NCBI GenBank assembly: GCA_017442875.1
Contig: JAFSPN010000066.1
Location: 1-47,982, forward strand
Length of the DNA: 47,982 nt
Reading direction: 5' to 3'
Source of the DNA: Bacilli bacterium
GTDB lineage: Bacteria; Bacillota_I; Bacilli_A; RFN20; CAG-826
Numbering within the stretch: the stretch's first letter is position 1; each line of letters begins with the position of its first letter. The position numbers and the translations under genes were made by a program. This document shows positions 1-47,982 of this stretch, in pieces. The notes below the pieces were generated by a model that saw only the letters and a program-made list of their open reading frames with translations, was not told the DNA's origin and did no database searches.

Positions 1-1
1 T

Positions 2-1759
2 AATGAAGCTAGCAATAACTTTAAAGTTGAAGTCACAGTAAAGAATACTGGTAGTGTTGACGCTAAACACACCGTCCAAATCTATGCTCAAAGTCCATAT
101 ACCCAATATGACAAAGATAATGGTGTTGAAAAAGCCTCTGTCAATATTTGTGGTTTTGATAAAAAACTCATTAAAGCGGGCCAATCAGTCAACTTTGAAA
201 TTACTGTCGAAAAGAAAGATTTAATCTCTTATGATCCAAATAACGCTAAGACATACATCTTAGAAGATGGCGATTATTATTTCACCGTTGGTAAAGACGC
301 TCACGATGCCACGAATAACATTTTAACCGCTAAAAAAGGTGAAGGTTTATTAGTGGATGAATCACGTATGTCAAAAGCGGGCAATGCCTCTTTAGTAAGT
401 AAATGGCATAACGATACATTTGATAAGACTACTTATAGTAAATCAAGAGTAACAAATAAAGAAATCACCAATTTGTTTGATAATGCTGACTTAAATAAAT
501 ACGAAGGTACAGCTGATCAAAAAATCACTTATTTAAGTAGAAATAATTGGAGCGATACATTCCCAACTTCCACAGTTTCTTTAAAGATTAACGATACAAT
601 GTGGGCGGACGGGTTAACTCACGAAGAAAGTGGCAGAGCCGCTATCATCGAAAAGATGATTCAAAAATATTATCCAGAAATCACATCTATGCCAAATGTT
701 AAAGCGGATAATGGTTTATCAGTTGCCGATTTAATCGATGTTGATCTAACTGACGCTAAATGGCAACAATTAGTCGAACAATGCTCATATGAAGAAATGA
801 TTAGAGTTATCTCTAATGGCTTCCATCAAACCGCTCCTGTAGCAAGCATTAATTTACCAGGTACATTAGACGAAAATGGTCCACAAGGTTTCACTAAGGG
901 CTTAATCGGTGGTAGCAGCGCGATGTGTTATACATCAGAAGATGTCATGGCCGCGACATATAATTTAGATTTATTAAATGATATGGGTAAATGCATTGGT
1001 GAAGACTTCTTCCACGCTACTAAAAACGATGCGGATACTTTCTATACTGGTTTATATGGTCCAGGTGCTAATATTCATAGAACTCCATATTCTGGTAGAA
1101 ACTTCGAATACTATAGTGAAGATGGTTTTGTCTCTGGCAAAATGGCGGCTTCCGAAGTCAAAGGTATTCAATCTAAAGGTGTCTATGTCTTTACTAAACA
1201 CTTTGCGTTAAACGATCAAGAAGAAGGCCGATACGGCATCTCTACCTGGTCAAACGAACAAGCCATTAGAGAAATCTATTTAAAAGGTTTTGAAGGCTCT
1301 ATCGTTGAAGGCGAAGGCTTAGGCGTGATGTCTAGCTTTAATAGATTAGGTGTTGTGTGGTCTGGTGCACATCATGGCTTAATGACTGGCATCTTAAGAG
1401 ATGAATGGGGTATGAAAGGCGCAGCGATTACAGACTGCTCTGTGAGCGCTACTTATATGCATAACGTCATGGGTGTTTTAGCGGGTCAAGATTTATGGGA
1501 TGGTAATGGCACAGCTTTATTAGCCCCATATAGCAATAATCCGGCTGTTGTTCACGCTTGCCAACAAGCTACTAAACATATCGCTTATTCCATTGCTCAT
1601 TCCCGCGCAATGAACATTGGCAACGCCACAATTAAGATTGTTCAACCATGGTATATGATTGTGATCTATTCTTTGATTGGCGTTTGTGCGGCTGGCACAT
1701 TAGCCTTTGGCGTATTAATCGTTCTCCACTTTATTAAAAGAAAAAAAGTTCAACAATGA
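2..1759 (+). CDS. GH3 beta-glucosidase-like enzyme, reversed domain order, membrane-anchored (5' end outside window)
   Basis: Partial: the frame is open from base 2, so the start lies upstream; 585 residues are visible. Residues about 1-105 resemble the fibronectin-III-like domain of GH3 beta-glucosidases. The TIM-barrel GH3 N-domain follows at about 250-540, with the KHF motif at K399 and the nucleophile motif AITDC at D478. Family knowledge: GH3 enzymes remove terminal beta-linked sugars, and a subgroup carries the domains as C-domain, FnIII, N-domain; the order here fits that subgroup. The missing upstream part should hold the C-domain with the acid/base. One membrane helix (about 551-575) followed by KRKK ends the protein, so the enzyme is probably anchored with its catalytic part outside. 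Substrate is not predictable; beta-glucosidase or beta-xylosidase is most likely. A terminator follows at 1773. Confidence 0.85.
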   Translation, partial: NEASNNFKVEVTVKNTGSVDAKHTVQIYAQSPYTQYDKDNGVEKASVNICGFDKKLIKAGQSVNFEITVEKKDLISYDPNNAKTYILEDGDYYFTVGKDAHDATNNILTAKKGEGLLVDESRMSKAGNASLVSKWHNDTFDKTTYSKSRVTNKEITNLFDNADLNKYEGTADQKITYLSRNNWSDTFPTSTVSLKINDTMWADGLTHEESGRAAIIEKMIQKYYPEITSMPNVKADNGLSVADLIDVDLTDAKWQQLVEQCSYEEMIRVISNGFHQTAPVASINLPGTLDENGPQGFTKGLIGGSSAMCYTSEDVMAATYNLDLLNDMGKCIGEDFFHATKNDADTFYTGLYGPGANIHRTPYSGRNFEYYSEDGFVSGKMAASEVKGIQSKGVYVFTKHFALNDQEEGRYGISTWSNEQAIREIYLKGFEGSIVEGEGLGVMSSFNRLGVVWSGAHHGLMTGILRDEWGMKGAAITDCSVSATYMHNVMGVLAGQDLWDGNGTALLAPYSNNPAVVHACQQATKHIAYSIAHSRAMNIGNATIKIVQPWYMIVIYSLIGVCAAGTLAFGVLIVLHFIKRKKVQQ

Positions 1760-1772
1760 ATTATTAAGAACT

Positions 1773-1807
1773 GACCATCATTATTAAATGGTGGTCTCTT
1801 CTTGTTT
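1773..1807 (+). terminator. rho-independent terminator or attenuator after GH3
   Basis: GACCATCA (1773-1780) pairs with TGGTGGTC (1789-1796) with one G-U pair and an 8-nt loop, followed by a T-rich run to 1807. It ends 15 nt before the next ATG and I see no promoter between, so it may act as an attenuator with partial read-through. Confidence 0.7.
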
Positions 1808-1822
1808 ATCAAGGGAGTTATT

Positions 1823-3769
1823 ATGAGAAAAATAGTTAATATCAATAATAATTGGTCTTTTAGCAAATGCTCTTGTTCCATACAAGATGTCCCTGCTTTA
1901 GAAATGGAAAAAATCAATCTTCCTCATACTTGGAACAATATTGATGGTCAAGATGGCGGCATGAATTATTTTAGAAATGAGTGCTGGTATCATAAAGCCA
2001 TTGATGTTGATTCTTTAAAAGAGGATGAGCTACTTTATTTAGAATTTAACGGTGTTAATTCTTCTTGCAAAATCTATATCGATCAAAAAGAAGTAGCCCA
2101 TCATGATGGCGGGTATTCCACTTTTAGAGTCGATGTCACTGACTATATAAAGGACCATAAAATTAATCTCTACGTTTTAGTGGACAATAAGGAAAATGAT
2201 CATGTGTATCCTCAAACCGCTGACTTTACCTTTTATGGTGGTATATATCGTGATGTTAATTTAATCTACGTCAATAAAAATCACTTTGATTTAGATTATT
2301 ATGGGGGACCTGGTGCTAAGATAACGGCGACAGTTGATGGAGATAAAGGTGTTTTAAACGTTGTTCCTTATGTCATAGGTCAAGGTCATGTAGTGGTTAC
2401 TTTATTTGACCATAATCAGAAACAAGTTGGCGTTTCTCATGGTAACGAAGACATCCTCATTAACAATGTTCATTTATGGAACGGATTAGAAGATCCATAC
2501 TTATATCAAGTCAAAATCTCATTGTTAGATGAAAACGATAATCTTTTAGATGAAATTACTAAAAATGTTGGCTTTAGATACTTTAAAGTTGATCCAAATA
2601 AAGGCTTTTTCCTTAACGGTAAATCCTATCCTTTAAGAGGGGTATGCCGCCACCAAGATTTAAAAGGCGTCGGTAACGCTGTTGATAGAAAGCACCATGA
2701 AAATGATATGGCTCTTATTAAAGAAATTGGCGCTAATACGATTAGACTAGCCCATTATCAACACGATGATTACACTTTAGATTTATGCGATAAGTTAGGT
2801 TTCATCATTTGGGCGGAAGTTCCATATATTTCTAAGCATCTAGAAAACGGAAACGATAATATCGAACAGCAATTAAAAGAATTAATTATTCAACAATACC
2901 ATCATCCTTCAATTGTTACTTGGGGTATTTCTAATGAAATAACGATGTTTAAAAAAGGTCGTGTCAAAGCTTATTTAGAAGAGAATAAAAAGCTTAATGA
3001 AATCGCTCATACACTTGATGAGACAAGATTAACCACAATGGCGTGCTTTAGCATGTGTGGCCCGTTCAATAAAGTCTCAAAGATTACTGATGTTGTCTCA
3101 TGGAACTTATATTTTGGCTGGTACGTGCCATTTAAATTCTTAAACAAATTATGGTTTGGTTTCTATCGTTTGTTTAATAAGAAATATCCAGTTGGCATGT
3201 CTGAATATGGCGCGGAAGCGATGATAAATCTTCATAGTAACAATCCTCATGTTGGTGACTCTACTGAAGAATATCAAGCGGATTATCATGAATACATGTT
3301 AAGATTCTACGCTAAAAGACCATATTTCTGGGCGACCCATATTTGGAATATGTTCGATTTTGGTAGCGATGGAAGAAACCATGGTGGTGACCCAGGCGTT
3401 AACCATAAGGGTTTAGTGACTTTTGATCATAAAACTAAAAAAGATTCCTTCTATATTTGTAAAGCCTATTGGAGCAAAGAACCATTTGTTCATATTTGCG
3501 GTAAGCGGTTTGAAAAGAGAAACAAAAAGAATATGATTTTAAAAGTCTATTCTAACCAAAGCGAAGTCGAACTGTATGTTAACGACAAATTAGTGGCCAA
3601 AAAAGCCGGTCAATATGTCTTTAAATTTAAAGTTAAAGTCGAAGGTGAAATCAAAGTCAAAGCCATCTCTAATAATGTCAGTAATAATGCTTCATTTATT
3701 AAAGTAGATCAATTCCCAGAAGAATATAAATTACACGCTAAAAGCAATAACTATAGTTGGGAGAAATAA
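1823..3769 (+). CDS. glycoside hydrolase family 2 (beta-galactosidase-like), cytoplasmic
   Basis: 648 residues. Order: N-terminal sugar-binding jelly roll (about 1-170), immunoglobulin-like domain (about 175-265), TIM barrel (about 270-560), short C-terminal beta domain. The acid/base is E372 in GISNE and the nucleophile E461 in SEYGAE, both at the expected GH2 places. No signal peptide, so it should act inside the cell on imported oligosaccharides; beta-galactosidase is the best guess, beta-glucuronidase or beta-mannosidase is possible. The start is the ATG at 1823, which has AAGGGAG 5 nt upstream; an upstream TTG in frame at 1802 lies in the terminator tail and has no ribosome site. Two bases separate it from the next gene, so these form an operon. 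Confidence 0.88.
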   Translation: MRKIVNINNNWSFSKCSCSIQDVPALEMEKINLPHTWNNIDGQDGGMNYFRNECWYHKAIDVDSLKEDELLYLEFNGVNSSCKIYIDQKEVAHHDGGYSTFRVDVTDYIKDHKINLYVLVDNKENDHVYPQTADFTFYGGIYRDVNLIYVNKNHFDLDYYGGPGAKITATVDGDKGVLNVVPYVIGQGHVVVTLFDHNQKQVGVSHGNEDILINNVHLWNGLEDPYLYQVKISLLDENDNLLDEITKNVGFRYFKVDPNKGFFLNGKSYPLRGVCRHQDLKGVGNAVDRKHHENDMALIKEIGANTIRLAHYQHDDYTLDLCDKLGFIIWAEVPYISKHLENGNDNIEQQLKELIIQQYHHPSIVTWGISNEITMFKKGRVKAYLEENKKLNEIAHTLDETRLTTMACFSMCGPFNKVSKITDVVSWNLYFGWYVPFKFLNKLWFGFYRLFNKKYPVGMSEYGAEAMINLHSNNPHVGDSTEEYQADYHEYMLRFYAKRPYFWATHIWNMFDFGSDGRNHGGDPGVNHKGLVTFDHKTKKDSFYICKAYWSKEPFVHICGKRFEKRNKKNMILKVYSNQSEVELYVNDKLVAKKAGQYVFKFKVKVEGEIKVKAISNNVSNNASFIKVDQFPEEYKLHAKSNNYSWEK

Positions 3770-3771
3770 GC

Positions 3772-4662
3772 GTGAAAAAGATAGTTCAGCTCGTTTTAAC
3801 TATGCTTTTAGCAAGTTGTGGGAATCAAACTTCAAATATAGAAGTCAAAGATCCTACCATTAAAATTGATAAAGAAGAAGTTAAATATACTTTATTAGAC
3901 GATACTCATCTAGATGAAAAAGACGCTAACGATGAGATGTTTAATCCAGAAAATGTCTTATCAAATGATTCGTCGTTAAAAGATAAAACATTTTATTGGT
4001 TGGGCTCTTCTGTGACTTATGGACACGAATCAGAAGGATTTAGCATGTCTGAATATGTTAGTTCTCTAACAGGAGCAAAGTGCTTTAAAGATGCTGAAAG
4101 CGGTACCACATTACTCTGTGATAACGCCAATATCAAAAGTGGAGAAAAATCATACACGTCTCGCTTAACTAATAGTGAAATCTTTAACAAAGAAACAAAG
4201 ATTGATGGCTTTATTTGCCAAATATCCACGAATGATTGTACACCAGGAAATAACTCTAAAAGAGGTGTTGTTAGTGAAGATTATGAAAACTTTGATTTAA
4301 AAACTACTCTAGGTGGAGTGGAATATATTATTTCCTATGTCCATAAGACTTGGAATTGTCCAATTTACTTCTATAGTGGTGCTTATTTTAAAGATGGTAA
4401 AGACAAAACTAAAAGAGAAAATAACAATCCCCCTGGCTCAAACTACGCTTCTTTAGTGAGCGATGTTAAACAAATCGCTATTAAGTGGAATAAAAAAACC
4501 GATTATCAAGTCCGTATTATCGATCTATATCACGATGTTGATTTTAATAACGCCGCTAGTGAAAGCTACTATAACTGGGCGATGAAAGATCCAATTCACC
4601 CTAAAAAAGCAGGCTATTTACAGTGGTGGTCGCCTTATTTTGTTAAAGCTTTAGAAAAATAA
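3772..4662 (+). CDS. SGNH/GDSL-family hydrolase, lipoprotein
   Basis: 296 residues. Begins at GTG 3772, two bases after the GH2 stop, with GGGAG inside the GH2 end as ribosome site. A short lipoprotein signal ends in the lipobox LLASC with C16 as lipidation site. Block I is GSSVT (Ser80 as nucleophile, S replacing the usual D of GDS), block III is seen as STND, and block V as DPIHP with D273 and H276 completing the triad. Family knowledge: SGNH hydrolases of this kind remove acetyl or other acyl groups from polysaccharides or act on lipids. Beside glycosidases, a glycan deacetylase on the outer face of the membrane is the likely role; the acyl substrate cannot be read from the sequence. Confidence 0.8.
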   Translation: MKKIVQLVLTMLLASCGNQTSNIEVKDPTIKIDKEEVKYTLLDDTHLDEKDANDEMFNPENVLSNDSSLKDKTFYWLGSSVTYGHESEGFSMSEYVSSLTGAKCFKDAESGTTLLCDNANIKSGEKSYTSRLTNSEIFNKETKIDGFICQISTNDCTPGNNSKRGVVSEDYENFDLKTTLGGVEYIISYVHKTWNCPIYFYSGAYFKDGKDKTKRENNNPPGSNYASLVSDVKQIAIKWNKKTDYQVRIIDLYHDVDFNNAASESYYNWAMKDPIHPKKAGYLQWWSPYFVKALEK

Positions 4663-4679
4663 AAAAGAGGAGCTTGAGT

Positions 4680-5624
4680 ATGAAATCTTTATTATCTTTA
4701 CCGCTTTTGCTTTTATCGGTTGTTCCTTCTTTTAATTTAGCTAGCGAAACTGCTATAAAAAATGGCGACATCTTTTATTTGGGTATCACCGATGATAAAT
4801 CGCGTTTCACTGCAAGATTTAGAATCCTAGATAATGAAAAAACTAATACTGGTGAAGAAGGGATGTTTTTACTTTGCGAAACTTTAGTATCTGATAACGG
4901 AAAAGCCTTAAAATTCCGTACTGAAAATAATCCTTCTAGCAATATGTATCAAGGGTCAAACGCCAAAAAGTGGTGTGAAAGTTTTTATGATTCCCATTTT
5001 AGTGATGAAGAAAAGGAATGGATTATTCCTACTTATAAGAGCGATGAATCTTTTTCCATTCACGCTCCTTTTGGTGCAGAAAAAGGGCCGTATGTTGATT
5101 TTAAACCAGAAAAAAATGCTTTAGATGGGGATCATTTATTCTTTTTATCCGCTGAAGAAATATGCGCGGAGAAATATGGCTTAGCTACAGAAGAAGACCG
5201 CATCGCTCCATATCATAAAGAATCAGAAGGCTATTGGTTAAGATCCCCACACATCGATACATTTCCTAATGACGTAGGCTTTATCTTCTTTAATGGCTGG
5301 CTAATGGATTTTATCCAAAATAGTGATAACGTCTTTTTAACAGGTGGAACATATGCTAGGCCAGGCTTAAATATTAAAAAACCAAGCGCGGAAGATATCG
5401 TTTCTATTGGTGATAATCAATATTGCTTAACAATTGATAAAGATAAATATCAAGCTAGTGAACCTCCTAAGTTTAAAGTTAAAAACCCTCTTCCAATGAC
5501 GATATTAGTGTTAGTGCTTACTTTGTTTTTATTAGGATTCATGTTCATTGGTTTACCAATTATTATTGTTAAAACTGTTAAAAAGAAAAAACAAAAAGCG
5601 GTAGCAAAGAATGAAAACAATTAA
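4680..5624 (+). CDS. membrane-anchored surface protein, DUF6273-like
   Basis: 314 residues with a signal peptide (about 1-24, MKSLL... to NLASE), an extracellular part, and a C-terminal membrane helix (about 277-301) followed by a lysine-rich tail. The YWLRSP motif and its surroundings resemble DUF6273, a domain common in secreted Firmicutes proteins and related to fold types that bind sugars or surfaces; no enzymatic function is assigned to it. ATG 4680 is chosen because AAGAGGAG lies just upstream; an in-frame TTG at 4674 is within 1-2 bases of that site and unlikely. It follows the SGNH gene by 17 nt and is probably cotranscribed, suggesting a surface role in glycan handling. Function unknown. 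Confidence 0.7.
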   Translation: MKSLLSLPLLLLSVVPSFNLASETAIKNGDIFYLGITDDKSRFTARFRILDNEKTNTGEEGMFLLCETLVSDNGKALKFRTENNPSSNMYQGSNAKKWCESFYDSHFSDEEKEWIIPTYKSDESFSIHAPFGAEKGPYVDFKPEKNALDGDHLFFLSAEEICAEKYGLATEEDRIAPYHKESEGYWLRSPHIDTFPNDVGFIFFNGWLMDFIQNSDNVFLTGGTYARPGLNIKKPSAEDIVSIGDNQYCLTIDKDKYQASEPPKFKVKNPLPMTILVLVLTLFLLGFMFIGLPIIIVKTVKKKKQKAVAKNENN

Positions 5625-5710
5625 GGCTATATATAGAAAAGTTAGTTAAGCTAATTTTGTTATTTTTTCTGATTTTTTAATCAGCAAATCATATCTTTGA
5701 AAGGAGAAAT

Positions 5711-5734
5711 ATGTTAAAATGCCATCGCAAATGA
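5711..5734 (+). CDS. possible 7-codon leader ORF overlapping the response regulator start
   Basis: ATG 5711 sits 4 nt after AGGAG (5702-5706). It reads seven codons (MLKCHRK) to a TGA at 5732-5734 that overlaps the ATG at 5731 as ATGA. This ATG is rather close to the ribosome site, the one at 5719 is 12 nt away and the one at 5731 is 24 nt away. It may be chance in a short AT-rich stretch or a coupling device for the regulator. Confidence 0.25.
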   Translation: MLKCHRK

Positions 5735-6444
5735 TTAAGATAGCAATCGTCGATGACGAAAAAGAGTGCATTTTAAGGCTGGTCGATTATTTAAACCGCT
5801 ACGCCGAAAATGAGCATATGGCTTTTGAGATATCAACATTCGACAATGTTGTTAATTTTGTTGATAGTTTTAAAGGTCAATTTGATATTGTCTTCTTAGA
5901 TATTCTAATGCCTTATCTTAATGGGGTTGATGCCGCGCATAAATTAAGAGAAAAAGACGCTAACTTTATCCTTTATTTTGTGACATCCACAACGCAATTT
6001 GCCATCAAAGGTTATGAAGTTGAAGCAACCGACTATTTAGTCAAACCAATTGAGTATTACGAATTCGTATTAAAAATAAGTAAAGCCATTGAAAAACTGC
6101 ATAAGACTAATACTCCTTCCATAACTGTTAAAACAAGAAATGGCTATAAAAAGCTCGATGCTTCTGAAATCATGTATATTGAAGTGATTAGCCATCACTG
6201 TGAGATTCATACCACGAGTGGTATATATCGCCAATACATGACCATTAGAAGTGTTGAAAGTCAACTTAAAGACCAGCCATTTGCTAGATGTAATAACTGT
6301 TATTTAGTTAATCTAGCTTATGCATCTGCTATTGAAGAATATGAAGTGGTGGTTGGGGAAGATCGATTATTAATATCTCATCCAAGAAAAAAAGAATTCT
6401 TAGCAAAATTCAAGCAATTCAAAGAGCACAAGGAACATGATTGA
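5719..6444 (+). CDS. LytTR-family response regulator (AgrA/VirR-like)
   Basis: 241 residues from ATG 5719; the more typical beginning MIKIAIVDDE starts at ATG 5731. Receiver domain at about 5-125: acidic pair VDDE, phospho-acceptor Asp in FLDIL, conserved KP in YLVKPIE. LytTR DNA-binding domain at about 135-235 (SEIMYIEVISHHCEIHT, then FARCNNCYLVN). Family knowledge: such regulators bind pairs of short direct repeats upstream of target promoters and respond to a GHKL kinase sensing peptides or cell-wall states. The kinase gene follows with an 8-nt overlap, so the pair is one unit. Targets are unknown; the adjoining glycan operon is a candidate by position only. Confidence 0.88.
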   Translation: MPSQMIKIAIVDDEKECILRLVDYLNRYAENEHMAFEISTFDNVVNFVDSFKGQFDIVFLDILMPYLNGVDAAHKLREKDANFILYFVTSTTQFAIKGYEVEATDYLVKPIEYYEFVLKISKAIEKLHKTNTPSITVKTRNGYKKLDASEIMYIEVISHHCEIHTTSGIYRQYMTIRSVESQLKDQPFARCNNCYLVNLAYASAIEEYEVVVGEDRLLISHPRKKEFLAKFKQFKEHKEHD

Positions 6445-7807
6445 TTGGATCGTTAATGTGATTGGTAGTGGAAACGCATATGAAGTATTTTCATTTGTGT
6501 TAACTTTTATTTTTTCTTTTATTGCGACCTTCGCTTTCACTTTTGGCAAAAGACGCAAAAAACTATTCTTTCTAAGAGTGGCGCTTTGCTTTGTCGCCGG
6601 CATTTTTCTTGCCTTTGGCCTTGGCATGTTGAACACCTTAGGCGCGGGTAATGCATTTGCCATTCCGCTTCGTCTATTCTGTTACTACAATCTTTATTCT
6701 TCTTTATTTGGTATCATCTTGCTTTGCTATGAAGAAAGTACTGCTGAACTAGTCTTATTATGGTGCTGCGGGATATGTGCGCATCATATCGCTAATAAAA
6801 CATATCCGTTAATACAAAATATTTTTGGTATCAATGACACGCAAACCATATCTTTATTTCATAAAGAAACATCGGAATTACAAGGTTGGGAGTTCTTATT
6901 ATACTTTATAATCATCATTGCTATTATGACCTTGATAGTTTTCATATTTAGAAAAACTGCCAAACCATTTAGTGATGATAAACCAACCAGAAGAAAAGTG
7001 GCCATTGTTGGTATTGTTTTCACCATTATTATTAATGGTTTTATATGCGTTTCAAGATTATTTGAAAAAGAAAGTTTTGCTTTAAGCATAATACTAAAAA
7101 TCTTTGTCACATCATTTTGCGTCCTTGTTTTAGCGATTGTTTCTGGCATTTTTGAAATAAGCAAAAAAGATCAAGATTATTTAGTTATCAAAGAAATCTT
7201 GCACCAAGAAAAAGCCCAATTTGAAAATCTTAAAACCAATATGGAAGCCATCAACACTAAAGTCCATGATTTGAAAAAGATATTAAACAAAGTGGAAGAT
7301 AAGATTAACGAACAAGATATGAAGGAATTAAAGGAAGCCCTTATTTTCTATGATTCCACAATTAAGACTGGAAATGATGTTTTAGATATTGTTTTAAGTG
7401 AAAAATCATTGCAGTGCCGTCAAAATAACATCAAGTTCACTTGTATGGCGGGAGCGCAAAAACTAACGATGATGACACCAACACAAATATATTCTGTTTT
7501 TGGCAACATCATGGATAATGCCATTAGAGCTTCTAAGATGCTTGAAAAAGAAAAGAGATTCATCTCTTTAACAATTAGCGAATCTAATGGTGCTATTCTC
7601 ATCGAAGAAAGTAATTTCTATAGTGGTGATATTCGCATTATCAATGAAAGCAGCATTGAAACTTCAAAACGCAATAAATCAAAACATGGATATGGTATTA
7701 AAAGTATTACCTATATTATTGATAAATATCATGGCACAACATCTTTATCCGCTAAAGATGGTTTGTTCTCTATTAAAATCAGTATTCCAATAGTTAATGA
7801 AAATTAG
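6437..7807 (+). CDS. GHKL sensor histidine kinase (AgrC/ComD-like)
   Basis: 456 residues. The first 240 are a sensor of about six membrane helices. A dimerisation coil follows, with KVHDLKKIL holding the phospho-acceptor His, then an ATPase domain with N-box NIMDNAI and G-box HGYGIKSI. This is the HPK10 layout used for peptide or envelope signals. It overlaps the regulator gene by 8 nt (ATGATTGA), which suggests translational coupling. No gene for a peptide signal or its exporter is seen here. Its TAG stop (7805-7807) overlaps the stop of the convergent araC gene by 3 nt; a weak hairpin inside araC (7839-7862) may end the transcript. Confidence 0.87.
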   Translation: MIDWIVNVIGSGNAYEVFSFVLTFIFSFIATFAFTFGKRRKKLFFLRVALCFVAGIFLAFGLGMLNTLGAGNAFAIPLRLFCYYNLYSSLFGIILLCYEESTAELVLLWCCGICAHHIANKTYPLIQNIFGINDTQTISLFHKETSELQGWEFLLYFIIIIAIMTLIVFIFRKTAKPFSDDKPTRRKVAIVGIVFTIIINGFICVSRLFEKESFALSIILKIFVTSFCVLVLAIVSGIFEISKKDQDYLVIKEILHQEKAQFENLKTNMEAINTKVHDLKKILNKVEDKINEQDMKELKEALIFYDSTIKTGNDVLDIVLSEKSLQCRQNNIKFTCMAGAQKLTMMTPTQIYSVFGNIMDNAIRASKMLEKEKRFISLTISESNGAILIEESNFYSGDIRIINESSIETSKRNKSKHGYGIKSITYIIDKYHGTTSLSAKDGLFSIKISIPIVNEN

Positions 7808-8625
7808 TTTGTTTCGACATCGGAACTAGGTATTGTTGAAGCTCCTCCTAAAGAAGGGGCTTTTCCCACAATTTTGATATAGTTTCGATAGAAGGTGGAG
7901 TAATCTTCAAAACCGCAATTGTTATATATTTCAGTCGGCTTACTTCCTTTACTAATCAAAGACTCCGCGAGGAGTATTTTTTTAGCGATGATATATTGTT
8001 TAATTGGCACGCCTAAAGAAGCTTTGAATTCTTTGACGATGTAAGACTTTGAGTAGTGGAAGTGTTCGCAAATATCTTCAATCATGAGTGGCGCCGCTAG
8101 ATTCTCATTAATATAATCAATAACTTTGTTCATTTTTTGATTGTAAACATTACCGTTATTCTTTTCATTTTCTTCTATAGAAGAATAATACGATAAAATC
8201 ATTTTCAAGACATTTTCTAAAATCAAATCTAAATGCTGACCTTTATATGAAGAGTAATGATCATCTAAAGAGGCAAATAAATTAATAATGGTGCTGTCAT
8301 TAATTTCAGTTAAGGTAGGCTTGTTTTTAATAATATCTAGCAGCTCATTAGGGATAATATATTCAGGAAATTTAATGACGTATCTTTCGTATATTTCTTC
8401 GCTTTGTGGAATGACGTAATGATGTTGCCCAGGCTTAATTAACACTAAATCATTGGGCTTAAGATGATAGATTTTGTTTTCTAACACTAAATCAACATTT
8501 CCAGAAACAAAAAATAATAGCTCATAAATAAGATGAAAATGCTTTTCAAAAACCTCTTCATAATAAGGGCCTTTTTCTTTTTTGTGAGCAAAGTTTAAAT
8601 TGGGATAAATCAGATTATATGTCAT
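7804..8625 (-). CDS. AraC-family transcriptional regulator of the hexuronate operon
   Basis: 273 residues. An N-terminal cupin-type ligand domain (about 10-130, with HFHLIYELLFF and NDLVLIKPGQHHYV) and a C-terminal double helix-turn-helix (about 165-260, with MIEDICEHFHYSKSYIVKEF and FEDYSTFYRNYIKIVGKAP). It is transcribed away from uxuA across a 107-bp region, so it likely controls that operon and itself; the ligand may be a uronate or a breakdown intermediate (inference). Its ATG is only 6 nt downstream of a TAAGAT -10 box, with no proper ribosome site, so the mRNA may be leaderless. The gene ends in a stop-stop overlap with the kinase gene. Confidence 0.87.
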   Translation of the reverse strand: MTYNLIYPNLNFAHKKEKGPYYEEVFEKHFHLIYELLFFVSGNVDLVLENKIYHLKPNDLVLIKPGQHHYVIPQSEEIYERYVIKFPEYIIPNELLDIIKNKPTLTEINDSTIINLFASLDDHYSSYKGQHLDLILENVLKMILSYYSSIEENEKNNGNVYNQKMNKVIDYINENLAAPLMIEDICEHFHYSKSYIVKEFKASLGVPIKQYIIAKKILLAESLISKGSKPTEIYNNCGFEDYSTFYRNYIKIVGKAPSLGGASTIPSSDVETN

Positions 8626-8631
8626 ACCTAC

Positions 8632-8659
8632 ATCTTAATCTGAAATACACAAAATGCAA
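8632..8659 (-). promoter_or_regulatory. predicted araC promoter
   Basis: On the minus strand TTGCAT (8654-8659), 16-nt spacer, TAAGAT (8632-8637), then 6 nt to the ATG. The -35 lies next to the TTGCAA-like sequence of the opposite strand, so regulator binding here could affect both directions. Confidence 0.42.
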
Positions 8660-8682
8660 TATAAAATATATTTCTTTTGCAA

Positions 8683-8710
8683 TTTACTTATATTTTAGAT
8701 TTCTTATTAT
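8683..8710 (+). promoter_or_regulatory. predicted promoter of the uxuA operon
   Basis: TTTACT (8683-8688), 16-nt spacer, TATTAT (8705-8710). The weak -35 fits a promoter needing an activator such as the AraC protein. TTTTGCAATTT just upstream (8676-8685) and AAATGCAA (8652-8659) form a loose inverted pair that could be its operator. The ribosome site AAGGTGG is at 8719-8725. Confidence 0.4.
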
Positions 8711-8732
8711 ATAAGAGTAAGGTGGAAATTAT

Positions 8733-9773
8733 ATGAAATTAACTTTTCGTTGGTATGGTCTTAAAGACAGCATTCCTTTAGATTACATTCGTCAAATTCC
8801 TAACATGAGTGGGGTTGTTACCGCAGTATACGATGTCCCAGTTGGAGAAGTTTGGCCAATTGAGTCATTACAAAAACTAAAACAAGCCGCGCATGAAAAA
8901 GGCTTAGAAATGGAAGTCATCGAATCCATTCCTGTTCATGAAGATATCAAAATGGGGAAAGGAAATAGAGACTTATATATTGCTAATTACATTGAGAACA
9001 TTAGAAGAGTGGCTCAAGTGGGCGTTAAATGTGTCTGCTATAACTTTATGCCAGTCTTTGATTGGCTAAGAACTGAGATGCATCATCTTAACAAAGATGG
9101 CAGTAATTCCTTGTCTTATTCTTATGATGATTTCAAAAAGATTGATCCTCATAATTTGCATTTACCAGGTTGGGATGAAAGCTATTCACAAGATGAATTA
9201 CAACACCTTTTAAAAGAATATCAAAATATTAGCCATGAAGATTTGTTTAACAATTTAGTTTATTTCTTAGAAAGAGTGATTCCGGTTTGCGATGAAGTCG
9301 GTATCAAAATGGCTATTCATCCTGATGATCCACCATGGGATATATTCGGCCTACCTAGAATCGTTTCTAATGAAAATGATTTAGATAAGATGTTTAATGC
9401 TGTGCCATCCGTTAATAATGGCTTAACTCTTTGTACAGGTTCATTCGGTGCAGGAAGAAATAATGATTTAGTCCATATGGCTAAAAAATACGCTAAAGCA
9501 GGAAGAATCCATTTCTTACACTTGCGTAACATCTTATGGACAGATGATTATGATTCATTCTGTGAAGTTGGGCATTGCTCTAAAGATGGGAGCCTTGACA
9601 TGGCTAAAATCGTCAAAGCTTTAGTGGATAATGGCTTTGATGGATATGTTAGACCAGATCATGGAAGAAACATCTTTGGTGAAGATGGGAAACCTGGTTA
9701 TGGCTTATATGATCGCGCTTTAGGTGCTAGTTATATTAACGGCCTATTTGAAATGGCAGAAAAGAATAAATAA
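8733..9773 (+). CDS. uxuA: D-mannonate dehydratase
   Basis: 346 residues, full length for the family. Catalyses D-mannonate to 2-keto-3-deoxy-D-gluconate plus water, using a divalent metal in a TIM-barrel of the xylose-isomerase-like fold. Recognisable are the N-terminal FRWYG, the VCYNFMPVFDW segment, the metal-site region AIHPDDPPW, the CTGSFGA strand, HFLHLRN, and GYVRPDHGR. First gene of a seven-gene operon; the ATG has a good ribosome site 7 nt upstream. It joins the UxaC/UxuB products to KdgK/KdgA in glucuronate breakdown. Confident. Confidence 0.95.
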   Translation: MKLTFRWYGLKDSIPLDYIRQIPNMSGVVTAVYDVPVGEVWPIESLQKLKQAAHEKGLEMEVIESIPVHEDIKMGKGNRDLYIANYIENIRRVAQVGVKCVCYNFMPVFDWLRTEMHHLNKDGSNSLSYSYDDFKKIDPHNLHLPGWDESYSQDELQHLLKEYQNISHEDLFNNLVYFLERVIPVCDEVGIKMAIHPDDPPWDIFGLPRIVSNENDLDKMFNAVPSVNNGLTLCTGSFGAGRNNDLVHMAKKYAKAGRIHFLHLRNILWTDDYDSFCEVGHCSKDGSLDMAKIVKALVDNGFDGYVRPDHGRNIFGEDGKPGYGLYDRALGASYINGLFEMAEKNK

Positions 9774-9786
9774 GGAGATTTAAGTT

Positions 9787-10617
9787 ATGAAATTACCATT
9801 TAATATTGATTTATCTAATAAAGTTATCGCTATTACAGGAGCGGGTGGCGTATTGATGAGTGGTTTTGCTAAAGCATTAGCCGAATGCGGTGCAAAAGTG
9901 GCCTTATTAGATATTAACGAAGAAGCCGCGAAGAAATACGCTAATGAAATTGGTAATAACGCTATCGCCGTAAAATGTAACTGCTTAGATAAAAATAGCA
10001 TTATTGAGGCTAAGGAAATCATTAATCGAAAGTTTGGCAAAGTTAATTTCCTAATCAATGGTGCGGGTGGTAATTCCCCGAAAGCCACAACTGATAATGA
10101 ATATATGCAAAAAGATTTAAGTGGTGTCAAAGACTTCTTTGCTTTAGAAGAAAGTGGCCTTAAATTCGTTTTTGATTTAAATATCACCTCAGCATTTTTA
10201 GTGACGCAAGTTTTCGCTAAAGACATGGTGGAAAGCGGTGGAAATATTATAAATATTGCATCAATGAATGCTTATCGCCCATTAACAAAGATTCCTGCTT
10301 ATAGTGCGGCTAAAGCTGGTATTTTAAATTTCACCGAATGGTTGGCGGTCCATTTTGCCCCATGTGGTATTAGAGTTAACGCTATCGCGCCAGGCTTCTT
10401 TGTCACTAATCAAAATAGAGCCTTATTATTCAACGAAAACGGTGAACCAACTGCTCGAACAGAAAAGATTTTAAGTGCTACACCAATGAAGAAATTTGGT
10501 GAAGCTGAAGATTTATATGGTGCTTTATTATTCTTAGCGAGCGATGAAGCAAGTGGCTTTGTAACTGGCACATGCATTCCAGTTGATGGTGGCTTTAATG
10601 CCTATAGTGGAGTCTGA
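9787..10617 (+). CDS. uxuB: D-mannonate oxidoreductase (fructuronate reductase), SDR type
   Basis: 276 residues. A classical short-chain dehydrogenase: cofactor loop TGAGGVLMSG near residue 18, NGAGG, the Ser of IASMNAY, the YSAAK catalytic motif, and a C-terminal VTGTCIPVDGG. Enterobacterial UxuB belongs to a different, longer family, but in Bacillus and relatives the fructuronate/mannonate step is done by an SDR protein of this type, and the place between uxuA and uxaC supports that job here. Reaction: D-fructuronate plus NADH to D-mannonate. AAGGAG lies 8 nt before the ATG. Other SDR sugar-acid oxidoreductases cannot be excluded from sequence alone. Confidence 0.85.
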   Translation: MKLPFNIDLSNKVIAITGAGGVLMSGFAKALAECGAKVALLDINEEAAKKYANEIGNNAIAVKCNCLDKNSIIEAKEIINRKFGKVNFLINGAGGNSPKATTDNEYMQKDLSGVKDFFALEESGLKFVFDLNITSAFLVTQVFAKDMVESGGNIINIASMNAYRPLTKIPAYSAAKAGILNFTEWLAVHFAPCGIRVNAIAPGFFVTNQNRALLFNENGEPTARTEKILSATPMKKFGEAEDLYGALLFLASDEASGFVTGTCIPVDGGFNAYSGV

Positions 10618-10618
10618 T

Positions 10619-11947
10619 ATGAAAAGTTTTTTCGCAGATGATGTTTTGCTTGATAGCGATTACGCTTATCAACTTTATAAAAGCGTCAAAGATTTACCAA
10701 TCATCGATTATCATTGCCACTTAGATCAAGACGCAATTGCGCGTGATGGTAAATTTTCTGATATCGGTGAACTATGGCTGAAAGGTGACCACTATAAATG
10801 GCGGGCGATGCGTTTATGTGATGTTGATGAATATTACATCACGGGTGAAGCCTCCTATGAAGAAAAGTTTTATAAGTACGCTGAAATCATGCCAATGCTA
10901 ATTGGTAACCCTTTATATTATTGGACGCATTTTGAACTTAAAGAAATCTTTGGTATTGAAGAAGCGTTAAATAAAGATACCGCTCATAGCATCTATTTAA
11001 GAGCGAATGAAAAACTTAAAAGTATGTCAGTGAGATCGCTTTTAAAAAGTTTTAATATCGAATTTATTGCGACCACTAATGACCCAGTTGAAGATTTAAA
11101 AAACCATCAAGTCTATGAAGGCATCAATGTTTCTCCAACATTTAGACCTGATAAATTATTATCTTTAGATAATGCATATTTAAATGAATTAGAAAAAGTG
11201 TGTGGCTTTGAAATAGCCTCTTTAGATGATTTAAAAAAGGCTATTGTTTCTCGCTTAGACTACTTTACTAAAAAAGGATGTCGTATTTCTGACCATGGCT
11301 TTTTAGATTTTCCATCCAATATCGCTGATGAAAAATTAGCCAAACAATTATTCGTTAAGAAAGATTCATTAACCAAAGAAGAAAAAGACAGTTTATTTGG
11401 TCACTTATTACATTTCTTAATGAGTGAATATAAAAAGAGAGATATCGTCGTGCAACTCCATTTTGCGGTCACTCGTAATATCAATACAAAGATGTTTAAG
11501 ACTGTTGGCGTTGATGCTGGTTTTGATGTGATGAGTAAAGAAATTGATACTACTAACCTCATCAAATTCTTAGATAGTTTCAACGATGAAGATAGACCAA
11601 CTATTATTCTCTATACCTTAAACCCAAATACCATTTCCTCTTTAGCGTGTATTTCGGGAGCGTACCGTCATGTCTATATAGGCGCGGCTTGGTGGTTTAA
11701 CGATACATTAAATGGCATTAAGAGAAATTTAGATTTAGTTTCTGAATATGCTTTATTAGGTAATAACTTAGGAATGCTCACTGATTCGAGATCATTTTCT
11801 AGCTATGTGAGATTCGATTTCTTTAGAAGAATTTTGTGTAATTATGTCGCTAATAAAGTAATCTATGGCGAATATAGCGAAGTTGACGCTGAAAGATTAG
11901 TAAAAAACATCTGTTACTTTAATATAAAGTCGTTATTAAAACTTTAG
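10619..11947 (+). CDS. uxaC: glucuronate/galacturonate isomerase
   Basis: 442 residues, slightly shorter than the usual 465-470. Belongs to the amidohydrolase-like uronate isomerases: N-terminal metal motif DYHCHLDQ, the KWRAMR segment typical of UxaC, the TTNDP strand, VQLHFAVTRN, and a C-terminal MLTDSRSFSSYVR motif. Converts D-glucuronate to D-fructuronate (and galacturonate to tagaturonate). The ATG 10619 is chosen because it lies directly after the uxuB stop with TGGAG upstream; longer in-frame starts would run into uxuB. Next gene follows after 12 nt. Confident. Confidence 0.94.
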   Translation: MKSFFADDVLLDSDYAYQLYKSVKDLPIIDYHCHLDQDAIARDGKFSDIGELWLKGDHYKWRAMRLCDVDEYYITGEASYEEKFYKYAEIMPMLIGNPLYYWTHFELKEIFGIEEALNKDTAHSIYLRANEKLKSMSVRSLLKSFNIEFIATTNDPVEDLKNHQVYEGINVSPTFRPDKLLSLDNAYLNELEKVCGFEIASLDDLKKAIVSRLDYFTKKGCRISDHGFLDFPSNIADEKLAKQLFVKKDSLTKEEKDSLFGHLLHFLMSEYKKRDIVVQLHFAVTRNINTKMFKTVGVDAGFDVMSKEIDTTNLIKFLDSFNDEDRPTIILYTLNPNTISSLACISGAYRHVYIGAAWWFNDTLNGIKRNLDLVSEYALLGNNLGMLTDSRSFSSYVRFDFFRRILCNYVANKVIYGEYSEVDAERLVKNICYFNIKSLLKL

Positions 11948-11959
11948 AGGTTTTTGTTT

Positions 11960-12577
11960 ATGAATATTTTTGAACAAATTAAAAAATATCAATTAGTGCC
12001 AGTCGTAGTTATTAATAATTTAGATGACGCACTTCCAACGATGGAAGCTCTTATTAAAGGTGGCCTTCCTGTGGCTGAGATTACTTTCCGTACTGCATGT
12101 GCGGAAGAAGCGCTCAAACTTTTAACAAAAACCTATCCAGAAGCCTTAATTGGCGCGGGAACAATAATTAATGCCAAACAATGCGAAACCGCCATTAGAA
12201 GCGGCGCTAAGTACATTGTGGGACCAGGATTATCTTCTTCAGTAGCCGAAGTTTGTAAGAAATACGATATTCCATATATTCCAGGTGTCGCCACACCAAC
12301 AGAAATCATGCAAGCTTTAGAACTTGATTTAAATATTGTGAAGTTCTTCCCTGCTAGTAATTTAGGCGGTGTTAAAACTTTAAAAGCAATCTGTTCTGCT
12401 TTCCCACAAATAGAGGTCATGGTGACGGGTGGCATCAACGAAGATAACGTTTTAGAATATTTAGCTTTTGAAAAGATCATTGCCTGTGGTGGTAGTTGGA
12501 TGATGAAAGGTACACCTTTAGAAATTGAAAACAAAACTAAAAGAGCAATAGAAATCATTGGAGGAAATAGATCATGA
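11960..12577 (+). CDS. kdgA: 2-keto-3-deoxy-6-phosphogluconate aldolase
   Basis: 205 residues, normal for KDPG/KHG aldolases. The catalytic Glu is E40 in VAEITFRT, and the Schiff-base Lys is K128 in VKFFPAS; GPGLS and TGGIN are the phosphate-binding parts. Splits KDPG into pyruvate and glyceraldehyde 3-phosphate, ending the uronate route. ATG 11960 has AGAGG 9 nt upstream; an upstream in-frame TTG (11954) is too near that site. The last four bases ATGA overlap the kdgK start, so the two are translationally coupled, aldolase before kinase. Confidence 0.94.
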   Translation: MNIFEQIKKYQLVPVVVINNLDDALPTMEALIKGGLPVAEITFRTACAEEALKLLTKTYPEALIGAGTIINAKQCETAIRSGAKYIVGPGLSSSVAEVCKKYDIPYIPGVATPTEIMQALELDLNIVKFFPASNLGGVKTLKAICSAFPQIEVMVTGGINEDNVLEYLAFEKIIACGGSWMMKGTPLEIENKTKRAIEIIGGNRS

Positions 12578-13599
12578 AAGTCGTTACATTTGGTGAATTA
12601 ATGTTGAGATTAGCCCCAGCCGGCTATCTTAGATTTGTCCAATCTAATAAATTTGAAGCGACCTTTGGTGGAGCAGAGGCTAATGTCGCTGTTTCTTTAG
12701 CGAACTTTAATCAAGAAGTGAAGTTTGTTAGTAAATTACCAAGCCATGAAATCGGACAAATGGCGGTCAATAGTTTAAGACAATTTGGCGTCGATACTAG
12801 TGAAATCGTTAGAGGTGGCGATAGAGTGGGTATTTATTACTGTGAAAAAGGTGCCTCTCAAAGACCAAGCAAAGTCATTTATGATCGCGCTAATTCCTCT
12901 ATTGCTTTAGCAAAAAAAGAAGAATTTGACTGGGATAAGATATTTAAAGATGTCGATTGGTTCCATTTTACTGGCATCACTCCCGCCTTATCTAAAGAAG
13001 TGGCTTTAATTTGTGAAGAAGCTTGTAAAAAAGCTGAAGAACGTCACATTAACATTTCTTGTGATTTAAACTTCCGTAAAAAGTTATGGTCAAATAAAGA
13101 AGCTAACGAAGTCATGAGTAAACTTTGTGAGTACATCGATATTTGCATCGCTAACGAAGAAGACGCAAAAGACGTCTTTGGTATTGAAGCTAGTGGTACT
13201 GATATTGAAAGCGGCAAATTAAATAAAGATGGTTATGTAGAAGTAGCCAAAAAACTAAGTGATAGATTCAACTTTAAATACGTGGCTATCACTTTAAGAG
13301 AATCCATTTCTGCTAACGATAATAATTGGTCAGCCATGCTTTATAACGCCAAAGACGGACAAGCCTATTTCTCTAAAAAATACGCGATGCATATCGTTGA
13401 TAGAGTGGGTGGTGGAGATTCCTTTGGTGCTGGTTTAATTTATGCCTTTAGAAACGAATATAAAGAACAAGATGCCATTGAATTTGCGGTCGCTGCAAGT
13501 TGCTTAAAGCATTCCATTGAAGGCGATTATAATATGGTTTCCGTTAACGAAGTTAAATCCTTAGTTAATGGTGGATCTAGTGGCAGGGTACAAAGATAA
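12574..13599 (+). CDS. kdgK: 2-keto-3-deoxygluconate kinase, PfkB family
   Basis: 341 residues. PfkB/ribokinase fold: GGAEANVAVSLA near residue 31, NFR in the substrate strand, and the C-terminal anion-hole/catalytic motif GGGDSFGAG with the Asp base. Phosphorylates KDG to KDPG. It has a family-typical YDRANSS and ITPALS. Starts in an ATGA overlap with kdgA and is followed directly, without a gap, by the araD-like gene. It is the only sugar kinase in the operon, so the pentose branch implied by the following two genes must use a kinase coded elsewhere. Confidence 0.92.
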   Translation: MKVVTFGELMLRLAPAGYLRFVQSNKFEATFGGAEANVAVSLANFNQEVKFVSKLPSHEIGQMAVNSLRQFGVDTSEIVRGGDRVGIYYCEKGASQRPSKVIYDRANSSIALAKKEEFDWDKIFKDVDWFHFTGITPALSKEVALICEEACKKAEERHINISCDLNFRKKLWSNKEANEVMSKLCEYIDICIANEEDAKDVFGIEASGTDIESGKLNKDGYVEVAKKLSDRFNFKYVAITLRESISANDNNWSAMLYNAKDGQAYFSKKYAMHIVDRVGGGDSFGAGLIYAFRNEYKEQDAIEFAVAASCLKHSIEGDYNMVSVNEVKSLVNGGSSGRVQR

Positions 13600-14304
13600 A
13601 TGGAAAGCAAGTATCTAGAGTTAAAGGAAAGAGTGCTCAAAGCAAACCTTAGACTAGCGGAATTAGGTCTTGTCACTTTAACTTGGGGCAATGTCAGTGA
13701 AATTGATAGAGTTCAAGGTGTCATCGCCATTAAACCATCTGGTGTGGCTTATGAAGATATGAAGGCCGATGATATTGTGATTGTTGATTTAAACGGACAA
13801 GTAGTGGAAGGACATTTAAAACCATCAAGTGACACTCCCACTCATTTAGAACTTTATAAAAACTTCCCTCATATTGGTGGCGTGGTTCATACGCACTCAA
13901 CTTATGCGACCTCTTTTGCCCAAGCCAAAAAGGCTATTATGCCTTATGGCACAACTCACGCAGATTCTTTCTTTAAAGAAGTCCCTTGTTCAAGAGAATT
14001 AAATAAAGAAGAAATCCAAAATGATTATGAAATAAATACTGGTAAAGTCATCGTTGAAACATTTAAAAATCGCGATTATGAATTTACACCCGCTGTTTTG
14101 GTAGCCTCGCATGGCCCATTTGCGTGGGGTAAAAACGCCCAAGATGCTGTTAATAACGCCCTAGTTTTAGAAAAAATATGCCAAATGAATTTATTAACTG
14201 ATATTCTTAATCCTGGAGATAATAAAATTAGTGAAGTTTTAGAAAAGAAACATCACGAAAGAAAACATGGCCCACATGCCTATTATGGACAAAAGGAGAA
14301 TTGA
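13600..14304 (+). CDS. araD: L-ribulose-5-phosphate 4-epimerase-like class II aldolase
   Basis: 234 residues, the AraD length. Class II aldolase/epimerase fold with metal ligands in VVHTHSTYAT; the AraD/UlaF/SgbE-type segments SSDTPTHLELY and GTTHAD followed by PCSR, rather than those of fuculose-phosphate aldolase. Interconverts L-ribulose 5-phosphate and D-xylulose 5-phosphate. Starts at the base after the kdgK stop. Together with the next gene it suggests an L-arabinose, L-xylulose or ascorbate-type side route joined to the uronate operon; which one is not clear. Confidence 0.85.
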   Translation: MESKYLELKERVLKANLRLAELGLVTLTWGNVSEIDRVQGVIAIKPSGVAYEDMKADDIVIVDLNGQVVEGHLKPSSDTPTHLELYKNFPHIGGVVHTHSTYATSFAQAKKAIMPYGTTHADSFFKEVPCSRELNKEEIQNDYEINTGKVIVETFKNRDYEFTPAVLVASHGPFAWGKNAQDAVNNALVLEKICQMNLLTDILNPGDNKISEVLEKKHHERKHGPHAYYGQKEN

Positions 14305-14308
14305 AATC

Positions 14309-15790
14309 ATGAATAATATTCCACAAGTGAAAGTTGGTATCGTCGCGGTTAGTAGAGACTGTTTCCCAATTGAATTATCAATTAAAAGAAGAAAAGCTCT
14401 CGTAGAAGCATATAAAAAAGCTTATTCCGCTGATGAAATATACGAATGTCCAATTTGTATTTTTGAAAGCGAAATAGACATGGTTAATTCCTTAAGTGAT
14501 ATTAAGGAACATGGCTGTAATGCCTTGTGTGTCTATTTAGGTAATTTTGGTCCAGAAATTTCTGAAACATTATTAGCTAAACACTTTAATGGACCGAAGA
14601 TGTTCTGCGCGGCAGAAGAAGAAAATGTCGGTGTTCTTTCTAGCGATCGAGGCGATGCGTACTGTGGCATGCTCAACGCTTCTTATAATTTAAAGCTTAG
14701 AAACATTAATGCTTATATTCCTGAATCTCCAGTTGGTGACGCAAGTGATTGTGCCAAAATGATTCATGATTTCATTCCAATTGCTAGAGCCTTAATTGGC
14801 CTTAGCAAATTAAAAATCATCTCATTTGGTCCAAGACCACAAAACTTTATGGCGTGTAACGCTCCAATCAAACAACTATTTAATATCGATGTTGAAATTG
14901 AAGAAAATAGCGAACTCGATTTATATGAATCGTTCTTAAAACACGAAAACGATCCACGTATCAAAGATGTTTTAAAAGATATGGAACAGGAGTTAGGTGT
15001 CGGTAATAAAATTCCTGAAGTATTGCCTAAACTCGCCCAATATGAACTCACTTTATTAGATTGGGTAGAAAAGCATAAAGGATATAAAGAATATGTTGCT
15101 ATTGCTGGCAAATGCTGGCCAGCTTTCCAAACTATGTTTGGCTTTGTGCCATGTTACGTTAATTCAAGATTAACAGGTCGAGGCATTCCAGTCTCTTGCG
15201 AAGTCGATATTTATGGTTGCTTGAGTGAATTTATTGGCACCTGCATTAGCGAAGACGCTGTGACATTATTAGATATCAATAATACTGTGCCAAAAGAAAT
15301 GTATGAGGAAAATATAAAGAATAAGTATCCATATTCTTTCCGTGATACGTTTATGGGTTTCCACTGCGGTAACACTTGTTCAAAACTAGTTTGTAATCCC
15401 ACAATGAAGTATCAAAAAATCATGGCTAGAAGTTTGCCAAGAGAAGTGACAAACGGCACTTTGGAAGGTGACTTAAAAGCGGGGAAAGTAACATTCTATC
15501 GTCTTCAATCTACTTCAGACAATCATCTATATGCATATGTCGCAGAAGGTGAAATTCTTCCTGTGGCCACACATTCATTTGGTTCAATTGCCGTTTTTGC
15601 TATTAAAGAAATGGAAAGATTTTACCGTCATGTCTTGATTGAAAAAGGCTTCCCACATCATGGAGCGGTAGCTTTCGGCCATTTTGGAAAGACTCTATTC
15701 GAAGTGTTTAAATACTTAGGCGTGGAGTTTATCGGTTATAATCAACCAGTTTCCTTGCCTTATCCGAAGGAAAACCCATTTAAGAAATAA
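14309..15790 (+). CDS. L-fucose/L-arabinose isomerase family protein
   Basis: 493 residues. Resembles the FucI/AraA-like COG2407 group: an N-terminal Rossmann-type half with conserved GNFGPE and AAEEEN, then a C-terminal half with CEVDIYG, DINN and a FGHFGKTLFE ending. Members isomerise aldoses to ketoses with a metal ion. Next to AraD, L-arabinose or another pentose is the likely substrate; L-fucose isomerisation would need FucA and FucK, which are absent. ATG 14309 is used because AAAGGAG lies 10 nt upstream; earlier starts would lie inside araD. Last gene of the operon, closed by the terminator at 15810. Confidence 0.75.
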   Translation: MNNIPQVKVGIVAVSRDCFPIELSIKRRKALVEAYKKAYSADEIYECPICIFESEIDMVNSLSDIKEHGCNALCVYLGNFGPEISETLLAKHFNGPKMFCAAEEENVGVLSSDRGDAYCGMLNASYNLKLRNINAYIPESPVGDASDCAKMIHDFIPIARALIGLSKLKIISFGPRPQNFMACNAPIKQLFNIDVEIEENSELDLYESFLKHENDPRIKDVLKDMEQELGVGNKIPEVLPKLAQYELTLLDWVEKHKGYKEYVAIAGKCWPAFQTMFGFVPCYVNSRLTGRGIPVSCEVDIYGCLSEFIGTCISEDAVTLLDINNTVPKEMYEENIKNKYPYSFRDTFMGFHCGNTCSKLVCNPTMKYQKIMARSLPREVTNGTLEGDLKAGKVTFYRLQSTSDNHLYAYVAEGEILPVATHSFGSIAVFAIKEMERFYRHVLIEKGFPHHGAVAFGHFGKTLFEVFKYLGVEFIGYNQPVSLPYPKENPFKK

Positions 15791-15809
15791 GTAAAATATT
15801 TGAAATTAT

Positions 15810-15835
15810 AAAAATCGGCTAAAAGCCGATTTTTT
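15810..15835. terminator. bidirectional rho-independent terminator
   Basis: An 11-bp perfect stem (15810-15820 with 15824-15834) and a 3-nt AAA loop; A-run before and T-run after make it work on both strands. It ends the uronate operon and the convergent GH2 gene. Confidence 0.9.
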
Positions 15836-15853
15836 GATTGCGCTAAATGATAA

Positions 15854-18205
15854 TTAACGTTTAATGATGATCTTTTCTTGACCTAATTCGCTATTAACTA
15901 AGAAGTTTATTTCTTTAGAATTTTCATCAAATTCAAAGATGGCCATGCCTCTTGCGTGATAGGTCTTTATTTTATTATTTAAATAACCAACTTTGTTATA
16001 AGAAGCACTGTTACCTAATCTGAGGAGTTTGCCACCTTTAACTTCATTAATTTCAATATTCTTTTCTTCGTGGATGTTAGAGTTGCCCTCATTATCCGCG
16101 AATGAGAAATGAACATAAGCAAATCTATCAGCTTCAGGATATTCTTCTTTATAATATCTAAGTTTAATATCTTCACTAGCGGTCTTTAATGAAACCTCAC
16201 TTAAAACGTTGCCATTTAAATCTTTAGCCACCGCTTTAATAGTGCCAGGGATGTATTTTCCATTAAACTTTACAAAGCACTTCTTTGGATCGATTTTTGC
16301 CTTTTTAATGCATTTATTATTTTGATAAAACTCAATCATTGGGGCATAGGAATAGACATAGAATGTGCACTTATTTTTTTCTTCGCCAGGAAATGAATAG
16401 CTACGCACTGCATGATTGAATCTCCATGCCGCTTTTTTACATTTACATCTAATGTCATAAGGAGAAACAACACCGATATCGATAACTTTCTTTCTAAAGA
16501 CAACCACAGTATAATCGCCTTCACTTGTGGTATCTCCACATATATCTTTTCTTCCGCCTTCATCGGTGAGCCAGCCAGAACGATCTTTTAAATATTCAAA
16601 ATCTTTGTTGTTGATTTCACTAGCAAAACCAGCTTCACCTAAATAATCTAATCCCGTCCACACAAAATCACCAATGACACGAGGAATTCGATGCACTATT
16701 TCATAGAAAAGAGCAGCATCAGAGACGAAAGTTTCTGTACCACATATAAATCTATTAGGATATTTTTTAGCGTCTTTTTTATAGCGGAGGATACCATAGT
16801 TATAACCAGCGACATCCATGTTAGCAAAGGCTCCTCTGGTATTCTTATCAACAATATGAAGAGTGGCCCCTCTTTTCATAAAGCCCGCACCTAACATATT
16901 GCCTAGTGTATTAAAGATATCGGAACTGCCTTCAACCTTTGGTTTGCTTTTAAATTCATCTTCAGCTTTTTTATTGGAATATGTGGCAATAGGGGTATGA
17001 GCAATGCCGTTAAAGAAAACATTAATGCCGCATGTTGTTAATCTGGAATTATCAAGCTTATGTAAAATCTCATTCATTTTACCTTGGAGTTCAATGCCTC
17101 TTTTTTCACTAGTTTCACTAACTTCGTTACCAGTAGAATATAAAATAACAGAAGGATGGGAATAATCCTTTTCAACGATATCTAATAAGTCTTGTTCATA
17201 GTTATCTTCCATGAAATTGGAATAACCAAATTTTGTTTTATGGATGTACCAGCAGTCGCAGTATTCATCCATGACGTATAAACCAAGTTCATCACAAGCA
17301 TCTAAAAAGTCTTTGCATACTGGGTTGTGCGCACTTCTAACAGCGTTATAACCAAGTTCTTTAAGTTGCCTGACTTTACGATATTCAACTTCGCGATAAC
17401 TCTCTGCGCCTAATAAAGCATTATCACTATGGATACAAGCACCATAAAGGATGGTTTTATTACCATTAATTAATAGGCCTTTCTCTTTATCTAATTCAAT
17501 ACCTCTAATACCAAATCTTAAGGATTCTTCTTGATCTTCTATTTTGATTTTAGCGGTATATAAATATGGATTATCTACATCCCATAGTTTAGCGGCATCA
17601 ATAATTAATTCATCGTTGATATCAGATGCGTGATATTTCTTCTCTAACACTAAGGCGTTATCTTTATCAAATATTTCTAAAAACAAATCAGCTTCTTTAT
17701 TTAATTTAGTCTTAAATTCAATCTTCCCTAATTTGTAATCAAGAGTATTTACTTTAAATGACCAAGGAATGATATGAATTTTAGGAAGAACATGTAAATG
17801 AACATTGCGGTAAATACCCGCGCCGCTATACCACCTAGAGTTAGGTTGATCATCGTTTTTCGCGGTTACTTTAATGAGATTGTCCCCATCTTTTAAATAA
17901 TCAGTAATGTTAATAACAAAACCGATATAACCATATTCTCTTTCATAAACTTGTTCACCGTTTACATAAATAATGGGGTGGTGGTAGACACCTTCAAATT
18001 CCAAATAGAAAACATGATCTTTCTTTTCGATATTAATGATTTTTTCATAACCATAATTATCGCCTTTAAAAAATGAGACCTTGTCTCCCCCAAGATGAGA
18101 GATATCTCTTGGTTCTCTAAGCATGGCGTCATATGGCAAATCAACGTTTATCTTTTTTTCAGGTTCATTTAAACGATAAAACACCCAATTTTTATTAATG
18201 TTCAT
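15854..18205 (-). CDS. glycoside hydrolase family 2 (beta-galactosidase/beta-glucuronidase-like)
   Basis: 783 residues. Sugar-binding domain (about 1-150, with the SRWYSGAGIYR signature), Ig-like domain (to about 240), TIM barrel (about 245-540) with acid/base E361 in STGNEV and nucleophile E491 in GTETF, then C-terminal beta domains (about 570-783) of the DUF4982 type. No signal peptide: cytoplasmic. It stands convergent to the uronate operon and may feed it if it is a beta-glucuronidase, but beta-galactosidase is as likely from the sequence. It differs clearly from the 648-residue GH2 at 1823. The ATG is preceded by GAGAAG and a predicted promoter. Confidence 0.87.
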   Translation of the reverse strand: MNINKNWVFYRLNEPEKKINVDLPYDAMLREPRDISHLGGDKVSFFKGDNYGYEKIINIEKKDHVFYLEFEGVYHHPIIYVNGEQVYEREYGYIGFVINITDYLKDGDNLIKVTAKNDDQPNSRWYSGAGIYRNVHLHVLPKIHIIPWSFKVNTLDYKLGKIEFKTKLNKEADLFLEIFDKDNALVLEKKYHASDINDELIIDAAKLWDVDNPYLYTAKIKIEDQEESLRFGIRGIELDKEKGLLINGNKTILYGACIHSDNALLGAESYREVEYRKVRQLKELGYNAVRSAHNPVCKDFLDACDELGLYVMDEYCDCWYIHKTKFGYSNFMEDNYEQDLLDIVEKDYSHPSVILYSTGNEVSETSEKRGIELQGKMNEILHKLDNSRLTTCGINVFFNGIAHTPIATYSNKKAEDEFKSKPKVEGSSDIFNTLGNMLGAGFMKRGATLHIVDKNTRGAFANMDVAGYNYGILRYKKDAKKYPNRFICGTETFVSDAALFYEIVHRIPRVIGDFVWTGLDYLGEAGFASEINNKDFEYLKDRSGWLTDEGGRKDICGDTTSEGDYTVVVFRKKVIDIGVVSPYDIRCKCKKAAWRFNHAVRSYSFPGEEKNKCTFYVYSYAPMIEFYQNNKCIKKAKIDPKKCFVKFNGKYIPGTIKAVAKDLNGNVLSEVSLKTASEDIKLRYYKEEYPEADRFAYVHFSFADNEGNSNIHEEKNIEINEVKGGKLLRLGNSASYNKVGYLNNKIKTYHARGMAIFEFDENSKEINFLVNSELGQEKIIIKR

Positions 18206-18220
18206 AATTTCTTCTCACCA

Positions 18221-18248
18221 ACTATACTTTAAAGAACTGATAAGTAAA
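18221..18248 (-). promoter_or_regulatory. predicted GH2 promoter with upstream direct repeats
   Basis: Minus strand TTTACT (18243-18248), 16-nt spacer, TATAGT (18221-18226). This is the same -35 hexamer and spacing as proposed for uxuA. Upstream, TGACA occurs twice exactly one helical turn apart (18261-18265 and 18271-18275), as expected of an AraC-type site. Confidence 0.4.
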
Positions 18249-18306
18249 TATCAAAATATATGACACAGAATGACATTTTTTCAGCATAATTTGCAGCGTT
18301 TTATTA

Positions 18307-18335
18307 TTGGAATTCTAAGGATAATTATTCATAAT
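18307..18335 (+). promoter_or_regulatory. recG promoter, -10 box 6 nt before the ATG
   Basis: TTGGAA (18307-18312), 17-nt spacer, CATAAT (18330-18335), then TAATTT and the ATG at 18342. The expected transcription start coincides with the ATG. No ribosome site fits. Confidence 0.6.
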
Positions 18336-18341
18336 TAATTT

Positions 18342-20333
18342 ATGGATAAACTAACCAAGTCTCCACGTCTTAACTATTTGCTCGGACAAATGGGCATATT
18401 TACCCCATATGATGTTATCAATCATCTCCCTAGAAGATATGAAGATTTTTCATACACTATTGAAAAGGATTTGAAAGATAAACAAAGAGTGGTGCTTCTT
18501 GGTAAAGTGATTTCCATTCCTAAAGCCACGAATGCGAAAGGATTGCACATTGTTACTTTCGATTTTATGAGTCGGAGCCGCCGCTACTATAGAGTGGTCT
18601 TTTTCAATCAACCATACTTAACTAAAACCGTTAAAATCGATGAAGAATATTCTCTTGTGGGTTCCTTTAATTTAAAAAGAAATGAAGTCGATGGATCAAA
18701 AATATATAAAGGCGAAATACCAGTTGAAGAGAGGTTAAAGCCAATCTATTCTTTACCATCCGGATATGAGAATCATTTATATGCCTCTTTAGCAAGAAAA
18801 TGTCTTAATGAAGTCCAAGGCCAAATATTCACAACTATTCCATATGACTATTTAAATAAATATCGTTTAGTGAATAAAGAGGTTGCTCTTAACTGGGCTC
18901 ATAATCCAAAAAGCCCAGAAGAGATCCGTCAAGCTTTGAGACATTTAAAATACGAAGAAGCCCTGTTGTTCTCTCTTAAAAATCAACTCATTCGTGAATC
19001 CAATAAATCTTTAAGCAAAATCAAAAAAGAACCGATTGATTTAGACATATGTCAGCCATTTTTGGATACCCTCCCTTATAAATTGACCAAAGATCAAGAG
19101 GAAGCAAGTAAAGAGATTATTGAAGATATGAATCAATCCTCTTTGATGTATCGTCTTCTTCAAGGTGATGTCGGTACAGGTAAGACACTTGTCTCATTTG
19201 TGGCATTATTTGCTAATCACTTAAGAGGTGATCAAGGTGCTTTAATGGCGCCAACCGATGCTTTAGCGAGACAACATTACGCTAACGCATGCAAAGTGTT
19301 TAAAGATACAAAACTTAAAATAGCCTTACTACTTGGTTCGACACCTGCTAGTGAAAAGAAACAAATTAAAGATGATTTAAAAGAAGGTTATATTGATATC
19401 ATCATTGGGACACACGCTTTATTCTCAAAAGATGTCATTTATTCCTCTCTTGGTTTAGTCATTATTGACGAACAACATAGATTCGGTGTGAACCAAAGAA
19501 TTGCTTTAGCGAGTAAAGGTGAACACGCTGATTTACTTATGATGTCAGCCACCCCAATTCCTCGTAGTTTAGCCTTATCAATATATGGCGATTTAGATAT
19601 CTCCACTTTATATACATTCCCATCCACTAAAAGAGATGTGAAGACTTTGATATGCGGCACTGAAGACAAACTAATCTTTGATACTGTCGATAAAGCCTTA
19701 GAGGATGGTAAACAAGTTTATGTCATCGCTCCGTTAATTGACTTTAGCGAAAATGGCAAGTTTTCTGTCGAACAGTTATTTGCAAGATACGCTCTCCGTT
19801 ATAAAGCGCAAGTGGGTTTATTACACGGCAAAATGAAGCAAGAAGAAAAAGAAGACGTTTTAAATAAATTTTATAGTGGTGAAATCAAAATATTAGTGTC
19901 CACTCAAGTCGTGGAAGTTGGTATTGATGTGAAAAACGCTAATACGATGATCATCTATGATGCCACTAATTTTGGTTTAGCCTCACTCCATCAATTAAGA
20001 GGCCGTATTGGTCGAGATGGTTCAAAAAGTACATGTCTTTTAGCCACTAATGAAGAAGATAAAGATAAATTAGATATCTTAACAAGAAGTGAGGATGGCT
20101 TTGCCATCGCTGAAGAAGATATGAAGCAAAGAGGGCCAGGTGAACTTGCTGGTGTTAAACAATCTGGTATCCCTGATTTCAACTTCTTAAATATCGTCGA
20201 TGACTATAAGATCTTCGTGGTCGCTAGAGACGATGCGAAAGATATCTTAAAACAAAAAGATAATAAACATTATCAGTGGCTCATTAAACGGGCTACTCAG
20301 CTCATCAATCAAGAAGACCTAAAAAGAGCATAA
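18342..20333 (+). CDS. recG: ATP-dependent DNA helicase RecG
   Basis: 663 residues. N-terminal wedge (OB) domain (about 1-200, HLPRRYEDFS), then SF2 helicase core: Walker A GDVGTGKT at 275-282, DEQH at 376-379, SATPIPRSLA motif III, and the motif V/VI region STQVVEVGIDVKNA with HQLRGRIGR. Remodels stalled replication forks and Holliday junctions. The start is ATG 18342, in a leaderless arrangement. In Bacillus recG is followed by fapR-plsX; here an accessory island lies between recG and plsX and fapR is absent. Confident. Confidence 0.97.
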   Translation: MDKLTKSPRLNYLLGQMGIFTPYDVINHLPRRYEDFSYTIEKDLKDKQRVVLLGKVISIPKATNAKGLHIVTFDFMSRSRRYYRVVFFNQPYLTKTVKIDEEYSLVGSFNLKRNEVDGSKIYKGEIPVEERLKPIYSLPSGYENHLYASLARKCLNEVQGQIFTTIPYDYLNKYRLVNKEVALNWAHNPKSPEEIRQALRHLKYEEALLFSLKNQLIRESNKSLSKIKKEPIDLDICQPFLDTLPYKLTKDQEEASKEIIEDMNQSSLMYRLLQGDVGTGKTLVSFVALFANHLRGDQGALMAPTDALARQHYANACKVFKDTKLKIALLLGSTPASEKKQIKDDLKEGYIDIIIGTHALFSKDVIYSSLGLVIIDEQHRFGVNQRIALASKGEHADLLMMSATPIPRSLALSIYGDLDISTLYTFPSTKRDVKTLICGTEDKLIFDTVDKALEDGKQVYVIAPLIDFSENGKFSVEQLFARYALRYKAQVGLLHGKMKQEEKEDVLNKFYSGEIKILVSTQVVEVGIDVKNANTMIIYDATNFGLASLHQLRGRIGRDGSKSTCLLATNEEDKDKLDILTRSEDGFAIAEEDMKQRGPGELAGVKQSGIPDFNFLNIVDDYKIFVVARDDAKDILKQKDNKHYQWLIKRATQLINQEDLKRA

Positions 20334-20358
20334 ATCCTCTTTATAAAAATGATTATTT

Positions 20359-20376
20359 TGATATAATTATGATATA
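20359..20376 (+). promoter_or_regulatory. extended -10 promoter and possible operator of the toxin-antitoxin pair
   Basis: TGATATAAT (TG at 20359, TATAAT at 20362-20367) is an extended -10. The sequence TGATATA recurs 11 bp later (20370-20376), giving direct repeats that overlap the promoter, the usual place for autoregulation by a Phd/YefM antitoxin. GGAGG (20379 on) serves the ATG at 20389. Confidence 0.45.
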
Positions 20377-20388
20377 TGGAGGCATATT

Positions 20389-20637
20389 ATGGCAATTATT
20401 AGACCAAGTGCAGATTTAAGAAATCATTATCAAGAAATTAGCGAAATATGCAAAACAACTAATCAGCCAGTCTACATTACAGTAAATGGCAAAGAAGACA
20501 CTGCCATTATCGCTAGTGATGCTTTAGATGAGCTTTATCGCACAATAAAACTTATGCAAGAAATCAACCAAGGTATTGCTGATGTGCAAAATGGTAGATT
20601 GATTTCGTTAGAAGATGCGAAAAAGAAGCTATTATGA
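20389..20637 (+). CDS. Phd/YefM-family antitoxin
   Basis: 82 residues. The N-terminal half (RPSADLRNHYQEISEICK, then QPVYITVNGKEDTAIIAS) is the Phd/YefM fold: it dimerises and binds operator DNA. The C-terminal part (from about residue 55) is a charged helix that would bind the toxin. Good GGAGG ribosome site. The stop overlaps the following ATG by four bases (ATGA at 20634-20637), so the pair is coupled, antitoxin first. Confidence in the family is high; the antitoxin role rests on the partner's N-terminal domain. Confidence 0.88.
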   Translation: MAIIRPSADLRNHYQEISEICKTTNQPVYITVNGKEDTAIIASDALDELYRTIKLMQEINQGIADVQNGRLISLEDAKKKLL

Positions 20638-21470
20638 AATATCCAATAGTTTTAACTGATAGTGCTTTTCGAGATTTAGAAGAAATTAGAAATTATATAG
20701 CAATAGATAATCCGATAAATGCTAAACATTATCTTCAAGGGATCTTTGATCGTCTAAATAGTCTTTCTTTTTTTCCTAAATTAGGTAAACGTATAGAAAA
20801 TGCCATTTTTGTGTATGCAGATTCTTTATATCTCCCAGTTATGAATCATGTTGCCATCTATCAAATAAACAAAAAAGCTAATATCATTTATGTTTTAAGA
20901 GTGTTGTCCCATTTTCAAGACTGGCACAATATTTTTAATAAAGAAAATATTTCTAAAAAAGAAATAATAGCATCAAATGACCGCATTTCTCTAATTCGCA
21001 TAAATCAAAGTATGGTCTATGACATTTGGCGGAATTCTCTCGATGAAGATAATCGCAAGTATGTTCCTGATGAAGTGTTTGAAAGTTTGCAAGAGGCTTC
21101 AGACGTCGTTGATCAGATTATTATTAATTATGAATCTCAGGATGGCCCGTTTGTTTATGCTATTTTCCGTAACAAAGACCAGATGAATATGGGCTATGTA
21201 CAAATGGTTAAAACAAAGGGTGTTTATGAAATTGGATATCATATTTATAAACCATTTACTAGAAAAAACTATGCTACTGAAGCAGTAAATATTTTTTTAG
21301 AATATCTAAAAGACAATACAGTATTAAAAGAAATATATGGTATTGCTTTAGCGGTCAATAAAGCTAGCCGTAGAGTTTTAGAAAAAACAGGCTTTAAGCT
21401 AATATATGAAGGTCTTGATATATACCAAGGTAGCAAAAGAAAGGTTGTTAAAATGGTAAAAGCAGTTTAG
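20634..21470 (+). CDS. ParE/RelE-type toxin fused to a GNAT acetyltransferase domain
   Basis: 278 residues in one uninterrupted frame. Residues 1-100 are a ParE/RelE-like toxin: VLTDSAFRDLEEIRNYIA, helix pair, then IYVLRVLSHFQDW, the usual end of ParE proteins. Residues about 118-278 resemble a RimJ/RimL-type GNAT: a motif-A-like stretch FTRKNYATEAV, and the NKASRRVLEKTGFK helix common to this group. In the acetyl-CoA loop the usual G-K-G-Y-A is R-K-N-Y-A, so a glycine is replaced by Asn; activity is uncertain. ParE toxins hit gyrase, RelE toxins cut mRNA, and separate GNAT toxins (TacT, AtaT) acetylate aminoacyl-tRNA; the fused combination is unusual. A terminator overlaps the 3' end. Confidence 0.8.
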   Translation: MKYPIVLTDSAFRDLEEIRNYIAIDNPINAKHYLQGIFDRLNSLSFFPKLGKRIENAIFVYADSLYLPVMNHVAIYQINKKANIIYVLRVLSHFQDWHNIFNKENISKKEIIASNDRISLIRINQSMVYDIWRNSLDEDNRKYVPDEVFESLQEASDVVDQIIINYESQDGPFVYAIFRNKDQMNMGYVQMVKTKGVYEIGYHIYKPFTRKNYATEAVNIFLEYLKDNTVLKEIYGIALAVNKASRRVLEKTGFKLIYEGLDIYQGSKRKVVKMVKAV

Positions 21471-21490
21471 TATTGCTGCTTTTCTTTTTA
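21458..21490 (+). terminator. terminator of the toxin-antitoxin operon
   Basis: AAAAGCAG (21458-21465) pairs with CTGCTTTT (21476-21483) around a loop holding the stop codon; a T-rich run follows. Confidence 0.7.
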
Positions 21491-21690
21491 CATTTTATAG
21501 ATTCTTCTCGCTAGAAGTATCACTTTAATAAAAAAGTGATAAGAGTCTATATGACTCATAATAGATTTGGCAAATCATAACGATCTACAGCGGACATAAA
21601 GATTTTTGCTGGTATTTATTAAAATACCTGTCATAATGGAGATAGACAAGTGTCCTTTCCAATCAATTTGATAGAAAGTTTTTAGTATAC
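21491..21690 (+). other. intergenic region with several hairpins upstream of the zinc-ribbon operon
   Basis: No coding frame is seen. Inverted repeats: TATCACTTT (21518-21526) with AAAGTGATA (21533-21541); GAGTC/GACTC near 21543-21557; GATTTG/CAAATC near 21565-21577; GGTATTT/AAATACC near 21611-21628. GGACA near 21593 can also pair with TGTCC near 21651, enclosing the last hairpin. It may be a folded leader, a small RNA or operator clusters; none of the known riboswitch cores was recognised. Confidence 0.35.
21669..21677 (+). promoter_or_regulatory. possible extended -10 promoter of the zinc-ribbon operon
   Basis: TGATAGAAA (TG at 21669, -10 TAGAAA at 21672-21677) would start transcription near 21684, leaving only about 8 nt before the ATG at 21693 and no ribosome site. 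A TATACT at 21686 is too close to the ATG to serve. Confidence 0.3.
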
Positions 21691-21692
21691 TT

Positions 21693-22688
21693 ATGAAACC
21701 TACGCCTAAATTTTGTGTTCACTGTGGATCTCCAATTAAACCAGGAGAACAGTTTTGCATGCATTGTGGTGCTCAATTAGTGAAAAATCTTTATGACCAA
21801 ACACCAATTGAACCCACTGAAGTTAAGCCAACTGAAATCAAACCAACCGAAATCAAACCGACAGAAATCAAACCAACTGAAATAAAGCCGACAGAAATCA
21901 AACCTACAGAGATCGAACCGACTAAGATAGAACCAACAAACATAGAGCCTACTCCAATTGAACCAACACCTATAAAACCAGGTGTATTTAATAACAGGTT
22001 CTTCATGTTCTTTATCAGCCCAAATATTCTTATTTGGGGAATAATTGCTTTAGCATCAACAGTTTTCTTCATGTTTAGTGTGGGACTAGGCGGTTTTAAA
22101 TGGTGGAATGTATTCCCGCTTCTCATCATGTTAGGATCAATATTCGAAGTTGTCTGGGGCATTGTTAAAGCACCAGTGGAAAAGACAAACACTGATGGTT
22201 CACCAAAGAGCAAAGGCAAAATCCTTGTCGACAAGATGAAATATTTAGTGAAAGGCAATGGCCCAAAACCAACCCCAAAGAACTTAGTGGGCGGAATTGC
22301 TGGTGCTACCGCTGCGATAGCGTTATCGTTCTTTTTGCTTATTTCATTATCCATGGGCTTTAAGAACTTTATTGTTTTGGATGGATACACGTTTAAAGAT
22401 TCATTTTCCAACCAAGGTTATAATCCTGAAACAGACTACCGACTCGTGTCGTTCTATTCTGGATATAAAGCACGCGAAACAATAATTTTAAACGGAGAAG
22501 TTAAATTCCAAGTTTCTGGTTCATATTGGAGAATTGGTAATGACTGTGGTCTTAAATGCAAAACTTTAGAAAAAGGCGAATGGGGCTTTTGGGGATATGA
22601 CGAAACTTGGGGTTCCACCCTTAACTTCGAAATTAAGAGTTATAAAGAATTAAGAAGTGGAAACGTACCCTTCTACAGGACGGTCTAA
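21693..22688 (+). CDS. zinc-ribbon membrane protein with PTEIK repeat linker
   Basis: 331 residues. Starts with a four-Cys zinc ribbon (C8, C11, C22, C25). A linker of eleven five-residue units follows (PTEIK and variants, about 40-96), then about three membrane helices (around 103-160 and 203-225) and a 100-residue C-terminal part without helices, probably outside. I do not recognise the outer domain. First gene of a four-gene operon of membrane proteins; the next gene starts 2 nt after its stop. Zinc ribbon plus membrane segments is common in uncharacterised Firmicutes proteins; no function is assigned. No ribosome site is clear at the start. Confidence 0.75.
   Translation: MKPTPKFCVHCGSPIKPGEQFCMHCGAQLVKNLYDQTPIEPTEVKPTEIKPTEIKPTEIKPTEIKPTEIKPTEIEPTKIEPTNIEPTPIEPTPIKPGVFNNRFFMFFISPNILIWGIIALASTVFFMFSVGLGGFKWWNVFPLLIMLGSIFEVVWGIVKAPVEKTNTDGSPKSKGKILVDKMKYLVKGNGPKPTPKNLVGGIAGATAAIALSFFLLISLSMGFKNFIVLDGYTFKDSFSNQGYNPETDYRLVSFYSGYKARETIILNGEVKFQVSGSYWRIGNDCGLKCKTLEKGEWGFWGYDETWGSTLNFEIKSYKELRSGNVPFYRTV
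21804..21980 (+). repeat. 15-bp in-frame tandem repeat coding PTEIK-type units
   Basis: About eleven units of 15 bp (consensus CCAACTGAAATCAAA) with drift at wobble positions and towards the 3' end. Encodes a proline-rich, alternately charged stiff linker between zinc ribbon and membrane. Unit number is likely to vary among strains. Confidence 0.85.
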
Positions 22689-22690
22689 TT

Positions 22691-23143
22691 ATGAACTTTA
22701 ATAGTGGATCTCGTTTAGTGTTTATTATATTTATTATCGCTATAGCGATACTATTAGCGTTGCTCATTGTCTTTGCGATTATTTCAAAGAAAAAGAATAA
22801 AGTGCCAGTGGTTTTAAAAGCATTAACTATTGTTGCCTCTTTAATTGTGGTTGCTGGCTGTTTTGTCTTTCCGCTTTCCTACTATGGGGATATTCCTTTA
22901 AACCTCCAATATGGCAAGTTTATTGCCTATAATTCCGATAATTATTTAAATGTTCATAGAGATAGTGTGAGCCTTCATATTGATGGAGCATCACAAGGCT
23001 TAAAAGGTACATATACATTAAGAAATGATGTTTTAGAAATTACTTATCAAGACGGCACCAAAGATAAGTTCGTCGTAAAGCATTTCGGCCGTGAACTAGT
23101 GGACGCTGAAACAAATAATAAAGCGTACGAATATAAAGGATAG
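22691..23143 (+). CDS. small two-helix membrane protein of the zinc-ribbon operon
   Basis: 150 residues. Two membrane helices (about 8-31 and 42-66) with a short basic loop (KKKNK) between them, then about 84 residues, probably outside, rich in beta-type segments (SVSLHIDG, GTYTLRNDVLEITYQDG). The outer part looks like a small lipocalin-like or DUF-type beta domain seen in Firmicutes proteins that test a default value; I do not recognise it with confidence. Between two zinc-ribbon genes with gaps of 2 and 3 nt, so one operon. It is the only member without a zinc ribbon. Confidence 0.7.
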   Translation: MNFNSGSRLVFIIFIIAIAILLALLIVFAIISKKKNKVPVVLKALTIVASLIVVAGCFVFPLSYYGDIPLNLQYGKFIAYNSDNYLNVHRDSVSLHIDGASQGLKGTYTLRNDVLEITYQDGTKDKFVVKHFGRELVDAETNNKAYEYKG

Positions 23144-23146
23144 ATT

Positions 23147-24169
23147 ATGAAGTTTTGCGCGTATTGTGGTGCCAAGTTAGAAGATGATGCAAAGTTCTGC
23201 CTTTCATGTGGCGAAAAGTGCGTCGAGTTTTTAGATGAAAACGAAGAACCTTCTTTAGAAGAACCTAACTTAGAAGAAGAAAATAAAGCCCAAGAAGAGG
23301 CTGAAAGATTAGAACAAGAAAGACTAGCTGAAAAAGCTCGTTTAAAAGCGGAAGAAGAGGCTAGGCTGGAAGAGGAACGTCTCGCTAAAGAGCAAGAAGA
23401 AAGAAAAGTAAAAGAAGAAGCGGAACGCTTAGAACAAGAGCGTCTCGAACAAGAGAGGCTAGAAGCTGAGCGCCTTGAACAAGAACGCCTTGAGCAGGAA
23501 AGGTTAGAACAAGAACGCCTTGAAGCCGAACGTCTTGAGCAAGAGCGTTTAGAACAGGAGAGACTAGAGCAAGAAAGATTAGAAGCTGAACGCCTTGAAC
23601 AGGAAAAATTAGAACAAGAAAAACTTGCCAAAGAAGAAGCGGAACACCAAGAACAAGAACGCTTAGCGGAACTTCAAAAGAAAGAACAAGAAAACAAAAA
23701 GGTTTCCGAACTAGAAGAGGAAATCGCTTCGTTAAAAGCCCAGTTAGCCAAGGCTCAACAAGGACAAAAAAATGAAGTTGTTGAAGAAGGTCTACTTTTA
23801 CAAGAGCCTGAAAGAGAAGAACCGCTTTTAGATGAACCTGATGAAGAAGAGAATCTCTTAAATGAAACTCTGTTGGAAGATAAAAAGAGAAACAACTTTG
23901 TTTTACCGCTTGTGGCTTTAACTATTTCGTTAGTATCAGCGGTAGCCTACTTATTAATCAAAGACCTTTTCAATTTGAGCATCATTATCTTTGGTGTTAG
24001 TGCGACTATAGTGCTCTTCACATTGATTAGTTCTTTTGTCGTTTTAGGGAATCGTAAAATTAGCAAAAATACCAAATGGCTTTGCATCATCAACATCCTA
24101 TGTTGTATTGGTTTAATTGCCTTCTTGGTTATCACCTGGGCAGGTACATACCCAGGAGGAGGAAAATAA
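23147..24169 (+). CDS. zinc-ribbon protein with long coiled coil and C-terminal membrane helices
   Basis: 340 residues. Four-Cys zinc ribbon (C4, C7, C18, C21), acidic spacer, a charged coiled coil (about 45-205) built largely of LEQER and LEAER units, a second acidic spacer ([13 protein letters not shown]), then three membrane helices (about 249-267, 270-297, 310-332) and the tail GGGK. The regular charged coil would be a rigid rod or single alpha-helix lifting the zinc ribbon from the membrane, presumably in the cytoplasm. No enzyme motif. Its last codons carry the AGGAGGAGG that serves as ribosome site for the next gene. Confidence 0.75.
23429..23623 (+). repeat. in-frame repeat coding [10 protein letters not shown] coil
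   Basis: Thirteen 15-bp units; a 60-bp (20-residue) super-repeat of three LEQER and one LEAER is visible. Synonymous codons vary between units, so the protein pattern is selected more strongly than the DNA. Confidence 0.8.
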
Positions 24170-24170
24170 T

Positions 24171-25028
24171 ATGAAATATTGCCCAAACTGTGGAGCGCAG
24201 CTTCCAGATGAAGCACGCTTTTGCACGAGGTGTGGCGCCAAACAGCCAGATGCTGAAGCAATTCCACAATCTCAACCAGCTCAACCAGTAGCAGCTCAAC
24301 CAGTAGCAGCTCAACCAGTTAACGGACAAAAGAGTCCAAGAGAAAGATATAACGATTTAGTGAAAAACGACGAAGTGTTTAGAGAAATCGTCACAGTTCG
24401 CAGAAAGAAGTATTTGTTTGAACTCATCTTTGCGGTGGCCTTCATCTCTTGGCTTGTTTGTATGTTTGTTCCGGTCGCTTTATATAACGGCATTGACGCG
24501 ACAAGCGAAGGCGCGATGATTATGAACTCACTTGGTAAAACGTTGCCTCATAAAACATGTGCCTATGATTTAATCGCTCTTGCTGCGGCAGCGGGAAATA
24601 GATCTTTAAATCCAAGTGGTCTTACTTCAGCGTTTGCCACGATGTTTATGATTCTTGGCCCAATAATGACTGCTGTCACTATTGCCTTACCGCTTATTAA
24701 AGCATTCACTGGTAGGGGATATGTTTTAAAAACATATGAAGAAGGTAAAGTTAAACAATTAATCAAAGAAACCGTCAGTCCGTTCTGGGTAGGTGGTGCT
24801 TTTAGCTTCATTATGATTGTTCCTGCTTTAAACTTATTCTTATCCGCTAACGGCGAAAAATATGATGATGGTAAAACGTATTTATATGGCCACATTGAAG
24901 GTAACCCTTCTGGCTTTATCGCTGTCTTAGTGGTAGTCATTCTTTTGACTGGCTTATCCATAGCCGCTACCGCGGTTATTGGTAACATTCTTTCTAAGAA
25001 ACTAAAAGAATACGCCAAGAATATGTAA
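24171..25028 (+). CDS. zinc-ribbon membrane protein with QPVAA linker
   Basis: 285 residues. Four-Cys zinc ribbon (C4, C7, C18, C21), a short QPAQPVAAQPVAAQPV linker, a charged segment (SPRERYNDLVKNDEVFREIVTVRRKK), then four membrane helices (about 82-103, 158-182, 207-228, 253-278). ATG 24171 is used: it begins the zinc ribbon and has AGGAGGAGG directly upstream; a longer frame into the previous gene has no such support. Fourth and last gene of the operon, followed by a terminator. Function unknown; its membrane part does not match a transporter family I know. Confidence 0.77.
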   Translation: MKYCPNCGAQLPDEARFCTRCGAKQPDAEAIPQSQPAQPVAAQPVAAQPVNGQKSPRERYNDLVKNDEVFREIVTVRRKKYLFELIFAVAFISWLVCMFVPVALYNGIDATSEGAMIMNSLGKTLPHKTCAYDLIALAAAAGNRSLNPSGLTSAFATMFMILGPIMTAVTIALPLIKAFTGRGYVLKTYEEGKVKQLIKETVSPFWVGGAFSFIMIVPALNLFLSANGEKYDDGKTYLYGHIEGNPSGFIAVLVVVILLTGLSIAATAVIGNILSKKLKEYAKNM

Positions 25029-25035
25029 AATAATG

Positions 25036-25068
25036 AGGTGTTTGATAATTCAAACATCTTTTTATTTT
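25036..25068 (+). terminator. terminator of the zinc-ribbon operon
   Basis: AGGTGTTTG (25036-25044) pairs with CAAACATCT (25051-25059) with one G-U pair and a 6-nt loop, then a T-rich run. Confidence 0.8.
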
Positions 25069-25094
25069 GCTTAAACGCGTATGCGTGATAGAAT
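25067..25094 (+). promoter_or_regulatory. plsX promoter
   Basis: TTGCTT (25067-25072), 16-nt spacer, extended -10 TGATAGAAT with TAGAAT at 25089-25094. GAGG (25103-25106) is the ribosome site for ATG 25116. The -35 overlaps the end of the preceding terminator. No FapR-type operator was recognised. Confidence 0.5.
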
Positions 25095-25115
25095 ATCGTC
25101 ACGAGGCTTATAACT

Positions 25116-26093
25116 ATGAGAATTGCGGTTGATGCGATGGGTGGCGATAACGGTAGTAAACCTGTTATCGAGGCCATCAAAGAATTTAAAAAAGTATATC
25201 CTGACGACGAGATTATCGTCTTTGGTAATAAAGAAGAGTTAAACGAACTCTCTTCAATTTGTGAAGTTGTTGATGCACCTGAAGTCGTCCCTATGACCGC
25301 AGGCGCATTGGAAGTTATTAGAATGAAAAACTCTTCCATGTGTAAAGCCATCAACGCCATGAAAGAAAATGGTTATGATGCGATTGTTTCCGCTGGCTCA
25401 ACTGGTGGATTCTTAAGCGCTGCTACTATTGTTTTAAAAACAATTCCTGGTGTTAAACGCTCCGCTTTAGTGACTGCTTTCCCAACTAAGATTAAAGGTA
25501 AGAAAGTTGTCGTTTTAGATGTTGGTGCGAACAATGAAAACAACGCTGAAGAATTGGTGCAATTCGCCTATATGGGTAAGGCGTACTGCCAAGCCTTGTT
25601 TAATGTTGAAAAACCCGCTACTTACCTACTAAGTAATGGTAGCGAATCTCATAAAGGTTCACCTTTGGTGAAAGAAACACATGAATTACTTCTTAAGAAT
25701 AACTTTGAAGGTTTCAAAGGTAACATGGAAGCTAGAGATGTTTTAAATGGTGACGCTGACATTTTAGTGAGTGATGGCTTCTCTGGAAACGTCTTACTAA
25801 AAGGCATGGAAGGCATTGCCAAAATGATGTCTGGTATGATCAAAGCTAACTTCAAAAAGAACTTATGGACCAAACTAGGTTATCTCCATGTGAAGAGTGG
25901 CTTTGATAACATGTCAGAAACCATGGACTATAAGAGCGTTGGTGGTGCGATGTTAGTCGGCATCAATGGCGTTGTTATTAAGGCGCATGGTAATTCTGAT
26001 GCTTATTCATTTAAAAACGCTTTAAGAGTGGCTCACCAAATGGTGGAATATAACGTTGTTAATAAAATTAAGGAGTCATTAGCGAATGGATAA
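25116..26093 (+). CDS. plsX: phosphate acyltransferase PlsX
   Basis: 325 residues. Begins MRIAVDAMGGDNG, the family signature; SAGSTGGFLSAA, VLDVGANNEN and the C-terminal GVNG-like GINGVVIKAHGNSDA are also typical. Makes acyl-phosphate from acyl-ACP for PlsY, the first step to phosphatidic acid, at the membrane's inner face. In Bacillus plsX is followed by fabD-fabG-acpP-rnc; here rnc follows directly with an 8-nt overlap, so the fatty-acid genes lie elsewhere. Confident. Confidence 0.97.
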   Translation: MRIAVDAMGGDNGSKPVIEAIKEFKKVYPDDEIIVFGNKEELNELSSICEVVDAPEVVPMTAGALEVIRMKNSSMCKAINAMKENGYDAIVSAGSTGGFLSAATIVLKTIPGVKRSALVTAFPTKIKGKKVVVLDVGANNENNAEELVQFAYMGKAYCQALFNVEKPATYLLSNGSESHKGSPLVKETHELLLKNNFEGFKGNMEARDVLNGDADILVSDGFSGNVLLKGMEGIAKMMSGMIKANFKKNLWTKLGYLHVKSGFDNMSETMDYKSVGGAMLVGINGVVIKAHGNSDAYSFKNALRVAHQMVEYNVVNKIKESLANG

Positions 26094-26772
26094 TATCGCT
26101 TCTTTGCTTAAGAAACTACATATTAACTATAAAAACATTGCTATCTATGAGCAAGCTTTAACACACCCTTCATATAATGGGGATGCTAATACAAAGCATC
26201 AAGACTATGAAAAGTTAGAGTTCATGGGCGATGCGGTTTTAGGCTATGTGACTGCCGATCTTGTTTATAAGAATAGACCAGAGATGTCTGAAGGTAACTT
26301 AACAAAGTTAAGAAGCGTTTTAGTGTCCACGAAACCTCTCGCGGAATATGCGCGCAAAATCAATCTTCCAGAATACGTTCGTATTGGTCATTCTATTACC
26401 ATCAATCAAGTTAAAGAATCTGATAAGATTTTAGAAAACGTCTTAGAAGCACTTATTGGTGCGACTTATTTAGATGCTGGTTTAAAAGTGGCTTATGGCC
26501 TTATCAAGAAGCTCCTTTTAAAGGACATCTTAGCTTATGATGCGGATAACTTGACTGATTATAAATCTAAGTTACAAGAAGAAATTCAAGCGGAACATCG
26601 TGACGCTGTGCAATATGTGACCGTTGAACAAAGTGGTCCTGCTCATGATCGAACATTTAAAGTCCAAGTTTTATATAACGATATCGTTTTAGGAACTGGT
26701 ATCGGTAAAAGCAAAAAGAAAGCCGAAGAAATGGCGGCTAAAGATGCATTAAGCAAAAGGAGTGTGCTCTAA
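26086..26772 (+). CDS. rnc: ribonuclease III
   Basis: 228 residues. RNase III domain with the signature KLEFMGDAVLGY and the second acidic cluster ENVLEALIGATYLD; double-stranded RNA-binding domain from about 155 (DYKSKLQEEIQ ... GKSKKKAEEMAAKDAL). Processes rRNA precursors and other double-stranded RNA. Overlaps plsX by 8 nt and ftsY by 1 nt. The smc gene that lies between rnc and ftsY in Bacillus is missing here. Confidence 0.97.
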   Translation: MDNIASLLKKLHINYKNIAIYEQALTHPSYNGDANTKHQDYEKLEFMGDAVLGYVTADLVYKNRPEMSEGNLTKLRSVLVSTKPLAEYARKINLPEYVRIGHSITINQVKESDKILENVLEALIGATYLDAGLKVAYGLIKKLLLKDILAYDADNLTDYKSKLQEEIQAEHRDAVQYVTVEQSGPAHDRTFKVQVLYNDIVLGTGIGKSKKKAEEMAAKDALSKRSVL

Positions 26773-27743
26773 TGGGACTAATAGCGTTTCTCAAAGAGAA
26801 ATTCTCCAAAAAAGATAAAAAAGTTGATAAATATCAAGAAGGTCTAGCCAAATCTAGAAAGAACTTTTCTAGTAAATTAAATAGCCTCTCTGAAAGATAT
26901 AAAACTGTTAATCAAGATTACTTTGATGAATTAGAACAAATCTTAATCGAAAGTGACGCGGGTATTTCCTTTACTCTTAACGTCATCGAAGAAGTTTTAA
27001 ATCAAAGTAAAAAAGAACACATCACCGAACCAAAGAAGATTAACGAAATCTTAGTTGATAAGATGTTTGTGGGCTATGCCGAAAAAGGTGACATTCAAAA
27101 CGATGTCGTCTTTAGAAAAGACGGCCCTACAGTTTTATTAGTGGTAGGAGTCAATGGTGTTGGTAAAACAACGACCATTGCAAAACTGGCTTATCGCTAC
27201 CTTAATCAAGGTAAGAAAGTTCTCCTTGTAGCCGCTGATACATTTCGTGCAGGCGCGGTTGAGCAACTGACCACATGGGCGGAAAGATTAAAAATTGGTA
27301 TTGTGACTGGTAAACCAGAAAGCGATCCTGCATCAGTGGCCTATGACGGCATGAAAAAGGCTAAAGAAGATAATATCGATTTAGTGATTGTTGATACGGC
27401 TGGTAGATTACAAACTAAGAATAATTTGATGCTTGAGCTAGGCAAGATTAAACGTGTCATGAGCAAAGAGATTCCTGATGCTCCTCATGAAACGTTCTTA
27501 ATTATCGATGCGACAACCGGACAAAACGGTGTTGTTCAGGCTAAAGCCTTTAAAGAAGTGACTGATTTATCCGGTATTGTAATAACGAAGATGGATGGCA
27601 CTTCTAAAGGTGGCATCATCTTAGCCATTCGAGATGAACTTGGCGTTCCAGTCAGATTTATTGGCCTAGGTGAAAAGATGGATGACTTAGAGGAATTTGA
27701 TTTAGATAAATACCTCTATGGTTTATGCGTGGAGAACGAATAA
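26772..27743 (+). CDS. ftsY: signal recognition particle receptor FtsY
   Basis: 323 residues, with a short basic N-terminal region in place of a long acidic A domain. SRP-type GTPase: N domain, then G1 VGVNGVGKTTTIAKLA, DTAGR, TKMDG, and a C-terminal FIGLGEKMDDLEEFD. Receives the SRP-ribosome complex at the membrane together with Ffh. Its stop shares one base with the ylxM start. Cotranscribed with ylxM and ffh, the normal SRP arrangement. Confidence 0.97.
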   Translation: MGLIAFLKEKFSKKDKKVDKYQEGLAKSRKNFSSKLNSLSERYKTVNQDYFDELEQILIESDAGISFTLNVIEEVLNQSKKEHITEPKKINEILVDKMFVGYAEKGDIQNDVVFRKDGPTVLLVVGVNGVGKTTTIAKLAYRYLNQGKKVLLVAADTFRAGAVEQLTTWAERLKIGIVTGKPESDPASVAYDGMKKAKEDNIDLVIVDTAGRLQTKNNLMLELGKIKRVMSKEIPDAPHETFLIIDATTGQNGVVQAKAFKEVTDLSGIVITKMDGTSKGGIILAIRDELGVPVRFIGLGEKMDDLEEFDLDKYLYGLCVENE

Positions 27744-28078
27744 TGGACAAGATCAAAAAGACCATTCGTTATAATTCATTACTTCAGATATACGGCAAAT
27801 TATTGAGTAAAACTCAATATAGTTTCGCTGATGCCTATTTTTCCTATGACTTATCGCTTAGCGAAATCGCTGAAGCACACGATGTAAGTAGAAGCGCTGT
27901 CGAAGACGCCATTAAAAAGGCACTTAAGAAATTAGATGAGTTTGAGAAAGAACTCAAAGTATTAGAAAAGAATGAAAAGATTCTCGAACTAGTGACCAAA
28001 GCAAAAGACGCTAGTGGAAACGAGAAGATTGAAACATTAGAAGAAATAGAAAGGATTATTTATAGCTATGGCATTTGA
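27743..28078 (+). CDS. ylxM: SRP-associated helix-turn-helix protein YlxM
   Basis: 111 residues. A UPF0122/YlxM protein: helix-turn-helix around residues 22-60 (YFSYDLSLSEIAEAHDVSRS, then VEDAIKKALKKL) similar to sigma-factor region 4. It sits between ftsY and ffh as in most Firmicutes. The family activates the SRP GTPases in streptococci and may also bind nucleic acid. ATG 27743 is favoured by GGAG 8 nt upstream and the one-base stop-start overlap with ftsY; it overlaps ffh by 11 nt. Confidence 0.93.
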   Translation: MDKIKKTIRYNSLLQIYGKLLSKTQYSFADAYFSYDLSLSEIAEAHDVSRSAVEDAIKKALKKLDEFEKELKVLEKNEKILELVTKAKDASGNEKIETLEEIERIIYSYGI

Positions 28079-29435
28079 GTCATTAACTGAACGCCTTTCT
28101 GGCATATTTAAAAAGATTAGAGGTCAAGCGCGTTTGACCGAAGCCAATATGGAGGACATGCTCAAAGAAATTCGTGTCGCTCTTTTAGAGGCTGATGTTA
28201 ACTACAAAGTAGTTAAAGAATTTACCACAAACGTCAAAGAAAAGGCTTTAGGCCAAGACGTTTTAAATAAACTTAATCCCAGCCAAATGCTCGTTAAAAT
28301 CGTCCATGATGAACTTATTGAGTTATTAGGTAGTGATGATGCAGAAATTAAATACCAAACTGGTAGGCCCACAATCATCATGCTTGTTGGTTTACAAGGT
28401 AGTGGTAAAACAACAACCGCAGGAAAACTCGGTTATTTACTAAAAAATAAACTTAAAAAGAAAGTCTTATTTGCCGCTTGTGACGTTTATCGTCCAGCCG
28501 CTATTGACCAATTAGATCAAATCGCTAAATCAATCGGTGTTGATATCGTTAACATGGGCACAAAAGCAAACCCAGTTGATATCGCTAAAGCCGCTAAGAA
28601 AAGAGCGTATGACGAAGACTATAATGTTTTAGTTATCGATACCGCTGGTCGACTCCAAATTGATGAAGCCTTAATGGATGAATTAAATAACATCAAACGT
28701 GATGTTGAACCACAAGAAATCCTCTTACTCGTGGATGCCGCTGCCGGTCAAGACGCAGTTAATGTCGCCAATACATTTAATGATAAATTATCATTAACAG
28801 GTGTCATTATGTCCAAATTAGATGGCGATGCCCGTGGTGGTGCCGCTCTATCAATTAGACATATGACTGGTGTCCCAATTAAGTTCACTGGTGTTGGTGA
28901 AAAAGTCACCGAATTAGATATCTTCCATCCAGATCGTATGGCGGATCGTATCTTAGGTATGGGTGACGTCATGACACTCGTTGAAAAAGCCCAAGAACAA
29001 ATCGATGAAAAAGAAGCCAAACATACGATGAACAAGATGATGTCTGGCCAATTCGATTTAAATGATATGTTAGCCCAGATGAAACAAGTCAACAAACTTG
29101 GTTCGCTCGGCGGTTTATTAAAGTTAATTCCAGGTATGCCAAAGATTACTCCAGAGCAACAAGAAGCTGCAGAAAGAGAAATGAGAAACTTTGAAATTGT
29201 CATTAACTCGATGACTAAAGAAGAAAGAAAACATCCTGAGTTATTCAAATATTCCCGTAAACAAAGAGTGGCCCAAGGCTCTGGTAAGACCATGCAAGAC
29301 GTTAACAAAGTGCTCAAGAAATATGAGCAAATGAAAGAAATGATGAAGCGCATGGAGCAATATAAAAAGAGTGGAAGAATGCCTCCAGGTGGTATGCCTG
29401 GCATGGGTGGCATGGGCGGATTCCCCATGATGTAA
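28068..29435 (+). CDS. ffh: signal recognition particle protein Ffh
   Basis: 455 residues. N domain, G domain (GLQGSGKTTTAGKLG near residue 105, DTAGRL, SKLDGDARGGAALS), and a methionine-rich M domain (about 300-440) ending in a Gly-Met-Pro tail. Binds signal peptides and 4.5S/6S SRP RNA (RNA gene not in this window). The rpsP operon that follows ffh in Bacillus is here inverted and lies beyond galM. No clear terminator follows. Confidence 0.97.
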   Translation: MAFESLTERLSGIFKKIRGQARLTEANMEDMLKEIRVALLEADVNYKVVKEFTTNVKEKALGQDVLNKLNPSQMLVKIVHDELIELLGSDDAEIKYQTGRPTIIMLVGLQGSGKTTTAGKLGYLLKNKLKKKVLFAACDVYRPAAIDQLDQIAKSIGVDIVNMGTKANPVDIAKAAKKRAYDEDYNVLVIDTAGRLQIDEALMDELNNIKRDVEPQEILLLVDAAAGQDAVNVANTFNDKLSLTGVIMSKLDGDARGGAALSIRHMTGVPIKFTGVGEKVTELDIFHPDRMADRILGMGDVMTLVEKAQEQIDEKEAKHTMNKMMSGQFDLNDMLAQMKQVNKLGSLGGLLKLIPGMPKITPEQQEAAEREMRNFEIVINSMTKEERKHPELFKYSRKQRVAQGSGKTMQDVNKVLKKYEQMKEMMKRMEQYKKSGRMPPGGMPGMGGMGGFPMM

Positions 29436-29458
29436 GATAACCTACAACAATATTAGTG

Positions 29459-30319
29459 ATGGATATGATAAGTGAAGCTCAAAAAAAGAAGTATCGTTTA
29501 GAAAATGATGCTGGATTAGTTGTGTGTTTTTCTAATCATGGTGCTCGTATAACATCAATTAAATTTAAGGGTGTTGAAATTGCGAGAAATGGTTACATTT
29601 CAGGTAGATGCGCCAATCGAATAGCGGGTGCCTCTTTCGAACTAAACGGTAAAACATATCACCTTGATCAAAATGAAGGAAGCAATCATCTTCATGGTGG
29701 TTCTATTGGCTTTTCCAAAAAATATTGGAATATGAAAGCTATCAGCAAATCTTCGATTACTTTTTGCTTAAAATCCCTTGATGGTGATATGGGCTATCCA
29801 GGAACATTGAATATTGAAGTCACGTATTCGCTATTTTCAGATAATAAGTTGGAAATTGCCTTTAAAGCGGTTTCAGATAAAGACACGATTGTTAATCCAA
29901 TTAATCACTTATTTATTAAAAATAAAGATAACTCGTTAAAGTTATGGATTAACGCAGATTCTTATACGGAAAAGAATTCTGATAACATTCCGACAGGTAA
30001 AATCATTCCTTTAAAAGGAACGATGTATGATTTTACTGAATTTAAACCTTTAGAGAAAAAGAAATCCTATGACATTAACTATGTTTTAAATGGGAATTTT
30101 TTCCGTAAAGTCGCTTCGTTAAAATCAGAAGATAAATGCATTGATGTCTATACTGATAGACCAGGTCTTCAACTATATAAGAGCAAAGACCATGTATGTC
30201 TTGAAGCACAGTTATTCCCTGACGCTATTCATCATCAAAACTTTGCGTCACCGATATTAAAAAAAGACGCAGCCTTTTATTCAAAAACTGCGTATCATTT
30301 TAAGTTTAATAAAGAATAA
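29459..30319 (+). CDS. galM: aldose 1-epimerase (mutarotase)
   Basis: 286 residues from ATG 29459 (GTG 29456 and ATG 29465 are in frame and equally possible; none has a ribosome site). The GalM fold is shown by GRCANRIAGASFELNGKTY, SNHLHGG with the catalytic His, NPINHLF, and CLEAQLFPDAIHH with the catalytic Glu. Interconverts alpha- and beta-anomers of hexoses, useful beside beta-galactosidases. Somewhat shorter than the usual 330-350. Its place between ffh and an inverted rpsP block is not a standard one. The stop codon abuts that of convergent trmD. Confidence 0.88.
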   Translation: MDMISEAQKKKYRLENDAGLVVCFSNHGARITSIKFKGVEIARNGYISGRCANRIAGASFELNGKTYHLDQNEGSNHLHGGSIGFSKKYWNMKAISKSSITFCLKSLDGDMGYPGTLNIEVTYSLFSDNKLEIAFKAVSDKDTIVNPINHLFIKNKDNSLKLWINADSYTEKNSDNIPTGKIIPLKGTMYDFTEFKPLEKKKSYDINYVLNGNFFRKVASLKSEDKCIDVYTDRPGLQLYKSKDHVCLEAQLFPDAIHHQNFASPILKKDAAFYSKTAYHFKFNKE

Positions 30320-30334
30320 TTATTTATTCTTTTT
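30311..30334. terminator. bidirectional AT-rich terminator covering both stop codons
   Basis: AAAGAATAA (30311-30319) pairs perfectly with TTATTCTTT (30324-30332). The galM stop is in one arm and the trmD stop in the loop. The stem is AT-rich, so termination may be inefficient. Confidence 0.55.
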
Positions 30335-31090
30335 GCTTTTAGCAATCGCATCCTTTTCCCACTTTGGAGCCTCTTCGCTTTCAAGCTCTTTTAATAGTTT
30401 GAGTTCTTCTTTGGAATAGACATAGTCTTTAAGAAGATCAGGGCGATATTTTTTTGTGAGTTTAAGAGATTGTTTTCTTCTCCATTTATCAACGGCTTGA
30501 TGATTTCCTGAATACAAGATTTCTGGGATCTCATCACCATCGTATACCTGTGGTTCTGTATATTGAGGATATTCTAATAAACCATTTTCAAATGATTCAT
30601 CAACGATTGATTCAGGAGCAATCACATTATCTAATAATCGGATAATGGAATCTGAAATAATTTCTGCGCCTATTTCTCCGCCCGTTAAGATATAATCGCC
30701 AACTGAGATTAGTTCATCGACATATTTATTAATACGTTCATCAGTACCTTCGTAATGGCCACATATAATAACAAGATGCTTGTAATTTTTAGAAAAATCT
30801 CTAGCACGTGCTTGATTATATGTCTTTCCTCTTGGAGAAAGAAGGATGACGTGGCTGTCTTTTGTTCTCACGCTTTTTAAGCAATCAAGAACAGGCTGAC
30901 ACTTCATAATAAGACCAGCGCCACCGCCAACAGGGGCGCTATCAACGCGCCCATATTTATCTAAAGTAAAATCACGAATATTGACGATTTCAATTTGGAC
31001 CTGATCTTTAGCTAAAGCGCGTTTAATAATAGAATTAGTGAGGAAGCCGTTAAAAAACTCTGGAAATAAAGTTAAGATACTTATTTTCAT
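30320..31090 (-). CDS. trmD: tRNA (guanine-N1-)-methyltransferase
   Basis: 256 residues. Knotted SPOUT methyltransferase: ILTLFPEFF at the start, VGGGAGLIMKCQP, the knot strands HLVIICGHYEGTDERI and SVGDYILTGGE, and GNHQAVDKWRR near the end. Makes m1G37 in tRNAs and prevents frameshifting. The first substrate loop reads DSAPVGGG, where the common form is DDxPYGGG, a mild variation. Overlaps rimM by 4 nt. Last gene of the inverted rpsP operon. Confidence 0.96.
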   Translation of the reverse strand: MKISILTLFPEFFNGFLTNSIIKRALAKDQVQIEIVNIRDFTLDKYGRVDSAPVGGGAGLIMKCQPVLDCLKSVRTKDSHVILLSPRGKTYNQARARDFSKNYKHLVIICGHYEGTDERINKYVDELISVGDYILTGGEIGAEIISDSIIRLLDNVIAPESIVDESFENGLLEYPQYTEPQVYDGDEIPEILYSGNHQAVDKWRRKQSLKLTKKYRPDLLKDYVYSKEELKLLKELESEEAPKWEKDAIAKSKKNK

Positions 31091-31605
31091 AAAAGGCCTC
31101 CTATCACATTAATTATAATTTGTTTCTTATTGATATCGACGTTTTTGATAAAGGCTTTAACAAACGGCACTAAAAAGTCGGGTTGATCTTTACCTCTTTT
31201 AACTCTTAAAGTGAGCTGCGCGGGGAATTCTTCAACAAGGCTCACTTTGCCTAAAACCGTACCTTTATCATCTAACACTTCACAACCTACAAGGTCACTA
31301 AAGTAATAGGTGTCTTTATCCATGTGTTGATAATCTTTTAAGGCGTGGATTTCATATCCTTTATAAGCGAGTGCGTCTTCTTTGGTGTTGATGCCTTCAA
31401 GCTTCACAAAGTCGAATTGTCCGTTGGAGCGATAGCCCTTCACAATAAAGCAATTTCTTTGATTATTTCTCGCGTTATAAAGATAGACTTCCTTACCTTC
31501 TTGATAACGAATATCCGCGAAGTCGGTTTTGCTGAGCACCTTCAAAGTACCATCTAAGGAGAAGGCGTCAGTAATATAACCAAGTAACAAATATTCGTCT
31601 TTCAT
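31087..31605 (-). CDS. rimM: 16S rRNA processing protein RimM
   Basis: 172 residues. RimM N-domain (LLLGYITDAFSLDGTLKV) and PRC-barrel C-domain (DTYYFSDLVGCEVLDDKGTVLGKVSLV ends in FLVPFVKAFIKNVD). Helps mature the 30S head domain and works with ribosomal proteins S13/S19. Follows khpA after a 19-nt gap that is mostly a hairpin, and overlaps trmD. Confidence 0.95.
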   Translation of the reverse strand: MKDEYLLLGYITDAFSLDGTLKVLSKTDFADIRYQEGKEVYLYNARNNQRNCFIVKGYRSNGQFDFVKLEGINTKEDALAYKGYEIHALKDYQHMDKDTYYFSDLVGCEVLDDKGTVLGKVSLVEEFPAQLTLRVKRGKDQPDFLVPFVKAFIKNVDINKKQIIINVIGGLL

Positions 31606-31610
31606 ATTTT

Positions 31611-31636
31611 AAGAAAAAAGAGGATTAATCCTCTTT
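31611..31636 (-). terminator. hairpin between khpA and rimM (attenuator)
   Basis: A perfect 20-nt palindrome (31617-31636, arms AAAGAGGA/TCCTCTTT) followed on the minus strand by six T. It overlaps the khpA stop. It could lower expression of rimM-trmD relative to rpsP-khpA. Confidence 0.6.
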
Positions 31637-31888
31637 ATTTTCATCATCAAAAGATTCAAATTTGAGATGGACGTGCTTTTCTTCGCTCTTGCCCGCCACA
31701 GAAACAACTTCTCTAATAGCGTTAGCGATGATGCCTTTACGACCGATAAGTCTCGCGGTATCTTCTTTTTCGGCAGCGATAATAATTAAGACGTCTTTTT
31801 CTTCTTCGTTAACTCTAAGAAGAACTGAATCAGAATCTTCAACGATTGGATCAATGATTGTTTTAACAATTTTCTCGTAATCCATCAT
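31625..31888 (-). CDS. khpA: KH-domain RNA-binding protein KhpA (YlqC)
   Basis: 87 residues, one KH domain with the variant GxxG loop as GRKGI, in the usual place between rpsP and rimM. Binds RNA, in streptococci with KhpB to control cell division and in others to help translation. Two adjacent ATG codons (31888 and 31885) are possible; AGGAG lies 5 and 8 nt before them. Confidence 0.92.
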   Translation of the reverse strand: MMDYEKIVKTIIDPIVEDSDSVLLRVNEEEKDVLIIIAAEKEDTARLIGRKGIIANAIREVVSVAGKSEEKHVHLKFESFDDENKED

Positions 31889-31896
31889 TGATTCTC

Positions 31897-32169
31897 CTAT
31901 TTGCTTTCTTTTTTGCTACTAGCGTATTTGGCGTTAATGCCTTTACGGTTGAACATGGCTTTAACTGTTTCACTTGGAACAGCACCGGCGTTTAACCATT
32001 TTAATGCTAATTCTTCATCGATAACGGCACTTTCGATACCTTTTGCTGGATCATAGTAACCGATTTGTTCAATGATACGACCATCACGAGCATAGTGACT
32101 GTCAGCGGCGACGACACGGAAGAATGGATCTTTATGTCTGCCGATTCTTGTTAATCTAATTTTAACCAT
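31897..32169 (-). CDS. rpsP: 30S ribosomal protein S16
   Basis: 90 residues, standard S16: MVKIRLTRIGRHKDPFFRVV, DGRIIEQIGYYDP, LKWLNAGAVPSETV. First gene of the inverted operon; strong AGGAGG and a near-consensus promoter upstream on the minus strand. Confidence 0.98.
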   Translation of the reverse strand: MVKIRLTRIGRHKDPFFRVVAADSHYARDGRIIEQIGYYDPAKGIESAVIDEELALKWLNAGAVPSETVKAMFNRKGINAKYASSKKESK

Positions 32170-32202
32170 AATAATAGCCTCCTAATTTTTATGTCCGGGA
32201 CA

Positions 32203-32231
32203 ATATTACTAGTAATAATAATAAGTGTCAA
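32203..32231 (-). promoter_or_regulatory. rpsP operon promoter
   Basis: Minus strand TTGACA (+ strand 32226-32231), 17-nt spacer, TAATAT (32203-32208). Consensus -35. TGTCC and GGACA flank the predicted start (32190-32202) as a short palindrome. Confidence 0.75.
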
Positions 32232-32272
32232 GCATTTTTGCTTTACATCTAATATCTTTTTATAAAAAGTAT

Positions 32273-32304
32273 TTGCAAATAGCTATCTATGTTGTTATTA
32301 TAAT
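32273..32304 (+). promoter_or_regulatory. rplS promoter
   Basis: TTGCAA (32273-32278), 17-nt spacer, TATTAT (32296-32301), overlapping TATAAT (32299-32304). Divergent from the rpsP promoter, about 65 bp apart. Confidence 0.6.
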
Positions 32305-32308
32305 CAAG

Positions 32309-32397
32309 CATGTTTTAAAACATGATACGGATGTTCCGCTGTCGAAAATGAGAATGAACATCAAGAGAGCATTACATGAAGGAGGTCTATAAAGACT
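32309..32397 (+). ncRNA. structured 5' leader of rplS (possible L19 autoregulatory leader)
   Basis: Begins with the perfect palindrome CATGTTTTAAAACATG (32309-32324), then GATGTTC (32330-32336) pairing with GAACATC (32356-32362) around a 19-nt loop, and GGAGG at 32381-32385, 12 nt before the ATG. Firmicutes rplS often has an L19-responsive leader; identity with that family is not shown here. Confidence 0.5.
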
Positions 32398-32745
32398 ATG
32401 AACAACAATTTAGTTAATGAGATCACCGCTAGTCAATTACGTAATGATTTACCAGAATTCTCCTCTGGTGACGAAGTCAAAGTTTCCGTTCGTATCGTCG
32501 AAGGTAACAAAGCTCGTATCCAAAACTTCCAAGGTGTGGTTATCTCCCGCCGTGGTGGTGGTGTCTCCGCGACATTTACAGTTCGTAAAATGAGTGGTGG
32601 CATTGGTGTTGAAAGAACATTCCCAGTGAATTCTCCAGCCGTTGCTTCTGTGCAAGTTATCCGTAGAGGTAAAGTCAGAAGAAACAAAATCACTTACATC
32701 CGCAAATTGTCTGGCAAATCTGCAAGAATCAAAGAGATTCTCTAA
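32398..32745 (+). CDS. rplS: 50S ribosomal protein L19
   Basis: 115 residues, standard L19: [63 protein letters not shown]. It lies at the 30S-50S interface. Transcribed alone here from its own promoter because the rpsP-trmD block that usually precedes it is inverted. A terminator follows. Confidence 0.98.
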
Positions 32746-32759
32746 GAGTCAGGTTATTG

Positions 32760-32789
32760 AAAAAAGGGGTTCAGATGAATCCCTTTTTT
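32760..32789 (+). terminator. rplS terminator
   Basis: 12-bp stem (32760-32771 with 32778-32789, one G-U), 6-nt loop, six T. The lepB -35 box begins 2 nt later. Confidence 0.88.
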
Positions 32790-32790
32790 A

Positions 32791-32819
32791 TTGCGTGCGT
32801 GTTTCTTATCTCATATAAT
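32791..32819 (+). promoter_or_regulatory. lepB promoter, -10 box 7 nt before the ATG
   Basis: TTGCGT (32791-32796), 17-nt spacer, consensus TATAAT (32814-32819), then GAGAAGG and ATG 32827. The start of transcription should be at or one base before the ATG, so the purine run cannot serve as ribosome site. Confidence 0.7.
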
Positions 32820-32826
32820 GAGAAGG

Positions 32827-33579
32827 ATGAAAAACAAGAAACTTAAAGCCATATTATCGATTTCTGGATATTTTCTATTAGTGCTTGCCTTATGCTTTGT
32901 GGGCGGCCTTGTTTTCCATTCTTATTATTATGAACTAGTTTATGTTTCAGGTATTTCCATGTCTCCAACGTTAAATGGGGCGGATGATGAACGCGCAGGT
33001 TCAATCGTGGACTTTGGCATTGTTGATAGACATAAAGCCGCGTTAGACCATATTGACCGCTTTGACATCGTTTCAACGTATTACCCATATAATGCTAAAT
33101 ATAAAAATGATTACACTGAAGACGGCGTTTTAAAGCCCGGTGCAAAGATGAAAATCAAAAGAGTAATTGCTAAACCAGGTGACACTTTTGAGATTAAAGA
33201 TGGCTTATTATGGCTAAACAATAATGAAGAACAAGTTAATATCAAATACCCTTTTAAAATCAATATCAACGAAGGCCATCTTCATGATAAAGACACAACT
33301 TCTCCGATTACACTAGGAGAAAATGAATATTGGCTTTTAGGTGATAACCGCAACAGCTCAAACGATTGTGCAACAATGGGTGTCGCTATTAAAAAAGAAA
33401 ACATTGTGGGCGTCCTTGTTGCCATTGAAGGAAAGGCCCAATTATCCGTGAAAGATTATGTTTGTCAAGAATGCGGAAAGACATATAAAACTAATGGTGA
33501 TTGCCGTAATTGTGGTGGTCTAGTAGAAGCGGAATATAAACTGATCAACAAGCAATATCAATGGCCTAAATATTTCTAA
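32827..33579 (+). CDS. lepB: signal peptidase I with C-terminal zinc ribbon
   Basis: 250 residues. One membrane helix (about 9-31), catalytic Ser44 in SGISMSPT and Lys111 in IKRVIAKPGD; the box GDNRNSSNDCATMG is the family's GDNxxxSxDSR variant. Cuts signal peptides on the outer face. Unlike usual type I peptidases it ends in an added zinc ribbon (C213, C216, C226, C229: CQEC ... CRNC). ATG 32827 is chosen because the promoter's TATAAT lies just upstream; longer frames would begin inside the promoter. Likely leaderless. Confidence 0.93.
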   Translation: MKNKKLKAILSISGYFLLVLALCFVGGLVFHSYYYELVYVSGISMSPTLNGADDERAGSIVDFGIVDRHKAALDHIDRFDIVSTYYPYNAKYKNDYTEDGVLKPGAKMKIKRVIAKPGDTFEIKDGLLWLNNNEEQVNIKYPFKININEGHLHDKDTTSPITLGENEYWLLGDNRNSSNDCATMGVAIKKENIVGVLVAIEGKAQLSVKDYVCQECGKTYKTNGDCRNCGGLVEAEYKLINKQYQWPKYF

Positions 33580-33588
33580 AGGAGAGTT

Positions 33589-34440
33589 ATGGGACAACAA
33601 ATTCACTGGTTTCCAGGACACATGAATAAAGCCTTAAACGAAGTCGAAAATAAGGTTAAACTTGTTGATGTCGTTATTGAGCTTTTTGATGCCCGCGCTC
33701 CATTGTCATCAATCAATGAAAATTTGGGTAAGTTGACCGCTAATAAAAAGAAGCTTATCGTTCTTACTAAAATCGATTTAGCGGACCCAGAACAAACTAA
33801 GAAATGGGGCGTTGAATTAAGTAAGAGATTCGATAAAGTTATCTCTTTAGATTTAAAAAAGAATAATGCGGAAATCATCCTCTCAAAAGCGGTCATGGAA
33901 CTCGGTAAAGAAAAGCACGCTAAAGAGGTGGCAAAAGGTATGAAACCTCAGCCAATTAGAACAATGATTATTGGCATTCCTAATGTTGGTAAATCCTCCC
34001 TTATTAACCGCCTTGCAAAGCGTAAAGCAGCAGGCGTGCAGAATAAGCCTGGCTATACCCGTGGAGAGCAGTGGATTAGTGTCAATAAAGACTTCCTCCT
34101 TTTGGATACCCCTGGAATCTTGCCAATGAGCTATGAAAATCAAAAAAAGGCCGCAAATCTGGCACTTATTGGCGCAATTCGCGAGGATATTTTGCCAAAT
34201 GAGGTGCTTGGTGAGTACCTTTTGAAGTTCTTGAAAGAAAATTATCCAGAAAGCTTATTTAATAGATTTGATATCAAGGAAATCGGCGATCGTTTAGATG
34301 TTTTAAAGCAAATCGCTGAGAGAAGAAAAATTGTCACTAGCACTGGCGAAAACGATCTTTTAAGAGCGGAATCTCTCCTATTAAAAGAATTTAAAGATGG
34401 ACTATTAGGAAGCATCACTCTTGAATGGTATGAGTCTTGA
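33589..34440 (+). CDS. rbgA: ribosome biogenesis GTPase RbgA (YlqF)
   Basis: 283 residues. Circularly permuted GTPase: TKIDL (G4) comes before GIPNVGKSSLINRLA (G1) and DTPGIL (G3). Starts GQQIHWFPGHMNKA, the family signature. Needed for late 50S assembly in Firmicutes. Follows lepB with AAGGAG 6 nt before the ATG; rnhB follows with an overlap, the same order as in Bacillus. Confidence 0.97.
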   Translation: MGQQIHWFPGHMNKALNEVENKVKLVDVVIELFDARAPLSSINENLGKLTANKKKLIVLTKIDLADPEQTKKWGVELSKRFDKVISLDLKKNNAEIILSKAVMELGKEKHAKEVAKGMKPQPIRTMIIGIPNVGKSSLINRLAKRKAAGVQNKPGYTRGEQWISVNKDFLLLDTPGILPMSYENQKKAANLALIGAIREDILPNEVLGEYLLKFLKENYPESLFNRFDIKEIGDRLDVLKQIAERRKIVTSTGENDLLRAESLLLKEFKDGLLGSITLEWYES

Positions 34441-35053
34441 TTTTGATGAGCAATATTATAGAGACGGCTATAAGCTAATCGTCGGTTGTGATGAAGCGGG
34501 AAGAGGATGTCTTCTTGGCCCTGTTTTTGCCGCGGCTGTAATCTTGCCACCTGACTTTAATTCTCCTTTGATTAACGACTCAAAAAAGTTAAGCGAAAAG
34601 CAAAGAGAAGAAGCCTATAAAATCATCATTGAAAACGCTATCGCATACGGCATTGCGTCAATCGGTCCTGATGAGATAGATGAGGTTAATATTTTAAACG
34701 CCTCACGCATGGCGATGATGAAGGCAATCGAAGCAATGAATCACCAGTTTGATTTGATATTAACTGATTGCATGAAGATGAAAGGATACGATGTTCCAGT
34801 CATTGATTTAGTGCATGGTGACGCCTTATCGCAAAGTATCGCTGCGGCCTCCATTTTAGCGAAGGTTTCCCGTGATCATCTTTGTTATGAATTAGATAAG
34901 AAATATCCAGAATATAACATTAAGAAAAACAAAGGATATGGTACAAAAGACCACCTTGAAGCGCTTAAAAAGTATGGACCAGTCAAACACCTTCATCGCT
35001 TTTCTTACGCTCCTGTAAAAGCCTGTTTTATCGAAAAAATTTCACTTTTTTAA
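34421..35053 (+). CDS. rnhB: ribonuclease HII
   Basis: 210 residues from TTG 34421, which has AGGAAG 8 nt upstream; ATG 34430 (207 residues) is in frame but lacks a well-placed site. Type 2 RNase H: VGCDEAGRG with the first two acids, LTDCMKM with a later Asp, and SIAAASILAKVSRD. Removes RNA primers and single ribonucleotides from DNA. Overlaps rbgA by 20 nt. Confidence 0.95.
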   Translation: MNGMSLDFDEQYYRDGYKLIVGCDEAGRGCLLGPVFAAAVILPPDFNSPLINDSKKLSEKQREEAYKIIIENAIAYGIASIGPDEIDEVNILNASRMAMMKAIEAMNHQFDLILTDCMKMKGYDVPVIDLVHGDALSQSIAAASILAKVSRDHLCYELDKKYPEYNIKKNKGYGTKDHLEALKKYGPVKHLHRFSYAPVKACFIEKISLF

Positions 35054-35109
35054 ATTTTTTTGGACAAATTTGAAAAATCTCCCGATTAGTAATTAGGAGG
35101 TATTTTTTT

Positions 35110-35892
35110 ATGACGCATTTTGATAGTCGTCCATTACTCATCTATTTCGCTGTTAAATATGGAGGTGATTTCCATAAGATAATAACGGCCTTAGAACTTA
35201 AGGAAGATCCACCGATGAAGGAAGTTGAAAAGGTGAACCGTTCTTTAAAATGTAAAGCTATTACTTTGCTCGATTATGATTATCCATTAAGGCTTAAACA
35301 AATTTTGTTTCCACCGATTGTTCTTTTCTATTATGGAGATATTTCTTTATTAGATAATCCTCAAACCCTCGCGGTTGTGGGTTCTAGAAAAATTAGCGAA
35401 TATGGAAAGTATTGCACGGAAAAGATAGTTTCTGAAATCGCTAAAGGGCGAGTGATTGTTTCTGGTCTCGCCCAAGGAATTGATGCTACTGCTCACGAGT
35501 GTGCAATTAATAGCGGTGGTAGAACAATCGCTGTTTTAGGTTCAGGCATTGATTATTGTTGGCCACCGGATAATCAGAAACTATACGATGAAATAAAGAA
35601 AAATCATTTACTAATAAGTGAATATCCAGGAAGGACTCCTCCTAATGGGTGTAATTTTCCAATGCGTAATCGTATTGTGGTGGGTTTATCAAATGGAATT
35701 TATGTTCCACAAGTCAATACCTATAACAGTGGGACGATGATTTCAGTCAATTTAGCCTTAGAGATGAATAAGGATGTTTTTGTCGCTCCAGAAGCTATTC
35801 CTTGCCAAACTGCAAACAACCAATTAATCGGTGAAGGTGCCATTATTACGATTGATAGTGAGACAATCTTGAGCGAACTTAAGTGGCGATAA
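35110..35892 (+). CDS. dprA: DNA-processing protein DprA
   Basis: 260 residues. The Rossmann core VVGSRKISEYGK, VSGLAQGIDATAH, AVLGSGIDYCWPPDN, SEYPGRTPPNGCNFPMRNRI, and TYNSGTMISVNLAL is clear; the C-terminal winged-helix seen in longer forms is missing. Loads RecA on incoming single-stranded DNA in natural transformation, and is also present in non-competent bacteria. TAGGAGG 9 nt before the ATG; sits before topA as in Bacillus. Confidence 0.95.
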   Translation: MTHFDSRPLLIYFAVKYGGDFHKIITALELKEDPPMKEVEKVNRSLKCKAITLLDYDYPLRLKQILFPPIVLFYYGDISLLDNPQTLAVVGSRKISEYGKYCTEKIVSEIAKGRVIVSGLAQGIDATAHECAINSGGRTIAVLGSGIDYCWPPDNQKLYDEIKKNHLLISEYPGRTPPNGCNFPMRNRIVVGLSNGIYVPQVNTYNSGTMISVNLALEMNKDVFVAPEAIPCQTANNQLIGEGAIITIDSETILSELKWR

Positions 35893-35957
35893 TTTTTTGC
35901 AAATTTTCTTAAATAAAGTTCCCTTTTATTTAATTAAGGAATAAAGAGAAATGTTCG

Positions 35958-35986
35958 TTGACAAGCCATATAGCAAGCATTATATT
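35958..35986 (+). promoter_or_regulatory. topA promoter
   Basis: Consensus TTGACA (35958-35963), 17-nt spacer, TATATT (35981-35986). Start of transcription near 35993, a 15-nt leader with GGAAG. It fixes ATG 36008 as the topA start and excludes the upstream in-frame ATG 35951. Confidence 0.72.
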
Positions 35987-36007
35987 TTTGTCTCGGAAGC
36001 TACGAAA

Positions 36008-38122
36008 ATGAAGTTAGTTATTGTTGAATCACCAGCCAAATGCACAACCATCAAAAGATACCTTGGAGACAACTATGTCGTCATGGCCTCGTTAGGCCAT
36101 ATTCGCGATTTAGCGACATCTGGTAAAGATGGTTTAGGCGTTAATGTAAATGATGATTTCGCACCAACTTACATCATCAATAAAGATAAGCAACACATCG
36201 TTAAAGAATTAAAAACAGCGATGAGCAAGTGTGATGAAGTCATCCTTGCCACTGACCCTGATAGAGAAGGTGAAGCCATTGCCTGGCATTTAGCCCAAGT
36301 TTTAGGCTTAGATGTTAATACCACCAAGCGTTTGGAATTCCATGAAATCACTCGTGATTCCATCGGTGAAGCTATGCTTAATCCTCGCACGATTGACCAA
36401 AACTTAGTCTCTTCCCAAGAGACTCGCCGTATTATCGACCGTATTATTGGTTTTAAATTATCGACTTTATTATTCAAAAAGATTCGTTCGCGTTCTGGTG
36501 GTCGTGTCCAATCCGCTACATTAAAAATGATCGCGGATCACGATGAAGAAATCGCGAAGTTTGTTCCCGAAGAATATTGGACCATCAATGTCAAAATTGA
36601 TGCATTTAACCGCACCTTCTCCGTTAATCTCATCACCGATAAGGATGAGAAAATCACTAATGGCGTTGACGCTCAAGCAATCGTCGACCGCATTCCAGAA
36701 AACCTAGTGGTTGATCACATTGAAAAGAAGATTAAAGTGAGCGATAGTAAAGAACCATTCATCACTTCAACCTTACAACAAGAAGCTTTCTCTCGTTTAA
36801 AATTCAAAACTAAAAAGACACAGTTAATTGCCCAGCAATTATACGAAGGTATTGAAGTCGATGGCGAACATGTTGGTTTAATCACCTATATGAGAACTGA
36901 CTCCACGAGACTTTCACCAACATTTGTTCAAAGAGCGACCGCTTATATCCAAGAAAAATTCGGTAAAGAATACTTAGGTCACGCTAAAAAGATTAGACAA
37001 GTGAGCATGATGCAAGATGCTCACGAAGCCATTCGTCCAACAAGCAATCATAGAACTCCAGAATCCGTTAGAAGATTCTTAACAAATGATCAATATAATT
37101 TGTATAAATTAATTTATAACCGCACACTTGCTTCTTTGATGCAATCAAAGAAAGATGAACAAATGACCATTTTCTTAAATGGTGGTGGTCTATCTTATAA
37201 ATTAGATTTAACACGCACTCTTTTTAAAGGGTATGAAGCCGTTTATGCTGATGGCGAAAAAGAAGAAAATCACTTTGATTACTTCCCAGATTTTGAAGAA
37301 GGTAAAGAATTCAAAGTGGTCTATAAAGAAGCGGAACAAAAATTCACACAAGCTCCCGCTCATTATAGTGAAGCTAAGATTGTTAAACTCATGGAAGAAG
37401 TTGGCATTGGTCGTCCATCCACTTATGCTTCCACAATTGAAACAATTAGAAAAAGAAAATATGTTGATGATCAAAGTGGTATCTTAACAATCACCCAACA
37501 AGGTGCCTTAACTTCCACAGTGCTTAACAAGTATTTCCCAGAAATCGTTAATACCAAGTATACCGCTCAAATGGAAAGCAAACTCGATGATATCGAGAAT
37601 GGTAGCCAATCACGTAGCAAAATTCTAAATGAATTCTATTATCCATTTATTGAACACTTCAACATTGTCAGTCAAAAAATGTATAAAGAAAAGTTTGAAG
37701 AAACAGGTGAAAAGTGCCCAATCTGTGGTGCTCCGCTTGTCATCAAAGAAGGCAAGAATGGTACCTTTGTTGGTTGTTCTAACTTCCCATCATGTAAATA
37801 CGTGCAGAAGGAAGAAACCGAAAAAGTTGAACTCGTCAAGATTGGTGAACAATGTCCTGAATGTGGTGGTGATCTCGTCTTAAGAGAGAAAAATGGTAGC
37901 ACATTTATCAGCTGTGCTAACTTCCCGAAGTGCCGCTACACAAGAAAGATACCTAACACAAACGTCTCTCCAACCGTGGAAGATGCTAAACCGGTAAAAG
38001 ATTGCCCGGATTGTGATGGTTATCTCATCAAAAAGAAAGGTAGATATGGTTATTTCCTTGGATGTATCAATTATCCAAAATGCACCCACATGGAAAAAAT
38101 CAGAAGAACGAAACGGAAATAA
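36008..38122 (+). CDS. topA: DNA topoisomerase I
   Basis: 704 residues. TOPRIM domain (MKLVIVESPAKCTTIKRYL, DPDREGEAIAWHL), catalytic Tyr294 in LITYMRTDSTRLS, then three C-terminal four-Cys zinc ribbons (CPIC, CPEC, CPDC repeats at about 572-690). Relaxes negative supercoils. Start set by the promoter and GGAAG 8 nt before the ATG. Its stop lies in the loop of a terminator. The trmFO gene that often follows is absent; xerC follows. Confidence 0.97.
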   Translation: MKLVIVESPAKCTTIKRYLGDNYVVMASLGHIRDLATSGKDGLGVNVNDDFAPTYIINKDKQHIVKELKTAMSKCDEVILATDPDREGEAIAWHLAQVLGLDVNTTKRLEFHEITRDSIGEAMLNPRTIDQNLVSSQETRRIIDRIIGFKLSTLLFKKIRSRSGGRVQSATLKMIADHDEEIAKFVPEEYWTINVKIDAFNRTFSVNLITDKDEKITNGVDAQAIVDRIPENLVVDHIEKKIKVSDSKEPFITSTLQQEAFSRLKFKTKKTQLIAQQLYEGIEVDGEHVGLITYMRTDSTRLSPTFVQRATAYIQEKFGKEYLGHAKKIRQVSMMQDAHEAIRPTSNHRTPESVRRFLTNDQYNLYKLIYNRTLASLMQSKKDEQMTIFLNGGGLSYKLDLTRTLFKGYEAVYADGEKEENHFDYFPDFEEGKEFKVVYKEAEQKFTQAPAHYSEAKIVKLMEEVGIGRPSTYASTIETIRKRKYVDDQSGILTITQQGALTSTVLNKYFPEIVNTKYTAQMESKLDDIENGSQSRSKILNEFYYPFIEHFNIVSQKMYKEKFEETGEKCPICGAPLVIKEGKNGTFVGCSNFPSCKYVQKEETEKVELVKIGEQCPECGGDLVLREKNGSTFISCANFPKCRYTRKIPNTNVSPTVEDAKPVKDCPDCDGYLIKKKGRYGYFLGCINYPKCTHMEKIRRTKRK

Positions 38123-38134
38123 TCCGTTTTTTTC
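38111..38134 (+). terminator. topA terminator
   Basis: AAACGGA (38111-38117) with TCCGTTT (38123-38129), 5-nt loop, T-run to 38133. The stop codon TAA (38120-38122) is within the loop. Confidence 0.8.
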
Positions 38135-38141
38135 TTATCTT

Positions 38142-38150
38142 TGATATAAT
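38142..38150 (+). promoter_or_regulatory. xerC extended -10 promoter, 8 nt before the ATG
   Basis: TGATATAAT (TG 38142, TATAAT 38145-38150), no good -35, then TAACTAGT and ATG 38159. Predicts a transcript starting at or one base before the ATG. The same TTTGATATAAT string is used by the antitoxin promoter. Confidence 0.55.
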
Positions 38151-38158
38151 TAACTAGT

Positions 38159-39100
38159 ATGAATAAACCCGAACAAGAGTTTTTAAATTACATCGTTACT
38201 GAGCGGAATTATTCTTTGAAGACCGCGAAAAGCTATCAAGAAGACATCGATCTTTTTTGCGAGTACATTTTTAAAGAAGGTACTCTTATGGAAGATGTTG
38301 ACGTTTTAACAATTCGTAATTTCTTGACTGAAGAGTTATCTCGTGGGGTGAGCAAAAGAAGCTGTAAGAGGCGTCTTTGTTCTTTGAGACACTTCTATAA
38401 GTATATGGTTAATGTAGGTTATATAAAAGATAATCCTTTTATCTTGATGAAAGCCCCTAAAACAGAGACCAAATATCCGCATGGTTTATATAAAGAACAA
38501 ATTCAAGAACTATTCGCTCGAAACGCTGAAAGAACTGATAATCTTAAAAACCGCGATCAAGCCATTTTGTATTTGCTTTATTATTCTGGAGTGCGTGCTC
38601 AAGAATTAGTGAGCCTTAACATCCAATCAGTATATATGCGAGAAAGACTTATTCGTGTATTGGGTAAAGGCAACAAAGAACGCATTATTCCTTTTTCGGA
38701 AGATTGTAAAAAAGTTTTGAAAAACTATATCGATAACGATAGAGCAAAACTCGTTAATAAATACATCCTTTGGCAAAAGAAACACCAAGATAAAAAGATG
38801 CAAGATAGTATGATGTCGCCTTTATTTTTTAATGCTCAAGGTGGTCCGTTAACCACTCGTGGATTAGAATATATCCTCGACGCTATCCAAGAGAAAACAG
38901 GTCTATTTGTAGGTTTACACCCACACATCCTTAGACACAGCTTTGCGACACACCTATTAGAAAACGGCGCAGACCTTCGCGTTATTCAAGAGTTGCTTGG
39001 CCACGAAAGTATAAACGCCACCCAGGTATACACTCATGTTACCGAAGAAGCGATGAAAGACACTTACGAAAAAGCCTTTCCTCGCGCAAAAAAGAAATAA
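38159..39100 (+). CDS. xerC: tyrosine recombinase XerC/CodV
   Basis: 313 residues. N-terminal SAM-like domain (about 1-90), catalytic domain with YYSGVRAQEL (first Arg), HILRHSFATHLLENGADLR (HxxR), and the nucleophile Tyr291 in TQVYTHV. With XerD resolves chromosome dimers at dif. The same gene (codV) holds this place after topA in Bacillus. No ribosome site; leaderless. The hslVU-codY genes that follow it in Bacillus are absent and rpsB comes next. Confidence 0.93.
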   Translation: MNKPEQEFLNYIVTERNYSLKTAKSYQEDIDLFCEYIFKEGTLMEDVDVLTIRNFLTEELSRGVSKRSCKRRLCSLRHFYKYMVNVGYIKDNPFILMKAPKTETKYPHGLYKEQIQELFARNAERTDNLKNRDQAILYLLYYSGVRAQELVSLNIQSVYMRERLIRVLGKGNKERIIPFSEDCKKVLKNYIDNDRAKLVNKYILWQKKHQDKKMQDSMMSPLFFNAQGGPLTTRGLEYILDAIQEKTGLFVGLHPHILRHSFATHLLENGADLRVIQELLGHESINATQVYTHVTEEAMKDTYEKAFPRAKKK

Positions 39101-39105
39101 TTCAC

Positions 39106-39134
39106 TTGCATGCACTTATGTGCTTTGTTAATAT
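39106..39134 (+). promoter_or_regulatory. rpsB operon promoter
   Basis: TTGCAT (39106-39111), 17-nt spacer, TAATAT (39129-39134); start near 39141. Confidence 0.65.
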
Positions 39135-39140
39135 ATTAAA

Positions 39141-39257
39141 CGCTGTGGGTACACAGAAATACACACATCGTGAATTGAACTGCCGTTGTGCTTGGCATTA
39201 GCCAAGTGGTCGAGTTCTTCGAAGCGATGGAGGTAAAAACAAAAGGAGGCCAAATAA
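39141..39257 (+). ncRNA. structured 5' leader of rpsB-tsf (possible S2 autoregulatory leader)
   Basis: CTGTG/CACAG hairpin with GGTA loop (39143-39156). A second element: GAACT (39177-39181) pairs with AGTTC (39213-39217) around the hairpin CTTGGC-ATTA-GCCAAG (39191-39206). AAAGGAGG precedes the ATG. A 117-nt folded leader before a ribosomal protein gene suggests feedback control by S2; it is inferred only from pairing. Confidence 0.5.
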
Positions 39258-40334
39258 ATGGCAGAAGAAAAGAAAGAAGTTCTCGAAGAAGTCGCTGAAC
39301 AAGCCACTCCAGCAGAACAAGCTGCAAATCCAACAATGGAAGCAGTTATGCATGATCCTGATGCACCAGTTATCACAATGAGAAAGCTCTTAGAAGCCGG
39401 TGCGCATTTCGGTCATCAAACCCGTAGATGGAACCCAAAGATGAAAAAGTACATCTATGGTGCAAGAAATGGTGTTTATATCATTGACTTACAAAAAACC
39501 GTCGACGCAATTACAGAAGCCTATGCCAAGATGAAAGAAATCGTGGACAATGGTGGTAAAGTCTTATTCGTCGGCACCAAGAAACAATGCCAAGAAGCTA
39601 CTCAACAAGAAGCTTTACGTTCCGGCAGTTTCTACATCACCAACCGTTGGTTAGGTGGTACATTAACAAACTTCAAGACCATCCAATCCCGTATTAGATA
39701 CTTGAAAGAACTCGAAAGAAGAGAAGAAGAAGGCGAATTAGACCTCTTAAGCAAAGTCGAAGCCGCTCAACTTCGTAGAGAAAAAGACAAATTAAGCAAG
39801 AACTTAGAAGGTATTAAGGAAATGAGAAAAGTTCCAAATGCCGTCTTCGTGATTGACCCACGCATTGAACACAATGCTGTTGCAGAAGCTAGAAAATTAG
39901 GCATCCCAGTCTTCGCTATTGTTGATACAAATAGTGATCCAGATGTCGTTGACTATGTCATTCCTGCCAATGATGATGCTGTCCGTTCATTCAGCTTAAT
40001 CTTAGCCGTCATCGCTGACGCAATCGTTGAAAGCAAGAACGGTGTCCCAGTTGTCGCTTACACCAAAGATGAAGGCGAAGCCGTGACCATGAAAGAAGTC
40101 ATCAAACAAACCGAAAAAGAAAACGCTGAGAAATTAGCGAGAATTAGAGCTGAAAGACAAGCCCGTCAAGAAGCTTTTGAAAAAGAACAAGCGGAAAGAG
40201 AAGCTCGCCGCAATGCTGAAAAACAACAACGTAAAGCCAAAGCCCCAAAAGCCCCAAAAGCCGAAGGTGAAGAAGCCCCAGTTGAAGCAAAAGAAGAAGC
40301 CGCTCCAGCAGAAGCTGAAGGAGAAGACAAATAA
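39258..40334 (+). CDS. rpsB: 30S ribosomal protein S2 with N- and C-terminal extensions
   Basis: 358 residues against about 230-260 for usual S2. Core from about residue 38 ([25 protein letters not shown]) to about 262, including [11 protein letters not shown] and [14 protein letters not shown]. An acidic 37-residue N-extension and a roughly 90-residue C-tail, first charged helix (about 273-320), then Ala/Pro/Glu/Lys-rich. Strong AAAGGAGG fixes the start. Cotranscribed with tsf (one-base overlap). Confidence 0.96.
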
Positions 40335-41206
40335 TGGCCTTAATTGATTTAATTAAACAATTACGTGATAGAACCGGTGCGGGTCTTATGGACTGCAAAG
40401 CCGCGTTATTAAACAATGACGAAGACTTAGATAAAGCCACCGACTGGTTAAGAGAAAAGGGTTTAGCCAAAGCCGCGAAGAAAGCTGATAGAATCGCCGC
40501 TGAAGGTTTAGCCTTAACAAAGACTTGCGAAAAATGCGGTCGTACCGTCATTTTAGAAGTCAACTGTGAAACCGACTTCGTCGCTAAAGGCGATGCTTTC
40601 AAAGCCTTAGTGGAAAATGTTGCTGGTACAATCTTAGAAAAACAACCAAAAGATGTTGAAGAAGCTAAGGCTTTAACAACTGAGTTATTCACTGACGCCA
40701 CCGTTAAGATGGGCGAAAAATTCGATCTTCGTAGATTCGAAGTTATCGAAAAAGGTAACAACTTTGTTTATTCTTACATCCACATGGGTGGTAAGATTGC
40801 GGTCGTCGTTGTCTTAGACAAAGAAGACGCTGAATTAGGTAAAGGATTAGCGATGCACATTGCCGCTAATAACCCATCCTATTTAAATACCCAAGCCATC
40901 GGCGCAGATGCTATTGAACACGAAACCAAGATTCAACTTGAAGCTGCTAAGCAAGATCCAAAACTTGCTGGTAAACCAGAAGAAATGCTCAAGAAGATCA
41001 TCGGTGGTAAAGTTAACAAATACTTCGCCGAAATGGTTCTTGTTGAACAACCTTACTTATTAGATACAGAATCTGGTAAGAAAGTTGGCCAAGTCTTAGA
41101 AGAAAAGAAGACAAACGTTCTTAAGTATGTCCGTTACCAAGTTGGTGAAGGCATTGAAAAACGTAAGGATGATTTCGCTAGCGAAGTCATGAGCCAAATG
41201 AAGTAA
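40334..41206 (+). CDS. tsf: elongation factor Ts
   Basis: 290 residues. N-terminal UBA-like domain and TDFV motif: IKQLRDRTGAGLMDCKAAL, then EVNCETDFVAKGDAF, and HIAANNPSYL. Exchanges GDP on EF-Tu. A CEKCG sits before the EVNCETDF strand, a local variation. The first base of its ATG is the last of the rpsB stop. An attenuator-type terminator separates it from pyrH. Confidence 0.97.
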   Translation: MALIDLIKQLRDRTGAGLMDCKAALLNNDEDLDKATDWLREKGLAKAAKKADRIAAEGLALTKTCEKCGRTVILEVNCETDFVAKGDAFKALVENVAGTILEKQPKDVEEAKALTTELFTDATVKMGEKFDLRRFEVIEKGNNFVYSYIHMGGKIAVVVVLDKEDAELGKGLAMHIAANNPSYLNTQAIGADAIEHETKIQLEAAKQDPKLAGKPEEMLKKIIGGKVNKYFAEMVLVEQPYLLDTESGKKVGQVLEEKKTNVLKYVRYQVGEGIEKRKDDFASEVMSQMK

Positions 41207-41213
41207 TTAAATC

Positions 41214-41244
41214 AAAAAGAGACACCTTTGGTGTTTCTTTTTTT
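41214..41244 (+). terminator. terminator/attenuator between tsf and pyrH
   Basis: 11-bp stem (41216-41226 with 41230-41240, one G-U), TTT loop, T-run to 41244. The AGGAGG of pyrH begins 2 nt later. Confidence 0.78.
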
Positions 41245-41257
41245 AGGAGGAAAACCC

Positions 41258-41974
41258 ATGGCATATAAAAGAGTTTTATTAAAACTATCAGGCGAAGCCC
41301 TCAAAGAAAATAGTGACGCTATTTTATCCGCGGATGCTTTACAAAGTATGGCGGAAATGGTCAAAAAGATTTATGACGCAGGTGTACAAATTTGTATTGT
41401 TATCGGCGCAGGAAATATTTGGCGCGGTAAAATCGCTAAAGATGCTGGTATGGATCAATATGAAGCGGACTTTATGGGCATGATGGGCACGGTGATTAAC
41501 GCAGTCGCTTTAAGCGCTAAATTAAAACTTTTAGGTGTTCCTTCCTTAGTGACCAGTGCAATTGGGCCAGTTAAAGAAGTTAACGTTCCATATAGTGTGG
41601 AAGTTGCTGATAAAGCAATGAACGAAGGCAAAGTCGTCTTCTTAAGTGGTGGAACAGGAAAACCATATTTCACCACCGATACCGCTGCAACCATGAGAGC
41701 TATTGAACTTAATGTCGATGCTATCTTAATGGGTAAAAACGGTGTGGAAGGCGTTTATGATAAAGATCCGCGTCAATATAAGGACGCTAAATTCTTCCCG
41801 GTCATTTCCTATCAAGAGATGATTAAACAAAATCTTCAAATCATGGACCAAACTGCGTTAGAATTAATTAAAGACAAAGACATTCAAGTTCGCGTTTTCA
41901 AAATGGACGCTGATAATTTTGTAAAAGCGGCCAAAGGTGAAAACGTCGGTAGTGTCTGTAAAAAAGGAGAATAA
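41258..41974 (+). CDS. pyrH: UMP kinase
   Basis: 238 residues. Amino-acid-kinase fold: KRVLLKLSGEAL, VIGAGNIWRG, DFMGMMGTVINA, and ITxD-type FTTDTAATMRAIEL. Makes UDP from UMP. ATG 41258 is preceded by AGGAGG (8 nt); the in-frame earlier start lies in the terminator. Followed by frr after 6 nt. Confidence 0.97.
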   Translation: MAYKRVLLKLSGEALKENSDAILSADALQSMAEMVKKIYDAGVQICIVIGAGNIWRGKIAKDAGMDQYEADFMGMMGTVINAVALSAKLKLLGVPSLVTSAIGPVKEVNVPYSVEVADKAMNEGKVVFLSGGTGKPYFTTDTAATMRAIELNVDAILMGKNGVEGVYDKDPRQYKDAKFFPVISYQEMIKQNLQIMDQTALELIKDKDIQVRVFKMDADNFVKAAKGENVGSVCKKGE

Positions 41975-41980
41975 TTCTTT

Positions 41981-42526
41981 ATGGATGAACTCGTATTAGA
42001 TATGCAAGAAAAGATGAATAAATCCATCGATTCTTTAAGACAACAATTAACCTCTTTAAGAACAGGAAAAGCCACACCAAGCATGCTCAATGGCATCGAA
42101 GTGGATTACTATGGTTCAATGACACCAATTAATCAAATGAGCTCTGTTTCTGTTCCAGAACCAAGACAATTATTGATTAAGCCTTATGACAAAAATGATA
42201 TCAAATCAATTATCGCTGCCATCAATAAGAGCGATTTAGGAATTAACCCAATTAACGAAGGCACACAAATTAGATTGCTCATTCCTTTACTCACCGAAGA
42301 AAGAAGAAGAGAAGTCGTTAAACAAGCTAAGAAATATGGTGAAGATATCAAAGTCGCCATCCGTAATATTCGTCGTGATTATGTCGAACTCGCAAAAGAT
42401 GATGAAGCATATACTGAAGACTATCAAAAGAAAATGTTAGAAGACTTAGAAAAAGTCGCTTCTGATTCCATTAAGATGGTCGATCAAGTTGTCGCAGACA
42501 AAGAAAAAGAATTAATGTCTCTTTAA
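41981..42526 (+). CDS. frr: ribosome recycling factor
   Basis: 181 residues, standard: MNKSIDSLRQQLTSLRTGKATP, PEPRQLLIKPYDK, SDLGINPINEG, RLLIPLLTEERRREVVKQAKK. With EF-G splits post-termination ribosomes. Closed by a terminator; the uppS gene that usually links frr to cdsA is absent. Confidence 0.98.
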   Translation: MDELVLDMQEKMNKSIDSLRQQLTSLRTGKATPSMLNGIEVDYYGSMTPINQMSSVSVPEPRQLLIKPYDKNDIKSIIAAINKSDLGINPINEGTQIRLLIPLLTEERRREVVKQAKKYGEDIKVAIRNIRRDYVELAKDDEAYTEDYQKKMLEDLEKVASDSIKMVDQVVADKEKELMSL

Positions 42527-42552
42527 TTTTTAACAGTTTATTTATAAAAAAT

Positions 42553-42583
42553 AGCGGTAATTGTACCAAATACCGCTTTTTTT
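42553..42583 (+). terminator. frr terminator
   Basis: AGCGGTA (42553-42559) with TACCGCT (42571-42577), T-run to 42583. Confidence 0.8.
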
Positions 42584-42586
42584 GTG

Positions 42587-42592
42587 TATACT
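42587..42592 (+). promoter_or_regulatory. possible cdsA -10 box
   Basis: TATACT, 15 nt before ATG 42608; the leader would be about 8 nt without a ribosome site. The -35 falls inside the frr terminator and is weak. Confidence 0.4.
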
Positions 42593-42607
42593 AATTTTGA
42601 CTTTATT

Positions 42608-43651
42608 ATGGAAAAGCAAAGAAGACCTATTTTTCAACCTAACGAACTAAGCGATTCCGCGGTTGTTAGTATGCGCACTCGAATCATCGCCGCTTTGATT
42701 GGCATCGTCGTAGTGTTACCTTTTATTATCTTTGGCGATTGGCCTTTCTTAGGTTTAATTGTCGCTGTTTTAGTTTTAGCGATTATTGAAATTATCAGAT
42801 GCGCTAAAACGAAGTATTCAAAGGTCCTATACATCATCTCGTTCTTACTAGCGTTTTTAGTTTTGCTTTGGCCAGTCATTCAAGACATCACTGAGATGGA
42901 CGCTAATTGGCGCATCTTTGATGGTTATGATCATTTATCAATGAGCATTACGATTATGTTTGTCGGTATTTGCTTATCCGCGATGACCATTTTCATCGAT
43001 AAGAATTTTACTATTATTGACGCCTGCTTTATTTTCACGGCCATTGTCATCATTTCTTTAGGCTTAGAAAGCTTCCTTTACTTAAGGTTCTATCCTGTTC
43101 ATATGTATCACGAAGCTTTAAAAGAAGCTGGTCAATCCGTGCCATATATCAACTTATATGATAACTGCACCTCATTCTTCCTTGTTTTATATGTGGCGTT
43201 AGGGGCTTGTTTAAATGACGCTTTTGCTTACTTCGTTGGTGTCTTCTTTGGCAGAAACAAGATGAACGAAAGGTTATCCCCTAAAAAAACTTGGGAAGGT
43301 TTCTTTGGCGGTGTGATCTTAACGAGTATCTTCCTAAGTGGTTATGCTTTATTATTCGCCTTCGTCGATGGTGGTAAGCACGCTTTACTTCCAGGCATTT
43401 TGGATAGAGAACACATATACCATATCTTTATTTTATCCACTGTCATTCCATTATTATCAACAGTGGGTGATTTAGTGTTCTCCGCTATTAAAAGACATTA
43501 TCAAATCAAAGATTTCTCTAACCTTATTCCAGGACACGGCGGTATCCTTGATAGACTAGATTCGCTTTTATTCGCTGGCATTACCGCTGCGATTTATATT
43601 TCAATTTTTGCAAACTTAACACAACCGTCTGGAGGTAGCATTCTTCCATGA
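42608..43651 (+). CDS. cdsA: phosphatidate cytidylyltransferase
   Basis: 347 residues, longer than the usual 260-280 because of an N-terminal tail and a loop region. Seven to eight membrane helices; the family signature is SAIKRHYQIKDFSNL then IPGHGGILDRLDS near the C-end. Makes CDP-diacylglycerol from CTP and phosphatidate. ATG 42608 is taken; the in-frame GTG 42584 lies upstream of the expected transcript start. Overlaps dxr by ATGA. Confidence 0.95.
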   Translation: MEKQRRPIFQPNELSDSAVVSMRTRIIAALIGIVVVLPFIIFGDWPFLGLIVAVLVLAIIEIIRCAKTKYSKVLYIISFLLAFLVLLWPVIQDITEMDANWRIFDGYDHLSMSITIMFVGICLSAMTIFIDKNFTIIDACFIFTAIVIISLGLESFLYLRFYPVHMYHEALKEAGQSVPYINLYDNCTSFFLVLYVALGACLNDAFAYFVGVFFGRNKMNERLSPKKTWEGFFGGVILTSIFLSGYALLFAFVDGGKHALLPGILDREHIYHIFILSTVIPLLSTVGDLVFSAIKRHYQIKDFSNLIPGHGGILDRLDSLLFAGITAAIYISIFANLTQPSGGSILP

Positions 43652-44802
43652 TTTCCGTATGCCTTTTAGGGGCATCCGGTTCAATTGGCCAACAAACTAT
43701 TGATGTGATGCTCAAAAACCCCCATGATTTTGACCTCGTTAGTTTTTCTATAGGCCAAAGAACGAGGTACGTGCGTGGGATTATCAAGCGCTTCCCGCAC
43801 ATCAGTTCAATTTGCTTACAAAATAAAAGCAGCGTCAATTATTATCAAAAACAATATCCAAGCATCCATTTTTATTGTGGTGATGAAGGATTAAACGAAC
43901 TCATTAGAAATAGTGGGGCTGAGATGGTTGTTAACGCTTTAGTGGGATTTGTAGGGCTTAAACCATCAATTACATCTTTAGAGAACGACAAAATCTTATG
44001 CCTTGCTAACAAAGAATCATTAGTCGTCGGTGGAGAAATTATCAATCATCTTCTTTCTAAAGGTAAAGGTAAACTCTATCCTATCGATAGTGAACATGTC
44101 GCCATTGCTAAATGTTTAGCGGTCGACAATCAAAATGTTGATAAAATCATTATTACCGCGAGTGGTGGTCCTTTTAGAAATCTTAGTAGAGATCAATTAA
44201 GCGATATCACACCAGAACAAGCTTTAGCCCATCCAAACTGGAAGATGGGCAAAAAGATTACCATCGATAGTGCGACGATGGTCAATAAGACATTTGAAAT
44301 CATCGAAGCCCATTATTTATTTGGCTATGGCTATCAAGATATCGACGTCTTAATCAATTATAATTCCTTCGTTCATTCAATTGTGCGCTATAATGATGGC
44401 ACTTATCGCGCTGATGTGGGTAAGCCTGATATGCGCGTACCTATTAAATACGCCCTATACCAAGGTTTGACCGATTATCAAACAGTGGTTACCGATAATC
44501 TTGATTCTATCAAGAATACTTCGTTTGGCGAGTTTGATATCAAGCGTTTCCCAATCGTTAACGTCGCTAAAAAGGTCATCGAAGAAAAAGGAACTCTAGG
44601 GGCCATATTTAATGCCTCTAATGAAGAAGCTGTAAGAGCGTTTTTAAATCACGAGATTCCATTCTTAGGAATTGAAAAGATTATCAATACTTGTTTATCA
44701 AAACAAAAGAGTATTAAAAATCCTAATTATGAGGATCTTAAACAAGTTGACCTATTAACCCGTTCAATGGTTAAAGAGATGATCAAGAAAGGAGAATACT
44801 AG
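43648..44802 (+). CDS. dxr: 1-deoxy-D-xylulose 5-phosphate reductoisomerase
   Basis: 384 residues. NADPH loop LLGASGSIGQQTIDV, NKESLVVGG, PIDSEHVAIAKCL with metal ligands, ITASGGPFR, and HPNWKMGKKITIDSATM. Second step of the MEP isoprenoid route. ATGA overlap with cdsA; rseP follows after 1 nt. The cdsA-dxr-rseP order is conserved in Firmicutes. Confidence 0.97.
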   Translation: MISVCLLGASGSIGQQTIDVMLKNPHDFDLVSFSIGQRTRYVRGIIKRFPHISSICLQNKSSVNYYQKQYPSIHFYCGDEGLNELIRNSGAEMVVNALVGFVGLKPSITSLENDKILCLANKESLVVGGEIINHLLSKGKGKLYPIDSEHVAIAKCLAVDNQNVDKIIITASGGPFRNLSRDQLSDITPEQALAHPNWKMGKKITIDSATMVNKTFEIIEAHYLFGYGYQDIDVLINYNSFVHSIVRYNDGTYRADVGKPDMRVPIKYALYQGLTDYQTVVTDNLDSIKNTSFGEFDIKRFPIVNVAKKVIEEKGTLGAIFNASNEEAVRAFLNHEIPFLGIEKIINTCLSKQKSIKNPNYEDLKQVDLLTRSMVKEMIKKGEY

Positions 44803-44803
44803 T

Positions 44804-46057
44804 ATGCAAGTTTTAATGACAATACTTTACGTTCTTCTTTTCCTCGTTTTCTTATCCGTTTTAATCATTATTCATGAACTCGGTCATTTAGCCGCTGCTA
44901 AAGCCTTTAACGTCTATTGTTTGGAATATTCCATTGGTATGGGTCCCGCTTTATTTAAATACAAAAGGAAAAACGGTGAAACTCAATTTACTTTAAGGGG
45001 CATTCCTTTCGGTGGTTATGTCTCAATGTATGGAGAAGGCGTGGAACTACCAGAGGGTGTGACCATCGACGAATCCCGTTCATTAAACGGCATTAAGCCT
45101 TGGAAGAGAGCGATTATCTTAGTTGCAGGCGTGACCATGAACGCTGTTTTAGCGTTTGTCTTTTTATTCATTTCTAACTTCTTCCCAAAGGGCTTATATG
45201 TCAATCAATTCAATGTCACCGAATCATCAATTGCCGCGGAAGCGGGCATTAAAGATATGGCGATTTATGAATATGAAGCCATGCAGTTTAAAGACGAAGT
45301 AGAAAAAACTAATTACGTTTTTTATGTTTTGGATCAAGAAGCCACAATTGATACTAACGATTCTAGTAAATATGCTGTTTGCTTTAACTTTGATACATTG
45401 ACACTTAAGAATCGTGATTTAACTGATAAATTATGCGTCTATGGATTAGATGCAGAAGGTAAGCCAGACTTTACCAACATCGTCTTACCAAACACTTTTA
45501 ACTATGTTAATTTCAATCTTAAAATCAAACAGGCTAACGATGAAAAAACAGCAGTTGACGAACTCACAGTTAATTTAAAAGTCAACACTAAAGAAGGCAA
45601 ATATGAGCCATTTGGCTTGGCCTTAACCATCAATCAAAATAAGACTTTTGCCCAAGTGATAAATGGCACATGCGCTGACTATGGCCGTTGCTCAGTTACC
45701 TTGTTCCAAGCCCTTGGCGATCTATTTACCAAGCCAGCATCATGGGGAGAAGTGGGTGGTATCGTCGCGGTCGGCTTTGAAACGACATCTGTCTTACAAG
45801 ATTATGGTTTTGGAAGATTCCTTTATTACTGGAGTTTTATTTCCATTAACTTAGCCATCTTTAACTTGCTACCTTTCCCAGGCTTAGATGGTTGGCAACT
45901 TTTAGTGCTCATCATTGAAGTCACAGCGAGAAAGAAAATACCAGAAAAAGTCAAAAACATTATTTCTTTTGTCGGCATTGGTTTATTGCTCGTCTTGATG
46001 GTGGTCGTTCTTGGCAAAGACCTTTGGTACTATGTGTTTAGGGGGATGTTTAACTAG
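44804..46057 (+). CDS. rseP: site-2 protease RseP/RasP
   Basis: 417 residues. Zinc motif HELGH at 24-28 in the first helix, FTLRGIPFGGYVSM, and the second metal motif NLLPFPGLDGWQ near 350, with four membrane helices. Cuts anti-sigma factors and leftover signal peptides within the membrane. The middle part (about 128-285), where a PDZ domain normally sits, is larger than usual and shows no clear PDZ ligand loop. polC follows after 2 nt; proS, often between, is absent. Confidence 0.93.
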   Translation: MQVLMTILYVLLFLVFLSVLIIIHELGHLAAAKAFNVYCLEYSIGMGPALFKYKRKNGETQFTLRGIPFGGYVSMYGEGVELPEGVTIDESRSLNGIKPWKRAIILVAGVTMNAVLAFVFLFISNFFPKGLYVNQFNVTESSIAAEAGIKDMAIYEYEAMQFKDEVEKTNYVFYVLDQEATIDTNDSSKYAVCFNFDTLTLKNRDLTDKLCVYGLDAEGKPDFTNIVLPNTFNYVNFNLKIKQANDEKTAVDELTVNLKVNTKEGKYEPFGLALTINQNKTFAQVINGTCADYGRCSVTLFQALGDLFTKPASWGEVGGIVAVGFETTSVLQDYGFGRFLYYWSFISINLAIFNLLPFPGLDGWQLLVLIIEVTARKKIPEKVKNIISFVGIGLLLVLMVVVLGKDLWYYVFRGMFN

Positions 46058-46059
46058 CT

Positions 46060-47982
46060 ATGAATGAAAGAATGATTTCATTTCTAAAGCATCTCAATAT
46101 CGAAAATATCGATGATTTTGATATGGATTTTGAAATGGTGGGACGAAACCGTTTCAACCGTAACCAAATCGATATGATGATCGTTAAAAACACCCCTTGG
46201 AAATACCATTTATTAAGACAGTTCCAAGATGCTTTAAATGGTCTTACTTATCCATACTTACTAAGATTTTCTTACTTAGTCAGACCTAATATGGATGACT
46301 TAGTGAAATTATTTGAAGATTGGTATCAAACTTTGTACCGCATTCCTCACAATTTGGAACTCGATACAAGCGATGATAATTATCTTAAGATAATTTACGC
46401 TAACGAGGCGGAAAAAGCCCAATACGAACAAATCATCAAAGACTTTAGAGATTTCCTCGACTTTTTAAACTATGAATTTGTCATCCTTGAAGAAGTCAAA
46501 CCAGACGAAGGTCCAGAGATTTCTAAAACCGAAATGCGCAAGATCGTTAAACAAGCCGAAAAAGTCGTCGAAAAAGAAATCGAAGAAGAAAGCGCTGCTC
46601 GACAAATCAACGACCGCAGTGAAGTTGAAGAAATGATCGCTAGAGAAAAGGCTCAACTCAACGAAGAAACCGAAGATGAGATGATGAAGATGATGCGTCA
46701 AAACGCTCGTGAAATGGCTCGAGATCGTGAAAGAGCACGCCTTAACAAGCGCGGCAATTATGACCCTGTCGACATTATTGATAACATTACTAAAAGTAGT
46801 GACCACGTTGACTTCTCTGCGAAAGTCTTTTCTGTGGAAGTTAATGAATATGGTGATCGAAAGAAACTAACAATTGGTTTATATGACGATGATGGTGGAG
46901 CGATTTACGCGAATACATATCAAAATGCCTCGATTAACGATCAACTCGTTGAAGAGATGAAGAAGTGGGGCACTAATGTGAGGGTAAGAGGCGCTGCTTA
47001 CTATGACGATTTCAATAAATCAATGGCGGTGAAAGCCCACTTTATCGACTTATTACCACCGGATGAAGTACCAAGTGATACATGCGAAAAGAAGCGTGTT
47101 GAACTTCACCTACATTCAAACATGTCTACGCAGGATGGTATTACCCATATGGCGGACTATGCCCGTTACGCAAAAGCGATGGGCCATACCGCTATGGCTA
47201 TCACTGACCACGCTGTCGTCCAAGGCTATCCTGATGCACAAGCGGCGGGTAAGAAAAATGATATCAAGATGTTATATGGCGTTGAGTTCTATATGGTTGA
47301 TGATCAACTAAAATATATTAAAAACCCAGCACCTATCCGCTTAAATCACGCTAAATACGTTGTTCTCGACTTAGAAACAACTGGTTTAAACTGCGCCTAT
47401 AACCGCATTATTGAATTTGGTGCGGTCCGTGTTGAAAACGGAATCGTTACCGAAGAAATCGATATTTTAATCAATCCTGAATGTCCACTTCCTAAAAAGA
47501 TCGTGGAAATTACTGGCATCAATGATAAGATGCTTGAAGGTCAACCTACAATTAAAGAGGCTTTGCCAAGGATTGTCGACTTTATTGGCGATGCGATTCT
47601 CGTCACCCACAATGCTGACTTTGACTTTTCATTTATTCAACATGCCTTAAGAAGAAATGGCGATCAGGAATTAACAAATCCAGTTATTGATACTTTATCC
47701 TTATCTCGTTATTTATTCCCAGAATCTAAGAGCCATCGTTTAGGCAGTTTATGCCGTAACATGGAAGTCGTCTATAACGAAGATGAAGCTCACCGCGCTA
47801 ACTACGACGCTCGTGTTTTAAACGATGTTTGGCAGCCAATGCTCGTCTTATTAACTAAAAACAATCGTCATTTAACTCACGAAGAATTAGCGAAGTTAGA
47901 AACACCAACCACGTTGCTTAAACACATTAGACCAACGCACTGTATTTGCTTAGCAAAAAACAAAGAAGGTCTTAAGTCTATA
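46060..47982 (+). CDS. polC: DNA polymerase III PolC (3' end outside window)
   Basis: 641 codons visible, open to the last base, so truncated by the window (full PolC is about 1430). N-terminal domain (about 1-230) with a charged coil, OB domain (about 245-345, FSAKVFSVEVNEYGDRKKLT), start of the PHP domain (LHLHSNMSTQDG near 349), interrupted by a DEDD exonuclease (VVLDLETTGL with D437 and E439, later HNADFDFSF and HRANYDARVLND). This order is specific to Firmicutes PolC, the leading-strand replicase. ATG 46060 directly follows the rseP stop. Confidence 0.96.
   Translation, partial: MNERMISFLKHLNIENIDDFDMDFEMVGRNRFNRNQIDMMIVKNTPWKYHLLRQFQDALNGLTYPYLLRFSYLVRPNMDDLVKLFEDWYQTLYRIPHNLELDTSDDNYLKIIYANEAEKAQYEQIIKDFRDFLDFLNYEFVILEEVKPDEGPEISKTEMRKIVKQAEKVVEKEIEEESAARQINDRSEVEEMIAREKAQLNEETEDEMMKMMRQNAREMARDRERARLNKRGNYDPVDIIDNITKSSDHVDFSAKVFSVEVNEYGDRKKLTIGLYDDDGGAIYANTYQNASINDQLVEEMKKWGTNVRVRGAAYYDDFNKSMAVKAHFIDLLPPDEVPSDTCEKKRVELHLHSNMSTQDGITHMADYARYAKAMGHTAMAITDHAVVQGYPDAQAAGKKNDIKMLYGVEFYMVDDQLKYIKNPAPIRLNHAKYVVLDLETTGLNCAYNRIIEFGAVRVENGIVTEEIDILINPECPLPKKIVEITGINDKMLEGQPTIKEALPRIVDFIGDAILVTHNADFDFSFIQHALRRNGDQELTNPVIDTLSLSRYLFPESKSHRLGSLCRNMEVVYNEDEAHRANYDARVLNDVWQPMLVLLTKNNRHLTHEELAKLETPTTLLKHIRPTHCICLAKNKEGLKSI

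What the first reader, a model, noticed from the sequence alone, without database searches (positions are those of the whole stretch)
20389..21470. Toxin-antitoxin pair whose toxin is a ParE/RelE-GNAT fusion
Seen: an 82-residue Phd/YefM protein overlaps by ATGA a 278-residue protein that joins a ParE/RelE-like domain (1-100) to a RimJ/RimL-like GNAT (about 118-278). Known: ParE/RelE toxins and GNAT toxins (TacT, AtaT) exist as separate families, the latter usually with ribbon-helix-helix antitoxins. Inferred: one antitoxin may control a two-warhead toxin, or the GNAT part may modify the toxin or an immunity target. The acetyl-CoA loop has Asn in place of a glycine, so the GNAT may be altered or non-catalytic.
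Basis: partly seen in the sequence, partly recalled or inferred. Interest (0 to 1): 0.72.

Follow-up and report, generated by a model that had tools for sequence, protein, structure and literature searches.

The report
Toxin–antitoxin whose toxin carries acetyltransferase
In a gut bacterium, a self-poisoning gene pair has its ParE-type toxin permanently joined to an acetyl-group-transferring enzyme; the same joined protein recurs in six related genera, which makes it a real and apparently undescribed toxin design, although what the added enzyme does is not yet known.

Summary
An 82-aa Phd/YefM antitoxin overlaps by ATGA a 278-aa protein made of a ParE domain (Pfam 5-97) and a RimJ/RimL/SpeG-like GNAT (fold 109-278). 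It is not an assembly error: 14 of 224 genomes of the same family (six genera) carry the full-length fusion (13 others, 54-59% identical), all 14 with the Phd gene. Both halves are under purifying selection (dN/dS about 0.13). The window copy sits between recG and plsX, which are neighbours in most congeners. Copies 90-93% identical occur in different genera, so the module probably moves. A 17-bp operator-like element over the -10 box is conserved. The ParE half resembles ParE toxins (Z 14) more than RelE/YoeB (Z 10-12). The GNAT was recruited from a common free-standing family: 68 free relatives have no Phd or ParE nearby yet keep the same conserved residues, and Phd has no extra segment for the GNAT. 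That argues against 'two warheads'. Most likely Phd neutralises ParE while the GNAT keeps its ancestral, non-toxic acetylation as cargo or regulator. Gly212 is Asn only in this copy (51 of 52 relatives have Gly). I found no published ParE-GNAT fusion. New variant of a known kind.

The parts
20360..20376 (+). operator-like element GATATAATTATGATATA (palindromic core ATAATTAT), overlapping the TATAAT -10 box
   Evidence: conserved upstream of the fusion operons while flanks diverge; 14 exact hits in 224 genomes, 13 of them before a phd gene of this family, one elsewhere; promoter-like site with TTTATA at 20340 and TATAAT ending at 20367
20378..20382 (+). ribosome-binding site GGAGG of phd
   Evidence: sequence; GAGG conserved in all copies
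20389..20637 (+). Phd/YefM antitoxin, 82 aa
   Evidence: Pfam PF02604 E 5.5e-8; present in all 14 fusion loci; 66-84% identical among fusion partners
20634..21470 (+). ParE-GNAT fusion protein, 278 aa
20646..20924 (+). ParE domain (residues 5-97)
   Evidence: Pfam PF05016 E 4.5e-15; AlphaFold pLDDT 83.7; VIA Z 14 to ParE toxins
20925..20963 (+). short flexible linker (about residues 98-110)
   Evidence: pLDDT under 60, below 50 at 101-106; free-standing GNATs start at about residue 107-111 of the fusion
20964..21467 (+). GNAT acetyltransferase domain (residues 111-278), RimJ/RimL/SpeG-like
   Evidence: Pfam PF13302 E 5.4e-18; Z 22 to RimL, MccE and 3fbu
21267..21269 (+). Asn212 codon at the otherwise invariant Gly of the acetyl-CoA loop
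   Evidence: 51 of 52 relatives have Gly
21458..21483 (+). terminator-like hairpin at the end of the operon
   Evidence: 1 found, 0.5 expected

Best explanation
It is a mobile type II toxin-antitoxin operon. Phd binds the N-terminal ParE domain and neutralises it, and represses the operon at the element over the -10 box. Free ParE poisons the cell, more likely as ParE toxins do (DNA gyrase) than by cutting mRNA. The C-terminal GNAT was recruited by in-frame fusion from a widespread free-standing acetyltransferase family that is not itself a toxin. In the family it is probably a working enzyme that keeps its ancestral amine or N-terminal acetylation, now carried on and co-regulated with an addiction module. 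Shown: architecture, conservation, antitoxin linkage, folds, recurrence, purifying selection on both halves. Inferred: toxicity, neutralisation, autorepression, gyrase as target, GNAT activity and its non-toxic role.
For: Both domains and the antitoxin score above Pfam cut-offs. 14 full-length fusions in 224 genomes, six genera, all with Phd; overlap of 4 nt wherever both ends were read. dN/dS median 0.126 (ParE) and 0.134 (GNAT). ParE half: Z 13-14 to ParE, 10-12 to RelE/YoeB. GNAT half: RimL, RimJ, MccE and SpeG folds. 68 free-standing GNAT relatives without Phd or ParE within the fetched flanks. 43 of 54 columns conserved in free-standing GNATs are kept in at least 12 of 13 fusions. Phd is 82 aa with fused ParE and also with an unfused ParE partner, so it has no extra module for the GNAT. 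The same operator-like element precedes an unfused Phd-ParE relative (L046). Congeners have recG and plsX adjacent.
Against: No toxicity, binding or acetylation data exist. Free GNATs without antitoxin could still differ in target from fused ones. If the GNAT were mere cargo, a separate gene would do as well, so 14 conserved fusions with almost no indels suggest that the physical link matters. In the window the loop Gly is Asn, so this copy may have altered catalysis. AlphaFold does not fix the relative placement of the domains (pTM 0.65).
Confidence: 0.5

Rival explanations
1. Self-regulating toxin: the GNAT acetylates Phd (for example invariant Lys22 or near-invariant Lys78) or the ParE domain, so that acetyl-CoA level or deacetylation sets how tightly the toxin is held.
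For: Physical fusion conserved in 14 copies with constant length (278-280 aa) and both halves selected. Precedent: TacT acetylates its antitoxin TacA (PMC5449658, abstract). Phd is more conserved than the toxin.
Against: The conserved residues of the GNAT are the same as in free-standing relatives that have no Phd nearby, so no substrate change is visible.
Confidence: 0.25
2. Two-warhead toxin: the GNAT is a second toxic activity (aminoacyl-tRNA or ribosomal protein acetylation), released together with ParE.
For: GNAT toxins exist (TacT, AtaT, ItaT), and RimL/RimJ-like enzymes act on ribosomal proteins; the fusion places both under one antitoxin.
Against: 68 free relatives live without Phd or ParE nearby. 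The Phd has no extra segment for a second domain. No solved TacT/AtaT-type toxin is named among the 56 sequence hits up to E 10 (absence is only weak evidence).
Confidence: 0.12
3. Decaying or accidental fusion: the GNAT half is inactive baggage or a folding/oligomerisation tail, at least in the window (Asn212).
For: Asn212 and Tyr198 depart from near-invariant residues only in this copy.
Against: 13 of 13 other fusions keep the Gly; GNAT dN/dS about 0.13; GNAT pLDDT above 90 over most of its length. The window branch itself has no close relative, so its selection could not be measured.
Confidence: 0.1

Closest known systems
ParE-type toxins of type II TA modules with Phd/YefM antitoxins (Pfam PF05016 + PF02604)
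   Same: antitoxin gene first, ATGA overlap, Phd/YefM fold, ParE fold (Z 14 to 8c24, 6x0a, 5ceg)
   Different: toxin is 278 aa with a C-terminal GNAT; the other ParE matches in 392 phylum genomes have open frames of 83-131 aa
GNAT toxins TacT/AtaT/ItaT/KacT with RHH antitoxins
   Same: an acetyltransferase domain in a type II TA operon
   Different: antitoxin is Phd, not RHH; GNAT is RimJ/RimL/SpeG-like (PF13302), joined to ParE, with free relatives lacking an antitoxin
Multidomain RelE/ParE (BECR-fold) toxins reviewed by Gerdes 2025 (PMC11980606): TA fusions, ToxM, PtuZ; also Cami1 (8phb)
   Same: a BECR toxin domain inside a larger protein
   Different: no GNAT fusion is described in the main text of that survey (acetyl occurs only in its references)
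RimL/RimJ, SpeG, MccE and 3fbu acetyltransferases
   Same: fold and family of the C-terminal half (Z 17-22; profile hit to 3fbu E 2e-19)
   Different: these are free-standing enzymes, not part of a TA toxin; residues 111-278 are only 15-20% identical to them

Membership tests
Type II TA, Phd/YefM-ParE | small antitoxin gene directly upstream of and overlapping the toxin gene | tested here: met
   ATGA overlap in the window and in the other loci where both genes were fully read; the 14th is split by a contig end with Phd on both pieces
Type II TA, Phd/YefM-ParE | antitoxin of the Phd/YefM family | tested here: met
   PF02604 32.9 bits, cut-off 29.8
Type II TA, Phd/YefM-ParE | toxin domain with ParE/RelE (BECR) fold | tested here: met
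   PF05016 56.4 bits, cut-off 23; Z 14.3 to 8c24, rmsd 1.9 over 93 residues
Type II TA, Phd/YefM-ParE | toxin of one domain (about 90-110 aa) | tested here: not met
   278 aa with a GNAT; other frames 83-131 aa
Type II TA, Phd/YefM-ParE | toxicity neutralised by the antitoxin | not testable with these tools
   needs expression experiments
Type II TA, Phd/YefM-ParE | autoregulation at an operator in the promoter | tested here: inconclusive
   conserved GATATAATTATGATATA over the -10 box; binding not shown
GNAT toxin (TacT/AtaT) TA | RHH (DUF1778-type) antitoxin | tested here: not met
   the antitoxin is Phd/YefM
GNAT toxin (TacT/AtaT) TA | GNAT closest to the TacT/AtaT subfamily | tested here: inconclusive
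   best relatives are 3fbu, SpeG, RimJ and RimL; no TacT/AtaT entry named among hits
GNAT toxin (TacT/AtaT) TA | acetylates aminoacyl-tRNA | not testable with these tools
   -
RimJ/RimL/SpeG-like GNAT (PF13302) | fold and profile match | tested here: met
   PF13302 66.5 bits, cut-off 25.4; Z 22
RimJ/RimL/SpeG-like GNAT (PF13302) | intact acetyl-CoA loop (Q/R-x-x-G-x-A) | tested here: inconclusive
   Gly to Asn in the window, intact in 13 of 13 other fusions

The most novel reading that the evidence does not exclude
A single polypeptide in which a toxin and an acetyltransferase act on each other or on the antitoxin: a ParE toxin carrying its own acetyl-CoA-dependent switch, or a true two-target toxin under one Phd antitoxin.
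Probability: 0.35. Interest if true: 0.75.

Novelty: new variant of a known kind. Interest (0 to 1): 0.52.

Why it matters
ParE/RelE toxins are among the commonest TA toxins and are nearly always single domains. A conserved, apparently mobile family in which one is fused to a housekeeping-type acetyltransferase gives a clean test of whether TA modules carry useful enzymes, or couple toxin control to acetyl-CoA. The three readings can be told apart by expressing each half with and without Phd.

Tried and rejected
Assembly error or lost stop: rejected by 13 other full-length fusions in other genomes. Re-initiation giving a separate GNAT: the in-frame ATG/GTG/TTG codons between residues 85 and 135 have no ribosome-binding site apart from one weak AGGA in L075, and M123/M127 lie beyond GNAT strand 1. 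Known defence system: no PADLOC match. Phage or plasmid origin: no tblastn match in phages or plasmids and none in IMG/VR. A single-sequence scan of GTDB contigs found nothing; the alignment-based scan worked. TacT/AtaT kinship: not seen among solved-structure hits, which is weak evidence only. One origin of the fusion: not rejected (p-AU 0.37), but one free GNAT, L079, falls inside the fusion clade with an open fork, so one origin plus one loss or a pre-fusion branch cannot be resolved. The 18-bp repeat at the linker (20928-20964) looks incidental, as other fusions have the same linker length without it.

Full report
What is there. Window 20389-20637 encodes an 82-residue Phd/YefM protein, and 20634-21470 a 278-residue protein, overlapping by ATGA. 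Pfam gives PhdYeFM (32.9 bits, cut-off 29.8) for the first. For the second it gives ParE_toxin at 5-97 (56.4 bits, cut-off 23) and Acetyltransf_3 at 137-255 (66.5 bits, cut-off 25.4). The PADLOC defence library has no match.

Is it real. A search of the same taxonomic family (224 genomes) finds 14 full-length fusions, the window's and 13 others, 54-59% identical to the window's, in six genera and with no internal stop. A Phd gene lies directly upstream in all 14; where both genes lie whole in one locus they overlap by 4 nt. In G142 the operon is cut by a contig end, and Phd pieces are found on both contigs. The record titles of 12 of these copies are uncultured gut and rumen Bacilli ('Erysipelotrichaceae', RUG/RGIG assemblies). 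In 392 genomes of the phylum, some 80 PF05016 matches have open frames of 83-131 aa; only the window's, at 290, is long. No match was found in phage, plasmid or viral-contig collections.

Selection and movement. Median dN/dS between fusion copies is 0.126 in the ParE part and 0.134 in the GNAT part. Copies from different genera are 90-93% identical (L070/G217 and L076/G150, 93%; L072/G214 and L073/G117, 92%), while copies within one genus (g18) can be 61-73% identical. This is the pattern of transfer between genera. In seven congeners recG and plsX are 87-116 bp apart; in the window about 4.8 kb stands between them, starting with this operon and continuing with four small genes, three of them with zinc ribbons. 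The module therefore sits at a variable site.

The promoter. The sequence TGATATAATTATGATATA, containing the -10 box, is kept upstream of the fusion operons whose upstream DNA could be read, while the flanks diverge; L072 and L078 have one change each in it. The exact pattern GATAYAATTATGATATA occurs 14 times in 224 genomes. Thirteen of these precede a phd gene of this family, including the unfused Phd-ParE pair of G248 (L046), and one (G176) does not. It is a good candidate for the Phd operator, but binding is inferred.

The two halves. AlphaFold models the full protein at pLDDT 85.9 with a disordered linker at 101-106, and pTM 0.65, so the mutual placement of the domains is uncertain. The ParE half alone (pLDDT 83.7, 13 sequences) matches ParE toxins best: 8c24 Z 14.3, 6x0a 14.2, 5ceg 14.2, against about 10-12 for RelE and YoeB. 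This favours a ParE-like (gyrase) mode but does not prove it; Gerdes (PMC11980606) reports that the Pfam ParE family contains mRNases too. The GNAT half matches RimL, MccE, 3fbu, RimJ and SpeG (Z 17-22), and a profile finds 3fbu at E 2e-19 and the best SpeG and RimJ-type entries below 1e-6.

Where the GNAT came from. 68 free-standing relatives (39-64% identical) were fetched from Clostridia, Treponema, Butyrivibrio, Anaeroplasma and Bacilli. None has a Phd or ParE profile hit in the flanking DNA fetched (up to 3 kb each side). In the tree of 39 of them with 13 fusions, the fusions group with four free GNATs of related Bacilli (100/100). One origin of the fusion is not rejected (p-AU 0.37) but not proven. 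Free GNATs begin at the point that corresponds to about residue 107-111, and an unfused ParE relative is 114 aa long, so the join lies at the natural ends of the two proteins. Of 54 columns conserved in the free enzymes, 43 are kept in at least 12 of 13 fusions. A like reaction is therefore likely, and free enzymes tolerated without this antitoxin are unlikely to be toxins. The Phd paired with an unfused ParE in L005 is also 82 aa, and that of L046 aligns over the same 82 columns, so the antitoxin shows no extra part for the GNAT. These points speak against the two-warhead reading.

The odd residue. Residue 212 of the acetyl-CoA loop is Asn here and Gly in 51 of 52 aligned sequences; residue 198 is also unusual (Tyr for Trp). 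Asn is the non-glycine residue best tolerated in turns (general knowledge), so loss of activity is possible but not shown, and it cannot be extended to the family.

How it probably works. Shown: a two-gene operon, a Phd antitoxin, a ParE-GNAT fusion conserved and selected in both halves, a conserved promoter element, and presence at a variable site. Inferred: Phd neutralises ParE and represses the operon; ParE is the toxic part; the GNAT is an active acetyltransferase with its ancestral substrate, carried by or feeding into the module. Self-regulation by acetylation of Phd or ParE is the main rival, with TacT-TacA as precedent (PMC5449658, abstract).

What is known. Makarova et al. 2009 (PMC2701414) list RelE with Xre, RHH and Phd antitoxins and GNAT with RHH and Xre; the passages read name no RelE-GNAT fusion. 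Gerdes 2025 surveys multidomain RelE/ParE toxins and does not mention acetyltransferase fusions in the main text; its supplements could not be read, and it states that small families were left out. Literature coverage is limited to open-licence papers. I therefore call this a new variant of a known kind, with moderate interest.

Noticed in passing
L224, L227, L228, L230, L231, L232 (loci around fusions in G022, G217, G214, G103, G211, G150): In 6 of the 12 fetched fusion neighbourhoods the phd-fusion operon lies in or beside tandem arrays of small ORFs with a Nif11-like leader and a zinc ribbon (up to 12 copies), nearly all in the operon's orientation. Their role is unknown.
   Followed up: partly
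L220:16548-17197 (G000 contig 44): The same genome has an ordinary unfused Phd-ParE pair (102-aa ParE), next to a flotillin-like gene. In G217 a free GNAT of the fusion clade (L048:1540-2088) lies directly downstream of a flotillin-like gene, so this may be a shared insertion site.
   Followed up: partly
window 21693-25028: Four consecutive ORFs between the TA operon and plsX; three carry N-terminal zinc ribbons and have low-complexity tandem repeats (15-bp units at 21811-21923, 23426-23574 and 24277-24319).
   Followed up: partly
window 20389-21470 and homologues: The antitoxin (66-84% identical to the window's among fusion partners) is more conserved than the ParE toxin domain (49-57%), the reverse of what I would expect of TA pairs.
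   Followed up: no
L100:3550-3795 and L132:3550-3795: An 82-aa possible RHH antitoxin-like ORF lies just downstream of two free-standing GNATs in Treponema; judged by eye, not tested.
   Followed up: no

Follow-up and report, generated by a model that had tools for sequence, protein, structure and literature searches.

Four genes lying back to back at positions 21693-25028 on the + strand of the window (the whole stretch of 47,982 nucleotides that was analysed) belong to a rare, modular and relocating set of gene pairs, each composed of an outer-domain membrane protein and a zinc-ribbon membrane protein. Based on the gene arrangements in relatives and on an analogy with YdjG/YdjH, the pairs, together with extra ribbon proteins, may form a rare modular membrane apparatus acting as a transmembrane sensor or adaptor, a reading to which a probability of roughly 0.4 is assigned. 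Membrane proteins with a zinc ribbon are common throughout these reduced Bacilli, and the set gives a starting point for learning what such ribbons bind. In addition, the outer-domain protein TM2 and its ribbon partner constitute a concrete pair to test and show which proteins to co-express.

Composition of the four-gene operon

In the list of open reading frames, the four genes, all on the + strand, are separated by gaps of 2, 3, and 1 nt. ZR1 (21693..22688, 331 aa) consists of a zinc ribbon, a proline-rich spacer of PTEIK repeats, three transmembrane helices, and a beta-rich C-terminal part, and TM2 (22691..23143, 150 aa), the marker gene of the set, encodes two transmembrane helices followed by an outer beta domain. 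ZR3 (23147..24169, 340 aa) combines a zinc ribbon with a 231-residue charged (LEQER) spacer and three transmembrane helices, and ZR4 (24171..25028, 285 aa; start taken as the ATG at 24171, within the listed frame 24117-25028) possesses a zinc ribbon, a short QPVAA spacer, a conserved SPRERY region, and four transmembrane helices. Terminator-like hairpins before (21458..21483, +) and after (25035..25060, +) the genes mark the borders of the unit. The operon is preceded by a 222-nt leader (21471..21692, +), which contains a chain of predicted hairpins and folds better than shuffled sequences (z -2.7, equalled by 2 of 200 shuffles). No Rfam model matched the leader above its cut-off, the best being a microRNA model that scored far below, and among 16 genomes of the genus the leader is present in that of the window only (0/15 sister genomes).

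The ribbon motifs of the three ribbon proteins are CVHC-x10-CMHC, CAYC-x10-CLSC, and CPNC-x10-CTRC, and ZR1, ZR3, and ZR4 score 34.3, 29.8, and 40.4 bits, respectively, against Zn_Ribbon_1 (PF13240; Pfam cut-off 25 bits). The window genome (1.32 Mb) contains just four matches to this family, three of which are these proteins. Hydropathy gave three helices for ZR1, two for TM2, three for ZR3, and four for ZR4, and the inside loops are richer in K/R than the outside loops if the ribbon proteins are oriented N-in and TM2 N-out. By the same loop charge the beta-rich C-terminal part of ZR1 lies outside, and ZR3 and ZR4 are predicted to have little protein outside the membrane. The structure model of TM2 (mean pLDDT 67) contains two helices and eight short strands. 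Thus, reading frames, Pfam, hydropathy, and the model confirm the earlier note, which had described a four-gene operon with an N-terminal CxxC-x10-CxxC ribbon in three genes and two helices plus an outer beta domain in the fourth.

In comparisons with the PDB, the best hit of the ZR4 membrane part (Z 7.3, rmsd 7.2, 174 aligned; model mean pLDDT 61) and that of the TM2 outer domain (Z 6.3, rmsd 2.4, 63 aligned) fall within the range of common arrangements, and no listed family stands out for these two models of modest confidence. Among the sequences of solved structures, ZR1 gave only weak ribbon or spacer matches to ArnA-type chains, and TM2 matches were at chance level. A lipocalin-like nature of all outer parts was also considered and dropped, as the matches were weak (Lipocalin_4, E 0.012, below the cut-off).

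Pairing and relocation of the genes

A profile search detected TM2 in 8 of the 279 genomes of the order, at nine places including the window and in five genera, and a class-wide search found it in 1 of 395 genomes, the window's own; all genomes carrying the set are draft, metagenome-type assemblies. At 9/9 places a ribbon gene lies directly downstream of TM2, with junctions that vary between an overlap of 4 nt and a gap of 7 nt; four junctions have the form TAATG. Because the search model (A4) was built from the window and genome G038 only, the other seven TM2 places are independent, and in 7/7 of them the next gene downstream encodes a ribbon protein. With the profile of the ZR3 helix part, strong matches (E below 1e-30) were obtained at eight places, six of which are rows of the model, and TM2 is upstream of all eight. 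Among the 16 places listed with weaker matches, a CxxC-x8-14-CxxC ribbon was present in none of the 10 examined; one of these weaker matches (L250) begins with two CxxC pairs set further apart.

In relatives, the outer-domain protein may also be BigSec, which has a putative DUF6273-like, lectin-fold ectodomain and occurs next to the ribbon proteins ZRh or ZRs. The DUF6273 scores are 23.6 bits in G162 and 19.5 bits in G038 (Pfam cut-off 23.5 bits), with no match in L109, and DUF6273 is described in PMC10743442 as resembling a C-type lectin domain. Since the window operon has no BigSec, this ectodomain is not part of it. Three other genomes (G162, G224, and G175) possess four-gene versions with other members, in the order BigSec-ZRs-TM2-ZR3. 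The order in L109 is BigSec-ZRh-ZR4, and in G038 the parts are split over three loci, namely BigSec-ZRh, TM2-ZR3, and ZR4; relatives of ZR4 stand alone in G038, G186, and G220. The split in G038 and the solitary ZR4 relatives count against a joint apparatus. ZR1 aligns with the first protein of the set in genus g25 over the ribbon only (BLASTP, E 0.002). G020 was left out of the ZR1 relatives because its match (E 1.3e-11) rests largely on a PTEIK-like spacer and its frame is interrupted by a stop codon within the spacer, lacks a ribbon, and gives no BLASTP alignment after the stop; a match of G020 to TM2, situated in an unrelated protein, was likewise dropped.

The pairing of TM2 with a ribbon gene at 9/9 places and the four-gene versions in three other genomes bear out the claim of the earlier note that the genes belong together, and the seven new TM2 copies, each followed by a ribbon gene, are not the singly scattered homologues that it had named as contrary evidence. 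As the parts are reshuffled yet still paired in distant relatives, they probably work jointly as one membrane-crossing device, and it is plausible that the four window proteins form one putative complex. Alternatively, unlinked small ribbon-membrane proteins could have piled up in tandem in this bacterial family with no joint function, given that ribbon genes are common (76/96 genomes of the family sample) and cluster generally, with 17 neighbouring pairs within 4 kb versus 0.7 expected among the 150 matches listed. However, TM2 is ribbon-free and still adjoins a ribbon gene at 9/9 places, and the same ordered pairs recur in several genera, which makes mere accumulation very unlikely.

The earlier note had further placed the operon in a conserved locus. 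This does not hold for the genes themselves: recG and plsX are a conserved pair, but the four-gene set is found between them in none of the 13 readable sister genomes (15 examined), where the gap is nearly empty in seven and holds other genes in six. The absence of the set from these gaps, the TM2-ribbon pairing, and the varied gene orders together identify the set as one of rare, modular, relocating pairs. The variability of the gap within the genus, the patchy distribution of the set, and the genes for a Phd antitoxin and a ParE-GNAT protein that immediately precede the operon are also what would be seen if the gap were a site of gene turnover, with the set as accessory competition or defence cargo that guards the surface against phage or neighbours beside a toxin-antitoxin pair; moreover, the BigSec outer domain is related to a family that occurs in variable phage receptor-binding proteins. 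This explanation is nevertheless quite unlikely, since the four window proteins have no PADLOC match at E 0.01, no nuclease, NTPase, or toxin domain was matched in the set, and ordinary genes flank its other loci. BigSec of L109 gave one weak PADLOC match (E 0.0033). A phage origin was rejected, viral contigs having yielded ribbon-level matches to ZR4 only (seven loci, 32-49% over fewer than 60 residues).

Spacers between ribbon and membrane

The three spacers are built from unlike repeats. A tract with a 15-nt period (21811..21980, +) encodes the ZR1 spacer, with six PTEI[KE] units, and an exact 15-nt tandem repeat of 2.9 copies (24277..24319, +) encodes QPVAA in ZR4, giving two units and a partial third. 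In ZR3, 11 LEQE[RK] units lie inside a longer charged stretch, and the corresponding 15-nt-period tract (23416..23641, +) encodes these units with scrambled synonymous codons; the amino acids of the LEQER units are kept, and synonymous codon agreement (0.44) is below that of independent draws (0.61). Ribbon similarity follows the spacer class (0.61 within versus 0.51 between classes, reached by 2 of 5000 label shuffles). The proposal that the ribbons are generally held at set distances from the membrane was not supported, as spacers at the ZR1 position measure 86 versus 46 residues and those of ZR4 type 63, 61, 106, and 59 residues, and a roughly constant length is seen in the ZR3 spacer alone (231, 214, 181, 194, 194, 193, 202, and 193 residues in the window and relatives).

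An excess of i,i+4 acid-base pairs, the mark of single alpha-helices of the ER/K type, is present but modest in the window ZR3 spacer (0.17 versus 0.13 in shuffles, sd 0.02) and amounts to 0.31-0.36 versus 0.18-0.23 in six relatives. In G038 the ZR3 spacer lacks this excess (0.08 versus 0.08), and a rigid helix is therefore not a feature of every ZR3; in one relative the ZR3 spacer is acidic and not helix-like. An alpha-helix rises 0.15 nm per residue. It is conceivable, if doubtful, that the set is an undescribed bacterial transmembrane adaptor of interchangeable pairs in which the ZR3 ribbon sits on a charged arm some 200 residues long (about 30 nm if helical) that can extend well into the cytosol, as a tether or ruler from the envelope to a cytosolic structure. 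The ZR3 spacer, with its protein sequence kept while the codons scramble, also lends itself to studying whether long charged helices serve bacteria as spacers.

Possible mechanism and comparison with known systems

In the proposed apparatus, the outer-domain protein would be TM2 in the window and BigSec in relatives, its closely linked ribbon partner would be ZR3 in the window and ZRh or ZRs in relatives, and ZR1 and ZR4 would serve as extra ribbon proteins. The ribbons may be cytosolic and the beta or lectin parts outside, and the partners of a pair could bind one another via their helices. The outer domains may recognise a ligand or some component of the wall or surface, and such binding could alter or position the complex in a way that lets its cytosolic ribbons dock a soluble partner. 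Of the ribbons, that of ZR3 would extend the longest way, about 25-35 nm for a spacer forming a single helix, and those of ZR1 and ZR4 would stay near the membrane. A literature search found no paper on the gene set; it covered subscription journals thinly and is hence no proof of novelty.

YvbJ has an N-terminal ribbon, a membrane span, and an outer part. Proteins of the TcaA/YvbJ sort share these features with the ribbon proteins described here, and in ZR1 ribbon, membrane, and outside part follow one another as in TcaA. According to PMC10328498, S. aureus TcaA is modelled as crossing the membrane once, with a zinc finger inside the cell and the bulk of the protein outside, and it affects wall teichoic acid retention. 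An envelope-assembly factor of this sort, with a regulatory ribbon inside and the actual work on polymers of the wall or surface done by the outer domains, is an unlikely account of the set, since ZR4 scores just 12.3 bits against the TcaA model (NF053815, NCBIfam, cut-off 550 bits), over residues 1-30 and thus the ribbon only, and ZR3 and ZR4 expose little outside the membrane. Furthermore, TcaA/YvbJ proteins have one span and a large ectodomain, whereas three to four spans and operon partners are found here. The ribbon itself is common to the set and to Zn_Ribbon_1 (PF13240) proteins at large, and the family name implies no function. A similar neighbourhood is described in PMC12419801 for the two-gene system Skillet-2 Lipocone, where a membrane-domain gene adjoins one whose product has a single TM segment and, in the cytoplasm, a ribbon fused to a helix; the partner there is a Lipocone, whereas the Pfam scan of the operon reported no Lipocone domain.

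Another likeness is to the PspA-YdjGHI system, in which, according to PMC8581546 and PMC11237479, an operon encodes YdjG, which bears a ribbon, together with the membrane protein YdjH, and the two hold cytosolic partners at the membrane. In B. subtilis, the proteins brought there by YdjG/YdjH are YdjI and PspA (PMC8581546), and YdjH is described as containing a low-complexity segment or a long coiled coil (PMC8581546, PMC11237479). In the window, a ribbon-bearing membrane protein is likewise encoded beside another membrane protein. On the other hand, the outer domains differ, and three ribbon proteins are found here versus one membrane ribbon protein there. PspA was matched above the Pfam cut-off in 0/279 genomes of the order (five weak matches below it; the control search matched in B. 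subtilis), and no SPFH/band-7 Pfam match was obtained in the four operon proteins or the two upstream proteins. As no PspA was matched above the cut-off, the set is best read not as a member of the PspA-YdjGHI system but as an apparatus that would work like YdjG/YdjH.

The four-gene unit and the recG-plsX gap

Four genes of the forward strand, ZR1 (21693-22688), TM2 (22691-23143), ZR3 (23147-24169) and ZR4 (24171-25028), follow one another with gaps of 2, 3 and 1 nt, and a terminator-like hairpin was found on each side of the unit, a terminator scan being weak evidence. The products of ZR1, ZR3 and ZR4 score above the Pfam cut-off for Zn_Ribbon_1, and TM2 is ribbon-free, which bears out the layout and the three ribbon proteins described in the earlier note. 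These three account for all but one of the genome's four Zn_Ribbon_1 matches; the remaining one is embedded in a 1138-aa ABC-transporter-like protein, where it separates the ATPase part from the permease part (L075:2786-6202, contig C47). The RNA of the leader (21471-21692), which is carried by just one of the 16 genomes in the genus, is predicted to form a chain of hairpins (z -2.7). An inverted repeat (16 nt at 94%) joins 21592-21607 in the leader to 21783-21798, the codons opening the ZR1 spacer, and leader-to-coding pairing is possible there.

The unit is located between recG and plsX in a gap of 4.8 kb (20334-25115). At 20389-21470, this gap also contains a Phd-type antitoxin gene and, after it, a single ORF in which a ParE toxin domain (residues 5-97) is joined to a GNAT acetyltransferase domain (137-255), an apparently unusual fusion. 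A plsX ortholog with adjoining recG was readable in 13 of the 15 other genomes of the genus sample (loci L062-L074). The two genes are ~90-120 nt apart in seven of these and ~600-1500 nt apart in the other six, where the gap holds other genes, namely one that we take to be mutarotase-like and/or one for a one-helix protein. The ZR operon was found between recG and plsX in none of the 13. The locus had been regarded as conserved; this holds for recG and plsX but not for the operon, and what lies between the two conserved genes varies within the genus.

TM2 and its ribbon-gene neighbours

Because TM2 lacks a ribbon, its neighbours provide a fair test of the suggestion that the genes belong together. 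A single-sequence search of the 96 family genomes with TM2 returned the window and one match, which was dropped. G038 does have a relative, at 26% over 147 residues (E 1e-5); this is a genome taken to be that of locus L108, Bacilli bacterium RGIG3315 from goat reticulum. The profile built from these two sequences located TM2 at nine places in 8 of the 279 genomes of the order, seven of them outside the search model. At all nine, a ribbon gene lies directly downstream on the same strand, after 3 nt in the window, 1 nt in G038, 4 nt in G224 and 7 nt in G175 (where the contig ends within ZR3), or with a 4-nt overlap in G162 and a 1-nt TAATG overlap in G237, G240 (two copies) and G241. The carriers belong to genera g1 (window), g8, g18 (two genomes), g23 and g25 (three genomes, four copies); since several share a genus, the number of independent cases is closer to 5-6 than to 9. 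In the reverse search with the ZR3 helix part, TM2 was upstream at all eight strong places; as six of these are rows of that model, this direction shows just that the search turned up no additional close ZR3 lacking TM2. Ten of the 16 weaker places listed were opened and none has the ribbon spacing of the family; L250 carries two CxxC pairs at a wider spacing. TM2 homologues were thus not single and scattered, and the four genes as a working set, rare and carried in every case by a draft assembly, have gained support from gene order.

ZR4 has a full-length relative in G038 (40% identity) and another in L109 (Acholeplasmatales bacterium RUI103, 32%), and its membrane-part profile matched 4 of the 279 genomes, two of them new (G220 and G186). 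The G220 relative (L199:2673-3529) is split over two frames, with ribbon and membrane parts in separate ORFs.

The members recur in reshuffled sets. The window has ZR1-TM2-ZR3-ZR4, and g25 (G237, G240, G241) a ribbon protein-TM2-ZR3 set between conserved neighbours, which presumably represent a fatty-acid-kinase region and CNNM-type genes. G162, G224 and G175 have BigSec-ZRs-TM2-ZR3, and L109 has BigSec-ZRh-ZR4, where BigSec encodes a protein with an outer domain and ZRh and ZRs are ribbon-bearing; in G038, BigSec-ZRh, TM2-ZR3 and ZR4 occupy three separate places. BigSec proteins are related between G038 and L109 (26% over 494 columns), G224 and G162 (40%), and G162 and G038 (21%, E 3e-8), as are the ZRh proteins of L109 and G038 (34%) and, with the ribbon counted in, ZRs of G175 and ZRh (24%, E 2e-10). 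ZR1 has the same plan as the g25 set's first protein and stands at the same position; the sequence similarity found between them was confined to the ribbon.

Zn_Ribbon_1 was found in 76 of the 96 family genomes. Among the 150 matches listed, which represent 126 genes in 63 genomes, 17 neighbouring ribbon-gene pairs lie within 4 kb, against 0.7 expected and a maximum of 5 in 2000 trials of random placement, a model that ignores contig breaks and duplication; ribbon genes thus commonly stand in tandem throughout this sample. Some clusters that were opened are of quite different kinds. At L203:8172-10353, a further ribbon-protein gene of the family adjoins one for a 437-aa product, which by eye we take to be SPFH-like.

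Spacers and ribbon classes

The earlier note proposed that spacers hold the ribbons at set distances from the membrane. This is at most true of ZR3, whose eight spacers (four from g25) measure 231, 214, 181, 194, 194, 193, 202 and 193 residues; lengths vary at the ZR1 position (86 and 46) and in ZR4 (63, 61, 106 and 59). Charge pairs at i,i+4 exceed shuffles in seven of the eight ZR3 spacers, modestly in the window, and show no excess in G038. With LEQER units recurring every five residues, their leucines form no heptad stripe, and in no ZR3 copy did hydrophobicity peak at a period of about 3.5 residues per turn.

Synonymous-codon agreement is 0.44 among eleven LEQE[RK] units (0.61 for independent draws from window codon use) and 0.49 among six PTEI[KE] units (0.50), and these low or chance-level values suggest that both tracts are old and have been maintained at the protein level. 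By contrast, the QPVAA tract looks recent, its copies being identical in DNA.

In seven pairwise comparisons of ZR3, the ribbon is 57-81% and the membrane part 23-51% identical; low-complexity sequence inflates the identities of the spacers. Ribbons of the long-spacer class (ZR3, ZRh) and the short-spacer class (ZR4, ZRs) agree at 0.51 between and 0.61 within classes (2 of 5000 shuffles, near-identical g25 rows left out, in a statistic that ignores relatedness), a difference that suggests distinct roles.

Topology and a possible adaptor

With the ribbons set inside, loop charges from a hydropathy-based assignment fit N-in for ZR1, ZR3 and ZR4 and N-out for TM2, which would put the beta-rich portions of both ZR1 and TM2 on the outer side. 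In the single-sequence model (pLDDT 67), TM2 consists of two helices and eight strands, and its outer part gave middling structural matches (best Z 6.3, rmsd 2.4, 63 aligned); the ZR4 model is of low confidence (61) and matched nothing clearly (best Z 7.3, rmsd 7.2, 174 aligned). The BigSec outer part matches DUF6273; of the three BigSec proteins tested, that of G162 alone reached the Pfam cut-off. According to PMC10743442 and PMC11792537, DUF6273 resembles C-type lectin domains and is present in phage receptor-binding proteins.

We infer that the gene set may constitute a transmembrane adaptor, a reading to which we assign a probability of about 0.4. The outer domains would bind something at the cell surface, the paired ribbon proteins could relay this binding to the cytosol, and the ribbons would dock a partner there. 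PspA scored over the cut-off in none of the 279 genomes of the order, so the set is no member of the PspA-YdjGHI system. That system nevertheless offers a precedent for an adaptor: in B. subtilis, YdjG, which has two ribbons (PMC11237479), is required together with YdjH for membrane recruitment of YdjI and PspA (PMC8581546).
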